Positions 1-46,205 of a stretch of DNA of 46,205 bases are shown here, one piece after another. This DNA is from a virus. Position 1 is the first letter of the stretch. Each line of letters opens with the position of its first letter. The translations under genes were made by a program, and so were the position numbers. The stretch lies in the IMG/VR virus record IMGVR_UViG_3300036715_001968, positions 1 to 46,205 of that record, one strand, 5' to 3'. The notes below the pieces were generated by a model. That model was not told the DNA's origin. It did not search any database and was given only the letters and a program-made list of their open reading frames with translations.

Positions 1-1
1 G

Positions 2-100
2 GTCGCTCATTGTGTTGAGATGGTGGGCAAAGCGAATAAGATCGTCTTGCCCGATCGGTGCAAACCCGTGGGCCGTCCGTGGCCTGCTAATACCGAGTAG
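2..100 (+). CDS. Small hypothetical protein, 3' part only (copy of the 696-914 gene)
   Basis: The reading frame enters from outside the window and stops at TAG 98-100. Its 32 visible residues are the same as the last 32 of the complete 72-residue protein at 696-914. Function is unknown. It is followed with no gap by the stop of the antisense mini-gene at 101-205, exactly as in the second copy. Confidence 0.7.
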   Translation, partial: VAHCVEMVGKANKIVLPDRCKPVGRPWPANTE

Positions 101-205
101 TCACCACCCCACAAGCCACCGGGCCAGAGCGATCACCCCAAGCACCACCAGCCAGAACAGAGTCATAATCAGCCAGCTGGTCAGCCTGTCGGATGGGTGG
201 GGCAT
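101..205 (-). CDS. 34-residue membrane mini-protein (copy 1)
   Basis: The leftward frame starts at ATG 205-203 and ends at TGA 103-101. A GGAGAG ribosome binding site lies nine bases before the start. The protein begins MPHPSDRLTSWLIMTLFWLV and is one hydrophobic segment (about residues 11-33) closing with a tryptophan. The copy at 915-1019 differs in seven codons, four of them synonymous, and keeps start, stop and hydrophobicity. That supports real coding on this strand. It is convergent and abutting with the upstream rightward gene. Function is unknown; small holin-like or regulatory membrane peptides are possible. Confidence 0.65.
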   Translation of the reverse strand: MPHPSDRLTSWLIMTLFWLVVLGVIALARWLVGW

Positions 206-259
206 GGGGGGCGACTCTCCGAATCGTTGAGGTTTGAACTATCAAGCATTACTTAACAG

Positions 260-319
260 TTGGCCAAAATCTACACCATGCTCACAACCACCGCCCGCCC
301 GCCATCCAATCGAGGATAG
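260..319 (+). pseudogene. Truncated 5' fragment of the nucleotide kinase gene
   Basis: Positions 260-304 match the start of the intact kinase gene at 1074-1118. This covers the TTG at 260 and the ATG at 278. The frame then runs into terminator sequence and stops at TAG 317-319, only 13 residues after the ATG. No P-loop is encoded. The fragment marks the junction of a tandem duplication of the cassette. Confidence 0.7.
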
Positions 320-331
320 ACGGGCTTTTTT
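297..331 (+). terminator. Intrinsic terminator, hybrid copy
   Basis: The arms GCCCG/CGGGC and ATCC/GGAT, separated by a small internal loop, enclose AATCGA and are followed by a T run. From about 305 onward it is homologous to the terminator at 45035-45073. Its loop is the reverse complement of that copy's TCGATT, and its 5' arm is supplied by kinase-gene sequence. It insulates the promoter at 384-411 from upstream transcription. Confidence 0.6.
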
Positions 332-440
332 TGTTTCGAAATGGCCGCCAAAAAATAATTCCAAAAAAATAATAACTACCCTCTTTACTTCTGATTTATT
401 ACTGGTATATTTAGATTGTCGAGACGAGGAACACCAACCA
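305..440. repeat. Terminator-promoter block, copy 1 (partner at 45046-45180)
   Basis: About 130 bases, including an A-rich tract, a promoter and the leader up to ACCAACCAC, match 45046-45180 with few changes. After the shared CCAACCAC the two copies continue into different genes: the 465 gene here and the 45199 gene there. This suggests deletion or shuffling at that short homology. Confidence 0.85.
384..411 (+). promoter_or_regulatory. Sigma-70-type promoter with extended -10
   Basis: The -35 is TTTACT (384-389), followed by a 16-base spacer ending in TGG and a -10 of TATATT (406-411). The same arrangement is conserved at 45125-45152 despite substitutions in the spacer, which supports function. 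It lies 53 bases upstream of the start at 465. Confidence 0.65.
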
Positions 441-464
441 CAAACCACGAAAGAGAGATTCGAG

Positions 465-692
465 ATGACCAAGACCAATTCGCTCGCCCTTCCCAAGACC
501 TGGAATGCCATCAAGGCCAACTTCCCAGGATCGAACAACAAAGGGCTTCGCGACAAGATTTTTCAATCTGCGATTGATTCGCGACAAGTTAGCCACCTTG
601 CCGGATCGGTTGCCTTGTCCGCATCGGGGAAAGCATCGCTTGAGGCTGTGCAAGCCGTGGTAAATCAAGAGCTTGCCGAGCTTGGAGCCTAA
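465..692 (+). CDS. Small hypothetical protein, cassette gene A
   Basis: This 75-residue protein starts at ATG 465 after a GAAAGAGAG-type ribosome binding site. A longer frame upstream uses a TTG and reads through the promoter, so it was not chosen. The protein is mostly helical, with the segment RDKIF...IDSRQVSHL near the middle. I do not recognise the family, although the C-terminal half could be a degenerate HTH. A diverged paralogue, truncated by the window edge, starts at 45990. The next gene starts three bases after this stop, so the two are probably cotranslated. Confidence 0.75.
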   Translation: MTKTNSLALPKTWNAIKANFPGSNNKGLRDKIFQSAIDSRQVSHLAGSVALSASGKASLEAVQAVVNQELAELGA

Positions 693-695
693 CAC

Positions 696-914
696 ATGCC
701 CAAACTGCCCAGCCTAGCCGTCCAGTCATCCCCCGCGTGGCGTGCTGCCCTCGCTGATCTTCGACAGGCCCTCGAATCCAAGGGGGCCAAGATCGGCAAG
801 GGGGACGCCGCCCTGGTCGCTCATTGTGTTGAGATGGTGGGCAAAGCGAATAAGATCGTCTTGCCCGATCGGTGCAAACCCGTGGGCCGTCCGTGGCCTG
901 CTAATACCGAGTAG
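696..914 (+). CDS. Small hypothetical protein, cassette gene B
   Basis: This 72-residue protein starts at ATG 696, three bases after the stop of gene A. It is basic and ends in a Pro/Arg-rich tail (KPVGRPWPANTE). The last 32 residues are also encoded, with no visible change, at 2-100. No family was recognised. It ends flush against the antisense mini-gene at 915-1019. Conservation of this pair in both cassette copies argues that the arrangement matters. Confidence 0.7.
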   Translation: MPKLPSLAVQSSPAWRAALADLRQALESKGAKIGKGDAALVAHCVEMVGKANKIVLPDRCKPVGRPWPANTE

Positions 915-1118
915 TCACCACCCCACAAGCCACCGGGCCAGCATCGCCACCCCAAGCACCACCAGCCAGAACAAGGTCATGATCAGCCAGCCGGTCAACC
1001 TGTCGGATGGGTGGGGCATGGGGGGCGACTCTCCGAATCCTTGAGGTTTGAACTATCAAGCATTAATTAACAGTTGGCCAAAATCTACACCATGCTCACA
1101 ACCACCGCCCGCCCGCCA
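815..1118. repeat. Direct repeat, copy 2 (partner at 1-304)
   Basis: This block aligns with 1-304 without gaps. In this copy the sequence continues into the full kinase gene, whereas copy 1 ends abruptly in terminator sequence. This is therefore likely the parental arrangement. Confidence 0.9.
915..1019 (-). CDS. 34-residue membrane mini-protein (copy 2)
   Basis: It starts at ATG 1019-1017, after GGAGAG with nine-base spacing, and stops at TGA 917-915. The protein is a single transmembrane segment (WLIMTLFWLVVLGVAMLARW). Compared with the copy at 101-205 it has S to G, I to A and A to M replacements, plus four silent changes (Ile, Thr and two Leu codons). It lies antisense in the cassette, between gene B and the kinase. 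The function is unknown. Confidence 0.65.
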   Translation of the reverse strand: MPHPSDRLTGWLIMTLFWLVVLGVAMLARWLVGW

Positions 1119-1538
1119 ACAATCGCGAACGTCGCCACCAGCCAACTATACCGCCCGGCCCTCAAGCTGGCCATCGTGGGCCCAGGTCGATCCGGCAAAG
1201 ACACCGCCGCCGAATGGTTCGCCGCAAGGCATGATCGGCGGGCCATCATGCGGGCCAAGGGCGATGCCATGCGGGAGAGTGATCCAGCGGCGCTGGCAAG
1301 GGAGGCCTTGAAGTTTGGCGATATCGCGAACGGCATTCGAGCGAAAGTCGAGATTGAGGCAGTCAAGCTCGAGGGCCTGGTGGACCTGACAATCTGGATT
1401 GACCGAGAAGTAGAGCGGGATGACACTCTAGAGTTCGGGCCGGAGGTGGCGGACATCATTATCCAGAATCATGGGGGGCTGGCAGATTTTCACGCTCGTC
1501 TTGCTCGCCTGGCGCGATCGTGGGGGGTGTTGAGGTAG
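1092..1538 (+). CDS. P-loop nucleotide kinase-like protein
   Basis: The protein has 148 residues if ATG 1092 is used; a TTG at 1074 would add six. A Walker A motif (GPGRSGKDT) lies near residues 30-38. It is followed by an R-rich segment and the sequence GLVDLTIWIDREV, where the core sheet and a basic residue pair of such kinases are expected. The resemblance is to phage deoxynucleoside monophosphate kinase-like proteins, which phosphorylate dNMPs for replication. It is short for that group. The stretch between the Walker A helix and the AREALKFGDIANGIR segment looks compressed, so the substrate-binding part may be reduced. A terminator follows at 1726. Confidence 0.65.
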   Translation: MLTTTARPPTIANVATSQLYRPALKLAIVGPGRSGKDTAAEWFAARHDRRAIMRAKGDAMRESDPAALAREALKFGDIANGIRAKVEIEAVKLEGLVDLTIWIDREVERDDTLEFGPEVADIIIQNHGGLADFHARLARLARSWGVLR

Positions 1539-1660
1539 GCGACGATAGACACCCGTTTATTTTGTCATATTTTACCCATGTGATTATCTGGATTTGTTGC
1601 GATGTTTTCTAATACCTGTACTGACTTACGTGCATTCTTTCGACTCTTTCGCAAGAAATG

Positions 1661-1692
1661 GACCAGAAATCGACAATAAATAGACCATAAAT
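1661..1692. repeat. Three tandem 11-base iterations
   Basis: GACCAGAAAT, GACAATAAAT and GACCATAAAT follow one another at 11-base period. That places them on one helical face. They are candidate arm-type sites for the integrase or sites for an accessory protein. Confidence 0.6.
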
Positions 1693-1725
1693 GCCGAAAA
1701 TCGGATAACATACTGCGCGATCAAT

Positions 1726-1759
1726 CGCCATAGCTTATAACGAGTTATGGCGTTTTTTT
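1726..1759 (+). terminator. Intrinsic terminator after the kinase gene
   Basis: A seven-base stem CGCCATA/TATGGCG encloses a 13-base loop and is directly followed by seven T residues. It would end rightward transcription of the early cassette before the integrase. Confidence 0.75.
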
Positions 1760-1857
1760 ACGCGCCGATTCTTTGTTATTTGCGGTCTTCCAATACGGTG
1801 CTTCCATCTAGACACTATGCCTTGTTTCGCTGATAATGCTCGCCTGTACATAGTTTT

Positions 1858-1882
1858 TTACTGACTTAATTAAGGTCAGTAA
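1858..1882. promoter_or_regulatory. Perfect inverted repeat upstream of integrase
   Basis: TTACTGAC and GTCAGTAA form perfect 8-base arms around TTAATTAAG, 35 bases before the integrase start. It could be an operator for integrase expression or the core pair of recombinase binding sites. ACTGACTTA also occurs at about 1620. Confidence 0.5.
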
Positions 1883-1916
1883 ACTTGCTAGTAACCACGA
1901 AAAAGGGCATCCAGCT

Positions 1917-3110
1917 ATGGGCAAGCCAATCACGGGATGGTGGGACAACCGATCGAAACGGTACTACGCACGACTCGGCGAGCGGTCGGAAGCGAGCGGT
2001 AAGCGGGCCGCTTACATGCTCTGCCATGCCGATGGCGAACCAATAGCCTATGGGCAGGCCGGGGCCAAGGCCGAATCGATCAACCGACGACTGGCCGAAA
2101 TCGAGCGAATCGAGAAGGGTAGGGGCGGGGTAACGGTCGCGGAGCTTTGCCAGGAATACCTCGATTGGCTGAGAGTCGAGGGCCGGGCCCCGCGGACCAT
2201 CGAAACGCACTTGGCCCACTTGCAAGAGTGGTGCAAGCACCAGAGCGACGGAAGGCCCGTAATGGGCTCCAGACTGGCTGGAGAGATCACGCTGGCCGAT
2301 CTGACCGCGCATCGCAAGGCAATGGAAGCACGGGGCAACCAGACGGGCTACGTGCGACTCAGGTACGCTTCGATCCTTGCGGCATGGAATTGGGCGGATC
2401 GGCCCGTAGAAGAGCGCGTGCCGGTCAAGCTGATCAAGGCCAACCCATTCGCCGATGTCGCAAGGCCGAAAGCTGGGAAGGGTCGGAACAAGTCGCTCCC
2501 GTGGGGGACGACTCGTCGGATCATTCGGGCGGGATGGGGGCTGGCCAAAAATGGAGACAATCGCCGAAGCGTCGTGGACACCAGGCGAATGAACATGATC
2601 TATCTCAGGTTTGTTGCGTCAACGGGATGCAGACCAGGAGAAGCTGCCAAGCTCAAATGGTCACAAATCGACCTAGACAACCGGGTGGCAGTGTTTCACG
2701 GCAAGACGACCGGGCGAACTGGCAAGGAACGCATCATCGCAGTTCCGGTCAGTCTGGCCAACGCCCTGCGACGAATAAGCCTGTCCAAGTTCAAGCATGA
2801 TGAGTATGTGTTTATTCCAGCCAGTACGAAGAAACAGAAACCGCCATCGGCCCGCGATTGTACGGTCTGGTTTCGGTTGCTTCGGATTCAACTGATCGAA
2901 CGTGGTTTCGAGATGCCAGAACAGGCTACCCTGTACTGGGCTCGGCACGAATATCAGTCATTCGGACTTGAGCACTTGTCAGAAGAACGGGTGTCAGCGG
3001 TGGCTGGCAATTCTCCGCAAGTTCTCCGATCAACCTATCAACACTTGCGGGCGAATAAGGTGAGAGAAGACGCCGATACCATTGATAGGGAACGGCGGAA
3101 ATTGAAGTAA
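1917..3110 (+). CDS. int: Tyrosine recombinase (integrase)
   Basis: This 397-residue site-specific recombinase inserts and excises the phage genome. It has an N-terminal arm-binding part, a SAM-like core-binding domain (about 73-165) and a catalytic domain (about 195-380). Visible active-site residues are Arg239 (TGCRPGEAAKL), a Lys in the beta hairpin near 263-270 (GKTTGRTGKERI), Arg343 in YWARHE and nucleophile Tyr374 (STYQHL). The box II His is replaced by Tyr340, and the usual second His/Trp is Asn364 (AGNSP). Both are departures from the consensus. The start at ATG 1917 follows AAAGGG. It is convergent with the excisionase-like gene, and the putative attP lies directly upstream. Confidence 0.9.
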   Translation: MGKPITGWWDNRSKRYYARLGERSEASGKRAAYMLCHADGEPIAYGQAGAKAESINRRLAEIERIEKGRGGVTVAELCQEYLDWLRVEGRAPRTIETHLAHLQEWCKHQSDGRPVMGSRLAGEITLADLTAHRKAMEARGNQTGYVRLRYASILAAWNWADRPVEERVPVKLIKANPFADVARPKAGKGRNKSLPWGTTRRIIRAGWGLAKNGDNRRSVVDTRRMNMIYLRFVASTGCRPGEAAKLKWSQIDLDNRVAVFHGKTTGRTGKERIIAVPVSLANALRRISLSKFKHDEYVFIPASTKKQKPPSARDCTVWFRLLRIQLIERGFEMPEQATLYWARHEYQSFGLEHLSEERVSAVAGNSPQVLRSTYQHLRANKVREDADTIDRERRKLK

Positions 3111-3166
3111 TCAAGCGGTGGCGTGGCGTAGCGGTGGCGTAGCCAATGGGATGGTTGCGCGGTCGA

Positions 3167-3451
3167 TCAACTGAGAAAATCTTTGCCCGATCGACCTGCG
3201 ATCTTTTGGCGTGGCCGTCCTTTTTTCTGCATCCCAGGCACGCCCGATGGCTCGGCTAGTGACACCTCTTGCGATGCGAGCCAAGCGTCCAGAGTGGATC
3301 GGCGAATCGTGATATTGGCAGGTCCACGGTGGCCGTGTGGGCTGCCATTGCGTATGTGTTTCATGCCCTTGGCAATCCACTCGTTTATCTTCCTGGGGCC
3401 AACGCGAGCGTATTCGGCGGCTTCCTCAACTGTCATGTTTTCAAGAGGCAT
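3167..3451 (-). CDS. Excisionase-like HTH protein
   Basis: This 94-residue basic protein starts at ATG 3451 after AAGGA. Residues 6-58 match the winged HTH_17/MerR-like fold of excisionases: MTVEEAAEYARVGPRKINEW, then KHIRNGSPHGHRGPANITIR, then LDAWLASQ. The tail is Lys/Arg-rich. It lies tail to tail with the integrase, which fits a recombination directionality factor. The promoter-proximal side carries four 10-base iterations (3476-3512) that it may bind. Alternatively it is a general DNA-binding regulator. Confidence 0.7.
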   Translation of the reverse strand: MPLENMTVEEAAEYARVGPRKINEWIAKGMKHIRNGSPHGHRGPANITIRRSTLDAWLASQEVSLAEPSGVPGMQKKGRPRQKIAGRSGKDFLS

Positions 3452-3475
3452 CGTCGGTCCTTTTGGGTCCCATAA

Positions 3476-3522
3476 GGTTTGGTCGGGTCTGGCATGGTTT
3501 GGCAGGGTTTGGTGATGTTTGC
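3476..3522. repeat. Helically phased 10-base iterations upstream of the excisionase-like gene
   Basis: On the plus strand GGTTTGG, GGTCTGG, GGTTTGG and GGTTTGG recur exactly every ten bases (3476, 3486, 3496, 3506). A weaker fifth unit, tGTTTGc, lies at 3516. They fill the gap between two leftward genes. Such arrays usually bind a protein cooperatively. Confidence 0.75.
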
Positions 3523-3528
3523 TCTGGC

Positions 3529-4152
3529 CTATCGCTTTCCAGCACTCTGCAAATCATAGAGATGTTTCGTCGCCTGTTTGGCCTGGTGCTTCTCCTGTTC
3601 AATCTTTTGTTTCATTCTGTTTTCCGCTCTCGATTGCAGCTCTTTCAAGATGGGTGGCGGAAGTGGATAAACTCCCGAGATCCTTGCCCACGGATTGCTA
3701 GACCTCTGCGATTTGATCAGCTTGGCCAGCGGTCCGTAGTATTTGCGGGGCGGCCTCGGCTGGGATGGTTCGATTGGTTCGCCACGTTGTAAATTCGGGC
3801 TGTCTTGTGCTTCTTCCTTCCCCCGTTCGTTCGCTCGCCGGACCTCTCGCCTCCGATCAAGCTCTGTCTTTTTCGTGTACGGAAAATTGTCAACCTTCGT
3901 GATAATTCGAGCAGTCGCGATTCGCAGCCAGTTGTCTTTGCAGCCAACCATTTCGCAAACGTCTCGAATGTAATAACAAAGATGCTCGTCCGCACATTCT
4001 TGGATGGCTTCAAGAATCTGCTGTTCTTCTCTCGTTAGCGGAATGGGGTGAAAAATGTCAGAAGACGATACTTCAGACATGGGCGGATAAATGGGTAGAT
4101 CTTCTGTTGATATGATGTCATCACTGGTTATTGATAACGTTTTAATGCTCAT
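3529..4152 (-). CDS. Hypothetical protein with basic C-terminal helix
   Basis: The protein has 207 residues from ATG 4152. The N-terminus is acidic and Ser/Thr-rich. Residues 40-90 look like a small helical domain (LTREEQQILEAIQE...YYIRDVCEMVG) with an HTH-like feel. The centre is Arg/Pro-rich, and the last 50 residues form a strongly basic helix or coiled coil. This points to a nucleic-acid-binding protein, but no family was recognised. A tiny frame of ten codons (ATG 4181) ends in a TGA that overlaps this ATG, which could couple translation to the upstream gene. Confidence 0.65.
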   Translation of the reverse strand: MSIKTLSITSDDIISTEDLPIYPPMSEVSSSDIFHPIPLTREEQQILEAIQECADEHLCYYIRDVCEMVGCKDNWLRIATARIITKVDNFPYTKKTELDRRREVRRANERGKEEAQDSPNLQRGEPIEPSQPRPPRKYYGPLAKLIKSQRSSNPWARISGVYPLPPPILKELQSRAENRMKQKIEQEKHQAKQATKHLYDLQSAGKR

Positions 4153-4186
4153 AGCTGGTCATGTTCTCCGGTGGCGTTCATGATTG

Positions 4187-4348
4187 TTAATTATCCTTTG
4201 ATATTTGGTTTTCAAGATTGGTGATTCGCTGGTCGAACTTGGAAACTATGTCGAGCATTCGCACGCCGATTCGGTAAGCTGCGATTGCTGAACAAATCAT
4301 AATTATCAGGCATGCGACTTGTAGCGTTTGATTGATGATGTCTGTCAT
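4187..4348 (-). CDS. Small membrane protein with coiled-coil tail
   Basis: This 53-residue protein starts at ATG 4348 behind AAGGA with good spacing and ends at TAA 4189-4187. Residues 9-25 (LQVACLIIMICSAIAAY) form one transmembrane helix. Residues 31-53 (MLDIVSKFDQRITNLENQI) form a heptad-like amphipathic helix. It sits in line between two leftward genes. The topology of anchor plus coiled coil resembles small phage accessory membrane proteins. The role is unknown. Confidence 0.7.
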   Translation of the reverse strand: MTDIINQTLQVACLIIMICSAIAAYRIGVRMLDIVSKFDQRITNLENQISKDN

Positions 4349-4366
4349 GATCATTCCTTTTCTAGT

Positions 4367-4645
4367 TCAAGATTGGTGGTTCGCTCGCTGGCCGCCCGTC
4401 GCAGGTTGTTGGCTGGTATGTTTCCATGATTCTTGCTCCGTGGTGAATTCGATCGGGCCGAAATAGAGGGCGTTTGGAAAGTCGCGAACGTGGGCAGAAA
4501 AAAGATAGCTCCCAAGATGTAATTGCCCGTACCGCCTGGTAAGCCGGATCTTGATTACTTCCGTTTTCGGTAATGACTGGCAGAGGTAAAACCCCGGCTC
4601 AGTCGGCACGGTTCGCGAAAGCGGGATCTTGATTGGTTCACTCAT
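4367..4645 (-). CDS. Hypothetical protein
   Basis: This 92-residue protein starts at ATG 4645, which overlaps the upstream stop as ATGA. It is probably a small beta-rich domain: the segment VPTEPGFYLCQ followed by YLFSAHVRDFPNALYFGPI resembles short phage proteins of unknown function. The polar C-terminus looks disordered. It lies in the leftward operon between the CsrA group and the small membrane gene. Confidence 0.65.
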   Translation of the reverse strand: MSEPIKIPLSRTVPTEPGFYLCQSLPKTEVIKIRLTRRYGQLHLGSYLFSAHVRDFPNALYFGPIEFTTEQESWKHTSQQPATGGQRANHQS

Positions 4646-4911
4646 GATTCATCTTTATCGCCCGTCGCGGGCAGGTTGGCTAAATCTTCGATGTCGATTC
4701 CAAACAAAATCGACTCAATATTTCTGAATTGATTCTTGATCTTTTCGCAAGATGCAACATTCAGACATACGAAAGCATAATTGATTGCTTTCGCTATTCT
4801 GATTTGATTTTTTATCAATTCCGCCTCAACCTTGGCCAGCTTGTCGGCGGCGGTCGTTTCGATCTCGCGAGAGAATAGAATTGGCCTCTCTTTTTTGGTC
4901 TCTGCTGTCAC
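4642..4911 (-). CDS. Hypothetical helical protein
   Basis: The start chosen is GTG 4911, because a GGAGG lies seven bases before it; a GTG 14 codons upstream has no such site. That gives 89 residues. The middle (LAKVEAELIKNQIRIAKAIN) is a long amphipathic helix, followed by a Cys-containing segment and an acidic end. The family was not recognised. Translation is coupled to the next gene by a four-base overlap. Confidence 0.65.
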   Translation of the reverse strand: MTAETKKERPILFSREIETTAADKLAKVEAELIKNQIRIAKAINYAFVCLNVASCEKIKNQFRNIESILFGIDIEDLANLPATGDKDES

Positions 4912-4956
4912 TTCCCCACCTCCATCGTAAACGCCCGCTTGACCGTTTCGCACGCA

Positions 4957-5202
4957 TCAACCTGCTCGATCAACCTTGCTCTCATTCAGACCACTCAGCC
5001 CATTCTGGCCTTTCCATTCTTTGATCTTGCTGTCCAATTCAATTCTGCGAATAGTTTCATACGTCTCTTGTCTATGCACCGTCACTTCGATCGGTGCTGT
5101 GATACCCAACCTGACGGTATTCCCCCGAATATCAACCACGGTCACCGCAATGTTGTCTCCGATGATGATCGACTCTTCTTTTTTGCGAGATAGCACAAGC
5201 AT
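4957..5202 (-). CDS. csrA: CsrA/RsmA-family translational regulator
   Basis: The start is ATG 5202, which gives the family's invariant N-terminus [13 protein letters not shown] lies nine bases upstream. The protein has 81 residues. The five-strand CsrA core fills residues 1-53 ([20 protein letters not shown], then [12 protein letters not shown]). The two RNA-contact arginines, Arg6 and Arg44, are present. The C-terminal 28 residues form a charged extension. CsrA dimers bind GGA motifs in mRNA leaders and alter translation or stability. A phage copy could retune host metabolism or phage mRNAs. It belongs to the leftward non-structural operon. Confidence 0.93.
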
Positions 5203-5330
5203 GGTTGATCGTCCTTGATGCCCCCTCGGGAGCTTTGGGCAGGTGTGGGTTTGTGGTGCTAATTCTTGAATGTTCAAACATGCCGCCCATCACTGAACGG
5301 CACGCAGTTATCTTTTCACTTACTGGATAC

Positions 5331-5477
5331 TTACGGCGTACCTTCCAGAATCACCGGGCGAATATCGCCATAATCCATGCCAGAAAGCTCAATAATCACG
5401 CTCTGCAAAACTAACCTTGTGGCCTTGTGAATCTCGTCAGGCAAGGGGACAAGTTGCTGTTGTTTGGGATTGTCAAT
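5331..5477 (-). CDS. Possible small protein with unclear start
   Basis: An open frame of 48 residues ends at TAA 5333-5331 and has protein-like composition (LPDEIHKATRLVLQSVIIEL, then DYGDIRPVILEG). The first codon after the upstream stop is ATT (5477). Internal TTG and GTG codons are alternative starts, and none has a good ribosome binding site. It fills the gap between CsrA and the 5490 gene. Treat it as tentative. Confidence 0.35.
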   Translation of the reverse strand: MDNPKQQQLVPLPDEIHKATRLVLQSVIIELSGMDYGDIRPVILEGTP

Positions 5478-5489
5478 CTATCCGTCTAG

Positions 5490-5837
5490 TCAGTCCGCCT
5501 CTTCATCATGCCCGTAAGGCAACGCTTCCTGATCAATGGAATCGTTGATAGCTGGATTGAAGGCGATTCCGTTGACTCTTGGGGCCATCCGAGACGAACG
5601 AGTCTGCATGGGCGGAATGGTAACTTTCGCCTTCGAGTAAAAATCAATTTCGTTCTCTCCACTACCGTCCGGCGTGAACACCAATTCGAGTGTCAGCTTT
5701 CGTGCGCCAAGCTCGGTTTTGCCTCTGGCCAAAATGTCCTTGCGAATTTGTTCAATGGCCTGATTGAACATCATCGCCGTCCGGCCTTCATCGACCTCTG
5801 AAAGATTTTCGAGATTGAGCGCCAATGCTTTGGCCAT
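5490..5837 (-). CDS. Hypothetical conserved-looking phage protein
   Basis: The start is ATG 5837, with AAAGGAG nine bases upstream; the longer frame into 6128 reads through non-coding sequence. The protein has 115 residues. MAKALALNLENLSEVDEGRT is followed by a helix (FNQAIEQIRKDI) and alternating strands (KLTLELVFTPD, FYSKAKVTIPP). It looks like a small alpha/beta protein typical of planctomycete phage early regions. Function is unknown. A perfect palindrome lies about 50 bases upstream. Confidence 0.75.
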   Translation of the reverse strand: MAKALALNLENLSEVDEGRTAMMFNQAIEQIRKDILARGKTELGARKLTLELVFTPDGSGENEIDFYSKAKVTIPPMQTRSSRMAPRVNGIAFNPAINDSIDQEALPYGHDEEAD

Positions 5838-5884
5838 GCTGACTGACTCCTTTGGTAGCGAGTAATGGGTGGGCAGGTGAATGG

Positions 5885-5898
5885 TTTGATCGATCAAA
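5885..5898. promoter_or_regulatory. 14-base perfect palindrome, candidate operator
   Basis: TTTGATCGATCAAA is a perfect palindrome in the 287-base gene-free stretch 5838-6124. It is followed at 5904-5922 by a small stem GTCCCT/AGGGAC. Both precede the start at 5837 on the leftward strand. Nothing else in that gap looks like a gene. Confidence 0.4.
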
Positions 5899-6124
5899 AT
5901 CACGTCCCTCACACTAAGGGACTCGAAACTCAATTTTGTGTTGTGAATTTTTTGGAAATTCTCAAAGATTCCCTGCGAACTTGCGGGATCCACCCTGCGG
6001 GAGCCAAGCCACCCAAGGCGGCCACGCGGGAACACAAAGGCCATAGATCGGCCTGAGAGGCGACAAGCGGACGTGGCGTGGTGGGCTTGTGGGCGGGTGG
6101 AAACGGGGGGGTGGGGGCTGGTGA

Positions 6125-6373
6125 TCACTTTGATTTTCTGGATTTTTTTGGTTCGGATGGCTTTTGAGCTTCCAGCCTTAGCTGGTCGTGATATCGCTGA
6201 ATCCCGTCTCGGACTTGCTGGGGCGTCAACGTGAACTCGGGAGAGAAATTGTAGTCACATCCATCGTCGGGATGCACAAATGGCCCTAGTGACTCTACAG
6301 GCTGTATTGCTGGCGTTCGTGATTGGTGCCTCTGTGATGCGATCGGCGGCAATGCGGAAATCCAACCGTCCAT
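6125..6373 (-). CDS. Hypothetical protein
   Basis: This 82-residue protein starts at ATG 6373, six bases beyond the stop of the upstream nuclease frame. A start 16 codons earlier lacks a ribosome binding site and overlaps that gene. The middle contains FSPEFTLTPQQVRDGIQRYH, a likely helix pair, and the C-terminus is Lys/Ser-rich. The function is unknown. Confidence 0.55.
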   Translation of the reverse strand: MDGWISALPPIASQRHQSRTPAIQPVESLGPFVHPDDGCDYNFSPEFTLTPQQVRDGIQRYHDQLRLEAQKPSEPKKSRKSK

Positions 6374-6378
6374 AGTGC

Positions 6379-6738
6379 TCACGACTCTCTTTCTGTTGGC
6401 TCGTAGGTTGTATAGACCCATTGGGACTTGATTCGCTTGACGACGATCAACGGAAGATGGTAGCGAGCCTGGAACCCTCGAATCTTGACCAGGGCGTCAT
6501 CCTCCATGAATCCCTTGATCTCGTGAATTTCCAGAATCCCGTCCGCCCGATAAACCGCAAAATCCGGCGTTTACCAGCAATTCTCGCCGATCCTGAATTT
6601 GATCGACTGAAACAGGTATTTAGTGACCTCTCCGGAGAGCACTCGAATATCCAGCACTTCGCGAGCATACTTCGCTTCCGTATTGTTCATTCCGGTCTTC
6701 GGTTGCGTCGTCCGTGCGAATCGTTGGCGGCTGGTCAT
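6379..6738 (-). pseudogene. DUF1064/VRR-NUC-like nuclease interrupted by an in-frame stop
   Basis: A 120-codon frame starts at ATG 6738 behind a strong AAAGGAG and ends at TGA 6381-6379. It is broken only by TAA at 6573-6571 (codon 56), within what should read WYTPDFAVYRAD. Family features sit on both sides of the stop: NNTEAKYAREV near the start, PDF just after it, and EIHEIKG further on. The last gives the D...ExK pattern of PD-(D/E)XK nucleases. A TAC or TAT to TAA change explains the break. Intact, it would be a small structure-specific nuclease of the recombination module. A sequencing error, or translation of only 55 residues, cannot be excluded. Confidence 0.75.
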
Positions 6739-6762
6739 GCTGACTCCTTTCGTGGTGGTGAA

Positions 6763-7155
6763 TCAAGAGGATTGAGGCGTGAGATAAAAACCGTTTGGCC
6801 TTCCTGGAAGACGGTACGGCTCGAATCGTTTTCGCGTGGATTCTTTCGACCAGCCGAAAGCAATCCTGAGAATCGCGTGCGTATCTTTCTCGTGATATGC
6901 CGGATTCTGAAAAATGAACTCGTGAACGATCGTATGACACGATCTGCAAAGCGGCACAAGGTCAGTGGTGCGTTCGTGGCCAAGTCGCTGGTACGTTCTG
7001 TGGTGCAAGTCAACCTGATCGGCCTGACACGAAATGCAAGCCTTAGGAAGATCGCTGGCCTGATATCGCTTGCGGGTGTTTTCCCACAATGGACTGAGTA
7101 GATATTCCTCGTAAGTCATGCCCAGCATTTCAAGACGCGACGACTTCGTTGACAT
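6763..7155 (-). CDS. HNH endonuclease-like protein
   Basis: The protein has 130 residues from ATG 7155, with GAGAGG five bases upstream. Zinc ligands Cys40/Cys43 and Cys70/Cys73 bracket the catalytic DLHHRTY (His51-His52) and the following CHTIVH. This is the layout of HNH nucleases. It lies in the early leftward region rather than beside the terminase, so a role in recombination or host DNA attack is more likely than packaging. A leftward promoter lies at 7231-7259. Confidence 0.85.
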   Translation of the reverse strand: MSTKSSRLEMLGMTYEEYLLSPLWENTRKRYQASDLPKACISCQADQVDLHHRTYQRLGHERTTDLVPLCRSCHTIVHEFIFQNPAYHEKDTHAILRIAFGWSKESTRKRFEPYRLPGRPNGFYLTPQSS

Positions 7156-7230
7156 AAAAACCTCTCGAAAGTACTCATTTTCACGTGTTCAAAACATACA
7201 GCGCATGCGGGGATTTCTTCCACCCCTTCG

Positions 7231-7259
7231 TATAAAAGGTGAATAGTTCTTAATAACAA
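7231..7259 (-). promoter_or_regulatory. Leftward promoter for the HNH gene
   Basis: On the minus strand, TTGTTA (7259-7254) and TTTATA (7236-7231) are separated by 17 bases and lie 76 bases before the ATG at 7155. On the plus strand the same place carries ACTGGTATAGA, similar to the extended -10 at 401-411. Direct repeats TGATAGT at 7307 and 7320 may be operator halves. Confidence 0.5.
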
Positions 7260-7352
7260 TACTGGTATAGACTTAAAGCTTTTCAGGCATCCTAGCAGTC
7301 GCGTACTGATAGTGGTTTTTGATAGTAACCGGGGCGTATCCCGCTCGCGGAT

Positions 7353-7595
7353 CTAAGACACCGCACGTTGCCCGGACAACCTGCAATCAGGTTCACCACC
7401 TTTGACGCTGCTATTAACCGAACCACGACCTCGGAAGGTGCCACTGGGGGAGGTGTAATGCGTCCCCGTGCTATTCGCCGACTCGATAAATGTCAGCCAG
7501 GATTCTTTTTGATCGGGAAAGATCACCTCAAGACAACCCGCCCAGTCTTTCGACCGGGAGTCTACCAGCCATCCCTCATGCGCTGAAAAACGCAA
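7353..7595 (-). CDS. Small hypothetical protein, TTG start
   Basis: This 80-residue frame begins with TTG 7595, 27 bases after the helicase stop, and ends at TAG 7355-7353. The protein has a globular-looking first half (SKDWAGCLEVIF, SWLTFIESANSTG) and a Ser/Gly-rich second half. No ATG is available; an internal GTG is the only other start. Its position in line with the operon supports it, but no family is recognised. Confidence 0.45.
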   Translation of the reverse strand: MRFSAHEGWLVDSRSKDWAGCLEVIFPDQKESWLTFIESANSTGTHYTSPSGTFRGRGSVNSSVKGGEPDCRLSGQRAVS

Positions 7596-7622
7596 CGCTC
7601 AGTCCATTCGTGAGATTTCCTC

Positions 7623-9110
7623 CTAGCTTTCCGGTTGTGATTGGTTTTCAGCCGACTTGTAGAGGCCGATCAGTTTGCCCGCGTAGGACCTTGAGTACCT
7701 TTCCGGGTTGGCGTGGCCTTTCCACTTGAGGAAGCTCACCATCTTCGGCGTAGGGGCCTCGTGTGCGATTGTGCGGAGAAATGCGGACGGCGTTTGTCGT
7801 TGCGCCGTGAGTGGATCGAATTCGGTTCGTGATTCGTAGGCTATTGTTCGCTGCCTGGTGCGGATTTCTACTTCCCGTCTTGCGGCTTCTTTCTCGGCGT
7901 GTATTTTCTTCGCGGCGTTCGTGATATCGAGCACGTCTAAGCCTTTGCCCTTGGCCAGTAGCTCATGCGTGAGTTTCCTGACTTCGGATGCTCCACCATC
8001 ATTGATGAATAGATCGGCTGGCCTTACGAGGTCGTGTTCATCGGTGAGATAATTGAAATCCAAAACCCGGCAGTCAGGTTTTCCGAGCCGGGTTCCGCGT
8101 CCAAGCATTTGCATAAAGAGTGCTCTGGATTTGGTTGGCCTGAGAGGTACTACGCATGCAGTGTGCGCAGCGTCGAATCCTTCCGTCAAGACTCCAAAAT
8201 TCACAATGTATTGAACGTCTTTCCGCTGGTATCTCGCGACCTTTTCGGAACGGTCTGGACATTCGCCGCTTACCCAAGTTGAAGCCAATCCCATTGACTC
8301 CAGAGCGTTCGACATTGCACTTGCTGATGCCACGTCCGGCATGAAAATAATTGTAGGTCTGTCTCCAGCTTCTTGCTGAATCGAGTTGGCTAGAAGTCCG
8401 ATCTTTGGCGAAATTCGTTCGGCCAAGTCGTCATTACTGAAGTCTTTTTTCTTGTCCATCTTCAGGCTTCGCAGGTCGATATCAATCTTGATTTGAACAT
8501 AGGTCAGACGGGCCAAGTATGGGCCTGGTGCTTCGGCTGTCATTCCATCGATAATTGAAAATTCATGAGCCACGATATCGAACACTCCCATCAAGCTTTC
8601 GCCGTCAACGCGGTCTGGTGTCGCGGTAACACCTGCAAAAATGGCTGTATGGAAATGGTTCTTAATCTTCCGGTAGCTGCTTGCGGTAGCGTGGTGAGCC
8701 TCATCACAGATGATCATTTTGAAATGATCTTTAGGCCACGATTCGAGCCGTTTTTTCTGGAGCGTTTGGACGCTGGCAACAACGACTTGCGGGTCCATGC
8801 CGTGCCGGGCCTTTGCGCTGGCCTTCTCGATTCCGGCTGTAATTCCAGCCCGTTCAAGCGTGTTCGCAGTCTGTGTGATCAATTCGTCGCGATGCGCGAT
8901 GACAAGCGTTCTGCCATCCTTGTCGGCGACCATTCGAGCGATCTTCGCGATGATGACTGTTTTCCCAAGTCCGGTGGCGTGGACTATCAATGGGGCTCGA
9001 TAGCCTTTCTTGATCGCATCGCGAGTGGACCTAACAGCATCGGCCTGATACGACCGCATGTTGATCTGGTCAAGCCCGAGTGGTGGCACAAATGAAAATA
9101 GCTTGCTCAT
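7623..9110 (-). CDS. SF2 DEAD/H-box helicase
   Basis: This 495-residue helicase starts at ATG 9110, which overlaps the upstream stop as ATGA. Motifs in order: MRSYQ (Q-tip region, 18-22), Walker A HATGLGKT (44-51), IAHRDEL (71-77), DEAH (136-139), TATP (162-165), the helicase C domain with TEGFDAA (309-315) and QMLGRGTRLGK (334-344). This matches ResIII/UvsW/RadD-like phage helicases that unwind branched DNA in replication and recombination. A basic C-terminal part of about 130 residues ends in a small globular segment (KMVSFLKWKG). Together with the prim-pol and SSB-like genes upstream it forms the replication module. Confidence 0.92.
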   Translation of the reverse strand: MSKLFSFVPPLGLDQINMRSYQADAVRSTRDAIKKGYRAPLIVHATGLGKTVIIAKIARMVADKDGRTLVIAHRDELITQTANTLERAGITAGIEKASAKARHGMDPQVVVASVQTLQKKRLESWPKDHFKMIICDEAHHATASSYRKIKNHFHTAIFAGVTATPDRVDGESLMGVFDIVAHEFSIIDGMTAEAPGPYLARLTYVQIKIDIDLRSLKMDKKKDFSNDDLAERISPKIGLLANSIQQEAGDRPTIIFMPDVASASAMSNALESMGLASTWVSGECPDRSEKVARYQRKDVQYIVNFGVLTEGFDAAHTACVVPLRPTKSRALFMQMLGRGTRLGKPDCRVLDFNYLTDEHDLVRPADLFINDGGASEVRKLTHELLAKGKGLDVLDITNAAKKIHAEKEAARREVEIRTRQRTIAYESRTEFDPLTAQRQTPSAFLRTIAHEAPTPKMVSFLKWKGHANPERYSRSYAGKLIGLYKSAENQSQPES

Positions 9111-10174
9111 TGTATCCAATAGCCTCGCCCGAAGCATTTCGGGCATTCGCCGATGCCCGAAAAGTATCCTTCGCCATCGCAACCGCCGTTGATTTTGGTC
9201 GTGCATTTCACCCAATGTTTCGGGTGATCGACCTTGAGAAATTGCACCACTCGTCGATGGTAAGCGCCTTTCGACCCTGACGATCCGGCCTCCTTAAAAA
9301 CCGGTGTCACTTCCAGTTTCAGTTTGCGGCGTCCGGCCTGGAGTTTGTTCCAAATGAGCGCGTCAGCCTGGAAGATTTTGAGCGACATTCCCGAGAGGAC
9401 TTTTGAAAGTGGCAGGGCCGAAACGAATTCATCGTCGCTCGGTTCCTCCCAAGCATCGCCCCGATCAACACCATCGTAGTATTGGGGATCTTCCGCATCT
9501 TCCGGCTCCTGCTCTTGATCGGCATCAGGGAGGGTGACGATTGGGACGATTCCTTTGGCCATCCTACCGGAAGCTCGTTTGGCGGCGATTTCGGGCGGGT
9601 CGTCTGAGAGGACTCCGTTCACGATCGACTTGCCGAGAGCCTTGTCAACTTCGGCTTGGACGATCTTGGCCGTGGGCTTTCCGGTTGGAGACGCTTCGAT
9701 TGCTGCATCCCAAACTTCGGCCCGTTTTCCCTTGGGGATAGAGGCCAGCGGGCGGGCCACTCTTTCGGAGTCCGGTAAGGGTTTCTTCGGATTTTCACCC
9801 GTTTTTGGGGTAAAATGTGAAGATGGGATAACCTCTTGGCAAGATGGGTTGTGTTTGTCGCCCATGGGCGACATTTTGTCCACCTGCTCATGGTGTACAA
9901 CTTTAAGGCTTCCTTTTGCGATTTCTCCGACGATTTCCGCCGAAGAAATCAACCTTGCTGAATAGGCTTTGCTGATCTCCCATCGTGACGCGCAGTAATC
10001 TTCAAAGGTGGCAAATGAGGCTCGATAAAGTCGCTTGTCTCGAATTGATAGCAAGGCCGTGCCGACTTCGATAAACGACTTGATTCCACGGGTAATCACT
10101 GCCTCATGCTGATCGAGGATCGTTTGTTCTTCGTTCGAAAGTAAAACCTGAACTTGTGCCGATAGTTGGATCAT
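9107..10174 (-). CDS. Replication-module protein with C-terminal Cys cluster
   Basis: This 355-residue protein starts at ATG 10174 after GGGAG. The N-terminal 80 residues contain FIEVGTALLSIRDKRLY and FEDYCASRWEISKAYSARLI, a helical domain resembling the DUF3102/ParB-like N-terminal segment of phage and plasmid DNA-binding proteins. A Pro/Lys-rich linker and a very acidic stretch follow (EQEPEDAEDPQYYDGVD). The end has CTTKINGGCDGEGYFSGIGE and CPKCFGRGY, a DnaJ-like CxxCxGxG half-site likely to bind zinc. It overlaps both neighbours by four bases, between prim-pol and helicase, so it is probably an accessory or loader in replication. Exact role unknown. Confidence 0.75.
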   Translation of the reverse strand: MIQLSAQVQVLLSNEEQTILDQHEAVITRGIKSFIEVGTALLSIRDKRLYRASFATFEDYCASRWEISKAYSARLISSAEIVGEIAKGSLKVVHHEQVDKMSPMGDKHNPSCQEVIPSSHFTPKTGENPKKPLPDSERVARPLASIPKGKRAEVWDAAIEASPTGKPTAKIVQAEVDKALGKSIVNGVLSDDPPEIAAKRASGRMAKGIVPIVTLPDADQEQEPEDAEDPQYYDGVDRGDAWEEPSDDEFVSALPLSKVLSGMSLKIFQADALIWNKLQAGRRKLKLEVTPVFKEAGSSGSKGAYHRRVVQFLKVDHPKHWVKCTTKINGGCDGEGYFSGIGECPKCFGRGYWIQ

Positions 10175-11100
10175 GCTGCTCCCTGTTGTTGTGCTGAATA
10201 GATCTGTCCCAAGTCTGCTACTGCATCTCGCCAATCGGTATAGATCCCGAGAGCCACTGCCAAGTCGAACAATCCCAGGCGGAGCCCAGAGCCCTTGTCG
10301 TTGTAGCCTCCTGTTACCTTGCTGACCGCCGCTGATTTAACCTTGTCGTCCCGGTTGAATGCGTGGCAAGGAACCCATTCACGAGTCTTGTCGATCGATC
10401 CGAAGTTGACACCCCACGATGCTGCGAGCTTGATCTTGTCGGGGATCGCTTCCCGAACATCGCAGGCTCGATAGTGGCCTTGTGAGTCCACGGAAATGGG
10501 GATCTGAAATTTTCGCGTTGGTCGCACGATTGGCGCGATCTCAGGCGTGATCGGTGGCAGGTCCAGCAACCACCTTGGAACGATAGCAGGGTAGGGTAAT
10601 TTTTTGGGCGATTCGGCTGGCGATCGGAATCGATATCGTTCGCCAGTGACTACATGGATCGACGGCGGTGCAACGATTAGCGACCCATCGCAAAGTCGCT
10701 CGGCTGCGGAGTGCTTGCCATCACCTGCCCACAGCACGGCCTTTCGCAATGGCCGTTGCCAGTTCGGAGGAAGCAAAAACCAGTGATGCTGGCCGTTACC
10801 TCCCGAGTGCGTTACCCATGTTTTCGGTTTGAAATAGTTCAAGGAATCGAACCATTTAATCGATTCGGGTCCATCAAGATCGATCACCATAAGCCGACGC
10901 GAAACGCCAAGCATGATTTGCATGTTCGGCGTCTCAAATTTCGTCATCAGGTCGGGAGGACAATCGGCCTCTTGGTACTGTTTGAATCTCACGAGTGGGC
11001 GCTTCGCATCGATCCGAGACGGTAGGCAAGCCATGCCACGCGAAGCGTAAAATTCTGCCATCGTGCGAGCGGCTTGGATATCCATATCTGTAAATGTCAT
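10171..11100 (-). CDS. Prim-pol (archaeo-eukaryotic primase) domain protein
   Basis: The protein has 309 residues from ATG 11100, six bases after AGGAG; the longer frame reads through a terminator. The bifunctional primase/polymerase N-terminal domain fills about residues 10-210. It has the metal-binding DxD (VIDLDG, 74-76), the SGGNGQHHWFLLP motif (99-111) and the later DGSLIVAPPSIH (139-150). It synthesises primers or short DNA. The usual fused helicase is absent, and the separate SF2 helicase two genes on may cover that. The C-terminal third may contact partners. An intrinsic terminator sits just before the start, suggesting attenuation of this gene. Confidence 0.88.
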   Translation of the reverse strand: MTFTDMDIQAARTMAEFYASRGMACLPSRIDAKRPLVRFKQYQEADCPPDLMTKFETPNMQIMLGVSRRLMVIDLDGPESIKWFDSLNYFKPKTWVTHSGGNGQHHWFLLPPNWQRPLRKAVLWAGDGKHSAAERLCDGSLIVAPPSIHVVTGERYRFRSPAESPKKLPYPAIVPRWLLDLPPITPEIAPIVRPTRKFQIPISVDSQGHYRACDVREAIPDKIKLAASWGVNFGSIDKTREWVPCHAFNRDDKVKSAAVSKVTGGYNDKGSGLRLGLFDLAVALGIYTDWRDAVADLGQIYSAQQQGAA

Positions 11101-11115
11101 GGCTTGCTCCTGTGT

Positions 11116-11150
11116 AAATATAAAAAGCCACCCCGCTATCACAGGGTGGC
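11116..11150 (-). terminator. Intrinsic terminator inside the replication operon
   Basis: On the minus strand, GCCACCC/GGGTGGC form a 7-base stem with a 10-base loop and are followed by TTTTTATATTT. It lies between the SSB-like gene (end 11168) and the prim-pol start (11100). It would reduce expression of prim-pol, its partner and the helicase relative to SSB unless antitermination occurs. Confidence 0.75.
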
Positions 11151-11167
11151 GTTGTTTGGTTATGTCG

Positions 11168-11848
11168 TCAGAAAGGAATCTCATCATCGTCAAGCTCTGG
11201 GCCGGGAGGAGACGACACGTTGGCCATTGCGGGCTGCCTGTTTTGCGGTGACTGTTGGGCAGGCTTTTCCGCTGGCTTACTGGCTTGGCTCTTTCCATAG
11301 TCTGCCCCGGTCTTGTGTTCGTCCGATTCGCTGATTCGTTTTTTCAGCCAATCGGGGAAACTATCGGGGATCGTTTCGGTGATCGAATATTCGATTGGTT
11401 GATTAATCATATTTGGAACGGCCATTCCTTTGACCAGGGCACTGACACCCGAGATGTTCGCATAAATACGATCGGCATTTGTCTTGCTCGGATTGTGAGT
11501 GACAGTGACCAGGCAGGCTTTGCCGATGATCGAAGCAAGGTCAAAGGCTGGCTTCTCTTCCTCAGTGAATTTTCGACCTCGCCAAGCCTCAAGGAATTTG
11601 CAGAGTTTGCTTTTCTCGTGTAGCGAGAGCTTGAAATCTTCTCCAACAGAGAAAGGCCGACCGTCTGCCATCATCTCGTCGGAAAGCTCCCAGACGATCC
11701 GAATTTGGCGAACTTTCTTGAGTCGCTTGGTCTCGAAATCTTCGATATCTCGCGTGCCGAGATCGTAGATTGCGTAGCAAACGGCTCTGTGTGTTCCGGC
11801 TGGTGCTAACTCGAAATTGCCTTCGGGTTTTGGGGCAAAAATCGCCAT
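11168..11848 (-). CDS. SSB-like single-strand DNA-binding protein
   Basis: This 226-residue protein starts at ATG 11848 after AGAGG. The N-terminal 160 residues look like a beta-barrel domain (APAGTHRAVCYAIYDLG, VRQIRIVWELSD, ACLVTVTHNP). A Gln/Pro/Ser-rich linker follows, and the end is DDDEIPF, the acidic tip used by SSBs to recruit partner proteins. It probably coats single-stranded DNA during phage replication. The gene precedes prim-pol and the helicase, as expected for such a module. The fold call is from sequence pattern only. Confidence 0.8.
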   Translation of the reverse strand: MAIFAPKPEGNFELAPAGTHRAVCYAIYDLGTRDIEDFETKRLKKVRQIRIVWELSDEMMADGRPFSVGEDFKLSLHEKSKLCKFLEAWRGRKFTEEEKPAFDLASIIGKACLVTVTHNPSKTNADRIYANISGVSALVKGMAVPNMINQPIEYSITETIPDSFPDWLKKRISESDEHKTGADYGKSQASKPAEKPAQQSPQNRQPAMANVSSPPGPELDDDEIPF

Positions 11849-11945
11849 GTGAACCTCTATGCGTATGTGGATCGAATTGTGATGAACGACTTTTAGACCC
11901 GTCGATCAAAGGTCGGGATGTGGCCAGAAAGCGTTCGCAAGACGC

Positions 11946-12284
11946 CTAACCCGCTGATCCTAAATACGCTCCTTTGATCTTGAGTGATTCTAAAATCTGC
12001 ACTCTTCTCCAAACGATCCGACCGACCGGCCAACCCATCAGACTAGCAGTGGATCGAATGGATTCGCCGCGATAAAACATCAGGTCGATAAGCTTCTGAT
12101 CTTCCGTGGCCAAGCTGGCCACCAGTTGCGTGACTTCCTCAAAGAGTCTTGCCTTTTCCGCTGCTTCGCTTTCTTCGCGATATGGATCGAAATTGAGTGG
12201 CCTGTGTCGCCGCATGAATCGAGAAGGCCTGGTGTCCAGGGATGCGGCTATCGCTGTATGTGGTGCTTGCGTGGTTCTCATCAT
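11946..12284 (-). CDS. Sigma-region-4-like regulator
   Basis: The protein has 112 residues from ATG 12284 behind AAGGAC. Residues 47-105 resemble sigma-70 region 4: LASLATEDQKLIDLMFYRGE, then SIRSTASLMGWPVGRIVWRR as the helix-turn-helix. No region 2 is present, so it is not a full sigma factor. It more likely binds DNA or the RNA polymerase beta flap as an activator or appropriator. It stands upstream of the SSB-like gene in the leftward operon. Confidence 0.7.
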   Translation of the reverse strand: MMRTTQAPHTAIAASLDTRPSRFMRRHRPLNFDPYREESEAAEKARLFEEVTQLVASLATEDQKLIDLMFYRGESIRSTASLMGWPVGRIVWRRVQILESLKIKGAYLGSAG

Positions 12285-12359
12285 CCCGTCCTTGGTGCTG
12301 ATTGGTCGTGCGGTGTATTTGGGTTGGGGGGGATGTTGTTTCGCTTGCGGCTGGCCTGA

Positions 12360-12674
12360 TCAGTAACAGCCAGCCCCGTGTTGCTGTGCTATCCAGGCCG
12401 AGTCATTTTCTTCATCAAGCACCTCGTGATAGTAAGCAGTCTGAATCCCCTCATCCCAACCTGGTCGAGTCGCATCCATCGCAGGACTCTCACCGCTCCG
12501 CACCAGGTCATAGGCCGTTGCATAGTTCTGGTCCCACTCGCTTGGCCCCGTGGGAAGCTTGCGGCAAACAACCTCAGTCACCACTATCGGAGCGGGCAGG
12601 ATTCCTACCCCGAATTTTCGCGACTGGCGTACTTTGGTCTTGTCTGTCGGGATTCTGGTCAGTAGGCTTGTCAT
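12360..12674 (-). CDS. Hypothetical protein
   Basis: This 104-residue protein starts at ATG 12674. The first half is basic with a hydrophobic strand (GVGILPAPIVVTEVVCRKL). The second half is acidic and aromatic (ATRPGWDEGIQTAYYHEVL). No family recognised and no membrane segment. It lies in the leftward operon between the 12801 gene and the sigma-region-4 gene. The ribosome binding site is weak (GCGAGAACCAG). Confidence 0.6.
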   Translation of the reverse strand: MTSLLTRIPTDKTKVRQSRKFGVGILPAPIVVTEVVCRKLPTGPSEWDQNYATAYDLVRSGESPAMDATRPGWDEGIQTAYYHEVLDEENDSAWIAQQHGAGCY

Positions 12675-12703
12675 CTCTGGTTCTCGCTTTCGTGTGGTGG
12701 TGG

Positions 12704-12738
12704 GGCTGGCCCTTGTTGCAGGGGGCCAGCCTTTTTTT
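12704..12738 (+). terminator. Rightward intrinsic terminator within leftward genes
   Basis: GGCTGGCCC/GGGCCAGCC form a 9-base perfect stem followed by seven T residues on the plus strand. No rightward gene precedes it, and the minus strand has no T tail. It probably stops antisense transcription or serves an unrecognised rightward RNA. Confidence 0.7.
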
Positions 12739-12800
12739 GGTGGTTGCTTGGCAATGCTTGGATTGTTGTTGGGTTGCCCGTGGGGGCCTGATTGGGCTGG

Positions 12801-12947
12801 TTAGCCCCGCTGTTTGATCTCATCCATCTTGGCGAGCAAGGTGATGAGGTCGTCTCGGGTCAACACGAGGTCGATCCCTTCGTTATTGCTCAACATCACT
12901 TCGTCCTCGTCGAACATGACTGGGACGAAAGGGGCGGTGAGAATCAT
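12801..12947 (-). CDS. Small acidic protein
   Basis: This 48-residue protein starts at ATG 12947 with GGAG eight bases upstream and stops at TAA 12803-12801. After a hydrophobic beta segment (MILTAPFVPVMFDEDEVML) comes LVLTRDDLITLLAKMDEIK, a likely helix. It is the first gene behind the leftward promoter at 12994-13020, so it should be made early. Function unknown; phage inhibitors of host proteins are often of this size and charge. Confidence 0.65.
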   Translation of the reverse strand: MILTAPFVPVMFDEDEVMLSNNEGIDLVLTRDDLITLLAKMDEIKQRG

Positions 12948-12993
12948 CGTTTCGGCTCCGTGGTTGGTGGTTTGTTTGCGTCACTGAGATGAT

Positions 12994-13020
12994 CTTATAC
13001 TTTGTGTGATAGAAAGTCAA
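12994..13020 (-). promoter_or_regulatory. Leftward early promoter
   Basis: On the minus strand, TTGACT (13020-13015) precedes TATAAG (12999-12994) with a 15-base spacer; a TAAGAT register would give 17. It would drive the 12801 gene and the replication genes beyond. The divergent ribbon-helix-helix gene and its own -10 lie close by, suggesting mutual control. Confidence 0.6.
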
Positions 13021-13072
13021 TCGTGCTCTAGAAATTATTTTTTGTTGCTACTGTATTTTGCGGATTGGCCTA

Positions 13073-13078
13073 TATAAT
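13073..13078 (+). promoter_or_regulatory. Rightward -10 for the RHH gene
   Basis: A perfect TATAAT lies 54 bases before the ATG at 13132, in AT-rich sequence. No good -35 is visible at 17 bases (ACTGTA). The promoter may therefore need an activator or be weak. Confidence 0.45.
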
Positions 13079-13131
13079 GACTTGTCGGAACAAAAATCGT
13101 TTCGTTTACTGATAACTGTTCGAGGGCGAAA

Positions 13132-13362
13132 ATGCTGACAACCATCGCGAGCGGAACAATGGCTAAGAAACGCATGGGGAGACCTCCTAAGGGGCGAAAT
13201 GATGTCACTGTCCGAATGGACGTTGAAATCAAGAATCGTTGCGATGGAGTGGCCAAACTTTTAGGTATGACTCTCAATGAATACCTTTCATCTCGCATGG
13301 ATTCGATTTCTGAGAAAGAACTCCAAGCGATCGCAAAACCCAAACTCAAGCCGTCGTCTTAA
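13132..13362 (+). CDS. Ribbon-helix-helix (Arc/CopG-type) regulator
   Basis: The protein has 76 residues from ATG 13132, which has GAGG six bases upstream; a second ATG at 13159 would remove nine residues. After a basic arm (KKRMGRPPKGRN) comes the DNA-contacting strand DVTVRMDVEIK and two helices (RCDGVAKLLGMTLNEYLSSR), the RHH pattern. It is a lone rightward gene within the leftward block, facing the leftward promoter at 12994-13020. A role as repressor of that promoter and of itself is likely. The partner or ligand cannot be inferred. Confidence 0.8.
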   Translation: MLTTIASGTMAKKRMGRPPKGRNDVTVRMDVEIKNRCDGVAKLLGMTLNEYLSSRMDSISEKELQAIAKPKLKPSS

Positions 13363-13435
13363 CACCACCCGCCCACCCGCTCGCGCCGTCCTCACAACAC
13401 CGCGATGGATGGGCAGGTGATGAACACTCACTGAT

Positions 13436-13672
13436 TCATTGCGACGGCTCATCTCGCCATGCCGCCTGTATGCTCTGGCTCGCACTGTCCAGCACGTCCC
13501 GCCCGATCTTTCGGCCCGATCTGACGACGACCAGGGCGATGACAAAAGGCCAGACAATCCCGTCTGAGATCAGCCGGGTGTCGCGATAGAACGGATAGGC
13601 AAACAGGCCAGCCCCGATCATTACCCCCGTTGGTATGGCCCATATCAAAAATAGAATTGTGATCATGCTCAT
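13436..13672 (-). CDS. Two-helix membrane protein
   Basis: The protein has 78 residues from ATG 13672; ATG 13666 is also possible. Residues 3-26 (MITILFLIWAIPTGVMIGAG) and 35-52 (LISDGIVWPFVIALVVV) are transmembrane segments. A cytoplasmic-looking charged tail follows. Size and topology resemble class II holins or small phage membrane proteins. It sits far from the late genes, so superinfection or host modification is equally possible. Confidence 0.7.
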   Translation of the reverse strand: MSMITILFLIWAIPTGVMIGAGLFAYPFYRDTRLISDGIVWPFVIALVVVRSGRKIGRDVLDSASQSIQAAWRDEPSQ

Positions 13673-13692
13673 CTCGTTTCATTCCTCACTTG

Positions 13693-13878
13693 TTAATGCT
13701 TCCACTTGTCCCCGAACCGTCTATCCATCACTCTTGTGATCTTGGCCCACTCGTCCGGCTTTCTCACGTCTACCGGCTTAGGGCCTCTCCTGTAGGCTTC
13801 ACGAAATTCGCTGGCTACCCAAGTGACCAGCAACACCGCATCGACGACCATCAATATATAAATAATGTCTTTCATCAT
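13693..13878 (-). CDS. Small single-pass membrane protein
   Basis: This 61-residue protein starts at ATG 13878, overlapping the upstream stop as ATGA. Residues 4-22 (DIIYILMVVDAVLLVTWVA) form one transmembrane helix, and the rest is basic and soluble (REAYRRGPKPVDVRKPDEW). It is one of two adjacent membrane-protein genes. No family was recognised. Confidence 0.7.
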   Translation of the reverse strand: MMKDIIYILMVVDAVLLVTWVASEFREAYRRGPKPVDVRKPDEWAKITRVMDRRFGDKWKH

Positions 13879-14252
13879 GAATCTTTCAGGCGATCAATCA
13901 CGGCCTGCCCTTCTGCGATATGATCGACAATGGCTTGCTCATGCTTCTCTCGGCACCACCGCTCGATACTCCCCCGGATCTCTCGTGGGATGCGTCGGAT
14001 CAATTCATCGCCAAGTTTGCCAGTCTTCATATCTTTGGGCTGGCAGGAACTCAGCACGATCTCTTCAATCTCGATTCCGCCGGGCTGGGCAGGGTGATCC
14101 TTACAGGCCGGCTGATCCTTGTGGACGAGGAATCGAATGTGGAACACATAGGCAAGTTGGTAGTCCTCATCCTCGACCCCGAAGTGAGTGAATCGAGCGT
14201 GTGCGGAAAATCGTTTCGGGCTGGCGGTGTTGGCTAATCTCATCTGGCTCAT
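13875..14252 (-). CDS. Hypothetical protein
   Basis: This 125-residue protein starts at ATG 14252 in a four-base overlap with the upstream frame. A beta-rich first half (FTHFGVEDEDYQLAYVFHIR) is followed by a helical second half (IRGSIERWCREKHEQAIVDH). There are two to three cysteines but no clear metal site. Function unknown. Its coupling upstream and downstream places it firmly in the leftward operon. Confidence 0.65.
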   Translation of the reverse strand: MSQMRLANTASPKRFSAHARFTHFGVEDEDYQLAYVFHIRFLVHKDQPACKDHPAQPGGIEIEEIVLSSCQPKDMKTGKLGDELIRRIPREIRGSIERWCREKHEQAIVDHIAEGQAVIDRLKDS

Positions 14253-14718
14253 CTCGGTTCTATCCCTAGTTCCTCGAATGTTGGAAAGCTCATTTGGCCT
14301 GGTAGTGGAACGTGGGCGGCTGGTTCTCCCGCCTGGATCTTCAGTTGTTCGACGGTCGGAACCTTGGCAGGTGTTTCAAGCTTCGCGGGTTGGCTTCGAT
14401 CAATTCGTTCGCGTCGATGATTTTTGTTGGTGGAAGTTCCACCTGGTCGCCTTGTATCGAAATGCCCGCCATAAACTCGTCGATTTCGCCGAAGATCATT
14501 TCCCACAATTCGTCCCCAGGTGACTGGCTGCATTGCCCGCAAAGGCAAGCGCTGTGAACGACTAAAATCTCGCGTGGTAGCTCTTCGTCGTGAATCATCA
14601 AAGAGATGTCAAAAGGGCCGTTCTTGTCTTTCGCCCGCAGGTATCGAACGACTAGCAGGCAGTGTTGAGGCAATTCGATTGCATCGACGCGGGCTAGGAT
14701 TTCGGCCTTGGTCATCAT
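14249..14718 (-). pseudogene. Hypothetical gene with apparent -1 frameshift
   Basis: The upstream part runs from ATG 14718 in one frame (TKAEILARVDAIELPQHCLL ... IIDANELIEANP) and stops at 14341. The continuation with natural composition (AKLETPAKVPTVEQLKIQAG ... FPTFEELGIEPR) lies in another frame and ends at 14249, overlapping the next start by four bases. One additional base in the GGG run at 14387-14389 (CCC on the coding strand) would join them. The tail is Pro/Ala-rich and ends in a short conserved-looking motif. This is a recent indel, a sequencing error or, less likely, programmed frameshifting. If not joined, 14341-14718 encodes 125 residues. Confidence 0.6.
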
Positions 14719-14768
14719 GCTTTCGCTCGGCTGGTAGTGGTGATTGTGGTGGCTGGGTGGTTTGTAAA

Positions 14769-14794
14769 TGTGCTGACTCAATCAAGCCAGCACA
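14769..14794 (-). terminator. Weak hairpin between operon genes
   Basis: TGTGCTG/CAGCACA form a 7-base stem with a 12-base loop. On the minus strand it is followed only by TTTAC. It lies after the 14809 gene and may be a weak terminator or an mRNA-stabilising hairpin. Confidence 0.4.
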
Positions 14795-14808
14795 TAGTTA
14801 TTAGTGAC

Positions 14809-15477
14809 TTAGTAACCTGTCTTGATTGACCAGTTTGTTCGTGGTCCGCTCGATTCAACGAATTCCTCGAAGTCGATTTTCGTGATATCGATTGGCTTGA
14901 TATCCTTTTCAATGCACAGATTTTCAAGTTCTTCCCGTGTCTTGATCAGGTCAGTAACTGTCACACTTTCGACCACCTTGACCTTCGTTTTGTCGATTCT
15001 CTTCATGTACTCAACGGCAAGATTCATATCTGTAATTGTGTTGGTTCCGTTGCTTGTTCGACTCGAAACCGTGCCGAAGTCGTATGTGTAGTTCTTCTTT
15101 TTTCCGCCGCCCAAAAGCTGCTTTGTGAGCTCGATAAGCTGATCCTTGAACCGGAAGTCCCACCAATTCAGACGGGTCTGTTGTTGCTTGATTTGCTTAT
15201 CAAAGTTCGCGATGACGATCGCTTTCCGCTTCTGGATTCCGTCGATCTTTGATTCGATCTTCTGGCGAATTTCAAGGACTTCTTCCGCGACCGTTCGCGA
15301 AGTGATTGACGGAAGGATTTGGGCCGTGGGCATGGCCCCAAGGGCTTGTAGTTCCTCAATCGAATAGACTTCCCCGGTCTCGGGATTGAACGGTGTCCCG
15401 TCCTCCATCCACTCGATAGCGGGGGTCGTCGTGTCGGTCGCTTGGGTGTCAGGATCTTCAATCATTTGCGGAATCAT
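14809..15477 (-). CDS. Gam/Gp157-like recombination or nuclease-inhibitor protein
   Basis: This 222-residue protein starts at ATG 15477 after GAGAGA. Residues 55-130 are a long helix pair (VAEEVLEIRQKIESKIDGIQ, then KAIVIANFDKQIKQQQTRLN). A beta hairpin with KKKNYTYDFGTVSSRTSNGT follows. A coiled coil with a basic-aromatic hairpin matches the shape of phage Mu Gam-like nuclease inhibitors and Siphovirus Gp157 proteins, which protect DNA ends. The end contains a repeated-looking IDITKIDFEEFVE. The neighbouring coiled-coil gene supports a recombination setting. The family choice is uncertain. Confidence 0.6.
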   Translation of the reverse strand: MIPQMIEDPDTQATDTTTPAIEWMEDGTPFNPETGEVYSIEELQALGAMPTAQILPSITSRTVAEEVLEIRQKIESKIDGIQKRKAIVIANFDKQIKQQQTRLNWWDFRFKDQLIELTKQLLGGGKKKNYTYDFGTVSSRTSNGTNTITDMNLAVEYMKRIDKTKVKVVESVTVTDLIKTREELENLCIEKDIKPIDITKIDFEEFVESSGPRTNWSIKTGY

Positions 15478-15541
15478 GTGAATCTCTCTATCGTGTGAGT
15501 TGGTGAAAATGTGAAAGTTTGAAAGGCTATCAGCTCGTTGA

Positions 15542-16942
15542 TCAGTAAGTAAACCCCGCGATAGCTTCTCTGGCCTCACTCAAGACCACCGCCGATTCCA
15601 TATCCTTCGGTAAGTGAATTTCGCAGTGATCTACCAGAGCGTTGAACGCTCGCATCAGGTGATAAATGCTCGTGCCGGTTGGCTTGCTCGTGTTGATCGC
15701 TTGCAGGCCGTGCGGAATGTGGCTCGAATCACCTTCCGGCTCGATTTGGTCGTCCGCGTCAATCGGCGCATCGAATGGGATGCTTTCGGGCTGGGTGGCA
15801 GAGTCGGCAAGGATGGCTTCAGCTGATGCTTTCTCTTGCATGGCCAGCTTGGCTTGCAGCTCGGCTTGCTCATGTTCTGCTTTCTCTCTCTCAGCCTTGA
15901 ATCGTGCTTCTTGTTCGTCGATCTCTCTTTGTCTCTCTCGCTGTTTTGCTTCCGTTTCTTCCTGCTCTTTTTTGAGTTTCGCCCGATCGTCAGCCAGCTT
16001 GATCGCTTCGTTCAACGCATCAATTCTGTCCTTGATCGAATCCAGCCCAGCATGTTTGCTCACCATCGCTTCGTCCTGAAATTCTGCGAAGCTCTCATCA
16101 ATCACCAGCTTGGCCAGCTCGTACCGATGGCCCATTGCTTCGGCGATGGTTTCGGCCCGCGTGCCGCACCTCACAATACTCGCGATGTTGGCCAGTTGTT
16201 TTTTGATCCCGTTGACTCGTTTGGCTTCGATCTCTTTCGCTTCGGCCTCTTCTTTGACTCGCTTGGCGTCGGCTGCTTTCCGGGCCTCACTTTCCTTTCT
16301 CAATCGTTCAAGCTCCGCCCGTTCGTTCTCCGTGTTTTGCTGGTCTGCCAAGATGCCAGTCAGCTGGATAATGCATCCATCGCGAACCGCGGTTGCCTCT
16401 TCCGTGAATTCTTCATATCGAGCTTCCTCAATCACTCGATTGGTCATCTTTTCCAGGATCGTGGCCGTCACGCTCGATTGGCCCTCTCGGATTGCTTTGG
16501 TCACGCCCGATGGCATCGAGCCAATAAGATCCTTTATTGCCTTGATCCTTGTGGCTTCGGCCTCCATGCGGGCTTTACGCTCCTCCTCTTTTTTTCGCTC
16601 GCTGGCTTGAATCGCGGCGCCGATCGGTTCCTCAATTTTCTCGATTTCGCTGGTGATCGACTTGGCTACCGTGTCAATCTGGCGGCCACGTTCGAGCACT
16701 TCGGCTTTCAGTGTTTTCCGGGTGCTCTCGACTTGGCCGCGAAGTTTTACGAGTGTCTGGCGGGCTTGCCGGGCCTCTTTGTCGCCCGCTGTTGTCGCGA
16801 GATCCCAGACCCGCCCGGCGTACTTATCGCGAAGCGTGGCGATGCCGGATGCGATCGGGCTGAACTCGGTGATAGTGGTGGTGGCCTGGCCAGTGGTGGC
16901 CGGGGCTTGTTCGATCTCGGTTACTGGGGCTGAAGTGCTCAC
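15542..16942 (-). CDS. Large coiled-coil protein (DUF1351-like)
   Basis: The protein has 466 residues from GTG 16942, behind a GAGAG site. Long Glu/Lys/Arg/Ala-rich coiled coils cover roughly residues 85-140, 205-260 and 315-390. Shorter globular segments lie between them (PSGVTKAIREGQ, GTRAETIAEAMGHRYELAKL). The C-terminus is acidic and then folds (IYHLMRAFNALVDHC). Proteins of this kind in phage early operons often accompany RecT/Gam-type recombination genes. No catalytic motif is visible. A structured RNA leader precedes it at 16989-17036. Confidence 0.65.
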   Translation of the reverse strand: MSTSAPVTEIEQAPATTGQATTTITEFSPIASGIATLRDKYAGRVWDLATTAGDKEARQARQTLVKLRGQVESTRKTLKAEVLERGRQIDTVAKSITSEIEKIEEPIGAAIQASERKKEEERKARMEAEATRIKAIKDLIGSMPSGVTKAIREGQSSVTATILEKMTNRVIEEARYEEFTEEATAVRDGCIIQLTGILADQQNTENERAELERLRKESEARKAADAKRVKEEAEAKEIEAKRVNGIKKQLANIASIVRCGTRAETIAEAMGHRYELAKLVIDESFAEFQDEAMVSKHAGLDSIKDRIDALNEAIKLADDRAKLKKEQEETEAKQRERQREIDEQEARFKAEREKAEHEQAELQAKLAMQEKASAEAILADSATQPESIPFDAPIDADDQIEPEGDSSHIPHGLQAINTSKPTGTSIYHLMRAFNALVDHCEIHLPKDMESAVVLSEAREAIAGFTY

Positions 16943-16988
16943 TTTGGTCTCTCTGGGTTGGTGGTTCGCTGAAATATGTAAGGTTGAT

Positions 16989-17036
16989 CCCGCCGAGGGA
17001 TTCCCTCCCAGCCTGGCTTTCCCTGCCAGCGGCGGG
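16989..17036 (-). other. Nested stem structure in an intergenic leader
   Basis: An outer stem CCCGCCG/CGGCGGG encloses a hairpin CTGGC/GCCAG and a short GGG/CCC palindrome, giving a branched fold. It lies in the 150-base gap between the beta-helix gene and the coiled-coil gene, in the latter's leader on the minus strand. It has no T tail, so a regulatory or processing role is possible. Confidence 0.35.
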
Positions 17037-17092
17037 CTCTAGTGCGATTGCGTGGATTGGTGAATCAGATTGGTGATTCGGTTAGTGCTGGT

Positions 17093-17378
17093 TTAATTGG
17101 CCCCGCCGATACTGACATCCTGGCCGATACTGACGCCGGTGGCCGACGATGACGCCGTCGCCGATGGTGACGCCGTCGCTGATGATTACGCCGTCGCTGA
17201 TGATGACGCCGTTGCCGATGATGACATCCTGGCCGATGATGGCCGTAACATGCGCCCAGCCTTGGCCGACTTTTCGCCAGTCCTCAGCTGTTGTGTCTGG
17301 ATGCCTATTAAGCACCCACTGGGGCGTCGGCCAAGGCCTTGGTTCTCTCGCTGTTTCGGTTTGGCTTGCTTCGCTCAT
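17093..17378 (-). pseudogene. Left-handed beta-helix hexapeptide-repeat protein, frameshifted
   Basis: From ATG 17378 the frame has a 45-residue N-terminal region (PTPQWVLNRHPDTTAEDWRK). Hexapeptide turns follow: GQDVII, GNGVII, SDGVII, SDGVTI, GDGVIV. An extra base at 17141-17142 (GG) shifts the frame. As read, the protein ends with an unrelated basic tail at 17082. Removing one G restores GTGVSI, GQDVSI, GGAN and a stop at 17095-17093. This is the triangular-prism fold of acyltransferases and gamma carbonic anhydrases, but it has only seven turns and no catalytic domain. It may be structural, antifreeze-like or a DNA-mimic protein. The role is unknown. Confidence 0.65.
17105..17249. repeat. 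Eight 18-base tandem units encoding beta-helix turns
   Basis: Units of 18 bases begin at 17105, 17123, 17142, 17160, 17178, 17196, 17214 and 17232; the last is degenerate. The only break in phase is one extra G between the second and third units. Each unit encodes one hexapeptide on the minus strand. Confidence 0.9.
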
Positions 17379-17525
17379 AGCTCGCTCGCTCCGTGCGCTC
17401 CGTGCGCACCGTGCGCACCCCGATCATTCGCGGGGCTCGCGGTGTCTCGTGTTGATTCAAATCATCAAAATGTGCTGGATTGCTAGCAGGCTCTTGCTTG
17501 TCTCTGGCAAGATTGCCCAAACTAG

Positions 17526-17726
17526 CTAAGTTAACCAAGCTAAGCTTGTGGCGGCTGTTTGGGTTGCAGTCCAAAGATTAATCGCCGCTTGCAAGACTTC
17601 GGGGGCCTTCATGCCTTGGGTCGCGCCAAGATTCTTGGCGGTTGCCCAGGCTTTTCGAGACACCCGAATATTTACGATCGTGTGGGAAAGGTCGATTTGG
17701 TGTTTCTTGTAGGGGCCTCGCTTCAT
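17526..17726 (-). CDS. Small RHH-like DNA-binding protein
   Basis: This 66-residue protein starts at ATG 17726 with AAGGAG eight bases upstream. A basic arm (KRGPYKKHQ) leads into SHTIVNIRVSRKAWATAKNL, a strand followed by a helix. A second helix follows (KAPEVLQAAINLW). This resembles ribbon-helix-helix or related small regulators. It forms a pair with the next RHH-like gene directly behind the leftward promoter at 17957-17985, the position of a cro-like early regulator. Confidence 0.65.
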   Translation of the reverse strand: MKRGPYKKHQIDLSHTIVNIRVSRKAWATAKNLGATQGMKAPEVLQAAINLWTATQTAATSLAWLT

Positions 17727-17738
17727 GGTTGAGGCTCC

Positions 17739-17915
17739 TTAGACGGCGGAGGCTTGCTTGTGGTTCGCCCTGGCTTCGAGCCGATTGAGGTAGGTTGACA
17801 GGGCTTTGTGGACGTGCCACGTGATGGTCTGGCCGTTCTTCTCACGAAGTTCGATCAGTTTTTCGTGGATCTCGTCCTGAACGTGGACAATTTTTTGGCC
17901 CTTTGCGGCTCGCAT
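17739..17915 (-). CDS. RHH-like early regulator, first gene of the leftward operon
   Basis: The start is ATG 17915, six bases after GAGGAG; a longer frame to 17969 crosses the promoter. The protein has 58 residues. The strand KIVHVQDEIHEKLIELREKN and the helix TITWHVHKALSTYLNRLEAR fit a CopG-type ribbon-helix-helix dimer. It faces the divergent HTH repressor gene across a 147-base operator region, like cro opposite cI. Confidence 0.7.
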   Translation of the reverse strand: MRAAKGQKIVHVQDEIHEKLIELREKNGQTITWHVHKALSTYLNRLEARANHKQASAV

Positions 17916-17956
17916 CGCTTGCTCCTCGTGTTTTGGTGTTTCACCCGACACGATGG

Positions 17957-17985
17957 AATATACGGCCAACTTAATTGTCAGGCAA
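17957..17985 (-). promoter_or_regulatory. Leftward early promoter of the immunity switch
   Basis: On the minus strand, TTGCCT (17985-17980) and TATATT (17962-17957) are 17 bases apart. The -35 overlaps the inverted repeat CAACAA/TTGTTG. ACGGCCAACTT (from about 17962) and AAGTGGCCGT (from about 18011) form a second, imperfect inverted pair. Repressor binding here would shut off the leftward operon. Confidence 0.6.
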
Positions 17986-18003
17986 CAAGTATTTTTGTTG
18001 TTG
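17983..18003. promoter_or_regulatory. Candidate operator for the HTH repressor
   Basis: CAACAA and TTGTTG arms are separated by nine bases and lie over the -35 of the leftward promoter. TTGTCAG (about 17974) and CTGACAA (about 18044) occur on either side as further candidate half-sites. Confidence 0.45.
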
Positions 18004-18062
18004 TGGTCAAAGTGGCCGTTACTTATGGACTTAAAACCATCACTGACAACAAGATGTGACTT

Positions 18063-18512
18063 ATGAAATTTTCTGAAAAACTATCAATTTTGTGTCGGGA
18101 TCGAGGTTTGTCCCATGTCAAACTGGCTGACAGGCTGGACGGGATTGTGTCGCGTGGCACGGTCGGGAATTGGTTGATCGGCAAATCGGTGCCGAGTCTA
18201 GATGTCTCATTCAAACTTGCAAAGTTGTTCAATGTTTCAGTTGATTATCTTGCCGATGATGAACAGGACGTGCCAGTCGAGTGGCAATCACTTGACCCCG
18301 ACCTTGACGCCCTGATTCGAGTGGCCTCAGAAATTGGTTACCGTGAATCTCTGCGGCGCATCGCCTCTCCATCGGTGCCATTGGCCCCGCCAAGCATCGC
18401 GCCGCCTGGTGTTACCCCAATCGCAGGCGAACACGTTCCAGGCATCCACGTGAAGCACTACGACCCGCAAGAGCTACTGAAGGCGCTCGCCCGCAAGAAA
18501 TCTGGCCAGTAA
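18063..18512 (+). CDS. Cro/CI-family HTH repressor
   Basis: The protein has 149 residues from ATG 18063. Residues 4-58 form a Xre-type HTH (LSILCRDRGLSHVKLADRLD, then GTVGNWLIGKSVPSLDVSFK). A short helical segment follows (DPDLDALIRVASEIGYRESL), then a Pro/Ala-rich linker and a basic tail. No S24 autocleavage domain is present, so induction would not depend on RecA cleavage of this protein. It is divergent from the leftward operon, making it the likely lysogeny repressor. Confidence 0.85.
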   Translation: MKFSEKLSILCRDRGLSHVKLADRLDGIVSRGTVGNWLIGKSVPSLDVSFKLAKLFNVSVDYLADDEQDVPVEWQSLDPDLDALIRVASEIGYRESLRRIASPSVPLAPPSIAPPGVTPIAGEHVPGIHVKHYDPQELLKALARKKSGQ

Positions 18513-18815
18513 TCCTTCGTTGTCCCGACCGTACATAACCACCGAGCACATGCCGACACCTCTTGATCCCGCTTGGAATGTGCAAGCTTCGCATCGATGG
18601 CAGGTCTTGGCGTCGTCGTTCTGCCACGCGAAGTAGAGGCCGATAATCCCGACTCCGCCGAAAGCATCCTCTCGACAAGAGGTAAGTACATGCAGGGGTA
18701 TCGGGCCGTGGCTGGGCTCGCTTTCTGGTTCGCCTCCCAGTCGCTCCGCTGGGCTGAATAGTTTGGGCTGCGCGTGCGCAATCCCGGCCAATGCCTTGGC
18801 AGGTTGGGGGGCCAT
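18474..18815 (-). CDS. Cys-rich hypothetical protein
   Basis: This 113-residue protein starts at ATG 18815, seven bases after GAGG. The first 45 residues are Pro/Ala/Glu-rich. The second half looks folded: GGVGIIGLYFAWQNDDAKTC, HRCEACTFQAGSRGVGMCSV and then MYGRDNEGLLARFLAGERL, with CxxCxxC-type cysteines. It overlaps the repressor's 3' end by 39 bases on the opposite strand. Competing frames exist here, so the assignment is moderate. Confidence 0.5.
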   Translation of the reverse strand: MAPQPAKALAGIAHAQPKLFSPAERLGGEPESEPSHGPIPLHVLTSCREDAFGGVGIIGLYFAWQNDDAKTCHRCEACTFQAGSRGVGMCSVVMYGRDNEGLLARFLAGERLQ

Positions 18816-18855
18816 CGTTTCGCCTCATGCGAGACTTGGTATGTGGTGGTAAGGG

Positions 18856-18864
18856 TGTGGATAA
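18856..18864 (-). promoter_or_regulatory. Perfect DnaA box
   Basis: TGTGGATAA on the plus strand is the complement of the consensus TTATCCACA. It lies in the gap 18816-18916 next to the control region. A single box is only suggestive of an origin. Confidence 0.4.
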
Positions 18865-18916
18865 GCGATCAAAACACGACGGTTGGTTGCGTGCAATCTA
18901 CTGGTGATTTATTCCA

Positions 18917-19144
18917 TCAATTCTTAACATCGGCATAATTAGATATCTCGATTCGCGAACCATGTTTCAAAGCAATGGACCGAAGTAAATCAAACAAGTT
19001 CATCGTCTGGGCTCGATCGTAAAACGGCCTCAGTCGATAGGGCAAGACAACCGTGTGGCCAGCCTTCAAAGTGTCAGCAAAATACCGGATGCGATCGAAT
19101 CGGGTAGCAGGTGCTTCGGGCTGTTCGAAATCTGACGTGTTCAT
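18917..19144 (-). CDS. Hypothetical protein
   Basis: This 75-residue protein starts at ATG 19144. Its sequence (FDRIRYFADTLKAGHTVVLP, then YDRAQTMNLFDLLRSIALKH and a short C-terminal strand) suggests a compact alpha/beta fold. The family is not recognised. It is the rightmost leftward gene and abuts the divergent control region 19145-19458. Confidence 0.6.
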   Translation of the reverse strand: MNTSDFEQPEAPATRFDRIRYFADTLKAGHTVVLPYRLRPFYDRAQTMNLFDLLRSIALKHGSRIEISNYADVKN

Positions 19145-19458
19145 CGGTGGCCCCGCTGGGTGGCTGGCGTTGGGCGGGTTGCATCATCTCGCCTCTCTCA
19201 CTCTCGCCTCTTCCATTATCCATAATTGTTCGAACTATCTTCACAAGTGTCCTTCTTTTTATCTAAGCGCTTTCACAGCTATTACACATGACTAGTACCT
19301 TTTCAAACGCTATTTCATTGGTATCATATGAATAAGTCGCCGCACTCATATTTTTTTATCTTGTTGATCTGAAAACATGTTACGGCGATTTCGTTTCCGA
19401 ATAAGATTCGTGATTTGTGCGTAGAAGATAAAAGGCAGTGACTTTCGCGAGATTTTTT
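19145..19458. other. Divergent control region between leftward and rightward halves
   Basis: These 314 AT-rich bases carry no convincing gene. TTTTCA (about 19298), a 16-base spacer ending in TTGG and TATCAT (about 19320) resembles the extended -10 promoters at 384-411 and 45125-45152. It could drive the rightward regulatory genes from 19459. The antisense frames here are long but lack ribosome binding sites and plausible composition. Confidence 0.45.
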
Positions 19459-19731
19459 ATGTCGGCTGAACGGATTCGAGACCCCCAAGCGATAGCATCG
19501 CGAAACGAACTTTGGCGGCTTGCCGTCGATGTTGGATTCCGAGAGGGTGAGTCTCTGACTAAGTTCACGGTGGCAGATATCGCGAGACAGACGGGCCTTA
19601 CTCCTCCGTACATCCGCGCGTCGATAAATTCGGCCCGACAGGTACGAAGGATGGTTGCCAATGCCTTCAGCGACTCTTCCAATATCCAAAGAAGTGCAGG
19701 CCGAAATAGCATGGTACGTTCCACGGCCTGA
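19459..19731 (+). CDS. HTH regulator-like protein
   Basis: The protein has 90 residues from ATG 19459; a GTG at 19438 would add seven. The centre contains KFTVADIARQTGLTPPYIRA, a typical helix-turn-helix, then SINSARQVRRMVANAF. The C-terminal 25 residues are translated from sequence shared with the next gene in another frame and are probably flexible. It is the first rightward gene of the late half, so it may control the switch to late expression. Confidence 0.65.
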   Translation: MSAERIRDPQAIASRNELWRLAVDVGFREGESLTKFTVADIARQTGLTPPYIRASINSARQVRRMVANAFSDSSNIQRSAGRNSMVRSTA

Positions 19732-20254
19732 TGTCGTTTTGCTCGGTTGCAAGCCATTCGTTCCTCCCGATCATTTGTCCGGGCCATGCCATGTTTGCGG
19801 CGGAAAGGTCAACGATCTCAACAAGAATGAGACGGTCGTCTACTGCGCCGCATGCGATCGGATGGATGATCGATTCTCGTACGCTCTGGCGCGGCAGAGA
19901 ACATCGGGGCTCGTCCAGATTCATGGGGCAGAGCAAGCCGAAAAAGAGGGCGAGCAGCTCGCCGAAGCTATCGAGAAACCCAAGAGGCTCAGCGAAGTTG
20001 AACGGCGTCGGATTTGGGTGGGTTATCGGCATCTCGGCAAGGGTTATGCCTGGACTGATGGCAAGCTGACGAACCGGGCCAACTTCGGACGCCAATGGCT
20101 TACAGCGATCGGGCAACAGCCTGATTGGTCGCTGATACTCAATTCAAAGGGGCAGGTGATTGGGCGAATCCAGGATGAGATTAGCGAACCAATCGAGGCC
20201 GATGGTGACGAACTCGCCGGCGTCTCGGGTGGGGTGCCTGAATTGGTTACCTGA
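19661..20254 (+). CDS. Zinc-ribbon protein
   Basis: This 197-residue protein starts at ATG 19661, with AAGGA nine bases upstream and a 71-base overlap with the previous gene. Residues 40-68 hold a zinc ribbon: CHVCGGK and YCAACDR. A helical charged segment follows (QAEKEGEQLAEAIEKPKRLS), then an aromatic region (WVGYRHLGKGYAWTDG) and an acidic tail. It probably binds nucleic acid or RNA polymerase. It precedes the sigma-factor gene, which fits a regulatory role. No family name can be given. Confidence 0.65.
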   Translation: MPSATLPISKEVQAEIAWYVPRPDVVLLGCKPFVPPDHLSGPCHVCGGKVNDLNKNETVVYCAACDRMDDRFSYALARQRTSGLVQIHGAEQAEKEGEQLAEAIEKPKRLSEVERRRIWVGYRHLGKGYAWTDGKLTNRANFGRQWLTAIGQQPDWSLILNSKGQVIGRIQDEISEPIEADGDELAGVSGGVPELVT

Positions 20255-20387
20255 TCCCGCCCTGGTCATCATCGCCTACGTCCTCACCTGCCTGTGGTTT
20301 GGTCTGCATCCCAACACGCTCGCCGTCGATCCTGATCGGTCCAGCCCATCGCCGAAATATCCGGAGTTTCGCGAATCGAGGATGTAG
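20229..20387 (+). CDS. Small membrane protein, GTG start
   Basis: This 52-residue frame starts at GTG 20229, overlapping the previous gene by 26 bases, and stops two bases before the sigma-factor start. Residues 10-27 (PALVIIAYVLTCLWFGLH) form a transmembrane helix, and a Pro/Ser-rich soluble tail follows. No clear ribosome binding site is seen, so coupling to the upstream gene is assumed. Confidence 0.5.
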   Translation: MGCLNWLPDPALVIIAYVLTCLWFGLHPNTLAVDPDRSSPSPKYPEFRESRM

Positions 20388-20389
20388 CC

Positions 20390-20977
20390 GTGTCGATCAC
20401 CCGCCGATCTCTCACTCGCGCCGAAGAGCTTGCACTTTTCGAGCGGTTACGATCGGGCGATTCATCGGCGCGTGATGAACTGTTCTGGGCAAATCAAGGC
20501 CTCGTTTTCATCACGGCCAACCGTTTCGCATCCGCCACAGGTGCTTGGCATGACGAGGCAATCAGCTATGGCCAAATCGGCCTCCTTCAAGCTATCGACA
20601 GGTTCGACCACACTCGCGGTTTCCGGTTCAACACATTCGCCCGGTGGACCATTCGCCGAAATGTATTCGACGGCTGGCGAGAATCCGGGGCGACCATTCG
20701 CCGCATGTCTCGCCAAGCTTTCGACCTCGAAACAATCGAGAATCGCAAGACACCGGCGGAATCCAAACAGGCCGAAGATATCGAGCTTGTTTCGCTCATG
20801 CTGGAATCATTGGATGACCGGCAACGAAATATTCTGACGTGTCGAATCATGAATGACATGGGTTACAAAGAGATCGGCAAAATCTCTGGACTCAATTCAG
20901 TCGCGATGCACCGAATGGTGTTTCGATCGCTCGCGAAACTCAGGCGACTTTTCACAGACGCATCGAATAAATTTTAG
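20390..20977 (+). CDS. Sigma-70 family RNA polymerase sigma factor
   Basis: The protein has 195 residues from GTG 20390, eight bases after GAGGA. Region 2 covers about residues 28-97: DELFWANQGLVFITANRFA, YGQIGLLQAIDRFD, then the -10-recognition part FRFNTFARWTIRRNVFDGWR. Region 4 covers about 138-188 (LESLDDRQRNILTCRIMNDM, GYKEIGKISGLNSVAMHRMV). Lacking regions 1 and 3, it is a small sigma suited to redirect host polymerase to phage late promoters. It sits just ahead of the membrane cassette and the structural genes. Confidence 0.88.
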   Translation: MSITRRSLTRAEELALFERLRSGDSSARDELFWANQGLVFITANRFASATGAWHDEAISYGQIGLLQAIDRFDHTRGFRFNTFARWTIRRNVFDGWRESGATIRRMSRQAFDLETIENRKTPAESKQAEDIELVSLMLESLDDRQRNILTCRIMNDMGYKEIGKISGLNSVAMHRMVFRSLAKLRRLFTDASNKF

Positions 20978-20985
20978 GTGAGTAT

Positions 20986-21165
20986 ATGAATACGGTCGCA
21001 CGATTCATCGCCCGTTTTATCGCGACTTTCGGGGTGACATTCATCGTGATCTATTTGGCCTTGGCCCTCTCGATTTACTGGGCAGCAAGCCATCGCAAGC
21101 CAGCGGCTCCTGTGGGTGGCAAGATGGTTGTTCCACAAGCTCTGTTTAATGGGGTCGTCAAGTGA
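20986..21165 (+). CDS. Small membrane protein, possible holin
   Basis: This 59-residue protein starts at ATG 20986 after AGGTGA and ends in a GTGA overlap with the next gene. The N-terminus is short and basic (MNTVARFIARF). Residues 11-34 are transmembrane (IATFGVTFIVIYLALALSIY), and a soluble tail follows. It is the first of five consecutive membrane-protein genes. Size and position suit a holin or pinholin, but that is inference. Confidence 0.7.
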   Translation: MNTVARFIARFIATFGVTFIVIYLALALSIYWAASHRKPAAPVGGKMVVPQALFNGVVK

Positions 21166-21542
21166 GTGGGACGATAGCCACCAACATGGCCAGCACTCTT
21201 TCTCCGCCACCCATGCCACCCAATGCTGTTTTCCCATATGTCGATCGGTTCATGGGCAAGGGAACTAATCTGGATCTCTGGCGAAATCTCTTTCAGCTTG
21301 GCGTCGAAAATGGTGAAGCCATTGGGCTGGCCAAAGGGATCGTTGGGGCCACTCTTGTCTTCCTCTTGCTCGGCTTTTTCATCATGGCCGTCGCACTTAT
21401 CCTGCATCTTCTGAGGGCTCCCCATGCTTCGCATCCCACGATTGGCCCGCTTCCTCTTGCTCCTCCCGGCCCTGTTTATCCCCAACTTGGCAACTGGCCA
21501 AGTGCCGGACAGGCGGGGCGAAGTCGCGATAGAGGGGGCTGA
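21162..21542 (+). CDS. Single-pass membrane protein
   Basis: The protein has 126 residues from GTG 21162. A Pro-rich N-terminal segment is followed by an amphipathic part (MGKGTNLDLWRNLFQLGVEN) and one strong transmembrane helix near 60-83 (GIVGATLVFLLLGFFIMAVA). The last 40 residues lie in the 119-base overlap with the thiol-hydrolase gene and are Pro/Gly-rich. Such a long overlap is unusual and links expression of the pair. Confidence 0.65.
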   Translation: MSGTIATNMASTLSPPPMPPNAVFPYVDRFMGKGTNLDLWRNLFQLGVENGEAIGLAKGIVGATLVFLLLGFFIMAVALILHLLRAPHASHPTIGPLPLAPPGPVYPQLGNWPSAGQAGRSRDRGG

Positions 21543-22209
21543 GTATCGAGGGGTGAAAGCGAGTGCTCCAACACCCGCTGAATACCACGTGCATAACGAA
21601 GGTGGAAGCGACGGGGCTGGCCTCTGTGTGATTTCTTCGGTTATTGCCGCTGGCATGACGCAGGGTGTTCCGGGTCTCGAAACGCCTGGTAAGGATGAGC
21701 ACACTGGCAAGCAGGCCAACGGCAAGGGCTCGGCCCTCTGGCTCGCAGCGAAACGTGCGCCGGGCGGATACGGTCCACCGAAACTGGCCAGCATCTTGGC
21801 TAAAACGGTGCCGGGCGAAAAGTATTCCAACTACCTTGGCAGTGATCCCCTGATTCTCGAATCTCTCGTAAAAAAGGGATATCGAGTCGCGAACACGATC
21901 ACGCGAACGCCATACGGAAACAACATTCATCATCTCGTGAACACTGGCCATTTTGATTATTCGTCGAATGGCTGGGCGATGTATGAAGATAACAATGACC
22001 CCGGCATGTATCATTGGCTTCCAGCCCGTGAATATGCTTCCAGGCTAAGCGATGGCGGGCAGATTTGGCTGTTCTGGTGGGACCGGCTCGCATCACCACG
22101 AAAGCTGGCCGCTCTGCTATTTCTCGCCACGGCCTTAATGCTCGCATCGACCACCGTCCTCTTTCTGGCCCATGCCTCTCGTTTGAAAACGTCACGAGGT
22201 TTTCTATGA
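21424..22209 (+). CDS. Membrane-anchored papain-like thiol hydrolase
   Basis: This 261-residue protein starts at ATG 21424 with GAGGG six bases upstream. Residues 1-25 form a signal peptide (ARFLLLLPALFIPNLATG). Catalytic candidates are Cys68 in GAGLCVISSV, His169/170 in NIHHLVN and Asp189/Asn190 in MYEDNNDPG. Their order matches C39-like/papain-fold cysteine hydrolases. Residues 227-250 form a C-terminal transmembrane anchor, so the enzyme domain would sit on the periplasmic side. It could cut peptide cross-links or envelope proteins during lysis or entry. It is flanked by other membrane proteins, and no standard endolysin is seen in the window. Confidence 0.75.
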   Translation: MLRIPRLARFLLLLPALFIPNLATGQVPDRRGEVAIEGAEYRGVKASAPTPAEYHVHNEGGSDGAGLCVISSVIAAGMTQGVPGLETPGKDEHTGKQANGKGSALWLAAKRAPGGYGPPKLASILAKTVPGEKYSNYLGSDPLILESLVKKGYRVANTITRTPYGNNIHHLVNTGHFDYSSNGWAMYEDNNDPGMYHWLPAREYASRLSDGGQIWLFWWDRLASPRKLAALLFLATALMLASTTVLFLAHASRLKTSRGFL

Positions 22210-22805
22210 TCACACTCCTTTTACTCGCCGCGATCGGTCAGTCGAAATGCGTAGGCCCGGATTGTCCGGCCCCTCAGACTCAACTGATTCAATCGGTTGC
22301 TAGTCCCGACACGGAAACAATTCAACGCATATGGGTTACTAACCAAAACCGATATGCTTATGGGGTGATACGAAACGGCTACTTTGTCGAGGCCACCCAA
22401 GCCAATCAATCGAGCACTGGCCAGCCCGCCACGCCCGATGATCCTGGTTCGCTGGCGAACTCACCAGGATCACTCACCGGCCTGCTCACTGGCTCGCTTC
22501 CAGCCTCTCCCATCTCGGCTGGAACGATCGGTTCACCGCCGGGCGAACCCAACTATGGGATTAACTTGGCCGAACTGAAAAACCCGGCATTTCAGGGGTT
22601 TTATACCAATGTTGGCCCTGATGGATTCAACCCCGCGGAACATGGTCCGCCACCCACATTGCCCAGCGATCCGACGCCTCGACAGCGGGCGGAATGGGTG
22701 GTGCCTATCCTGTTCGGCACAACGGCAGTACTCATGTTTTTTGGCGTGCTTCTGATGGGGCTCGCAGCCTTTAACAAACCACGACAACAGGGGTTAGCAA
22801 GTTGA
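22206..22805 (+). CDS. Secreted, membrane-anchored hypothetical protein
   Basis: The protein has 199 residues from ATG 22206, which overlaps the upstream stop as ATGA; GAGG lies seven bases before. A short hydrophobic N-terminus (MITLLLLAAIGQSKC) looks like a signal sequence. A Ser/Pro/Gly-rich linker follows, then a segment with GINLAELKNPAFQGFYTNVG. A C-terminal transmembrane helix (WVVPILFGTTAVLMFFGVLL) ends in a short basic tail. The topology resembles a periplasm-spanning partner of the hydrolase. No known spanin motif is clear. Confidence 0.65.
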   Translation: MITLLLLAAIGQSKCVGPDCPAPQTQLIQSVASPDTETIQRIWVTNQNRYAYGVIRNGYFVEATQANQSSTGQPATPDDPGSLANSPGSLTGLLTGSLPASPISAGTIGSPPGEPNYGINLAELKNPAFQGFYTNVGPDGFNPAEHGPPPTLPSDPTPRQRAEWVVPILFGTTAVLMFFGVLLMGLAAFNKPRQQGLAS

Positions 22806-23101
22806 CTGATCCACTAACAATCGGGGCAGGTGTGGCCTGCGGGGTGGCCTTCCTTTTCTTGCTCTGTGCGGTGGCATTTCTGATGTTTCGCAAGAATCAG
22901 GCCAGCCAACAGCCCCAATACTTTCAGGCCCAACCATCCCAGCCGCTTCGGCCCTTCTCAGTCACTCAGCAGCTTGATGAACTCAAGTATGCCCATGCTG
23001 ATTTAGCACTCGGCCAGAAGCTTGGAGAAGGTCACCTATTGCAGCTTGGCCAAATGCTCGCACCAGCCAAGCCAGCGGCGGACACCGGCCCAAAAGCTTA
23101 A
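22802..23101 (+). CDS. Single-pass membrane protein, TTG start
   Basis: This 99-residue protein starts at TTG 22802, eight bases after AGGGG and overlapping the previous stop. The N-terminal transmembrane helix (VACGVAFLFLLCAVAFLMF) leads into a Gln/Pro-rich linker and a soluble helix (VTQQLDELKYAHADLALGQK). It is the last gene of the five-gene membrane cassette. The function is unknown. Confidence 0.65.
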   Translation: MTDPLTIGAGVACGVAFLFLLCAVAFLMFRKNQASQQPQYFQAQPSQPLRPFSVTQQLDELKYAHADLALGQKLGEGHLLQLGQMLAPAKPAADTGPKA

Positions 23102-23236
23102 CCGTCTGCTCGGTTTGCCGACGTAAATACATTCGCCAATCCAACGCGGTCACCATCCGAGACTATGGCGTGCGCGTGATGGTTTTCGTTCAGCCGATTT
23201 CATCTCCATCCACCAAACATACATAAGGTCATTCAT

Positions 23237-23686
23237 ATGATCCGACGATACGGCGGAAGATTCAGTGGGCAGGTAATCAGCATCTTACCGCCCGACCCAT
23301 CGGGTGAACCGGGCAAGCCATTGGTCGATGATGATTCAGTGCTTGCGATCCCCCCAAAGCTCTTTCCAGCCGTCATTCCTGACAGCTTCAAAGGTGATGG
23401 CGAGCCCGCGGTTTTGTCGGTCAAGGTGCCATCCTACAAGATCGACGACCAGGCCCAGCCGACCCACAAGCTACTAGCCATCCATGCGGTAGCAGTCGCT
23501 CCAGGCTTTGCCCTGCCAGAGAATCCCGATGACTTGCTTAACGGCAACCATCCCAGTGGCACAGTAGACACCTCGGACGCTTTTGGTGGGTTTGTCTACG
23601 AAGTCGAGATTGCTTCCATTCGGGCAGTCACTGGCGAACATGGCGGGCCGGTCGAATTGCAGCTGATCAACGACTATGAAGAGTGA
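23237..23686 (+). CDS. Hypothetical protein
   Basis: This 149-residue protein starts at ATG 23237 after AAGG. It appears beta-rich and acidic (EPAVLSVKVPSYKIDDQAQP, THKLLAIHAVAVAPGFALP, AFGGFVYEVEIASIRAVTGE). No signal peptide or membrane segment is present. It lies between the membrane cassette and the terminase, where phage genomes often carry late accessory genes. The gap 23102-23236 upstream holds nothing I recognise. Confidence 0.65.
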   Translation: MIRRYGGRFSGQVISILPPDPSGEPGKPLVDDDSVLAIPPKLFPAVIPDSFKGDGEPAVLSVKVPSYKIDDQAQPTHKLLAIHAVAVAPGFALPENPDDLLNGNHPSGTVDTSDAFGGFVYEVEIASIRAVTGEHGGPVELQLINDYEE

Positions 23687-23748
23687 TCAAATCAAATTTT
23701 GAGCATACCACGCCGGGCACGTCGTGAGACGGTTCCCAGATGCTCTAA

Positions 23749-23830
23749 CCGGGGATAGCTCAAACAGGCAGAGCTCTTCAGCCGAGACGATACGGCTGGA
23801 ATGGTGGTGGTTCGATTCCACCTCCCTGGA
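23749..23830 (+). tRNA. tRNA-like RNA with enlarged anticodon arm
   Basis: The 82-base sequence has a 7-pair acceptor (CCGGGGA with TCCCTGG, one G-U), then UA, a D arm GCTC/GAGC with a GG-containing loop, and a T arm GGTGG-TTCGATT-CCACC with a canonical loop and discriminator A. No CCA is encoded. The anticodon arm is abnormal: a stem CAGCCG/CGGCTG, extended by TT/AA past a bulge, carries the 8-base loop AGACGATA. A normal anticodon therefore cannot be assigned. It may be a degenerate tRNA, a tRNA mimic or a packaging-related RNA. It ends 88 bases before the small terminase gene. Confidence 0.55.
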
Positions 23831-23918
23831 TTGGTTTATGTGCCTCGATCATCCCTCTTGTGAATCGAGAAGGGTCAAGGTGATCTTATCTACGGGGCAG
23901 GTGAAAAAGGGGTGAGAA

Positions 23919-24443
23919 ATGGCGCTCACAGTACAGCAACGCTTGTTTGTGAATGCGTATCTGAGGAACAACGGCAACGGATCAAGGGCTGCCTCTGAGG
24001 CTGGTTATGCTTGCCCAGAGATCGCTGCTAGTCGCCTGTTAAGGATTGTGAAGGTAAAACGATGTATAGAAAATCGGCTTGAAAAAGTCGCCATGTCAGC
24101 CGATGAAGTATTGATACGTTTATCTCGTTTGGCGGCGGTCGATGCGACCAATTTTATCAGTTTGACCAATGGTAAAGCTGCTCTTGACTTGGCCAAGGCA
24201 AAGAAGAAAGACAACCTTTGCGGCGTGAAAGAGATCAAGGAAACCAGCCACGAACGCGAGGGCATCACGTCAACAACTGTTGAAGTGAAGATAGATTCAC
24301 CGCTCAAGGCTCTGGAATTGTTGGCCAAGTACCACGGGATTCTGACCGACAAAATTGAACTTAAGAATTCCACTCAAGACGTGACGAAAATGACTGATGA
24401 GGAACTTGCCATCATTGCAGCTTCGGGCGGCAGCGGAACTTGA
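23919..24443 (+). CDS. terS: Terminase small subunit
   Basis: The protein has 174 residues from ATG 23919 with a strong AAGGGGTGAG site. The N-terminal DNA-binding region (LTVQQRLFVNAYLRNNGNGS, then RAASEAGYA) and central helices (SPLKALELLAKYHGILTDKI) are characteristic of the Terminase_2 family. It recognises the packaging site and forms an oligomer that stimulates the large subunit. It overlaps terL by 47 bases. Confidence 0.85.
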   Translation: MALTVQQRLFVNAYLRNNGNGSRAASEAGYACPEIAASRLLRIVKVKRCIENRLEKVAMSADEVLIRLSRLAAVDATNFISLTNGKAALDLAKAKKKDNLCGVKEIKETSHEREGITSTTVEVKIDSPLKALELLAKYHGILTDKIELKNSTQDVTKMTDEELAIIAASGGSGT

Positions 24444-25896
24444 GCGACGACGACGGGCCGCGAAGCCTCTGACATTTCGCGAGTATGTTGACAAGGTTCG
24501 GCCCGGTTATAAGTGGTACAAGCACTGCATTGTTCTAGCCGAAATCCTCCAAGATGTTGCAGACGGCAAACGAAAACGGCTGATGATTTTCATGCCACCC
24601 CGGCATGGGAAAAGCGAAGAAATCTCCCGGTTGTTTTCGGCTTACTACCTCTACCGCTTCCCGTCGCGATGGGTGGGCATCAACAGTTACGGGGCCGAAC
24701 TCGCCTACACGCTTTCACGGGCCTCTCGTGAGAATTACCTACGCGGTGGTGGGCTGGTCAAAGATGACGCCGCGGCGGTCAAGCACTGGGAAACGAAGGG
24801 CGGCGGTGGCCTCTGGGCAGCTGGAGTGGGTGGCCCGATCACTGGCAAGGGATGGCACCTTGGCATCATCGACGACCCCGTAAAAAACGCGAAAGAGGCA
24901 TCTTCGCGAGTCGTCCAGCAAACTCATCAAGAGTGGTATCAGTCTACCTTCTACACTCGCGAAGAACCAAACGATGAAGGTTCGCCGGACGGGGCCTTAA
25001 TCGTCATTCAAACACGCTGGCATGAGTCGGATTTATCGGGGTGGTTGCTCGCTCAAGAGATTGCGGACGACGCGAGCCCGGAAGGATGGCACTTGGTCAG
25101 CTTCGAGGCCATCAAAGAGGCTGAACCGCAAGAGTTTCCGCCCACTTGCACAGTTGAACTAGACTGGCGAGAAGCGGGCCAAGCACTTTGCCCCGAACGT
25201 CGTCCACTCGAAAAACTGAAGCGAATCGCCAAGGCTGTAGGCTCGTACTTTTGGGCGGCGGTCTACCAGCAAAAACCACAGCCGCGCGAGGGTTCACTTT
25301 TCAAGTGGGCGTGGTTCGAAAACAAGATCGTCCAGGCGGCTCCGGCTGTTGCCACTCGTGTTCGATATTGGGACACGGCTGGCACGGAAGGGCAGGGCGA
25401 TTACACGGTCGGGACGTTGGTCGCTCGCACGTCTGACGGTCGCTATTGGATCGAAGATGTCGTGAGGGGCCAATGGGCACCGGGGCATCGTAATCAGCGG
25501 ATTAAAGAGACGGCTGACAGAGACGGCAAGCAGGTCACCATTTGGCTCGAACGCGAAGCGGGTGTGGGTGGCGTGGCTCGAACGCAAGAAACGATCCGCA
25601 TACTTGCTGGCTACATCGTCAAAACGGAACCGGCCACGGGTAGCAAGATCGATCGGGCCGACGGCTTGGCAGCCCAGGCCGAAGTCGGAAACGTCAGTGT
25701 TGTGAAGGGGCCGTGGAATGCGGCGTTCTTCAAAGAATTGCTCGAATTTCCTTACGGTTCGCATGACGATCAAGTTGACTCGGCAAGTGGCGGATTCAAC
25801 AAAGTTGCTGCCACCCCATCCCATCACGCGCCGCTAGCAACCGGTTCGCCGCGTCCCTCTTTCCAGCACTCGGGGCAAATTGATCATGGCCGATGA
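24397..25896 (+). CDS. terL: Terminase large subunit
   Basis: This 499-residue packaging motor starts at ATG 24397. The ATPase has Walker A PPRHGKS (67-73) and Walker B LGIIDDP (155-161). The RNase H-like nuclease uses Asp326 in RYWDTAGT, Asp336 in GDYT and HDDQVD (456-461). The WDTAGT form is typical of Terminase_6/phage_terL_C lineages. It cuts concatemers and pumps DNA through the portal. Its 3' end overlaps the portal gene by 11 bases. Confidence 0.95.
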   Translation: MRNLPSLQLRAAAELERRRRAAKPLTFREYVDKVRPGYKWYKHCIVLAEILQDVADGKRKRLMIFMPPRHGKSEEISRLFSAYYLYRFPSRWVGINSYGAELAYTLSRASRENYLRGGGLVKDDAAAVKHWETKGGGGLWAAGVGGPITGKGWHLGIIDDPVKNAKEASSRVVQQTHQEWYQSTFYTREEPNDEGSPDGALIVIQTRWHESDLSGWLLAQEIADDASPEGWHLVSFEAIKEAEPQEFPPTCTVELDWREAGQALCPERRPLEKLKRIAKAVGSYFWAAVYQQKPQPREGSLFKWAWFENKIVQAAPAVATRVRYWDTAGTEGQGDYTVGTLVARTSDGRYWIEDVVRGQWAPGHRNQRIKETADRDGKQVTIWLEREAGVGGVARTQETIRILAGYIVKTEPATGSKIDRADGLAAQAEVGNVSVVKGPWNAAFFKELLEFPYGSHDDQVDSASGGFNKVAATPSHHAPLATGSPRPSFQHSGQIDHGR

Positions 25897-27391
25897 AAAA
25901 GCCCTAACCTTCCCGCCCATCCCAGTGGGCGGCGGGTTCAATGTGCTGAGTTTGACAACATCACCCGGCACGAGGCGGGACGAAGAATACGTTGCTTCGG
26001 CGGTAGGTTTCCAGGGTGTCCAGATCCCCCAGGGACTTGCCCAATCTTTTGACATTCTCACTCGTCAATTCGGCTCACGTGTCTATGATTCGATGATGGT
26101 CGATCCGACCGTATCGTCGTGCGTCGAAATCTTGAAGCTTGGCATCTTGTCCAACGGGATCATGCTAACGCCGAAGCACTCGCTAAAACCGGGCGATGAA
26201 ACGGCGGACCCCAAGGCCGATCTCTCGCGTGAGATCACCGAAAGTTGCGCGAGAATGCAGGGGGCACTTTCGACACCAATCGAGAATGTGCTCTGGCAAA
26301 TGCTTGAAGCTTTGACGCACGCGAACAAGTTGGCAGAGATCGTTTACGAGCAAGTGCCATCGGGTGAAGATGCTGGTAAAATTCGGCCCACTCGGTTGAA
26401 AACCAAGCCCGGTATCGCCTGGCGATTTGTCGTCAACTCGGCTGGTGAAGTGCTTGGCATCCAGGCTACCACCGTCATCAACGGGGCCTTGCAGGTCTAC
26501 CCGGTTGAGAAGTTCTTTATCTTCCACCCGCTCGCATCGGACGGCGACCCACGCGGTAAGTCGATTCTGCGAACGGTCTATGATGCCTGGAATTTCAAGC
26601 TGCAAATCATGCCAGAGATGCACGCCGCATCTCAGCAGTTTGGTTCGCCATCGATCGTTGGCGAAACGGCTCCCGGCTACATCACGGAAGTCTTGCAGGA
26701 AGATGAGAACGGGCAGCCGATCGAAGGTTCGACGCCTCTTAGCCCGCAAGCTTCGTTGTCCGCTGCGATTACGAAATTCATCAAAAACGGCGGTTCTCTT
26801 GTCGTTCCGAACGGCACGAAAATCACGATCAACAATCCGAATTATGACGGCAAGTTCTTCAAGGTTTTGCTCGATTGGATTTGCCGAGAGATCGCTTTCG
26901 GCATTCTGAAATCGACCCGGCTGGCCATCGAAGCGGAGCACGGCTCGAAGGCCGATTCCGGTACGCAGCAAGATTCGACAGGGCTTGTGATCCGGTTCTT
27001 CCGGGCCGAACTTTGCCGAGCTTATCGCAGGCAGGTTCTCTGGCAGTATGTCGCCCTGAATTGGGGTGAAGATGCCGCGAACGATCACACGCCGGATGTC
27101 TCGCTGGGAGTAACCGAGCATCAGGATTTCGCCACGAACGCCGGGGCCATCGCTCAACTCTGGACCGCTGGTGTAATTCGCGAGTCCCAACGCCTCTGGT
27201 CTTGCCAGATGCTTGGCATCGATCCTGGTGATCCGGCCAAAGATGCCGTAGCAAAAACCAACTCGGGCGAAGATGTCGATGCGAACGACGGCACGGCAAC
27301 CGACCACGATGAAGATGAGAACGCCAGCGATTCAGGCAAGCAGGCAAAGCCAGCCAAGAAGTCCAAGGGAACAAAAGATGCGAAGAATTAA
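25886..27391 (+). CDS. Portal protein (Mu gp29/DUF935-like)
   Basis: The protein has 501 residues from ATG 25886. Typical portal segments are SRVYDSMMVDPTVSSCVEIL, PVEKFFIFHP, GKSILRTVYDAWNFKLQIMP, LLDWICREIAFGIL and, near the end, TAGVIRESQRLWSCQMLGID. The acidic, Lys-rich C-terminus is disordered. It forms the dodecameric ring for DNA entry and tail attachment. The family is Mu gp29-like, although the tail genes indicate a siphovirus. Confidence 0.88.
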   Translation: MADEKALTFPPIPVGGGFNVLSLTTSPGTRRDEEYVASAVGFQGVQIPQGLAQSFDILTRQFGSRVYDSMMVDPTVSSCVEILKLGILSNGIMLTPKHSLKPGDETADPKADLSREITESCARMQGALSTPIENVLWQMLEALTHANKLAEIVYEQVPSGEDAGKIRPTRLKTKPGIAWRFVVNSAGEVLGIQATTVINGALQVYPVEKFFIFHPLASDGDPRGKSILRTVYDAWNFKLQIMPEMHAASQQFGSPSIVGETAPGYITEVLQEDENGQPIEGSTPLSPQASLSAAITKFIKNGGSLVVPNGTKITINNPNYDGKFFKVLLDWICREIAFGILKSTRLAIEAEHGSKADSGTQQDSTGLVIRFFRAELCRAYRRQVLWQYVALNWGEDAANDHTPDVSLGVTEHQDFATNAGAIAQLWTAGVIRESQRLWSCQMLGIDPGDPAKDAVAKTNSGEDVDANDGTATDHDEDENASDSGKQAKPAKKSKGTKDAKN

Positions 27392-28799
27392 AGCGTTTGA
27401 ATATCTCGCATCGAAGCCACTTGCGGCATCCCAAGAGCTTGTAGAAGCTGCTTTGGCCATCGCGTTGCGTCTCAATTCGCAAGAGGCAGTCGAGGCCATT
27501 AAATCAACGGACCATGACGAGCAAGAGGGCGGAATGTCCGTTCGTGGCTCGACTGCCGTCATCCCGATCTGTGGGCCGATATTCCGATATGCCGATTGGT
27601 TCATCAACTTATGTGGTGGAACCACGGTTGAAACGGTGGCCTTGGATCTCGCGACGGCCCTTGATGATCCGGCTATCAAGTCGATCGTGCTCAACATCGA
27701 TTCGGGCGGTGGTGAAGCAACGGGGATCTCTGAACTTGCCGAGATGATTCGGGCCGCAAGTGATCGCAAGCCTGTCATAGCGTATGTGGGTGGCATGGCC
27801 TGTTCGGCGGCTTACTGGCTGGCTTCGGCGGCTGGTGAAGTAGTGATCGGCGATACCGCGATTCTCGGATCGATCGGCGTCGTGTGGGCCTACCCGACGA
27901 AAAAGGACGATCCCCGATCGGTCGAATTTGTTTCAAGCCAGAGCCCACACAAGAGGCCCGATCCGAAAACGGAAACGGGCAAGGGCAAGATTCAATCGGT
28001 GGTCGACCACCTTGCCGACGTGTTCGTCCGAAGTGTTGCCGAGTATCGCGAAGTCAGCCCGGAAACTGTCCTGGCAGACTTCGGGGCGGGCGGCTTGATC
28101 GTTGGCGAAAAGGCGGTCACTGGTGGGCTTGCCGATCGCATTGGTTCGTTTGAAGAAGTCCTAGCGGAACTGGCCGAAGACGCGCGGCCTGAATCCAGCA
28201 TTTCCCTACCTGCCCGCGCGTCGGGGCAAGCAAAGCAGGAGCAATCGATGTCGCTGAAAGCAAAGTTCAAGGCGCTCTTGGGTGAGATCCCCGACGAGGG
28301 CGATGATTCGCAGAACGCTACGGCAACCGGCAATCAGAATCCAGCTGAGCCCGAAGCCGCTCAGGCATCCCAGCCACCACGTAAGCCGACGCTTCCCGCA
28401 TCGATCGAAGATTCAGAGCAATACAAAGCTCTCGCCGCCCAGGTCGCTGCTTTGCAGTCTGACAAACGCGAGATGGCATGTAAGTCATTCTTGGCCAGCC
28501 ATTCCGACCGGATTGCTGGTGTGAGTGTAGAGCCCTTGGCCGCTCTGTATGCCTCCGCCCAGTTGGTCGACGCTGGTCTGCCTGCTCCGAAAGGCATGAC
28601 GGCACTGGTGGAGGCCTTCGTAGCAAAGGCTCCGAAGATTGGTCTTTTGGGCAATGCCATCCCGAACGGCCATCTTCCCAACGATGCCAAGTCGATCGGT
28701 AGCGATTCGACGACGGCACAATCGAACGAAGCGAACCTTGACGAGCTTATGGCAATGACGCCGATGGGCCGGGTGGTTCTCGATAAGAAAACGGCCTGA
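27378..28799 (+). CDS. Prohead protease of the S49 (ClpP/SppA-like) family fused to scaffold
   Basis: The protein has 473 residues from ATG 27378, eight bases after AAGGG and overlapping the portal end by 14. The S49 domain spans about 55-260. It has SIVLNIDSGGGEATGISE, nucleophile Ser143 in GGMACSAAYWLAS and probable base Lys192 in SPHKRPDP. Residues 290-473 are a helical, acidic scaffold-like region (LAAQVAALQSDKREMACKSF). This C/Nu3-type organisation lets the protease cut scaffold during maturation. A strong internal start creates the separate scaffold. Confidence 0.88.
   Translation: MRRIKAFEYLASKPLAASQELVEAALAIALRLNSQEAVEAIKSTDHDEQEGGMSVRGSTAVIPICGPIFRYADWFINLCGGTTVETVALDLATALDDPAIKSIVLNIDSGGGEATGISELAEMIRAASDRKPVIAYVGGMACSAAYWLASAAGEVVIGDTAILGSIGVVWAYPTKKDDPRSVEFVSSQSPHKRPDPKTETGKGKIQSVVDHLADVFVRSVAEYREVSPETVLADFGAGGLIVGEKAVTGGLADRIGSFEEVLAELAEDARPESSISLPARASGQAKQEQSMSLKAKFKALLGEIPDEGDDSQNATATGNQNPAEPEAAQASQPPRKPTLPASIEDSEQYKALAAQVAALQSDKREMACKSFLASHSDRIAGVSVEPLAALYASAQLVDAGLPAPKGMTALVEAFVAKAPKIGLLGNAIPNGHLPNDAKSIGSDSTTAQSNEANLDELMAMTPMGRVVLDKKTA
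28248..28799 (+). CDS. Nested scaffolding protein from an internal start
   Basis: In the same frame as the protease gene, ATG 28248 is preceded by AGGAG at six-base spacing. It begins MSLKAKFKALLGEIPDEGDD, giving 183 residues. This mirrors lambda C/Nu3, where the scaffold is produced independently in excess. Composition is helical and acidic with Ala-rich coiled coil. Expression is inferred from the ribosome binding site and gene organisation. Confidence 0.65.
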   Translation: MSLKAKFKALLGEIPDEGDDSQNATATGNQNPAEPEAAQASQPPRKPTLPASIEDSEQYKALAAQVAALQSDKREMACKSFLASHSDRIAGVSVEPLAALYASAQLVDAGLPAPKGMTALVEAFVAKAPKIGLLGNAIPNGHLPNDAKSIGSDSTTAQSNEANLDELMAMTPMGRVVLDKKTA

Positions 28800-28898
28800 T
28801 AGTCCGGCCCGATAGTTCGCTGGTCACGTTCGATCATCTCCACCCCACACAAGCCAACCTGATCATTTTTTCATTCTCTCGCATGAGGTGACATCGAT

Positions 28899-29975
28899 AT
28901 GGGTAGCGTTTTAGACGCCTCGATTCAGAAGTTTTCGGGGCAGGAACTTCAGCCCCTTTTCCGGCCACAGTTGGCCCTATCAACCGGGTTCAATCTCCCG
29001 CCGTCCGTCACGATCTCCAAAGGCCAGTTGATGGCCCCTGTGAGTGGTGGCAACATGAACGAAACGCAGACGCTCACGCTGTCTGCCTCGCTCTCTTCGG
29101 GTAACTTCTCGATCAACGTGACCCGAGACGGTGTGACCCAAATCGCCGGCAACATCGGGTATAACCCAACTGCCGCGCAGGTGCAGTCTGCCATCGTTGC
29201 CCTTGGCATCATCGGCACGGGCAATTGCACGGTGACTGGTTCGACGGGCGGCCCGTTCACTTTCACATTTGGCGGTGGCCTGGCCAATACCCCGTTGCCC
29301 TTGATGGGTGGCAACCTTGGCACGCTGGCTGGTGGCACGCCTGCTTTGACATTCGCGAGAACTCAGGCCGGTCAGACGGCTGGCACGCTCGCCCCTTATG
29401 CTGGTGCGGTAATCGCTCCACCATCGACCGCTCCGACGCTCACGCCAACTGGTTCGGGTGGTACGATTGGGGCTGGTACTTACTTTGTTAATTACACGTT
29501 GGTGACTGCTCTTGGCGAGACGACCCCAAGCCCAGCGGCTCCGACCACGTTGACTTCGGCCCAGTCGATTGTGGTGACCTCGATCACTGGTCTCGCATCT
29601 TCGGTTACGGCGGTAAACTTCTACATCAATGGATGTCTGTCGAAGACGGTTACACCAACTTCGGGTGCAACGGGTTCGGTTACGATCTCTGCCGCATCGA
29701 CGACCCTAGCCGGTTCGCCTCCAACCCTGAACGGAGCCAACCCCAAGCCGATGGCGATTGCTCGATACGACATTGCGACCGACTCGTCTGGAAACATCAC
29801 TTTCGGCGCACAGTCGGGCGGCGGTTTCTGGGGTGACACGGAACTTTCGTCGGCCTTCTACGTGACGGGCGATTATTCTTGTGCCGATGTTATCGGCCTG
29901 GACACCAACGCCATTACGGCGGGCGGTTTGAAGTTGATCACCGGAACGGTTACCAGCGGTATTCTCCGGCTGTAA
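28899..29975 (+). CDS. Head decoration-like protein with inserted Ig-like domains
   Basis: This 358-residue protein starts at ATG 28899 after GAGGTG. The N-terminal arm and last 70 residues (GGGFWGDTELSSAFYVTGDY, ITAGGLKLITG) resemble capsid decoration proteins. Between them lie two inserted beta domains. One, about 55-150, has IGYNPTAAQVQSAIVALGII and GNCTVTGSTGGPFTFTFGGG. The other, about 175-275, is fibronectin-like (GTYFVNYTLVTALGETTPSP). It stands just before the capsid gene. The inserts probably display on the virion and may bind hosts or surfaces. Confidence 0.7.
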   Translation: MGSVLDASIQKFSGQELQPLFRPQLALSTGFNLPPSVTISKGQLMAPVSGGNMNETQTLTLSASLSSGNFSINVTRDGVTQIAGNIGYNPTAAQVQSAIVALGIIGTGNCTVTGSTGGPFTFTFGGGLANTPLPLMGGNLGTLAGGTPALTFARTQAGQTAGTLAPYAGAVIAPPSTAPTLTPTGSGGTIGAGTYFVNYTLVTALGETTPSPAAPTTLTSAQSIVVTSITGLASSVTAVNFYINGCLSKTVTPTSGATGSVTISAASTTLAGSPPTLNGANPKPMAIARYDIATDSSGNITFGAQSGGGFWGDTELSSAFYVTGDYSCADVIGLDTNAITAGGLKLITGTVTSGILRL

Positions 29976-30067
29976 TTTCGCTTCGACTTCGTGTTGATTT
30001 CTGTCTCGGGCGGCTCGTGCCGTCCCGTGTTTCTTGACTGTACGGGCCTTACCCGAGGATACCGAAT

Positions 30068-31111
30068 ATGCCTGTGACTCTGCTTTACCCGTCAACCGTT
30101 GACCTCAAGCGGATTGAGCAAAAGAAGCTTCCATTCAACATGACCGACTTCACTTTTAAGGAGCTTTTTCCGCTCCGCGAAGTGGACGCCGCGATTATCG
30201 AATGGTTCCAACTCGACAACTTCACCGGCCTGATGAGCCCACGCGGTCTTGATGGCGTGGCACCTCGAATTGTGCCGAAGCCAGAGAATCGCTACGAAAT
30301 GGAGCCGGGCGTTTATGGCAATCATATGATTGTCAGCGAACGCGAGATCACCCGCCGCGCACAATCGCAGGCGAACTTGTTCACGCCTGTCGACGTTCGG
30401 GATTTGGTCATGCAGCGATCCGAACAGTTGATGCACTTGCAAGTTGCTCGAATGCTCAAGCTTTCGTGGGATTTGCTGATCTCTGGTATCTTCACATATG
30501 TGAACGACACGCAAGCGATCGTGCATCGAAGCTCGTACCAGCAAACTACGTTCACAGCTGCGAACCTTTGGTCGGACGCCGCGAACTCAACACCGTTGGC
30601 AGACCTGCGAGCGGTCAAGCTCTTGGCCCGTGGCAAGTCGACCGCGTTCAACTCGCAGTCGAAACTGTACATGAATCAGACCACGTTTAACTACATGGTC
30701 GCGAACCGCAATCTTGCCGACTTGTACGGCGTCCGTACGGGTGGTTTGACCGGGGCCGCCCAGAGCCTTGCGTTGGCCACGAATCTTAACCGGATCAATG
30801 AGATTCTGACCGGCGAAGATTTGCCTACCATCGTAATTTACGATGAAACTTGGGAAGACGATTCCGGCGTTCCTAACTTGCTCATCCCAACTGGCAAGGC
30901 CCAGCTTTTCGGCGTGCGAAAGAGTGGGGCTCCGCTCGGTAACTGGACGCTCACCCGCAACGCCTGGAATCCGAGCTACGCACCAGGCTCGTACTACAAG
31001 GTCATCCAGAACGAGCGACCGGGCGAACCGCCACTGGAAATTCATCGTGGTTTCAACGGAGGCATCGAATTGCACTTCCCAGGCTCGCTGGTAACCATGA
31101 CGGTTGCCTAA
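30068..31111 (+). CDS. Major capsid protein (lambda gpE-like)
   Basis: The protein has 347 residues from ATG 30068 after GAGGA. Features of the HK97-fold Phage_cap_E family include FKELFPLREVDAAIIEWFQL, RYEMEPGVYGNHMIVSEREI, LYMNQTTFNYMVANRNLADL and the C-terminal YKVIQNERPGEPPLEIHRG followed by a beta strand. No long scaffold-like N-terminus is present, consistent with the separate scaffold. It follows the protease and decoration genes in lambda order. Confidence 0.88.
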   Translation: MPVTLLYPSTVDLKRIEQKKLPFNMTDFTFKELFPLREVDAAIIEWFQLDNFTGLMSPRGLDGVAPRIVPKPENRYEMEPGVYGNHMIVSEREITRRAQSQANLFTPVDVRDLVMQRSEQLMHLQVARMLKLSWDLLISGIFTYVNDTQAIVHRSSYQQTTFTAANLWSDAANSTPLADLRAVKLLARGKSTAFNSQSKLYMNQTTFNYMVANRNLADLYGVRTGGLTGAAQSLALATNLNRINEILTGEDLPTIVIYDETWEDDSGVPNLLIPTGKAQLFGVRKSGAPLGNWTLTRNAWNPSYAPGSYYKVIQNERPGEPPLEIHRGFNGGIELHFPGSLVTMTVA

Positions 31112-31216
31112 GTCTTGATATCGGCAATTATTTAATAGATGAAAAATCCAGCACACTCGGGGTCAGAGCAATCTGGCCTTGGGTGTTTGCATAATCATTT
31201 TCGCAAAGGTTCAAAC

Positions 31217-31576
31217 GTGGCAAAGATCCAACCCATCGAAACGCCACCGGAAGCAACGCCCGAAGCATTGGCTGAAGCTCCAGTGGAAACCACGCCAGAG
31301 ACGACCGACGCCGCAACTGAATCTCCTGCGGAAGTTGTCGCCGATCCTGTTCAATCAACCCAAGAAACGCCAGCGGAAGCAACGGCGGAAGCATCGCCCC
31401 AGCCTTCTGGCGAGCCTTCTGGGAAGCCCGCGAAATACATCGTTCAAGCCCAGTATTTGGGTCCCTGGACTCGGGGCGACATTTTGACCGCTGGCCAACT
31501 CAAAGCGGCAAATCTCAGCGACGACCGAATCTTGGATCTTCAACTCCAGGGCCTTTTGCTGGAGCAATCTGACTAA
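31217..31576 (+). CDS. Acidic low-complexity head-associated protein
   Basis: The start is GTG 31217, six bases after AAAGGT, giving 119 residues. Residues 8-70 are imperfect Pro/Glu/Thr/Ala repeats (ETPPEATPEALAEAPVETTP). The last 45 residues form a small folded domain (YIVQAQYLGPWTRGDILTAG, LSDDRILDLQLQGLL). Position after the capsid gene suggests a head-completion or decoration role. The function is unknown. Confidence 0.65.
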   Translation: MAKIQPIETPPEATPEALAEAPVETTPETTDAATESPAEVVADPVQSTQETPAEATAEASPQPSGEPSGKPAKYIVQAQYLGPWTRGDILTAGQLKAANLSDDRILDLQLQGLLLEQSD

Positions 31577-32058
31577 TGGCCACCCTGACACGAGCCGACA
31601 TCGAATCCGTGCTGATCAAGCGTTGCGGTGTCGCGCTCGTGACCGTGGGTCTTGATGGCACGACAATCAGCGGATCGAATGCCGATCTAGTCGACCCAAT
31701 CAGATACGCCGTCCGCATGTTCGGAATCCAGCTACAAGGCACGGTGTCCGTGGTCGATGCGGACCTGATTTCCATCGTCGGCTGGAAGATCGAAAAGCTG
31801 TTAGACATCGGCGAAAAGCGAATCCTCGAAACGTGCGTTGATCGATATATCTATGTCGACTCACAAGTTGATCGGGACTTGCAAAAGTATGATCAGCTTC
31901 GCAAGGGCTGGGAGACTCGGATAGCGGCCCTCGAATCTCGATTAAGTCGGCCTTACGGGCCTGGAACGGGCGGGGCAGTGGGTGGCAGCTTAGTGGCCGG
32001 TCGACCTTTGCGAAACACCGAACCACTCAAAGGCCCTGGTGGGTGGCCATTCAAATGA
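31576..32058 (+). CDS. Head-tail connector-like protein
   Basis: The protein has 160 residues from ATG 31576, in a TAATG arrangement with the previous stop. An N-terminal helical domain (TRADIESVLIKRCGVALVTV, DPIRYAVRMFGIQLQGTVSV) precedes a helix-rich centre and a Gly/Pro-rich tail. The position right after the capsid region and before a stopper-like gene suits an adaptor that joins portal and tail. No firm family match. Confidence 0.55.
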   Translation: MATLTRADIESVLIKRCGVALVTVGLDGTTISGSNADLVDPIRYAVRMFGIQLQGTVSVVDADLISIVGWKIEKLLDIGEKRILETCVDRYIYVDSQVDRDLQKYDQLRKGWETRIAALESRLSRPYGPGTGGAVGGSLVAGRPLRNTEPLKGPGGWPFK

Positions 32059-32420
32059 GCATTCCACCACCGCCCGGCAGAAATTCTGATATGTTCCCCC
32101 ACACGCTAACCGTCCGCCCCGTTTCCTACTCCCAAGATTCGGCGGGCGGCTCGGTTCGCGCGGACGGTTCCGGCTCATCCATCCCATGCAACGCCCAGCC
32201 GGGCGATTCCGATACGTCCACGATGGCGGCGTTAGAGTCTGGGCAGGTGATCGGCTCGGTTATTTATCGAATCAGCACGACAACCGACCCAGCCGTAGCG
32301 CCTGAACAGCGGGTAACTGTGGTCATCGCAGGGGCCACGATAGAACTTGTGGCGGCGGGCCAAGCGAAGCTTGTGGCACGTGGCGATATGTGGCGATTCA
32401 TCGCAGTTCAGAGGGTTTGA
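32055..32420 (+). CDS. Head-tail stopper-like protein
   Basis: The start is ATG 32055, overlapping the upstream stop as ATGA; 121 residues. It is a small beta-barrel pattern: MFPHTLTVRPVSYSQDSAGG, VIYRISTTTDPAVAPEQRVT, ATIELVAAGQAKLVARGDMW. This is typical of head-completion/stopper proteins that seal the connector after packaging. The Gly-rich loop and its place behind the adaptor-like gene support this. Confidence 0.65.
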   Translation: MSIPPPPGRNSDMFPHTLTVRPVSYSQDSAGGSVRADGSGSSIPCNAQPGDSDTSTMAALESGQVIGSVIYRISTTTDPAVAPEQRVTVVIAGATIELVAAGQAKLVARGDMWRFIAVQRV

Positions 32421-32423
32421 TAA

Positions 32424-34382
32424 ATGGCGGCATTCACAACACAACGGTCCGGCAATTGGTCAGACATCGTTTCGGGGACTCGTCCTTGGTCCACCTTGAA
32501 CGGTTCCGGGACCAATGGAGTTCCGGGCCCTGGTGACTCTATTACAATCGCTGCGGGCCATACCCTGACGGTCGATACCAGTCAGTCTATCGGCACGTCT
32601 GGCGTCGCTGATTCTATCTCGATCGGGGCAAGCACCGGAGCCATCGCAACACTTGCCATCGCCGCTGGTGTGACTCTCGCTTATTACGGAAATCGGTGGC
32701 TTTCGTATGGCGATTTAACGATGGCAGCGGGAAGTAATCTCATTTTATCAGGCACGGGACCAACGCGACTCCATTTTTACAACGGGAATAGCAACCGAGC
32801 AAATGACATCACGATCACTGGAACTTCTGGTTCACGATGCTCGATCAAAGGTTCTTCGGGTAAACGCTTCGGCATAAGTAACGGCGGATCATTCCGAAAC
32901 GTAAACATCTCTTATTGTGACTTCGCATTTGGAGACACCTCCGCATCGTGGCCGAATTTGCTTACACTCGGTGGGTCCGAGAGTACGGTAGTTATTGATA
33001 ATGTGGTAATGGAAGACGGTTACATTGGGATCGCGCAAGCGTCTGCGATGACGGCGGCATCAAACTTCACGCTCAAAAATTCTTATCTCAAAGATACATT
33101 CACAAATGGCAAGAACTCATCGTTGATTATTCGATCGGGAGCGACCGCAACCGGAACGCGGCTGATCAAAAATAACTCTTTTGGTTCGGGATTTCAAAGT
33201 CAGGCAGGCGGTTTCCTTAACTTCACCATTGATCATAATGTATTCAATCGAACGACGGCATCAGGGACAAGCTCGGCCCCTCCAATCGCTTCATCGACAG
33301 CAGGTAGATGGACAGTATTTCAAAACAACTTAGTACGAACAACCGCCGATTCTAACTGCTCCACACCGTTGATGGGAGACATGTTGAATAACATGTTCCT
33401 ATATGACAACTCGTCAGGAACCGACCCGAACGTGGTGCAGGCGAGCCAAGCAGCATCAGGGGCAGGGAACATCGGCAAGATCCAAGGCAACATCTGCCAA
33501 GCCTATTCAACGGGTGGCAATGCCGCATGGTTTTACCTTAACACCTCAGCATGGAACGCACTTTCTGCCACGTCCTTGTCGCTCCTGAATAACATCGTTC
33601 TCGGCAACATTTCGGGCGTGAGTGGTTGCGGGAGCCTCTTCAACTGCGCTACCGCCAATGACGGAAATACATCCGTAACGATTGAACATAACACCTTTAA
33701 CACCGATGGTTCGGCGTATGTCGGTGCGGTCTATTTGGGTGATGGGAACACGACCGTTGCGGCTGGAATGCTGGCATCACTTCGGGGGAATCTCGGATAC
33801 GGTACGGCAACACCGGCGGGAAGCTACAACGCAATATTGCGAATCGTTTCCAACGCGGTCGCAACCAATGTTTGCGCCGCTGCTAACTGCGAATACAATG
33901 GCGGCGTTTATCTCGTCGCGTCATCATCGCCATATGCTCAAACGTCAAAGCCCGGCTATGTGACATCCGGCACACAAAACATCTTTTCGTCTGCACCAGG
34001 ATCAAACTCAAGCGACGTTTCGAGCACCACGTCATCGACCGATCCACTGTTTTTCGACAGTACCCGGAATATGTCTACAGCCTATTCCGCCTCGTCTTGC
34101 TTGAATCAAACCAACATTAGCACGGCTGGCAACTTTCAGGCGTTGACCGAATATATCGCCAGTACGATGAACGGAAACCCCACCGTGATTGCCGACGTGG
34201 TTACATGGATAAAAGCAGGTTACGCCCCGAGGAATTCAGCCTACAAAACAACGTGGGGCACCGATACCAACACGGTGAATAACACCACCATCGGGGCAGT
34301 CGCTGGAATCTTCGGCGGCCCGTGGCCGTACCATCTTGACAATCAAAACATGAGTTCATTCGCCGCAGGAATGGGGCTATAA
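32424..34382 (+). CDS. Parallel beta-helix protein
   Basis: This 652-residue protein starts at ATG 32424 after GAGGG. It opens with a GNWSD...VPGPGDSITIAAGHTLTV module, as in planctomycete surface proteins. Then come many short strands with Asn ladders (NITGTS-like, FTLKNSYLKD, NFTIDHNVFN, VTIEHNTFNT). These are characteristic of pectate-lyase-type right-handed beta-helices used in tailspikes and adhesins. It is inserted among connector genes rather than at the tail end. A catalytic site cannot be assigned. It is probably a virion surface or receptor-binding protein. Confidence 0.7.
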   Translation: MAAFTTQRSGNWSDIVSGTRPWSTLNGSGTNGVPGPGDSITIAAGHTLTVDTSQSIGTSGVADSISIGASTGAIATLAIAAGVTLAYYGNRWLSYGDLTMAAGSNLILSGTGPTRLHFYNGNSNRANDITITGTSGSRCSIKGSSGKRFGISNGGSFRNVNISYCDFAFGDTSASWPNLLTLGGSESTVVIDNVVMEDGYIGIAQASAMTAASNFTLKNSYLKDTFTNGKNSSLIIRSGATATGTRLIKNNSFGSGFQSQAGGFLNFTIDHNVFNRTTASGTSSAPPIASSTAGRWTVFQNNLVRTTADSNCSTPLMGDMLNNMFLYDNSSGTDPNVVQASQAASGAGNIGKIQGNICQAYSTGGNAAWFYLNTSAWNALSATSLSLLNNIVLGNISGVSGCGSLFNCATANDGNTSVTIEHNTFNTDGSAYVGAVYLGDGNTTVAAGMLASLRGNLGYGTATPAGSYNAILRIVSNAVATNVCAAANCEYNGGVYLVASSSPYAQTSKPGYVTSGTQNIFSSAPGSNSSDVSSTTSSTDPLFFDSTRNMSTAYSASSCLNQTNISTAGNFQALTEYIASTMNGNPTVIADVVTWIKAGYAPRNSAYKTTWGTDTNTVNNTTIGAVAGIFGGPWPYHLDNQNMSSFAAGMGL

Positions 34383-34386
34383 TCAT

Positions 34387-35994
34387 ATGCTGCTAGATTA
34401 TGCTTTGGGCCAAACGTCCATCGTTTTGAGGGTAAAGATTCGCAATTCCTCAGTCAGCACCGGGGCAGGATTGACGGGCCTAACGTCGTCATCCACGGGC
34501 CTGCGAATTGCCACCATCGCAGACAACGAAGCCACCCCAACGGCCTACACGGTGGCCGGTTCGACGATTGAAACGATCACGACCCTTGGCACGTTTGCAA
34601 CCCCGACCGCAACCAAATGTCGTTTCAAGGAAGTGGACGCCACGAACCATCCTGGTGTTTACGAACTACAGATTGATAACACCCGGTTTGCAGTGGCTTC
34701 GGCCAAGTCGTTATTGATCACAATCTCAGGGGCAACGAATGCAGCCGAGTGTGACGTTTGCATCCCATTGCGAACGGTCAATCCTTATTCTGCGGCGTTC
34801 GGTTTGACGCTCGCCAAAACAACGAACATCACTGGATTTAACGATATCGCCGCGACGGCAATTGTCAGCGGTGGAGCAATCACGACTAGCTCTGGTGCGG
34901 TCTCGACGGTCACCACTTTGACTAACGCGCCAAGTGACTCGGATGGTGTGACATCGCTTCTCACTCGAATCACTTCGGCTCGCGCGGTGTATCTCGATAA
35001 TCTGAACGTCGGAGGCGTAGTGGCCTCGCACGCGGACATTACTGGCCTCGACACAGCGACTCCTTTGGCTCGCGTCTATTGTTCCCCATCCTTCATTAAA
35101 CCAACGACCGGCACGATTACTTATCCGATTGTGCTTGAGATTCGCAACCTTTCGGGCATTCTCACCGATGCTGACAGTGGTATTCCAGGGATCACCACCA
35201 CGTTTACCAACGGGGCTGGCGCCGACCGATCGGGCAATCTATCAGGGTGGACCAAGGTGAGCACTGGAACATATCAGCGAACCTACACAGTCACTTCAAC
35301 CGATGCTGATGAGCCGATGATTGGCCGGTTCACTGGCGCGGTTAGCGGAAATGCGTTTTCGGCAACGGCAACGCCAGATGTGGCCGACTATAACACATAC
35401 AACACAACTGACCGCACGATGCTGACCGCACTGTACAACCTGGCACCGGCCAATGTACTTTTGGTCGATGGATCGGGGAAAGTCAGTCTTTCGGCATCTC
35501 AGGTCTACAATAACACCGGCCAAACGACGAAAGTTGCTGCAACCCTGCTCTCTAGCGATATCACCGGCACACCCGTTGCGAACGTCACGCAATGGGGCGG
35601 CTCGGCGGTCACTGGGATGCCGCTACCCACGAGCTCCTACACGGCACAAACAGGCGATGCTTTCGCTCGAATCGGGGTGGCTGGTGCTGGCCTCACCGCA
35701 TTGGGCGACACTCGGCTGTCGAACCTAGATGCGACCATTTCCAGCCGGTCAACATTCGTCACGGGCGGGTCCGTTGTGCTCTCTTCAGATGGGCTCGATA
35801 ACGTGGTGGTTGAAACTGGCGTGAACGCTCGGCAAGCCCTCTCACCGATCCTTGCAGCCGCTGCTGGGGTACTGTCAGGGGCGACTACCGGCACGATCGT
35901 CGTAAAGGGCGCAAACGTCGCAACCACGCGAATCACAGCCACCACCGACGCCAACGGCAACCGTTCGGCTGTCACTCTCAGCTTGCCAACCTAA
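34387..35994 (+). CDS. Virion structural protein
   Basis: The protein has 535 residues from ATG 34387. The N-terminal part is a beta domain about 120 residues long (TAYTVAGSTIETITTLGTFA, HPGVYELQIDN), similar to upper-baseplate or fibre N-termini. Ser/Thr-rich repeats follow. The end has AQTGDAFARIGVAGAGLTAL, DTRLSNLDATISSR and VETGVNARQALSPILAAAAG, motifs frequent in planctomycete phage fibre proteins. It follows the beta-helix gene, so the pair may form one appendage. Confidence 0.65.
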   Translation: MLLDYALGQTSIVLRVKIRNSSVSTGAGLTGLTSSSTGLRIATIADNEATPTAYTVAGSTIETITTLGTFATPTATKCRFKEVDATNHPGVYELQIDNTRFAVASAKSLLITISGATNAAECDVCIPLRTVNPYSAAFGLTLAKTTNITGFNDIAATAIVSGGAITTSSGAVSTVTTLTNAPSDSDGVTSLLTRITSARAVYLDNLNVGGVVASHADITGLDTATPLARVYCSPSFIKPTTGTITYPIVLEIRNLSGILTDADSGIPGITTTFTNGAGADRSGNLSGWTKVSTGTYQRTYTVTSTDADEPMIGRFTGAVSGNAFSATATPDVADYNTYNTTDRTMLTALYNLAPANVLLVDGSGKVSLSASQVYNNTGQTTKVAATLLSSDITGTPVANVTQWGGSAVTGMPLPTSSYTAQTGDAFARIGVAGAGLTALGDTRLSNLDATISSRSTFVTGGSVVLSSDGLDNVVVETGVNARQALSPILAAAAGVLSGATTGTIVVKGANVATTRITATTDANGNRSAVTLSLPT

Positions 35995-36006
35995 GGAGGC
36001 TGATTC

Positions 36007-36510
36007 ATGTTCACCGCTACATATTTTACACCGACTTATTTTGCACCGACGTACTTTGCGGAAGTTGGCAGTTCATCCACGCCTCCCAGCTTGCTCGCGG
36101 CCATCGAAGCGAAGTTAATCGCCGATTCCACCTTGTCTGCGATTACGGGCGGGTTTTGGAAAGATCAGAAGCCCGCGAAGTCGTTGACCGGGACACAGTA
36201 TCCGGGGCCTTACGTCACGATTACTCGACTAGGATCGACCGAATTATGGCGAACTAAAACGAGCCGATGGCAATCGGAAAAGATCCGTTTTCGGGTCCAT
36301 GTTACCAACGCTAGTGACGCTGAAACTTATGGCGATTTGATTATTGCTTCAGTTTCAGGATGGCAGCCGATCGATTACGCGAATGGCTTCGTTGCGCAAA
36401 TTCACGAGGCGGGATCATCGTCGAACCGTGTCACAAAACTAAGTGTCGGCGAATTGTCGGCTTGGACATTTGACACTGTTTTCATATTTGAATGTAAACG
36501 GGGAGCATGA
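36007..36510 (+). CDS. Tail terminator-like protein
   Basis: The protein has 167 residues from ATG 36007, which has a perfect AAGGAGG site. A short aromatic repeat (TYFTPTYFAPTYFAE) precedes a fold with LLAAIEAKLIADSTLSAITG, YPGPYVTITRLGST and KIRFRVHVTNASDAETYGDL. This matches the alpha/beta pattern of DUF3168/tail-terminator proteins that cap the tail tube. The aromatic repeat is unusual. Confidence 0.65.
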   Translation: MFTATYFTPTYFAPTYFAEVGSSSTPPSLLAAIEAKLIADSTLSAITGGFWKDQKPAKSLTGTQYPGPYVTITRLGSTELWRTKTSRWQSEKIRFRVHVTNASDAETYGDLIIASVSGWQPIDYANGFVAQIHEAGSSSNRVTKLSVGELSAWTFDTVFIFECKRGA

Positions 36511-37196
36511 GCTTGATTTACACAATCACCACGACCACCAAAAAAGATGGGGCCGTGCTCTCGACGTGGACGGAATCCATTATCGCTGACGGGTGTCCAG
36601 TCTGGTCTGTCGGAGTGCTGGGAGGGGTGTCAAATCAGCAGGCACAAATTCCGATAAATATCGCGAATTTGCAAGGTTTGCTGATCGGATCAAGTCAGCC
36701 CGTTACAATCAAAGTCAACGGTAATAATGCCGTTCAATCGCTCACGATTACTGGATCACCAACGGGCGGAACATTTACAGTTACTTACGCCACGATCACG
36801 TCCGGGGCCATCGCCTATAATGCTTCGGCGGCGACCGTTCAAACGGCTTTGCAGGCCATGAGTAGCATTGGGGCGAACAACGTCACGGTTACCGGCTCGG
36901 ATGGGGGGCCTTGGACGTTGACGTTCAGCGGTGCTCTTGGCGTGCAACCCATCACGACCGTGACGCGCACGGCAAGTTTCACAGGTGGTACAACTCCAGA
37001 CGTGACACCTGCCAGCGTGACGACTGGGGTAGTACCGGTGCAGACTTTAATCTTTTCGGCTGGAAACCCGTTGGTATGGTCATATCAAGATGGGTTTTTT
37101 GCCGATCCGCTTTCAGTTTCGGTGGTGAATTTGTGGATCACCAATCCAGGGACAGTCGCCGCAAAAGTTACCATTGAGTTGCCCAGCAATTCATGA
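36507..37196 (+). CDS. Tail protein with inserted Ig-like domain
   Basis: This 229-residue protein starts at ATG 36507, overlapping the upstream stop. Flanking parts (WTESIIADGCPVWSVGVLGG, LVWSYQDGFFADPLSVSVVN) form the base domain. The middle, about 75-175, is an inserted module with GGTFTVTYATITSGAIAYNA, SAATVQTALQAMSSIGANNV and TVTGSDGGPWTLTFSG, the same type as in the decoration protein. It lies between tail-terminator-like and tape-measure genes, where the tail tube gene is expected. Confidence 0.65.
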   Translation: MSLIYTITTTTKKDGAVLSTWTESIIADGCPVWSVGVLGGVSNQQAQIPINIANLQGLLIGSSQPVTIKVNGNNAVQSLTITGSPTGGTFTVTYATITSGAIAYNASAATVQTALQAMSSIGANNVTVTGSDGGPWTLTFSGALGVQPITTVTRTASFTGGTTPDVTPASVTTGVVPVQTLIFSAGNPLVWSYQDGFFADPLSVSVVNLWITNPGTVAAKVTIELPSNS

Positions 37197-37248
37197 TGAT
37201 TTCCATTGATCTTTGAATGATGGGTATAGACTCTGACCCGTCTTCGAT

Positions 37249-37288
37249 CTTGCTGCTTTCAATTTTCTTTGCAATCGAAAGCGGCAAG
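37249..37288. other. Large 12-base-stem hairpin
   Basis: CTTGCTGCTTTC and GAAAGCGGCAAG pair over 12 positions (one G-T) around a 16-base loop. Neither strand has a T tail. It lies in the gap 37197-37375 between a tail gene and the 3' end of the opposite-strand cargo gene. It could stop or stabilise transcripts arriving from both sides. Confidence 0.5.
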
Positions 37289-37375
37289 CAAAACGATAAG
37301 AGTTAGCAGCAATCGTATCGATGAAGATTGCCAGAGCCTTAGCAAACACATATTCACCGTAACGCATAATTGCAC

Positions 37376-37735
37376 TTATCCTGGTCGACGGGGGTTAGAG
37401 CAAGCCAGACCAGCTAGGCCAACCATGAAGCATATTGCGCAAGTCTGGCTTTCAGAAATCGCGCCTCTTGATGACGTGCCGAATGCAGCTATAGGCGAAA
37501 ACATTGTGAGTAGGGAAAGTAAAATTCGAGACCAATTGATTGAACCTCTAGGTCTTTCTTCTGGCCTTTGAGGAATCAAATGAACTGGTGCCTTTGTGTC
37601 AATTATGACATCCAAGGCGTCTTTCGGTGGTATCAAAACGCGAGCCTTGCACTCGGGGCAAGTCATTGATTTGCCCGCATGCTCATCCTTGGCATTGAAT
37701 CGTTTACCGCAAACGCAATCGAACAAGATCGACAT
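37376..37735 (-). CDS. Zinc-ribbon membrane protein, cargo gene (moron)
   Basis: This 119-residue protein starts at ATG 37735 with GGAG eight bases upstream. Residues 5-35 form a zinc ribbon, DCVCGKRFNAKDEHAGKSMT followed by CPECKARV, of the kind seen in many planctomycete proteins. A hydrophobic segment follows near residues 70-90 (ILLSLLTMFSPIAAFG), with cysteines near the end. It is the only leftward gene in the late region, which is typical of cargo genes expressed from the prophage. It might alter the host envelope or regulation. Confidence 0.75.
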   Translation of the reverse strand: MSILFDCVCGKRFNAKDEHAGKSMTCPECKARVLIPPKDALDVIIDTKAPVHLIPQRPEERPRGSINWSRILLSLLTMFSPIAAFGTSSRGAISESQTCAICFMVGLAGLACSNPRRPG

Positions 37736-37781
37736 CGCAAAGACTCCAAGATTGATTTACCCAAATCCAGGTTACACCCCT

Positions 37782-38351
37782 ATGGATGCTACGGCAATCA
37801 TCAACCCCAGTGACACTCGGCCAAATCTTACTCCCGAGTTGCGAGCATTTGGGGAACCAATCGGAATCCCATGTATTATGGGGGACGGAAACACTTGGCT
37901 AATTGCTGAGTGCGGGCTGGCCGAAGGTGTCGCTATTTTTCGTGAGGCACTCTATAGAAACAGTGTCCTGACATCGACCGTCCAAGTAGTGGATGCAAAA
38001 GCAGCGGCTTACTATGGATTGATGGTTAATTATGAGTTAACAGACGAGGAAGCAAAATTACTCCTCAAAGTTTTAGACGTGCAAGACCTGGCAACTTCGG
38101 CTTGTCAGGCCATCATCCCAATTGAGCATCCGAGACGAACGTTTGATGACTGGGCTTATGGTTCTTTATTTGCCAATGGGATCGACCCGGCTCGTGTGCC
38201 TCCACATTACATATCCCATGTTCTCGATATCCTTGTTCGCACCAATCGCACTGTGCCACACCATCAGTTTACCGAAGCTGGAATCGCAGCATCCAAAACG
38301 GGCAAGATCCTTTCCCAAGGCACTCCGAAACCACTGTTAAAGACGGAGTAA
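37782..38351 (+). CDS. Tail assembly-associated hypothetical protein
   Basis: The protein has 189 residues from ATG 37782; a longer frame crosses the opposite-strand gene. It appears alpha/beta (LAEGVAIFREALYRNSVLTS, LTDEEAKLLLKVLDVQDLAT, HYISHVLDILVRTNRTVPHH). Position immediately before the tape-measure gene is that of tail assembly chaperones. No frameshift site for a G/GT product was found. The family is not recognised. Confidence 0.6.
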   Translation: MDATAIINPSDTRPNLTPELRAFGEPIGIPCIMGDGNTWLIAECGLAEGVAIFREALYRNSVLTSTVQVVDAKAAAYYGLMVNYELTDEEAKLLLKVLDVQDLATSACQAIIPIEHPRRTFDDWAYGSLFANGIDPARVPPHYISHVLDILVRTNRTVPHHQFTEAGIAASKTGKILSQGTPKPLLKTE

Positions 38352-38357
38352 GTTCGG

Positions 38358-40259
38358 ATGCCAAGCGAATCATATGATTTAGTTTACGATGCCAGAATCG
38401 ACAAGGCTGTCACGGGCATCGACAAGCTGATTGCCAAAATTCACGACCTCGATAAAGTTGTCGATGAGTCTGAAGCCAAGATGAAAAAACTGGGCAATGA
38501 TACGCCCGGTTTGACCAACATCATGACGGTGCTGGCTCGGCTAAGAGCGGATCTCGGAAATACTGATCATGCTTCCGGGGCTCTGACAGCATCAATTAAA
38601 CGAATCGGCACAAATACACAACTTGCGAAAGCTAATGCAACGATTGCCATTCTGATTGCCGAACTGGCAAAGGCCGAAGCTCAGGCAAAACAGACACAGG
38701 CTGCTCTTGCTTCGATGCAGGTTCCTCCAGGTGTCGGGGCAGCATTGGGCGGCGGCGGTGGAACTACAAAAGGATTGGCATCAAAGGCCCTTATCGGAGG
38801 TGCTTTTGTAGCAACGGCAATCAGGTCGGGAACAAAGGCAGTTGGTGAATCGGGACAAACCGAGCGAACTTATAATGCTGAAGTTGCTCGGAAAGCGATT
38901 GAATATCGCTCACAGCTTCGCGAGACCGCTACACTTCGCGACAAGACAGAAGTCGATGACAATTTGATTCTTGAACAACTTGAATTTCAGGAAAAAACAG
39001 CAACCAAACAAGAGGATTCCCTAAACTTCAAAAATCAATTCCTTGGAGCCGTCGAAGCTGGAAAGAAGCGGGGGAATATCACTGACCAGGTGGCTGACGA
39101 ATTGATGGTCGAAGGTGCCACGTTTGCTGCGCGAACCGAGATGGATGCCGGGACGGCTGGAAAGCTGGTTGGACTGATGCCGAATTCGATGGAAGTCGGA
39201 TCAAAACAAAAAGGTATGTCCGAACTTGGCCAAATGCAATATCACCTCAACAAATTGGGAGTAAACTCAGTCCGCAATTTGACATCTCCGATGGTTGGCC
39301 TGATGGCTGAGATGGTGGACGAAGACGGAGGGCGAGTTGAAACACCGTCGAATATGGCCGCAATTTTAGCAGCATCGACAACAGCGACGGGTGGCAGTCC
39401 AGGTAGGTCAATGACCCAAGTAAAACAATCCAATCGAGTCCTTAGGAAGATGGCTGCATCGGGAATCGCTGAGATCACGATGGACGACGATTATCTGACC
39501 GCAATGGGAAAGGCCGCACGATTTTTGACTGCTCCAAATGCTGATCAATGGATGCAGGACAACAAGCTCGGTAACCGAAGCGAAAACGAAGCTACAGTGC
39601 GCATGGCCAAATTGCTACCAGTGATCAAAAAAGAAATTGCAGACCCGAAAGCACAAGCGTTTGGTGATTCAGCAATCTCAGTAAATCAGCAATTCCGAAA
39701 AGGAAAACTTGGTCAAGCAAACGCCAGCGAAGCCCGCCTACTCTCTTCCGAAATCAGACAAGGGATGAAATCGGAGCGGGTAGAAATCCTAAGAAACGAT
39801 GCCGAAGCCAGACTAAAAGATCCGACTCGAAAGGGCGGACCAGGCATCGATACGACGGCAACCGGAATTGCAGATGCTTGGACATATATATCCAATGCTG
39901 GCGGTGTCTATGGTCGAGATGAACGCATTGACCAGGAGGTTATCGGAGATCTTACCAGGCGAGCCAAGGAGGCTGGGATTGATCCCAATGCGAAGTTGCC
40001 AAACGGTGAAACGGTTGCAAACGCTCTGGGGTCTGCAAAAGACACATCAGGCCAAGGACGCGGTGTCCAGTCACTCGTCAAGGGTATCCCGACATCCGTA
40101 GACGAACGTCGCCGCGAGACGATCGACGAAACATCCAAATTGATTGAGGCCGCTGAAAAGCTGAAAGAAGCAGCCGAAGCACAAATCGAAGCAGCCAAGG
40201 CAGCCAATGGACCGATCGCACCACGTAATGCAGTTGGCGATGTAGTACCCAAGAGGTGA
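38358..40259 (+). CDS. Tail tape measure protein
   Basis: This 633-residue protein starts at ATG 38358, six bases after the previous stop. It is helical with coiled coils at the N-terminus (RIDKAVTGIDKLIAKIHDLD, ANATIAILIAELAKAEAQAK) and C-terminus (KLIEAAEKLKEAAEAQIEAA). There is a Gly-rich hydrophobic patch at about 130-155 (GVGAALGGGGGTTKGLASKA) and an extended central region. Such proteins set tail length and exit at infection. The modest length predicts a short-to-medium siphovirus tail. Confidence 0.85.
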   Translation: MPSESYDLVYDARIDKAVTGIDKLIAKIHDLDKVVDESEAKMKKLGNDTPGLTNIMTVLARLRADLGNTDHASGALTASIKRIGTNTQLAKANATIAILIAELAKAEAQAKQTQAALASMQVPPGVGAALGGGGGTTKGLASKALIGGAFVATAIRSGTKAVGESGQTERTYNAEVARKAIEYRSQLRETATLRDKTEVDDNLILEQLEFQEKTATKQEDSLNFKNQFLGAVEAGKKRGNITDQVADELMVEGATFAARTEMDAGTAGKLVGLMPNSMEVGSKQKGMSELGQMQYHLNKLGVNSVRNLTSPMVGLMAEMVDEDGGRVETPSNMAAILAASTTATGGSPGRSMTQVKQSNRVLRKMAASGIAEITMDDDYLTAMGKAARFLTAPNADQWMQDNKLGNRSENEATVRMAKLLPVIKKEIADPKAQAFGDSAISVNQQFRKGKLGQANASEARLLSSEIRQGMKSERVEILRNDAEARLKDPTRKGGPGIDTTATGIADAWTYISNAGGVYGRDERIDQEVIGDLTRRAKEAGIDPNAKLPNGETVANALGSAKDTSGQGRGVQSLVKGIPTSVDERRRETIDETSKLIEAAEKLKEAAEAQIEAAKAANGPIAPRNAVGDVVPKR

Positions 40260-40262
40260 CCC

Positions 40263-40718
40263 TTGGCACGATCGGGAAAGCAGATAGCCGCTCTTCAGAG
40301 GCACAAGGTTGCGTTTGATTTTTCGCAGGATCGGCTTGGCGAAGATCTTTGCAAAATCGCAACTGATGGATGCCTCGAAAACGTCATTGGCGAGAACTCG
40401 CCGGATGGAACGCCTTGGGCTCCGCTCTCGGAAGATTACGCGAAGTACAAGCAACTCAATTATCCAGGCTCACCAGTTGGCGTGCTCCATTTCTTGATGG
40501 CTCAGCCCCAAGAAATTGCAGGACAGGCATCAATCGATCCATTGCTTGCGAAAGTCTCATATGGAGTATCCGATCAAGCAAAACAAGAGATGGCTTGGTT
40601 CACGGAGGGCGACACAAGCCGCAATCGACCGCCGCGTCCTTTTTGGGGATTCACCACCCGTTCAATCGAAGCATCAGCGGCATTACTGAAGAAGACATTC
40701 CACAACAACATTAAGTGA
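40263..40718 (+). CDS. Phage virion morphogenesis (gpS/gpG-like) protein
   Basis: The protein has 151 residues from TTG 40263 after AGAGGTG. The segment ENSPDGTPWAPLSEDYAKYK and the later RPPRPFWGFT are typical of the P2 gpS/Mu gpG tail completion family. It is a small, soluble, mostly helical protein. Its place after the tape-measure gene is unusual for tail completion proteins, which usually lie upstream. Confidence 0.75.
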   Translation: MARSGKQIAALQRHKVAFDFSQDRLGEDLCKIATDGCLENVIGENSPDGTPWAPLSEDYAKYKQLNYPGSPVGVLHFLMAQPQEIAGQASIDPLLAKVSYGVSDQAKQEMAWFTEGDTSRNRPPRPFWGFTTRSIEASAALLKKTFHNNIK

Positions 40719-40725
40719 GGATTGC

Positions 40726-41181
40726 ATGAGTCTTACCCCTACGAATCTTTATATGAACTGGTCGCCGATCACGATCGTTGCGACCCCACTAACCGGGGCC
40801 CCGGTGACAGTTACGCTTACCGAAATCGTCGATGTGGACCCTGACATTTCAACACGTCAAGAAATGTTCTACGGAGATACAAACAAGTTTCCGCGAATCA
40901 TCGCGAATGTCGAAAAGAAACGATCACTGACTATCACCAGCGGCGACATTTACAAGCTGCTGACGATCCCGGAAGATTCAACTTGCGTGATCACGGCAAC
41001 ACTGAATGACGTGAAAAACGGATCGGGAGCAGGAGGTGGCGGAATCCAACTTGTTCTCTCGAATGCGGTTCGCGAGAGTGCGGATTTCAAATCGCCAAAC
41101 AACAAAATCGGCACTGGCTCGGTGAAGTTTAATGCGTTCGCCGTGTCCGATGCTGACCCGCTGGTAATCACCCAACTGTAA
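40726..41181 (+). CDS. Tail structural protein, beta-rich
   Basis: This 151-residue protein starts at ATG 40726 after GAGGA. It is composed of beta strands (SPITIVATPLTGAPVTVTLT, KRSLTITSGDIYKLLTIPED, GSVKFNAFAVSDADPLVITQ) and resembles a tail-tube or tail-tip beta-sandwich. It sits between the morphogenesis protein and the distal-tail gene. A tail tube subunit is one possibility, though the order would be unusual. Confidence 0.55.
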   Translation: MSLTPTNLYMNWSPITIVATPLTGAPVTVTLTEIVDVDPDISTRQEMFYGDTNKFPRIIANVEKKRSLTITSGDIYKLLTIPEDSTCVITATLNDVKNGSGAGGGGIQLVLSNAVRESADFKSPNNKIGTGSVKFNAFAVSDADPLVITQL

Positions 41182-41208
41182 TACAGTCCCGCAACCGGAG
41201 TCACTGAC

Positions 41209-41574
41209 TTGGCTACTTTCGACGGCATTTCGTTGGCTCCGGTTGCGATCCCTTTGGATGTCCCAAATCCAAAGCGGCGACAATTCAACACTTATCCAGG
41301 CGTTAATGGTCGGCAAGCCCTGGATATGGGCACTGATGGGGGGAAAATCTATGTCGAATCTGTGCTGTACGCCACAAGCTTATCTGGCCTACAAACGATC
41401 GAAACGACGTGGAGAAATTATCAAAGATCAGGTGACTATCACGCATTCGTAGATAACTTTGGGAACGCAAAATATGCTTGCTTGGAATCGTTTGAACCGG
41501 ATGGGAGGATGACACGAGCGGCTGACGGCGGATACATTCGCAAAGCAAAATTTACATTCCTTTATCTCAACTGA
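41209..41574 (+). CDS. Small tail-tip protein, TTG start
   Basis: The protein has 121 residues from TTG 41209, eight bases after GGAG. Strands such as ISLAPVAIPLDVPNPKRRQF and YARFTFLYL-like ending (IRKAKFTFLYLN) frame a segment GKIYVESVLYATSLSGLQTI. It is probably a distal-tail or baseplate component. Seven bases separate its stop from the large tail-tip gene. Confidence 0.6.
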   Translation: MATFDGISLAPVAIPLDVPNPKRRQFNTYPGVNGRQALDMGTDGGKIYVESVLYATSLSGLQTIETTWRNYQRSGDYHAFVDNFGNAKYACLESFEPDGRMTRAADGGYIRKAKFTFLYLN

Positions 41575-41581
41575 GGTTGAT

Positions 41582-43723
41582 ATGTCTACCAATAAAATTT
41601 CTGACCCTTGGCTTCCTGGTGATTCGGATTATGTTCCATCTAACATGCCAGCAACCTTATTCACCGTTTACAAAATTGCCACAAGTCGAAATGATCTCAC
41701 TGAAGATTTGATTCTCGATAACGTGAATTTCCTCTGGCACCAACAAAGAATGGGTGACGACCCAGGAATTGCCGCATTTTCATATGTCTTTCAAGACAAT
41801 GGAGACCCGGATTCGCCGCATTGCTTTGAGCAAGCTCTAGATAGTGGTTACACACTTCTCAAAACCGTTGATGCAGGCGACAGACTGAATGTCGTGGCAA
41901 CTCGGCCCGATGGTGTTCAAATCGTTATTTTCGATGGCCACATTCTCGACTTCGGGATGGTGATCGACGGCGACACAGAACAAGTAGATTTCTACGGTGT
42001 TGGTGTCGCAAAAACGCTTTGGGACCGACCGATCGGCGGCGCAATCATGCGCAATGCCGACTCACCTATGACCGATGGGCAAGCAACGACTGACATCGTT
42101 TCTGTGTTCAACCCTCAAATCAATGGAGTTACATACGGAAACTGCACACCTCTCGGTGGTGATTACACTCTTAATGGATTTGAGTTCCCACTATTCATTG
42201 AGCCTTTTGTTTATGGATCAACAGAAACAAGACCGCGATTTTGGACGCTTGCAAACGCAATTCGATACATCGTATTCAGCGAAAACAACGACGAAGAGTT
42301 GGTTAACAATCCAACGAAAGAAGAAATCCTAGAAGTTTTGGTGGCCAGAGAACCTAAAATAGGTTACGCATTCGACCCAAGTGATGTTGGTACATATGAA
42401 GCTAAAAGTATACTAGCACCAACCAAGCCAATAACGGGTAGAGCGTGGCCGCAAGTGGTTCACGAATTCATTCGTGACAAAGGCTTTGGAATGCACTTTC
42501 GTATCAGCACAACGGGCGAACGTGAGCCAGTGACTGATTTGGTTTTGTTCGTCCTTCAGGCTGGTGAAGTCAAAGATGTTTGGCTTCCTCAACGCGGTTC
42601 TGATTTTGATGCCAGATTCTGCAATCTTGGATCGGCTCGCGTAGGTCGTGATCTCAAGCAAGTTGTCAATTCTTGGATCGTCGATTCGGCCCTACTTCGA
42701 TATGAAGCATCATTTGTTTTGGCCCCTTTATTTCCAATGATGATTGCTGATAGTGACGACGCGACATCTTTGTCGGCTTACGACAAATCGGGATCACTCT
42801 ATCAGAGTGGGCAACGTGATTTTTACCGGCTCTACGGTTTTGATGAAACGGACGATGGCCACTATGCGATGGGGAGTGGAAGCCCGATTAAAGGAGCCCC
42901 GGATCTCTCGCAATTATTTGGGACAAAATCCTATGCGATTCGTCGGCGCATCCCACGATCCAACCTCATTACATCCGATGCCAGCGGTAACCCATTGGCC
43001 CCACGTCTCGATTACATGACTGGTTACACAGGCCCATACCCCGGCCTCTGGGATGGATCGGGAGGGACGGCGTGGAAGCCCATTGTTTCGGGATGGTCGC
43101 TCTGTCGGGATCGGCTCGGATTTCGCGTGACCATAGATAACCCCAACGCCTGGTCAGTAGGTCCAGACCCTGTGACTAAGGCGCAAAAAATTCTAAAAAC
43201 CGTAGAAGCCCAATCATTCAGCGGAACAAACAATTTCTATTTCCGCTTGACTTGTGTTATCGAAGGTGATGAATCAATCAAAGCGGTTGCAGACCGACAG
43301 GAATTGAGCCCGGTCATCGACACGATTTCCCGAAGAATCGACGCGAGAGATCGGTACTACAAAGAGATCATTGCGAAAACTTCGGTCTTTAATACAGGCT
43401 CGACTTCCGTGATTTTTCGGGATGACACTCCGTTGGCGATGGCCGAAGCAATTGCGAATCGTGATGCAACACAATCGGGGATATTAGACGGTGAAATCCA
43501 TATACCATACATAACCACATATTACGAAATTGGTGACAGAATCCGACAAGTTAATGGCCGTGGACTTGGGTTTAGGACTGACGATGGCGGCGTTTCGTCG
43601 ACTCCGATTTACCCGATCGTTGAAGCCCGAAAGATTATCAACAAACCAAAGCAGGGCGTAACGCTCAGCATTTCGGACGAGTCCACCGCAAGACATAGCA
43701 TCGAAAGAAAAATCAATCGATGA
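41582..43723 (+). CDS. Large tail-tip/baseplate hub-like protein
   Basis: The protein has 713 residues from ATG 41582 after GAGG. Beta-rich segments at the start (DNVNFLWHQQRMGDDPGIAA, DRLNVVATRPDGVQIVIFDG, QVDFYGVGVAKTLWDRPIGG) resemble the first hub domain of gp27/tail-associated proteins. A long middle and the end (REDDTPLAMAEAIANRDATQ-like; YYEIGDRIRQVNGRGLGFRT) fit a tail tip that contacts the tape measure. No hydrolase motif is visible. Two short paralogous proteins follow. Confidence 0.65.
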   Translation: MSTNKISDPWLPGDSDYVPSNMPATLFTVYKIATSRNDLTEDLILDNVNFLWHQQRMGDDPGIAAFSYVFQDNGDPDSPHCFEQALDSGYTLLKTVDAGDRLNVVATRPDGVQIVIFDGHILDFGMVIDGDTEQVDFYGVGVAKTLWDRPIGGAIMRNADSPMTDGQATTDIVSVFNPQINGVTYGNCTPLGGDYTLNGFEFPLFIEPFVYGSTETRPRFWTLANAIRYIVFSENNDEELVNNPTKEEILEVLVAREPKIGYAFDPSDVGTYEAKSILAPTKPITGRAWPQVVHEFIRDKGFGMHFRISTTGEREPVTDLVLFVLQAGEVKDVWLPQRGSDFDARFCNLGSARVGRDLKQVVNSWIVDSALLRYEASFVLAPLFPMMIADSDDATSLSAYDKSGSLYQSGQRDFYRLYGFDETDDGHYAMGSGSPIKGAPDLSQLFGTKSYAIRRRIPRSNLITSDASGNPLAPRLDYMTGYTGPYPGLWDGSGGTAWKPIVSGWSLCRDRLGFRVTIDNPNAWSVGPDPVTKAQKILKTVEAQSFSGTNNFYFRLTCVIEGDESIKAVADRQELSPVIDTISRRIDARDRYYKEIIAKTSVFNTGSTSVIFRDDTPLAMAEAIANRDATQSGILDGEIHIPYITTYYEIGDRIRQVNGRGLGFRTDDGGVSSTPIYPIVEARKIINKPKQGVTLSISDESTARHSIERKINR

Positions 43724-44043
43724 ACATTTATGATGATCAAGAATTGATCCGACTTGGAGACGCATATCGTGATGGCTCTCGACGAGAGGAAGAATCATCA
43801 AGTCAGATCGGGGCAACATGCTTGGCGAAAACCAAAACTGTCACGACGTACCCAACGTCGGCTGGTAAGTTTTTCGCATGCTCAACCCAAAAAGTGATTG
43901 GGCCGGAAACTGAAGGTGGAACAGCGACCGTTGCCGATCTGGGAGACACCTTTTACGCTTGGCTTCCCACCGGGCGAACCGTGCCTGCAAATGGTACGCT
44001 TGTCATATGTGAACGTGTTCCTTACCGATGGGTGATTGATTGA
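43720..44043 (+). CDS. Tail-tip accessory protein A
   Basis: This 107-residue protein starts at ATG 43720, overlapping the previous stop as ATGA. It has a polar N-terminus and a beta domain with ETEGGTATVADLGDTFYAWL, then ANGTLVICERVPYRWVID. The same pattern recurs in the next gene, so the two are tandem paralogues. A small tail-tip or collar piece is likely. Confidence 0.6.
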   Translation: MNIYDDQELIRLGDAYRDGSRREEESSSQIGATCLAKTKTVTTYPTSAGKFFACSTQKVIGPETEGGTATVADLGDTFYAWLPTGRTVPANGTLVICERVPYRWVID

Positions 44044-44783
44044 TAATGGATGACATCGAAATTTCCAGAATTGCGAGAGACAACGAAAGACTCGGTTTTC
44101 GAGCCCCCAAAGCTAGCAGTAGACCCGCGATTTTCGGTCGCGTGACCACCACCAGCCCAACCATAAACCACTTCATCAACATCATCCCGCAAGCGATCAC
44201 CGGCACGGAAGTAGAGGGTGGCACGGCCACGTCTACCGATCTTGGGACCGATCCGATAACGGCTCTTTTGATCGGGCCGGGCGTGCCATCGACGGGTGAT
44301 CAAGTGTTGGCCACGCTGGTGGATTATCGGTGGGTGGTGGGCAAGCGGGTGAGTGGTGGGGGGGCTACATGGATCTCCACAACGTGTTCTCCCGTTCGCA
44401 TTCCGTCGACTCTGACAATGACATCGGTCGCTCCGAACAATACAACGCTTTGGCAGGGAACTCTCACCTATGGCCCGTCTCCTTCTGGGATCGCCGGGCT
44501 TCCGCCAAATTGTTGGATCGGCCCGGTGAACAGCAACGGCGCAGGCCAAACGGATCAAATCTTCTTCTCGATTCAAACTAGCGGTCCGTGCCTCGGTATT
44601 ATTAACATCTTAGCAGTAACTCCAACACCTGGAACGACGGCTTTCGCTGCTGACATTTACAACCCGGCAGCGTCGGGAAATTCCTTTGGGGACGGGGTAA
44701 ACCCCTCGACATTTTTCCTGAAGTACGGGTCTTATTTTGGTGGGATTCCTGGCTACGACAACACTATTACTGTGCAAGGTTGA
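44040..44783 (+). CDS. Tail-tip accessory protein B, extended paralogue
   Basis: The frame starts at TTG 44040 (overlapping stop) or ATG 44046, giving 247 or 245 residues. After a short charged N-terminus comes EVEGGTATSTDLGTDPITAL and QVLATLVDYRWVVGKR, which match the preceding protein. An added C-terminal beta domain of about 140 residues follows (STLTMTSVAPNNTTLWQGTL, PNCWIGPVNSNGAGQTDQIF). The extension may be the receptor-facing part. Confidence 0.6.
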   Translation: MIMDDIEISRIARDNERLGFRAPKASSRPAIFGRVTTTSPTINHFINIIPQAITGTEVEGGTATSTDLGTDPITALLIGPGVPSTGDQVLATLVDYRWVVGKRVSGGGATWISTTCSPVRIPSTLTMTSVAPNNTTLWQGTLTYGPSPSGIAGLPPNCWIGPVNSNGAGQTDQIFFSIQTSGPCLGIINILAVTPTPGTTAFAADIYNPAASGNSFGDGVNPSTFFLKYGSYFGGIPGYDNTITVQG

Positions 44784-44784
44784 T

Positions 44785-45024
44785 ATGGACGAAATGACAT
44801 TGGAGGAAATGATAAAGTCGATACATGGCGACGAATGGATACCAAAAGAATATTCGCCTATTGATAATGCGTTATCTCCCCCAGCCCACGCCGTCGCAAT
44901 CATCGCCTGCCCACATCGCCAGAGCGATTGCCACTGTCTGAGCAAACCAGCCACATGCACGAAAGATAATATAATCGTGCAATTATCGGATTGCCAAAAC
45001 TGCGTTGGCTCGCGAGATGAGTGA
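44785..45024 (+). CDS. Small Cys-rich protein, last late gene
   Basis: This 79-residue protein starts at ATG 44785 after AAGG. An acidic helix (DEMTLEEMIKSIHGDEWIPK) is followed by a Cys/His-rich half (CPHRQSDCHCLSKPATCTKD, then LSDCQNCVGS) that may bind zinc or be disulphide-linked. It ends the late operon 10 bases before the strong terminator. The function is unknown. Confidence 0.65.
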   Translation: MDEMTLEEMIKSIHGDEWIPKEYSPIDNALSPPAHAVAIIACPHRQSDCHCLSKPATCTKDNIIVQLSDCQNCVGSRDE

Positions 45025-45034
45025 TGATCTATTC

Positions 45035-45073
45035 AGCCCGTCTGTCCTCGATTGGATAGACGGGCTGTTTTTG
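45035..45073 (+). terminator. Strong terminator of the late operon
   Basis: A 13-pair stem (45035-45047 with 45054-45066, one G-T) has the six-base loop TCGATT and the tail GTTTTTG. The related terminator at 297-331 has the loop in the opposite orientation. Confidence 0.85.
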
Positions 45074-45180
45074 TTTCGAAACAGGCCGCCAAAAAATAAT
45101 TCCAAAAAAATAATAACTACCCTATTTACTTCCGGTTAATCGCTGGTATATTTAGATTGTCGAGACAAGGAACACCAACC
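45046..45180. repeat. Terminator-promoter block, copy 2 (partner at 305-440)
   Basis: This block is highly similar to 305-440 through the A-rich tract CCAAAAAAATAATAACTACC, the promoter and the leader to ACCAACCAC. It diverges afterwards into a different gene. Confidence 0.85.
45125..45152 (+). promoter_or_regulatory. Promoter of the right-end cassette
   Basis: TTTACT (45125-45130), a 16-base spacer ending in CTGG and TATATT (45147-45152) match the copy at 384-411. The spacer differs at several bases while both hexamers are unchanged. Confidence 0.65.
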
Positions 45181-45198
45181 ACGAAAAGGGGGCTGACA

Positions 45199-45630
45199 AT
45201 GGCAAAGATTGACATGAATCAGGGCCAAGACGCCGAAGGCCGGACTTTCGGTTATGTATCAGGAGATGGGGGGGGGTACTTTTTTACCCACCGCGCAACG
45301 CGGTCAGAGACGATCGCATCGATCGAAGTCGATCAGCGCGATGGATGCGGAGGCCTGACGAGAGACGAGGCAATGGAGGCTCTGGATATCCACCTGGCCC
45401 CAGAGCCAGAAAAGACCATAGAAGAAATCGCATGCGAGATCGCATCCGAGATCGTCCGAGACGTGATCGATGAAGACCTTCCGCGTGAGTGGACGGTCCT
45501 GGCCCCAGAGTACGCAGATCGTCTCGAAACGCTCCTAGATGCCGAGGGTTACGACTCGTCGTCAGGAGACTTTTTTCGAGCCAAGGCGCTCGTAAAATCG
45601 GCATATCTTGCCGAAATCGCCCTGGCTTAA
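45199..45630 (+). CDS. Acidic hypothetical cassette protein
   Basis: The start is ATG 45199 after AAGGGGG, giving 143 residues; a longer frame reads back into the promoter. The first third has FGYVSGDGGGYFFTHRATRS, and the rest is acidic and helical (EKTIEEIACEIASEIVRDVI, EYADRLETLLDAEGYDSSSG). High acidity would suit a DNA-mimic or host-protein inhibitor, but that is speculative. A 44-base repeat with a UUCG hairpin follows directly. Confidence 0.7.
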   Translation: MAKIDMNQGQDAEGRTFGYVSGDGGGYFFTHRATRSETIASIEVDQRDGCGGLTRDEAMEALDIHLAPEPEKTIEEIACEIASEIVRDVIDEDLPREWTVLAPEYADRLETLLDAEGYDSSSGDFFRAKALVKSAYLAEIALA

Positions 45631-45674
45631 AATTAACCGCTACCCGCCCCGCTTCGGCGGGGCCTTACTTCCCA
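45631..45674 (+). repeat. 44-base intercistronic repeat with UUCG hairpin, copy 1
   Basis: This element is identical to 45918-45961. CCCCGC/GCGGGG with the stable TTCG tetraloop is followed by CCTTACTT. It lies between two cassette genes and lacks a true T run, so it may be a weak terminator or an RNA-stability element. Confidence 0.8.
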
Positions 45675-45701
45675 CACACACACGAAAAAAGGAAGACAAA
45701 T

Positions 45702-45923
45702 ATGCTTTCCGTTGCACGTTTTGAAGTTGTGTCTTATTGCTGCGAGCCGGGTTGCCCCTGTCATCACAAATCTGGGGTGGTCGAGGCCGAGTACGAAGGC
45801 AACGAACCTGGAGCCGTCGCCGAGGCCCTGCAAGCTTTTCGGCGAGGTGGCCGCTACCCATATACCGTGCTTCGGGCTATCCGGTGGGGACGCGAACCGC
45901 AAGTTCTCATGGAGGCCAATTAA
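45702..45923 (+). CDS. Small Cys-rich cassette protein
   Basis: The protein has 73 residues from ATG 45702 after AAGGAAG; the longer upstream frame overlaps the previous gene. The N-terminus FEVVSYCCEPGCPCHHKSG contains a CCxxxCxCHH cluster that may bind zinc. A helix (AVAEALQAFRRGG) and a strand follow. No known family is recognised. It is bracketed by the two identical hairpin repeats. Confidence 0.65.
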   Translation: MLSVARFEVVSYCCEPGCPCHHKSGVVEAEYEGNEPGAVAEALQAFRRGGRYPYTVLRAIRWGREPQVLMEAN

Positions 45924-45961
45924 CCGCTACCCGCCCCGCTTCGGCGGGGCCTTACTTCCCA
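45918..45961 (+). repeat. 44-base intercistronic repeat with UUCG hairpin, copy 2
   Basis: This element is identical to 45631-45674 and overlaps the last bases of the 45702 gene, as copy 1 overlaps the region just past the 45199 stop. It precedes the gene A paralogue at 45990. Confidence 0.8.
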
Positions 45962-45989
45962 ACCACAAACCACGAAAGAGAGATTCGAG

Positions 45990-46205
45990 ATGACCAAGAC
46001 CAATTCGCTCGCCCTTCCCAAGACCTGGAATGCCATCAAGGCCAACTTCCCAGGATCGAACAACAAAGGGCTTCGCGACAAGATTTTTAACGCCGCGATT
46101 GATTCGCGACAAGTTAGCCACCTTGCAAGATCGGTTGGCTTATACGAATCCGGAAAGCTTTCGCTTGAAGCAGTGCAGGCCGTGTTAAATCAAGAGCTTG
46201 CCGAG
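45990..46205 (+). CDS. Paralogue of cassette gene A, truncated by window end
   Basis: The frame begins at ATG 45990 and is open to the edge (72 codons). The first 32 residues equal those of the 465 gene. The second half has diverged (NAAIDSRQVSHLARSVGLYE, then SGKLSLEAVQAVLNQELAE), with many silent changes, indicating selection on the protein. The leader from CCAACCACAAACCACG is also shared. Gene B presumably follows beyond the edge. Confidence 0.75.
   Translation, partial: MTKTNSLALPKTWNAIKANFPGSNNKGLRDKIFNAAIDSRQVSHLARSVGLYESGKLSLEAVQAVLNQELAE

Follow-up and report, generated by a model that had tools for sequence, protein, structure and literature searches.

In phages lambda and P22, the lysis genes lie between the late transcription factor and the terminase, in the order late regulator, holin, endolysin, spanins and terminase, and small membrane proteins and one envelope hydrolase are encoded there by tightly overlapping genes. 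The hydrolase is a soluble lysozyme, and the spanin pair consists of a membrane protein with a cytoplasmic N terminus and a periplasmic coil, together with an outer-membrane lipoprotein. SAR endolysins are instead exported and membrane-tethered, and retain an N-terminal signal-anchor. Among enzymes with a papain fold, PeiR cuts wall peptides, and its substrate is archaeal pseudomurein. There is also a precedent for phage endolysins with a C39-like domain: in mycobacteriophages, the N5 domain, whose best match is a C39-like peptidase of B. anthracis (PMC3314691), is part of modular endolysins that usually combine it with another catalytic domain and one for wall binding. On the host side, Planctomycetes possess a lysozyme-sensitive peptidoglycan sacculus containing DAP (PMC4432640), so a peptide-cutting lysin would have a target in such a host. 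The premise of an atypical planctomycete envelope, on which an earlier reading of the present DNA had relied, is therefore weaker than claimed. The open-access literature, a scope outside which most subscription papers fall, yielded no account of how phages of Planctomycetes break their hosts, or of the gene module described below.

The window (the whole stretch of 46,205 bases that was analysed, an IMG/VR record) comes from a temperate tailed phage, as judged by Pfam and PHROGs matches to an integrase, helicase, primase, repressor, sigma factor, TerS and TerL, portal, head protease and major head protein. The late genes are ordered sigma factor, a five-gene cassette, TerS, TerL, portal, protease and major head protein (Table 1). 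The sigma-70-like factor, which stands immediately 5' of the cassette, is probably the activator of the late genes, and TerS is the next late gene recognised 3' of the cassette. The slot between sigma factor and terminase thus matches that of the lambda and P22 lysis genes, and by this analogy supports a role in lysis. It is likely that the five genes form a lysis cassette whose endolysin is a new cysteine enzyme tethered to the membrane; peptidoglycan would be its target, and the holin is presumptively assigned. A tRNA-like gene, whose anticodon ARAGORN left undetermined, is found between the cassette and the terminase and could be a degenerate tRNA. Elsewhere in the window, two proteins match both phrog_2839 ('tail sheath') and phrog_5042 with weak to moderate E-values, which suggests a shared domain that is used twice.

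Table 1. Positions of the cassette genes and of other features of the window
Feature	Position	Strand	Characteristics
Small membrane ORF	4187-4354	-	early region
Small membrane ORF	13436-13672	-	early leftward region; hydrophobic helix, no clear family match
Small membrane ORF	13693-13878	-	early leftward region; hydrophobic helix, no clear family match
Sigma-70-like factor, 195 aa	20390-20977	+	Pfam Sigma70_r2 6.7e-11, r4_2 1.2e-7; PHROGs sigma factor 1e-26
ORF 1, 59 aa	20986-21165	+	one membrane segment, residues 12-30
ORF 2, 126 aa	21162-21542	+	amphipathic stretch, then membrane segment 63-81, proline-rich tail
ORF 3, 261 aa	21424-22209	+	papain-fold cysteine hydrolase (predicted); signal peptide, catalytic domain ~28-222, C-terminal membrane helix 226-254
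ORF 4, 199 aa	22206-22805	+	signal peptide, C-x4-C directly after it, 'NYGINL' motif, C-terminal membrane helix 165-183
ORF 5, 99 aa	22802-23101	+	N-terminal membrane helix 11-29, basic residues after helix
tRNA-like gene	23749-23830	+	ARAGORN
Terminase small subunit (TerS)	23919-24443	+	PHROGs phrog_51 4.7e-25
Terminase large subunit (TerL)	24397-25896	+	PHROGs phrog_38 2.4e-86
phrog_2839/phrog_5042 protein	28899-29975	+	
phrog_2839/phrog_5042 protein	36507-37196	+	

Five overlapping membrane-protein genes had been claimed for the interval 20986-23101 in the sequence-only reading, and this description is confirmed: all five ORFs are on the plus strand, and each encodes one strong hydrophobic segment (best 19-residue Kyte-Doolittle means of 2.24-2.88). 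The overlap is 4 nt at the junctions of ORFs 1/2 (GTGA), 3/4 (ATGA) and 4/5 (TTGA), which suggests translational coupling, and 119 nt between ORFs 2 and 3. Membrane segments were assigned by Kyte-Doolittle hydropathy throughout, and signal peptides and lipoboxes by eye; no lipobox was seen in ORFs 1-5 in this way. Of the 43 other window genes checked, two passed the same hydropathy filter, and both encode long proteins. Since the early minus strand carries small membrane ORFs as well, the notion that the cassette contains every membrane protein of this phage was dropped.

None of the cassette proteins tested gave a significant match in Pfam, PHROGs or NCBIfam, including the holin and spanin families. 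ORF 1, for which no homologue was found, would be holin-like by its size and topology only, and ORF 2 is a candidate holin on the same two grounds; its match to Pfam Phage_holin_3_6 (E=0.097) was below the cut-off. Three relatives (L188, L189 and L190) carry a small gene at the position of ORF 2, where the similarity is weak and the correspondence is one of topology only. The start of ORF 4 is the ATG at 22206, within a mechanical ORF that opens at 22065. Equivalents of ORF 4 are present in L183, L187, L188 and L190, and in L189 the equivalent is fused to the hydrolase, while ORF 5 has equivalents in L183, L187, L188, L189 and L190 and in the terminase-linked members of clade III (described below). 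The co-conservation envisaged for all five genes thus holds for ORFs 3-5 upstream of the terminase and does not extend to ORF 1, or to ORF 2 beyond the three topological matches. Because the basic residues of ORF 5 come after its helix, this protein is probably oriented N-out with a cytoplasmic tail.

The AlphaFold model of ORF 3 (mean pLDDT 88.8, pTM 0.80) places Cys68 at the start of a helix and both His170 and Asp189 on the sheet or next to it; a hydrophobic N-terminal stretch resembles a cleaved signal peptide, and the C-terminal helix (residues 226-254) is separate from it. The best fold match in the PDB is the primitive phytochelatin synthase Alr0975 (Z 13.9 over 172 residues, model residues 28-221), and the matches within 1 Z of it include other papain-fold proteins. 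The C39-like peptidase 3erv (Z 12.1, model residues 43-222), the pseudomurein endoisopeptidase PeiR (Z 11.3), papain-like toxins and CtaG are also among the closest solved folds, and there is fold overlap with the C39 peptidase domains of PCAT1 and ComA. Among the viral models of BFVD, the matches include Lysin A of a Mycobacterium phage and cyanophage proteins named lysozyme or endolysin. In an alignment of 54 sequences, the residues Pro51, Asn58, Gly66, Cys68, Gly115, Thr158, His170, Asp189, Asn191, Trp198 and Trp215 are invariant. Judged by the predicted structure, the fold matches and the invariant C68/H170/D189, ORF 3 is a member of the papain-like cysteine hydrolase superfamily. A papain-like enzyme with a signal peptide and a C-terminal anchor had been proposed from the letters of the sequence, and the model, fold matches and hydropathy bear this out. 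Its catalytic residues were correctly named in part: Cys68, His170 and Asp189 stand, while His169, given as an alternative, varies among the homologues, and Asn190 is nearly invariant, the adjacent Asn191 being fully so.

Membership of the papain superfamily does not by itself specify a substrate, and ORF 3 departs from its structural neighbours in several respects. It shares the papain fold with Alr0975 and 3erv at ~10-15% identity only, and differs from them in its phage context, its added membrane anchor and its surroundings of the nucleophile. The oxyanion-hole Gln, expected about six residues before the Cys, is common but not universal in the papain-like superfamily. It is not conserved at this position in the 54-sequence alignment; residue 62 (-6 from Cys68) is a Ser in ORF 3 and varies in the family, and Asn58 (-10) is invariant instead. 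No sequence-level match to PeiR was found, a PDB sequence search with the family profile returned nothing credible, and Pfam C39_2 (PF13529) matched neither ORF 3 nor its 53 relatives and nothing else in the record; one planctomycete copy reached E=0.062 (14.3 bits, cut-off 24). At the level of sequence, these searches support a new enzyme family, contained in none of the curated libraries searched (Pfam, PHROGs, NCBIfam), and to this extent the word 'distinct' in the earlier description of the system is justified.

The fold matches bear on two other functions. The first is a maturation protease of the bacteriocin-type C39 class acting on small exported peptides, for which the overlap with the C39 domains of PCAT1 and ComA and the small proteins close by could be cited. 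This function is highly improbable: no ABC transporter was recognised nearby, no Pfam C39 match was obtained, and the ORF 3 domain is predicted to be periplasmic, as opposed to the cytoplasmic C39 domains of transporters. The second is a pair for periplasmic thiol chemistry or processing, in which a hydrolase or transpeptidase like phytochelatin synthase (peptidase C83) and a thioredoxin-like partner would act on thiol peptides or envelope proteins of the host. Alr0975, the top match, is a glutathione-cleaving enzyme, the partners in relatives are thioredoxin-like with CxxC in L315 and L317, and a CxxC thioredoxin is encoded in several clade III cassettes. The Alr0975 match, however, reflects the general papain fold (~10% identity), which is common to peptidases and the pseudomurein lysin, and CxxC is missing from most partners; such a pair is considered quite unlikely.

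Single-sequence scans with ORF 3 detected no relative in viral contigs, genome contigs or named phages, and a scan with the window TerL likewise found none. Planctomycete genomes selected by their 16S probe pattern led to the first relative, L119, a copy of ORF 3 with 40% identity in a Planctomycetaceae MAG, which adjoins a gene resembling (by eye) a phage head-tail connector. The L119 domain, followed by a six-sequence profile, then recovered 110 relatives in IMG/VR, and a scan with a clade II profile returned only contigs already found. The first profile matched two of the 392 planctomycete genomes sampled and a larger profile matched four, with one genome common to both, so that five genomes carry copies. 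In one of these (G397, contig C1), two divergent hydrolase modules, L314 and L315, are located near 2.99 Mb and 4.45 Mb, one of them among phage head genes. Inspection of the neighbouring genes of all these copies placed L119, L315, L317 and that of prophage G404 among phage-like genes, and L314 and L316 show the same three-gene set. On the basis of these relatives, the host of the window phage probably belongs to the Planctomycetota. The host named in the sequence-only reading is thereby supported, although it cannot be read from the contig alone.

A maximum-likelihood tree resolves clade II (the window phage, L183, L186/187, L188, L189 and L190) and clade III (L191-L204 and the planctomycete prophage G404), each with support of 100/100; clade I denotes the large remainder of the tree. 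The branch of the window phage is long, and its placement within clade II is unsure. In clade II, the hydrolase is followed by ORF 4-like and ORF 5-like genes and then usually by the terminase. L183 has the same arrangement as the window, with a sigma-like factor at the head, and in L187 a TerS relative with 43% identity to that of the window is located downstream of the hydrolase. In clade III, a hydrolase with a lipobox in place of the C-terminal helix precedes a thioredoxin-like partner (signal peptide, C-terminal helix), a membrane-tail protein and the terminase; prophage G404 has this order, preceded by a small coiled-coil/helix gene. TerL is found 1.2-2.8 kb after the hydrolase in 16 further loci of clades II and III, which represent several different terminase types. 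Many clade I members are a single protein with a signal peptide, hydrolase, small beta domain, thioredoxin-like domain and C-terminal helix; the helix is present in clade II and in many members of clade I. The clade I gene often comes after tail genes, and the gene behind it commonly encodes a protein of 73-82 aa with one or two helices. In the planctomycete prophages L315 and L317, the hydrolase and its CxxC thioredoxin-like partner are placed inside a head-gene module.

Most thioredoxin-like partners are without CxxC. When ORF 4 and the fused clade I proteins were compared as profiles, no significant similarity emerged (probability 3.7%), and the equivalence of ORF 4 to the partners of clades I and III is consequently drawn from gene order, topology and short motifs. 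A C-x3,4-C-P motif was set aside as evidence, its density close to the hydrolase being only about three times that in other places. The gene upstream of the clade III hydrolase was compared with XhlA and remained below the cut-off (E=0.036).

The varied positions of the gene raise the question of a function outside lysis. An enzyme of the virion or the entry stage, digesting the envelope locally at DNA injection or aiding head completion, would agree with its location among head or connector genes in L119, L315 and L317 and right after tail genes in much of clade I. The parts of a tailed-phage virion are, however, not expected to bear signal peptides, lipoboxes or C-terminal helices, and this function seems very unlikely. 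A module that modifies the envelope or excludes superinfecting phages, whose anchored hydrolase and partner proteins would alter the periplasm or keep other phages from entering without lysing the cell, would account for every part being membrane-anchored or exported and for a genome place that differs between clades, as is common for accessory cargo. The module is nevertheless kept in late operons that diverge strongly and differ in terminase type, and in many clade I phages the gene after that of the enzyme encodes a small helix protein; in addition, exclusion genes are more often expressed from a prophage or from the early region. We therefore regard an exclusion module as unlikely.

Lysis or envelope remodelling, as the sequence-only reading had put it, continues to be the best reading, given the co-conservation of ORFs 3-5 before unrelated terminases, the papain fold and the lambda-like position. 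In each of the three clades the enzyme is predicted to be exported and retained at the membrane, though by different anchors, so that its substrate is likely to be in the envelope, and the small membrane proteins beside it also support lysis. What the window holds is a late-operon position, a putative envelope hydrolase and membrane proteins that are holin-like by topology only, the combination by which a lysis cassette is recognised. In L217, whose TerL is the closest terminase relative examined (55% identical to that of the window), the gene just 5' of the terminase matches PHROGs 'endolysin' (1.4e-5 and 4.8e-5). As had been claimed, no conventional lysin was recognised among the window ORFs tested, and Amidase_2, Phage_lysozyme and Peptidase_M15_3 were all below cut-off in the window record. 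The same three families were absent from all 46 hydrolase-bearing records (the window and 45 relatives), many of which are fragments, and present in 4 of 27 terminase-matched controls (Fisher p = 0.016). After this comparison the lack of a conventional endolysin, at first taken as strong proof, was downgraded to mildly informative. Against lysis are the variable position across the family (in the head module in L315 and L317, beside a connector-like gene in L119) and the tethering of the enzyme, which is unlike the usual soluble endolysin.

In the lysis mechanism proposed here, the five genes would be transcribed as the first part of the late operon, following the phage sigma factor gene, and would serve this temperate tailed phage, whose host is probably a planctomycete, as its lysis cassette. 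ORF 3 would be exported via its signal peptide and stay on the inner membrane by its C-terminal helix, with the Cys-His-Asp papain-fold domain, whose fold and conservation were computed, on the periplasmic side, where it would most likely cut peptide bonds of the host peptidoglycan as an endolysin. ORF 1 and/or ORF 2 may serve as holin or timing protein. ORF 4 would be a membrane-anchored periplasmic partner of ORF 3, as suggested by gene order and by models of the thioredoxin-like domain or fusion at that place in relatives, and the remaining member of the set would be ORF 5, a membrane protein whose tail is predicted to be cytoplasmic. Such a cassette would differ from those of lambda and P22 in its exported, anchored papain-fold enzyme, its lack of recognisable spanins and its two extra anchored partner proteins. 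The putative lysin would differ from N5 in being a tethered enzyme of a family without a recognised profile, and from SAR lysins in its combination of N-terminal signal peptide and C-terminal helix, or lipobox in clade III. A more specific version, redox-coupled lysis, is a tentative and rather doubtful possibility: across many planctomycete phages, a tethered thiol endolysin whose catalytic Cys is kept or switched by the anchored thioredoxin-like partner (with C-x4-C in the window phage) would take the place of soluble endolysins.

Whatever its function, the module is real, conserved and previously uncurated, and contains a new family of papain-fold enzymes. The exported enzyme family and its conserved neighbourhood provide a concrete, testable lysis candidate for planctomycete phages, and membrane-tethered lysins of a new class, accompanied by an unusual thioredoxin-like partner, may emerge from the module. 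Annotators could also name hydrolase genes in more than 100 viral contigs.

Further genes were observed around the hydrolase in relatives. Several clade III phages encode a signal-bearing CxxC thioredoxin (Pfam 2.1e-13) after the cassette and before the terminase (L193 1800-2198 and relatives, cluster c26). Directly 5' of the clade III hydrolase, there is often a protein of ~200 aa (L192 1-612, L191 9261-9857 and relatives) that by eye is similar to permuted papain enzymes of the YiiX type and matches the oddly named PHROGs family phrog_1128 (2.6e-10). In L126, a class 3 lipase (8085-8822, plus strand; Pfam Lipase_3, 2.9e-27) is located directly 5' of the hydrolase region and is possibly a further envelope enzyme.
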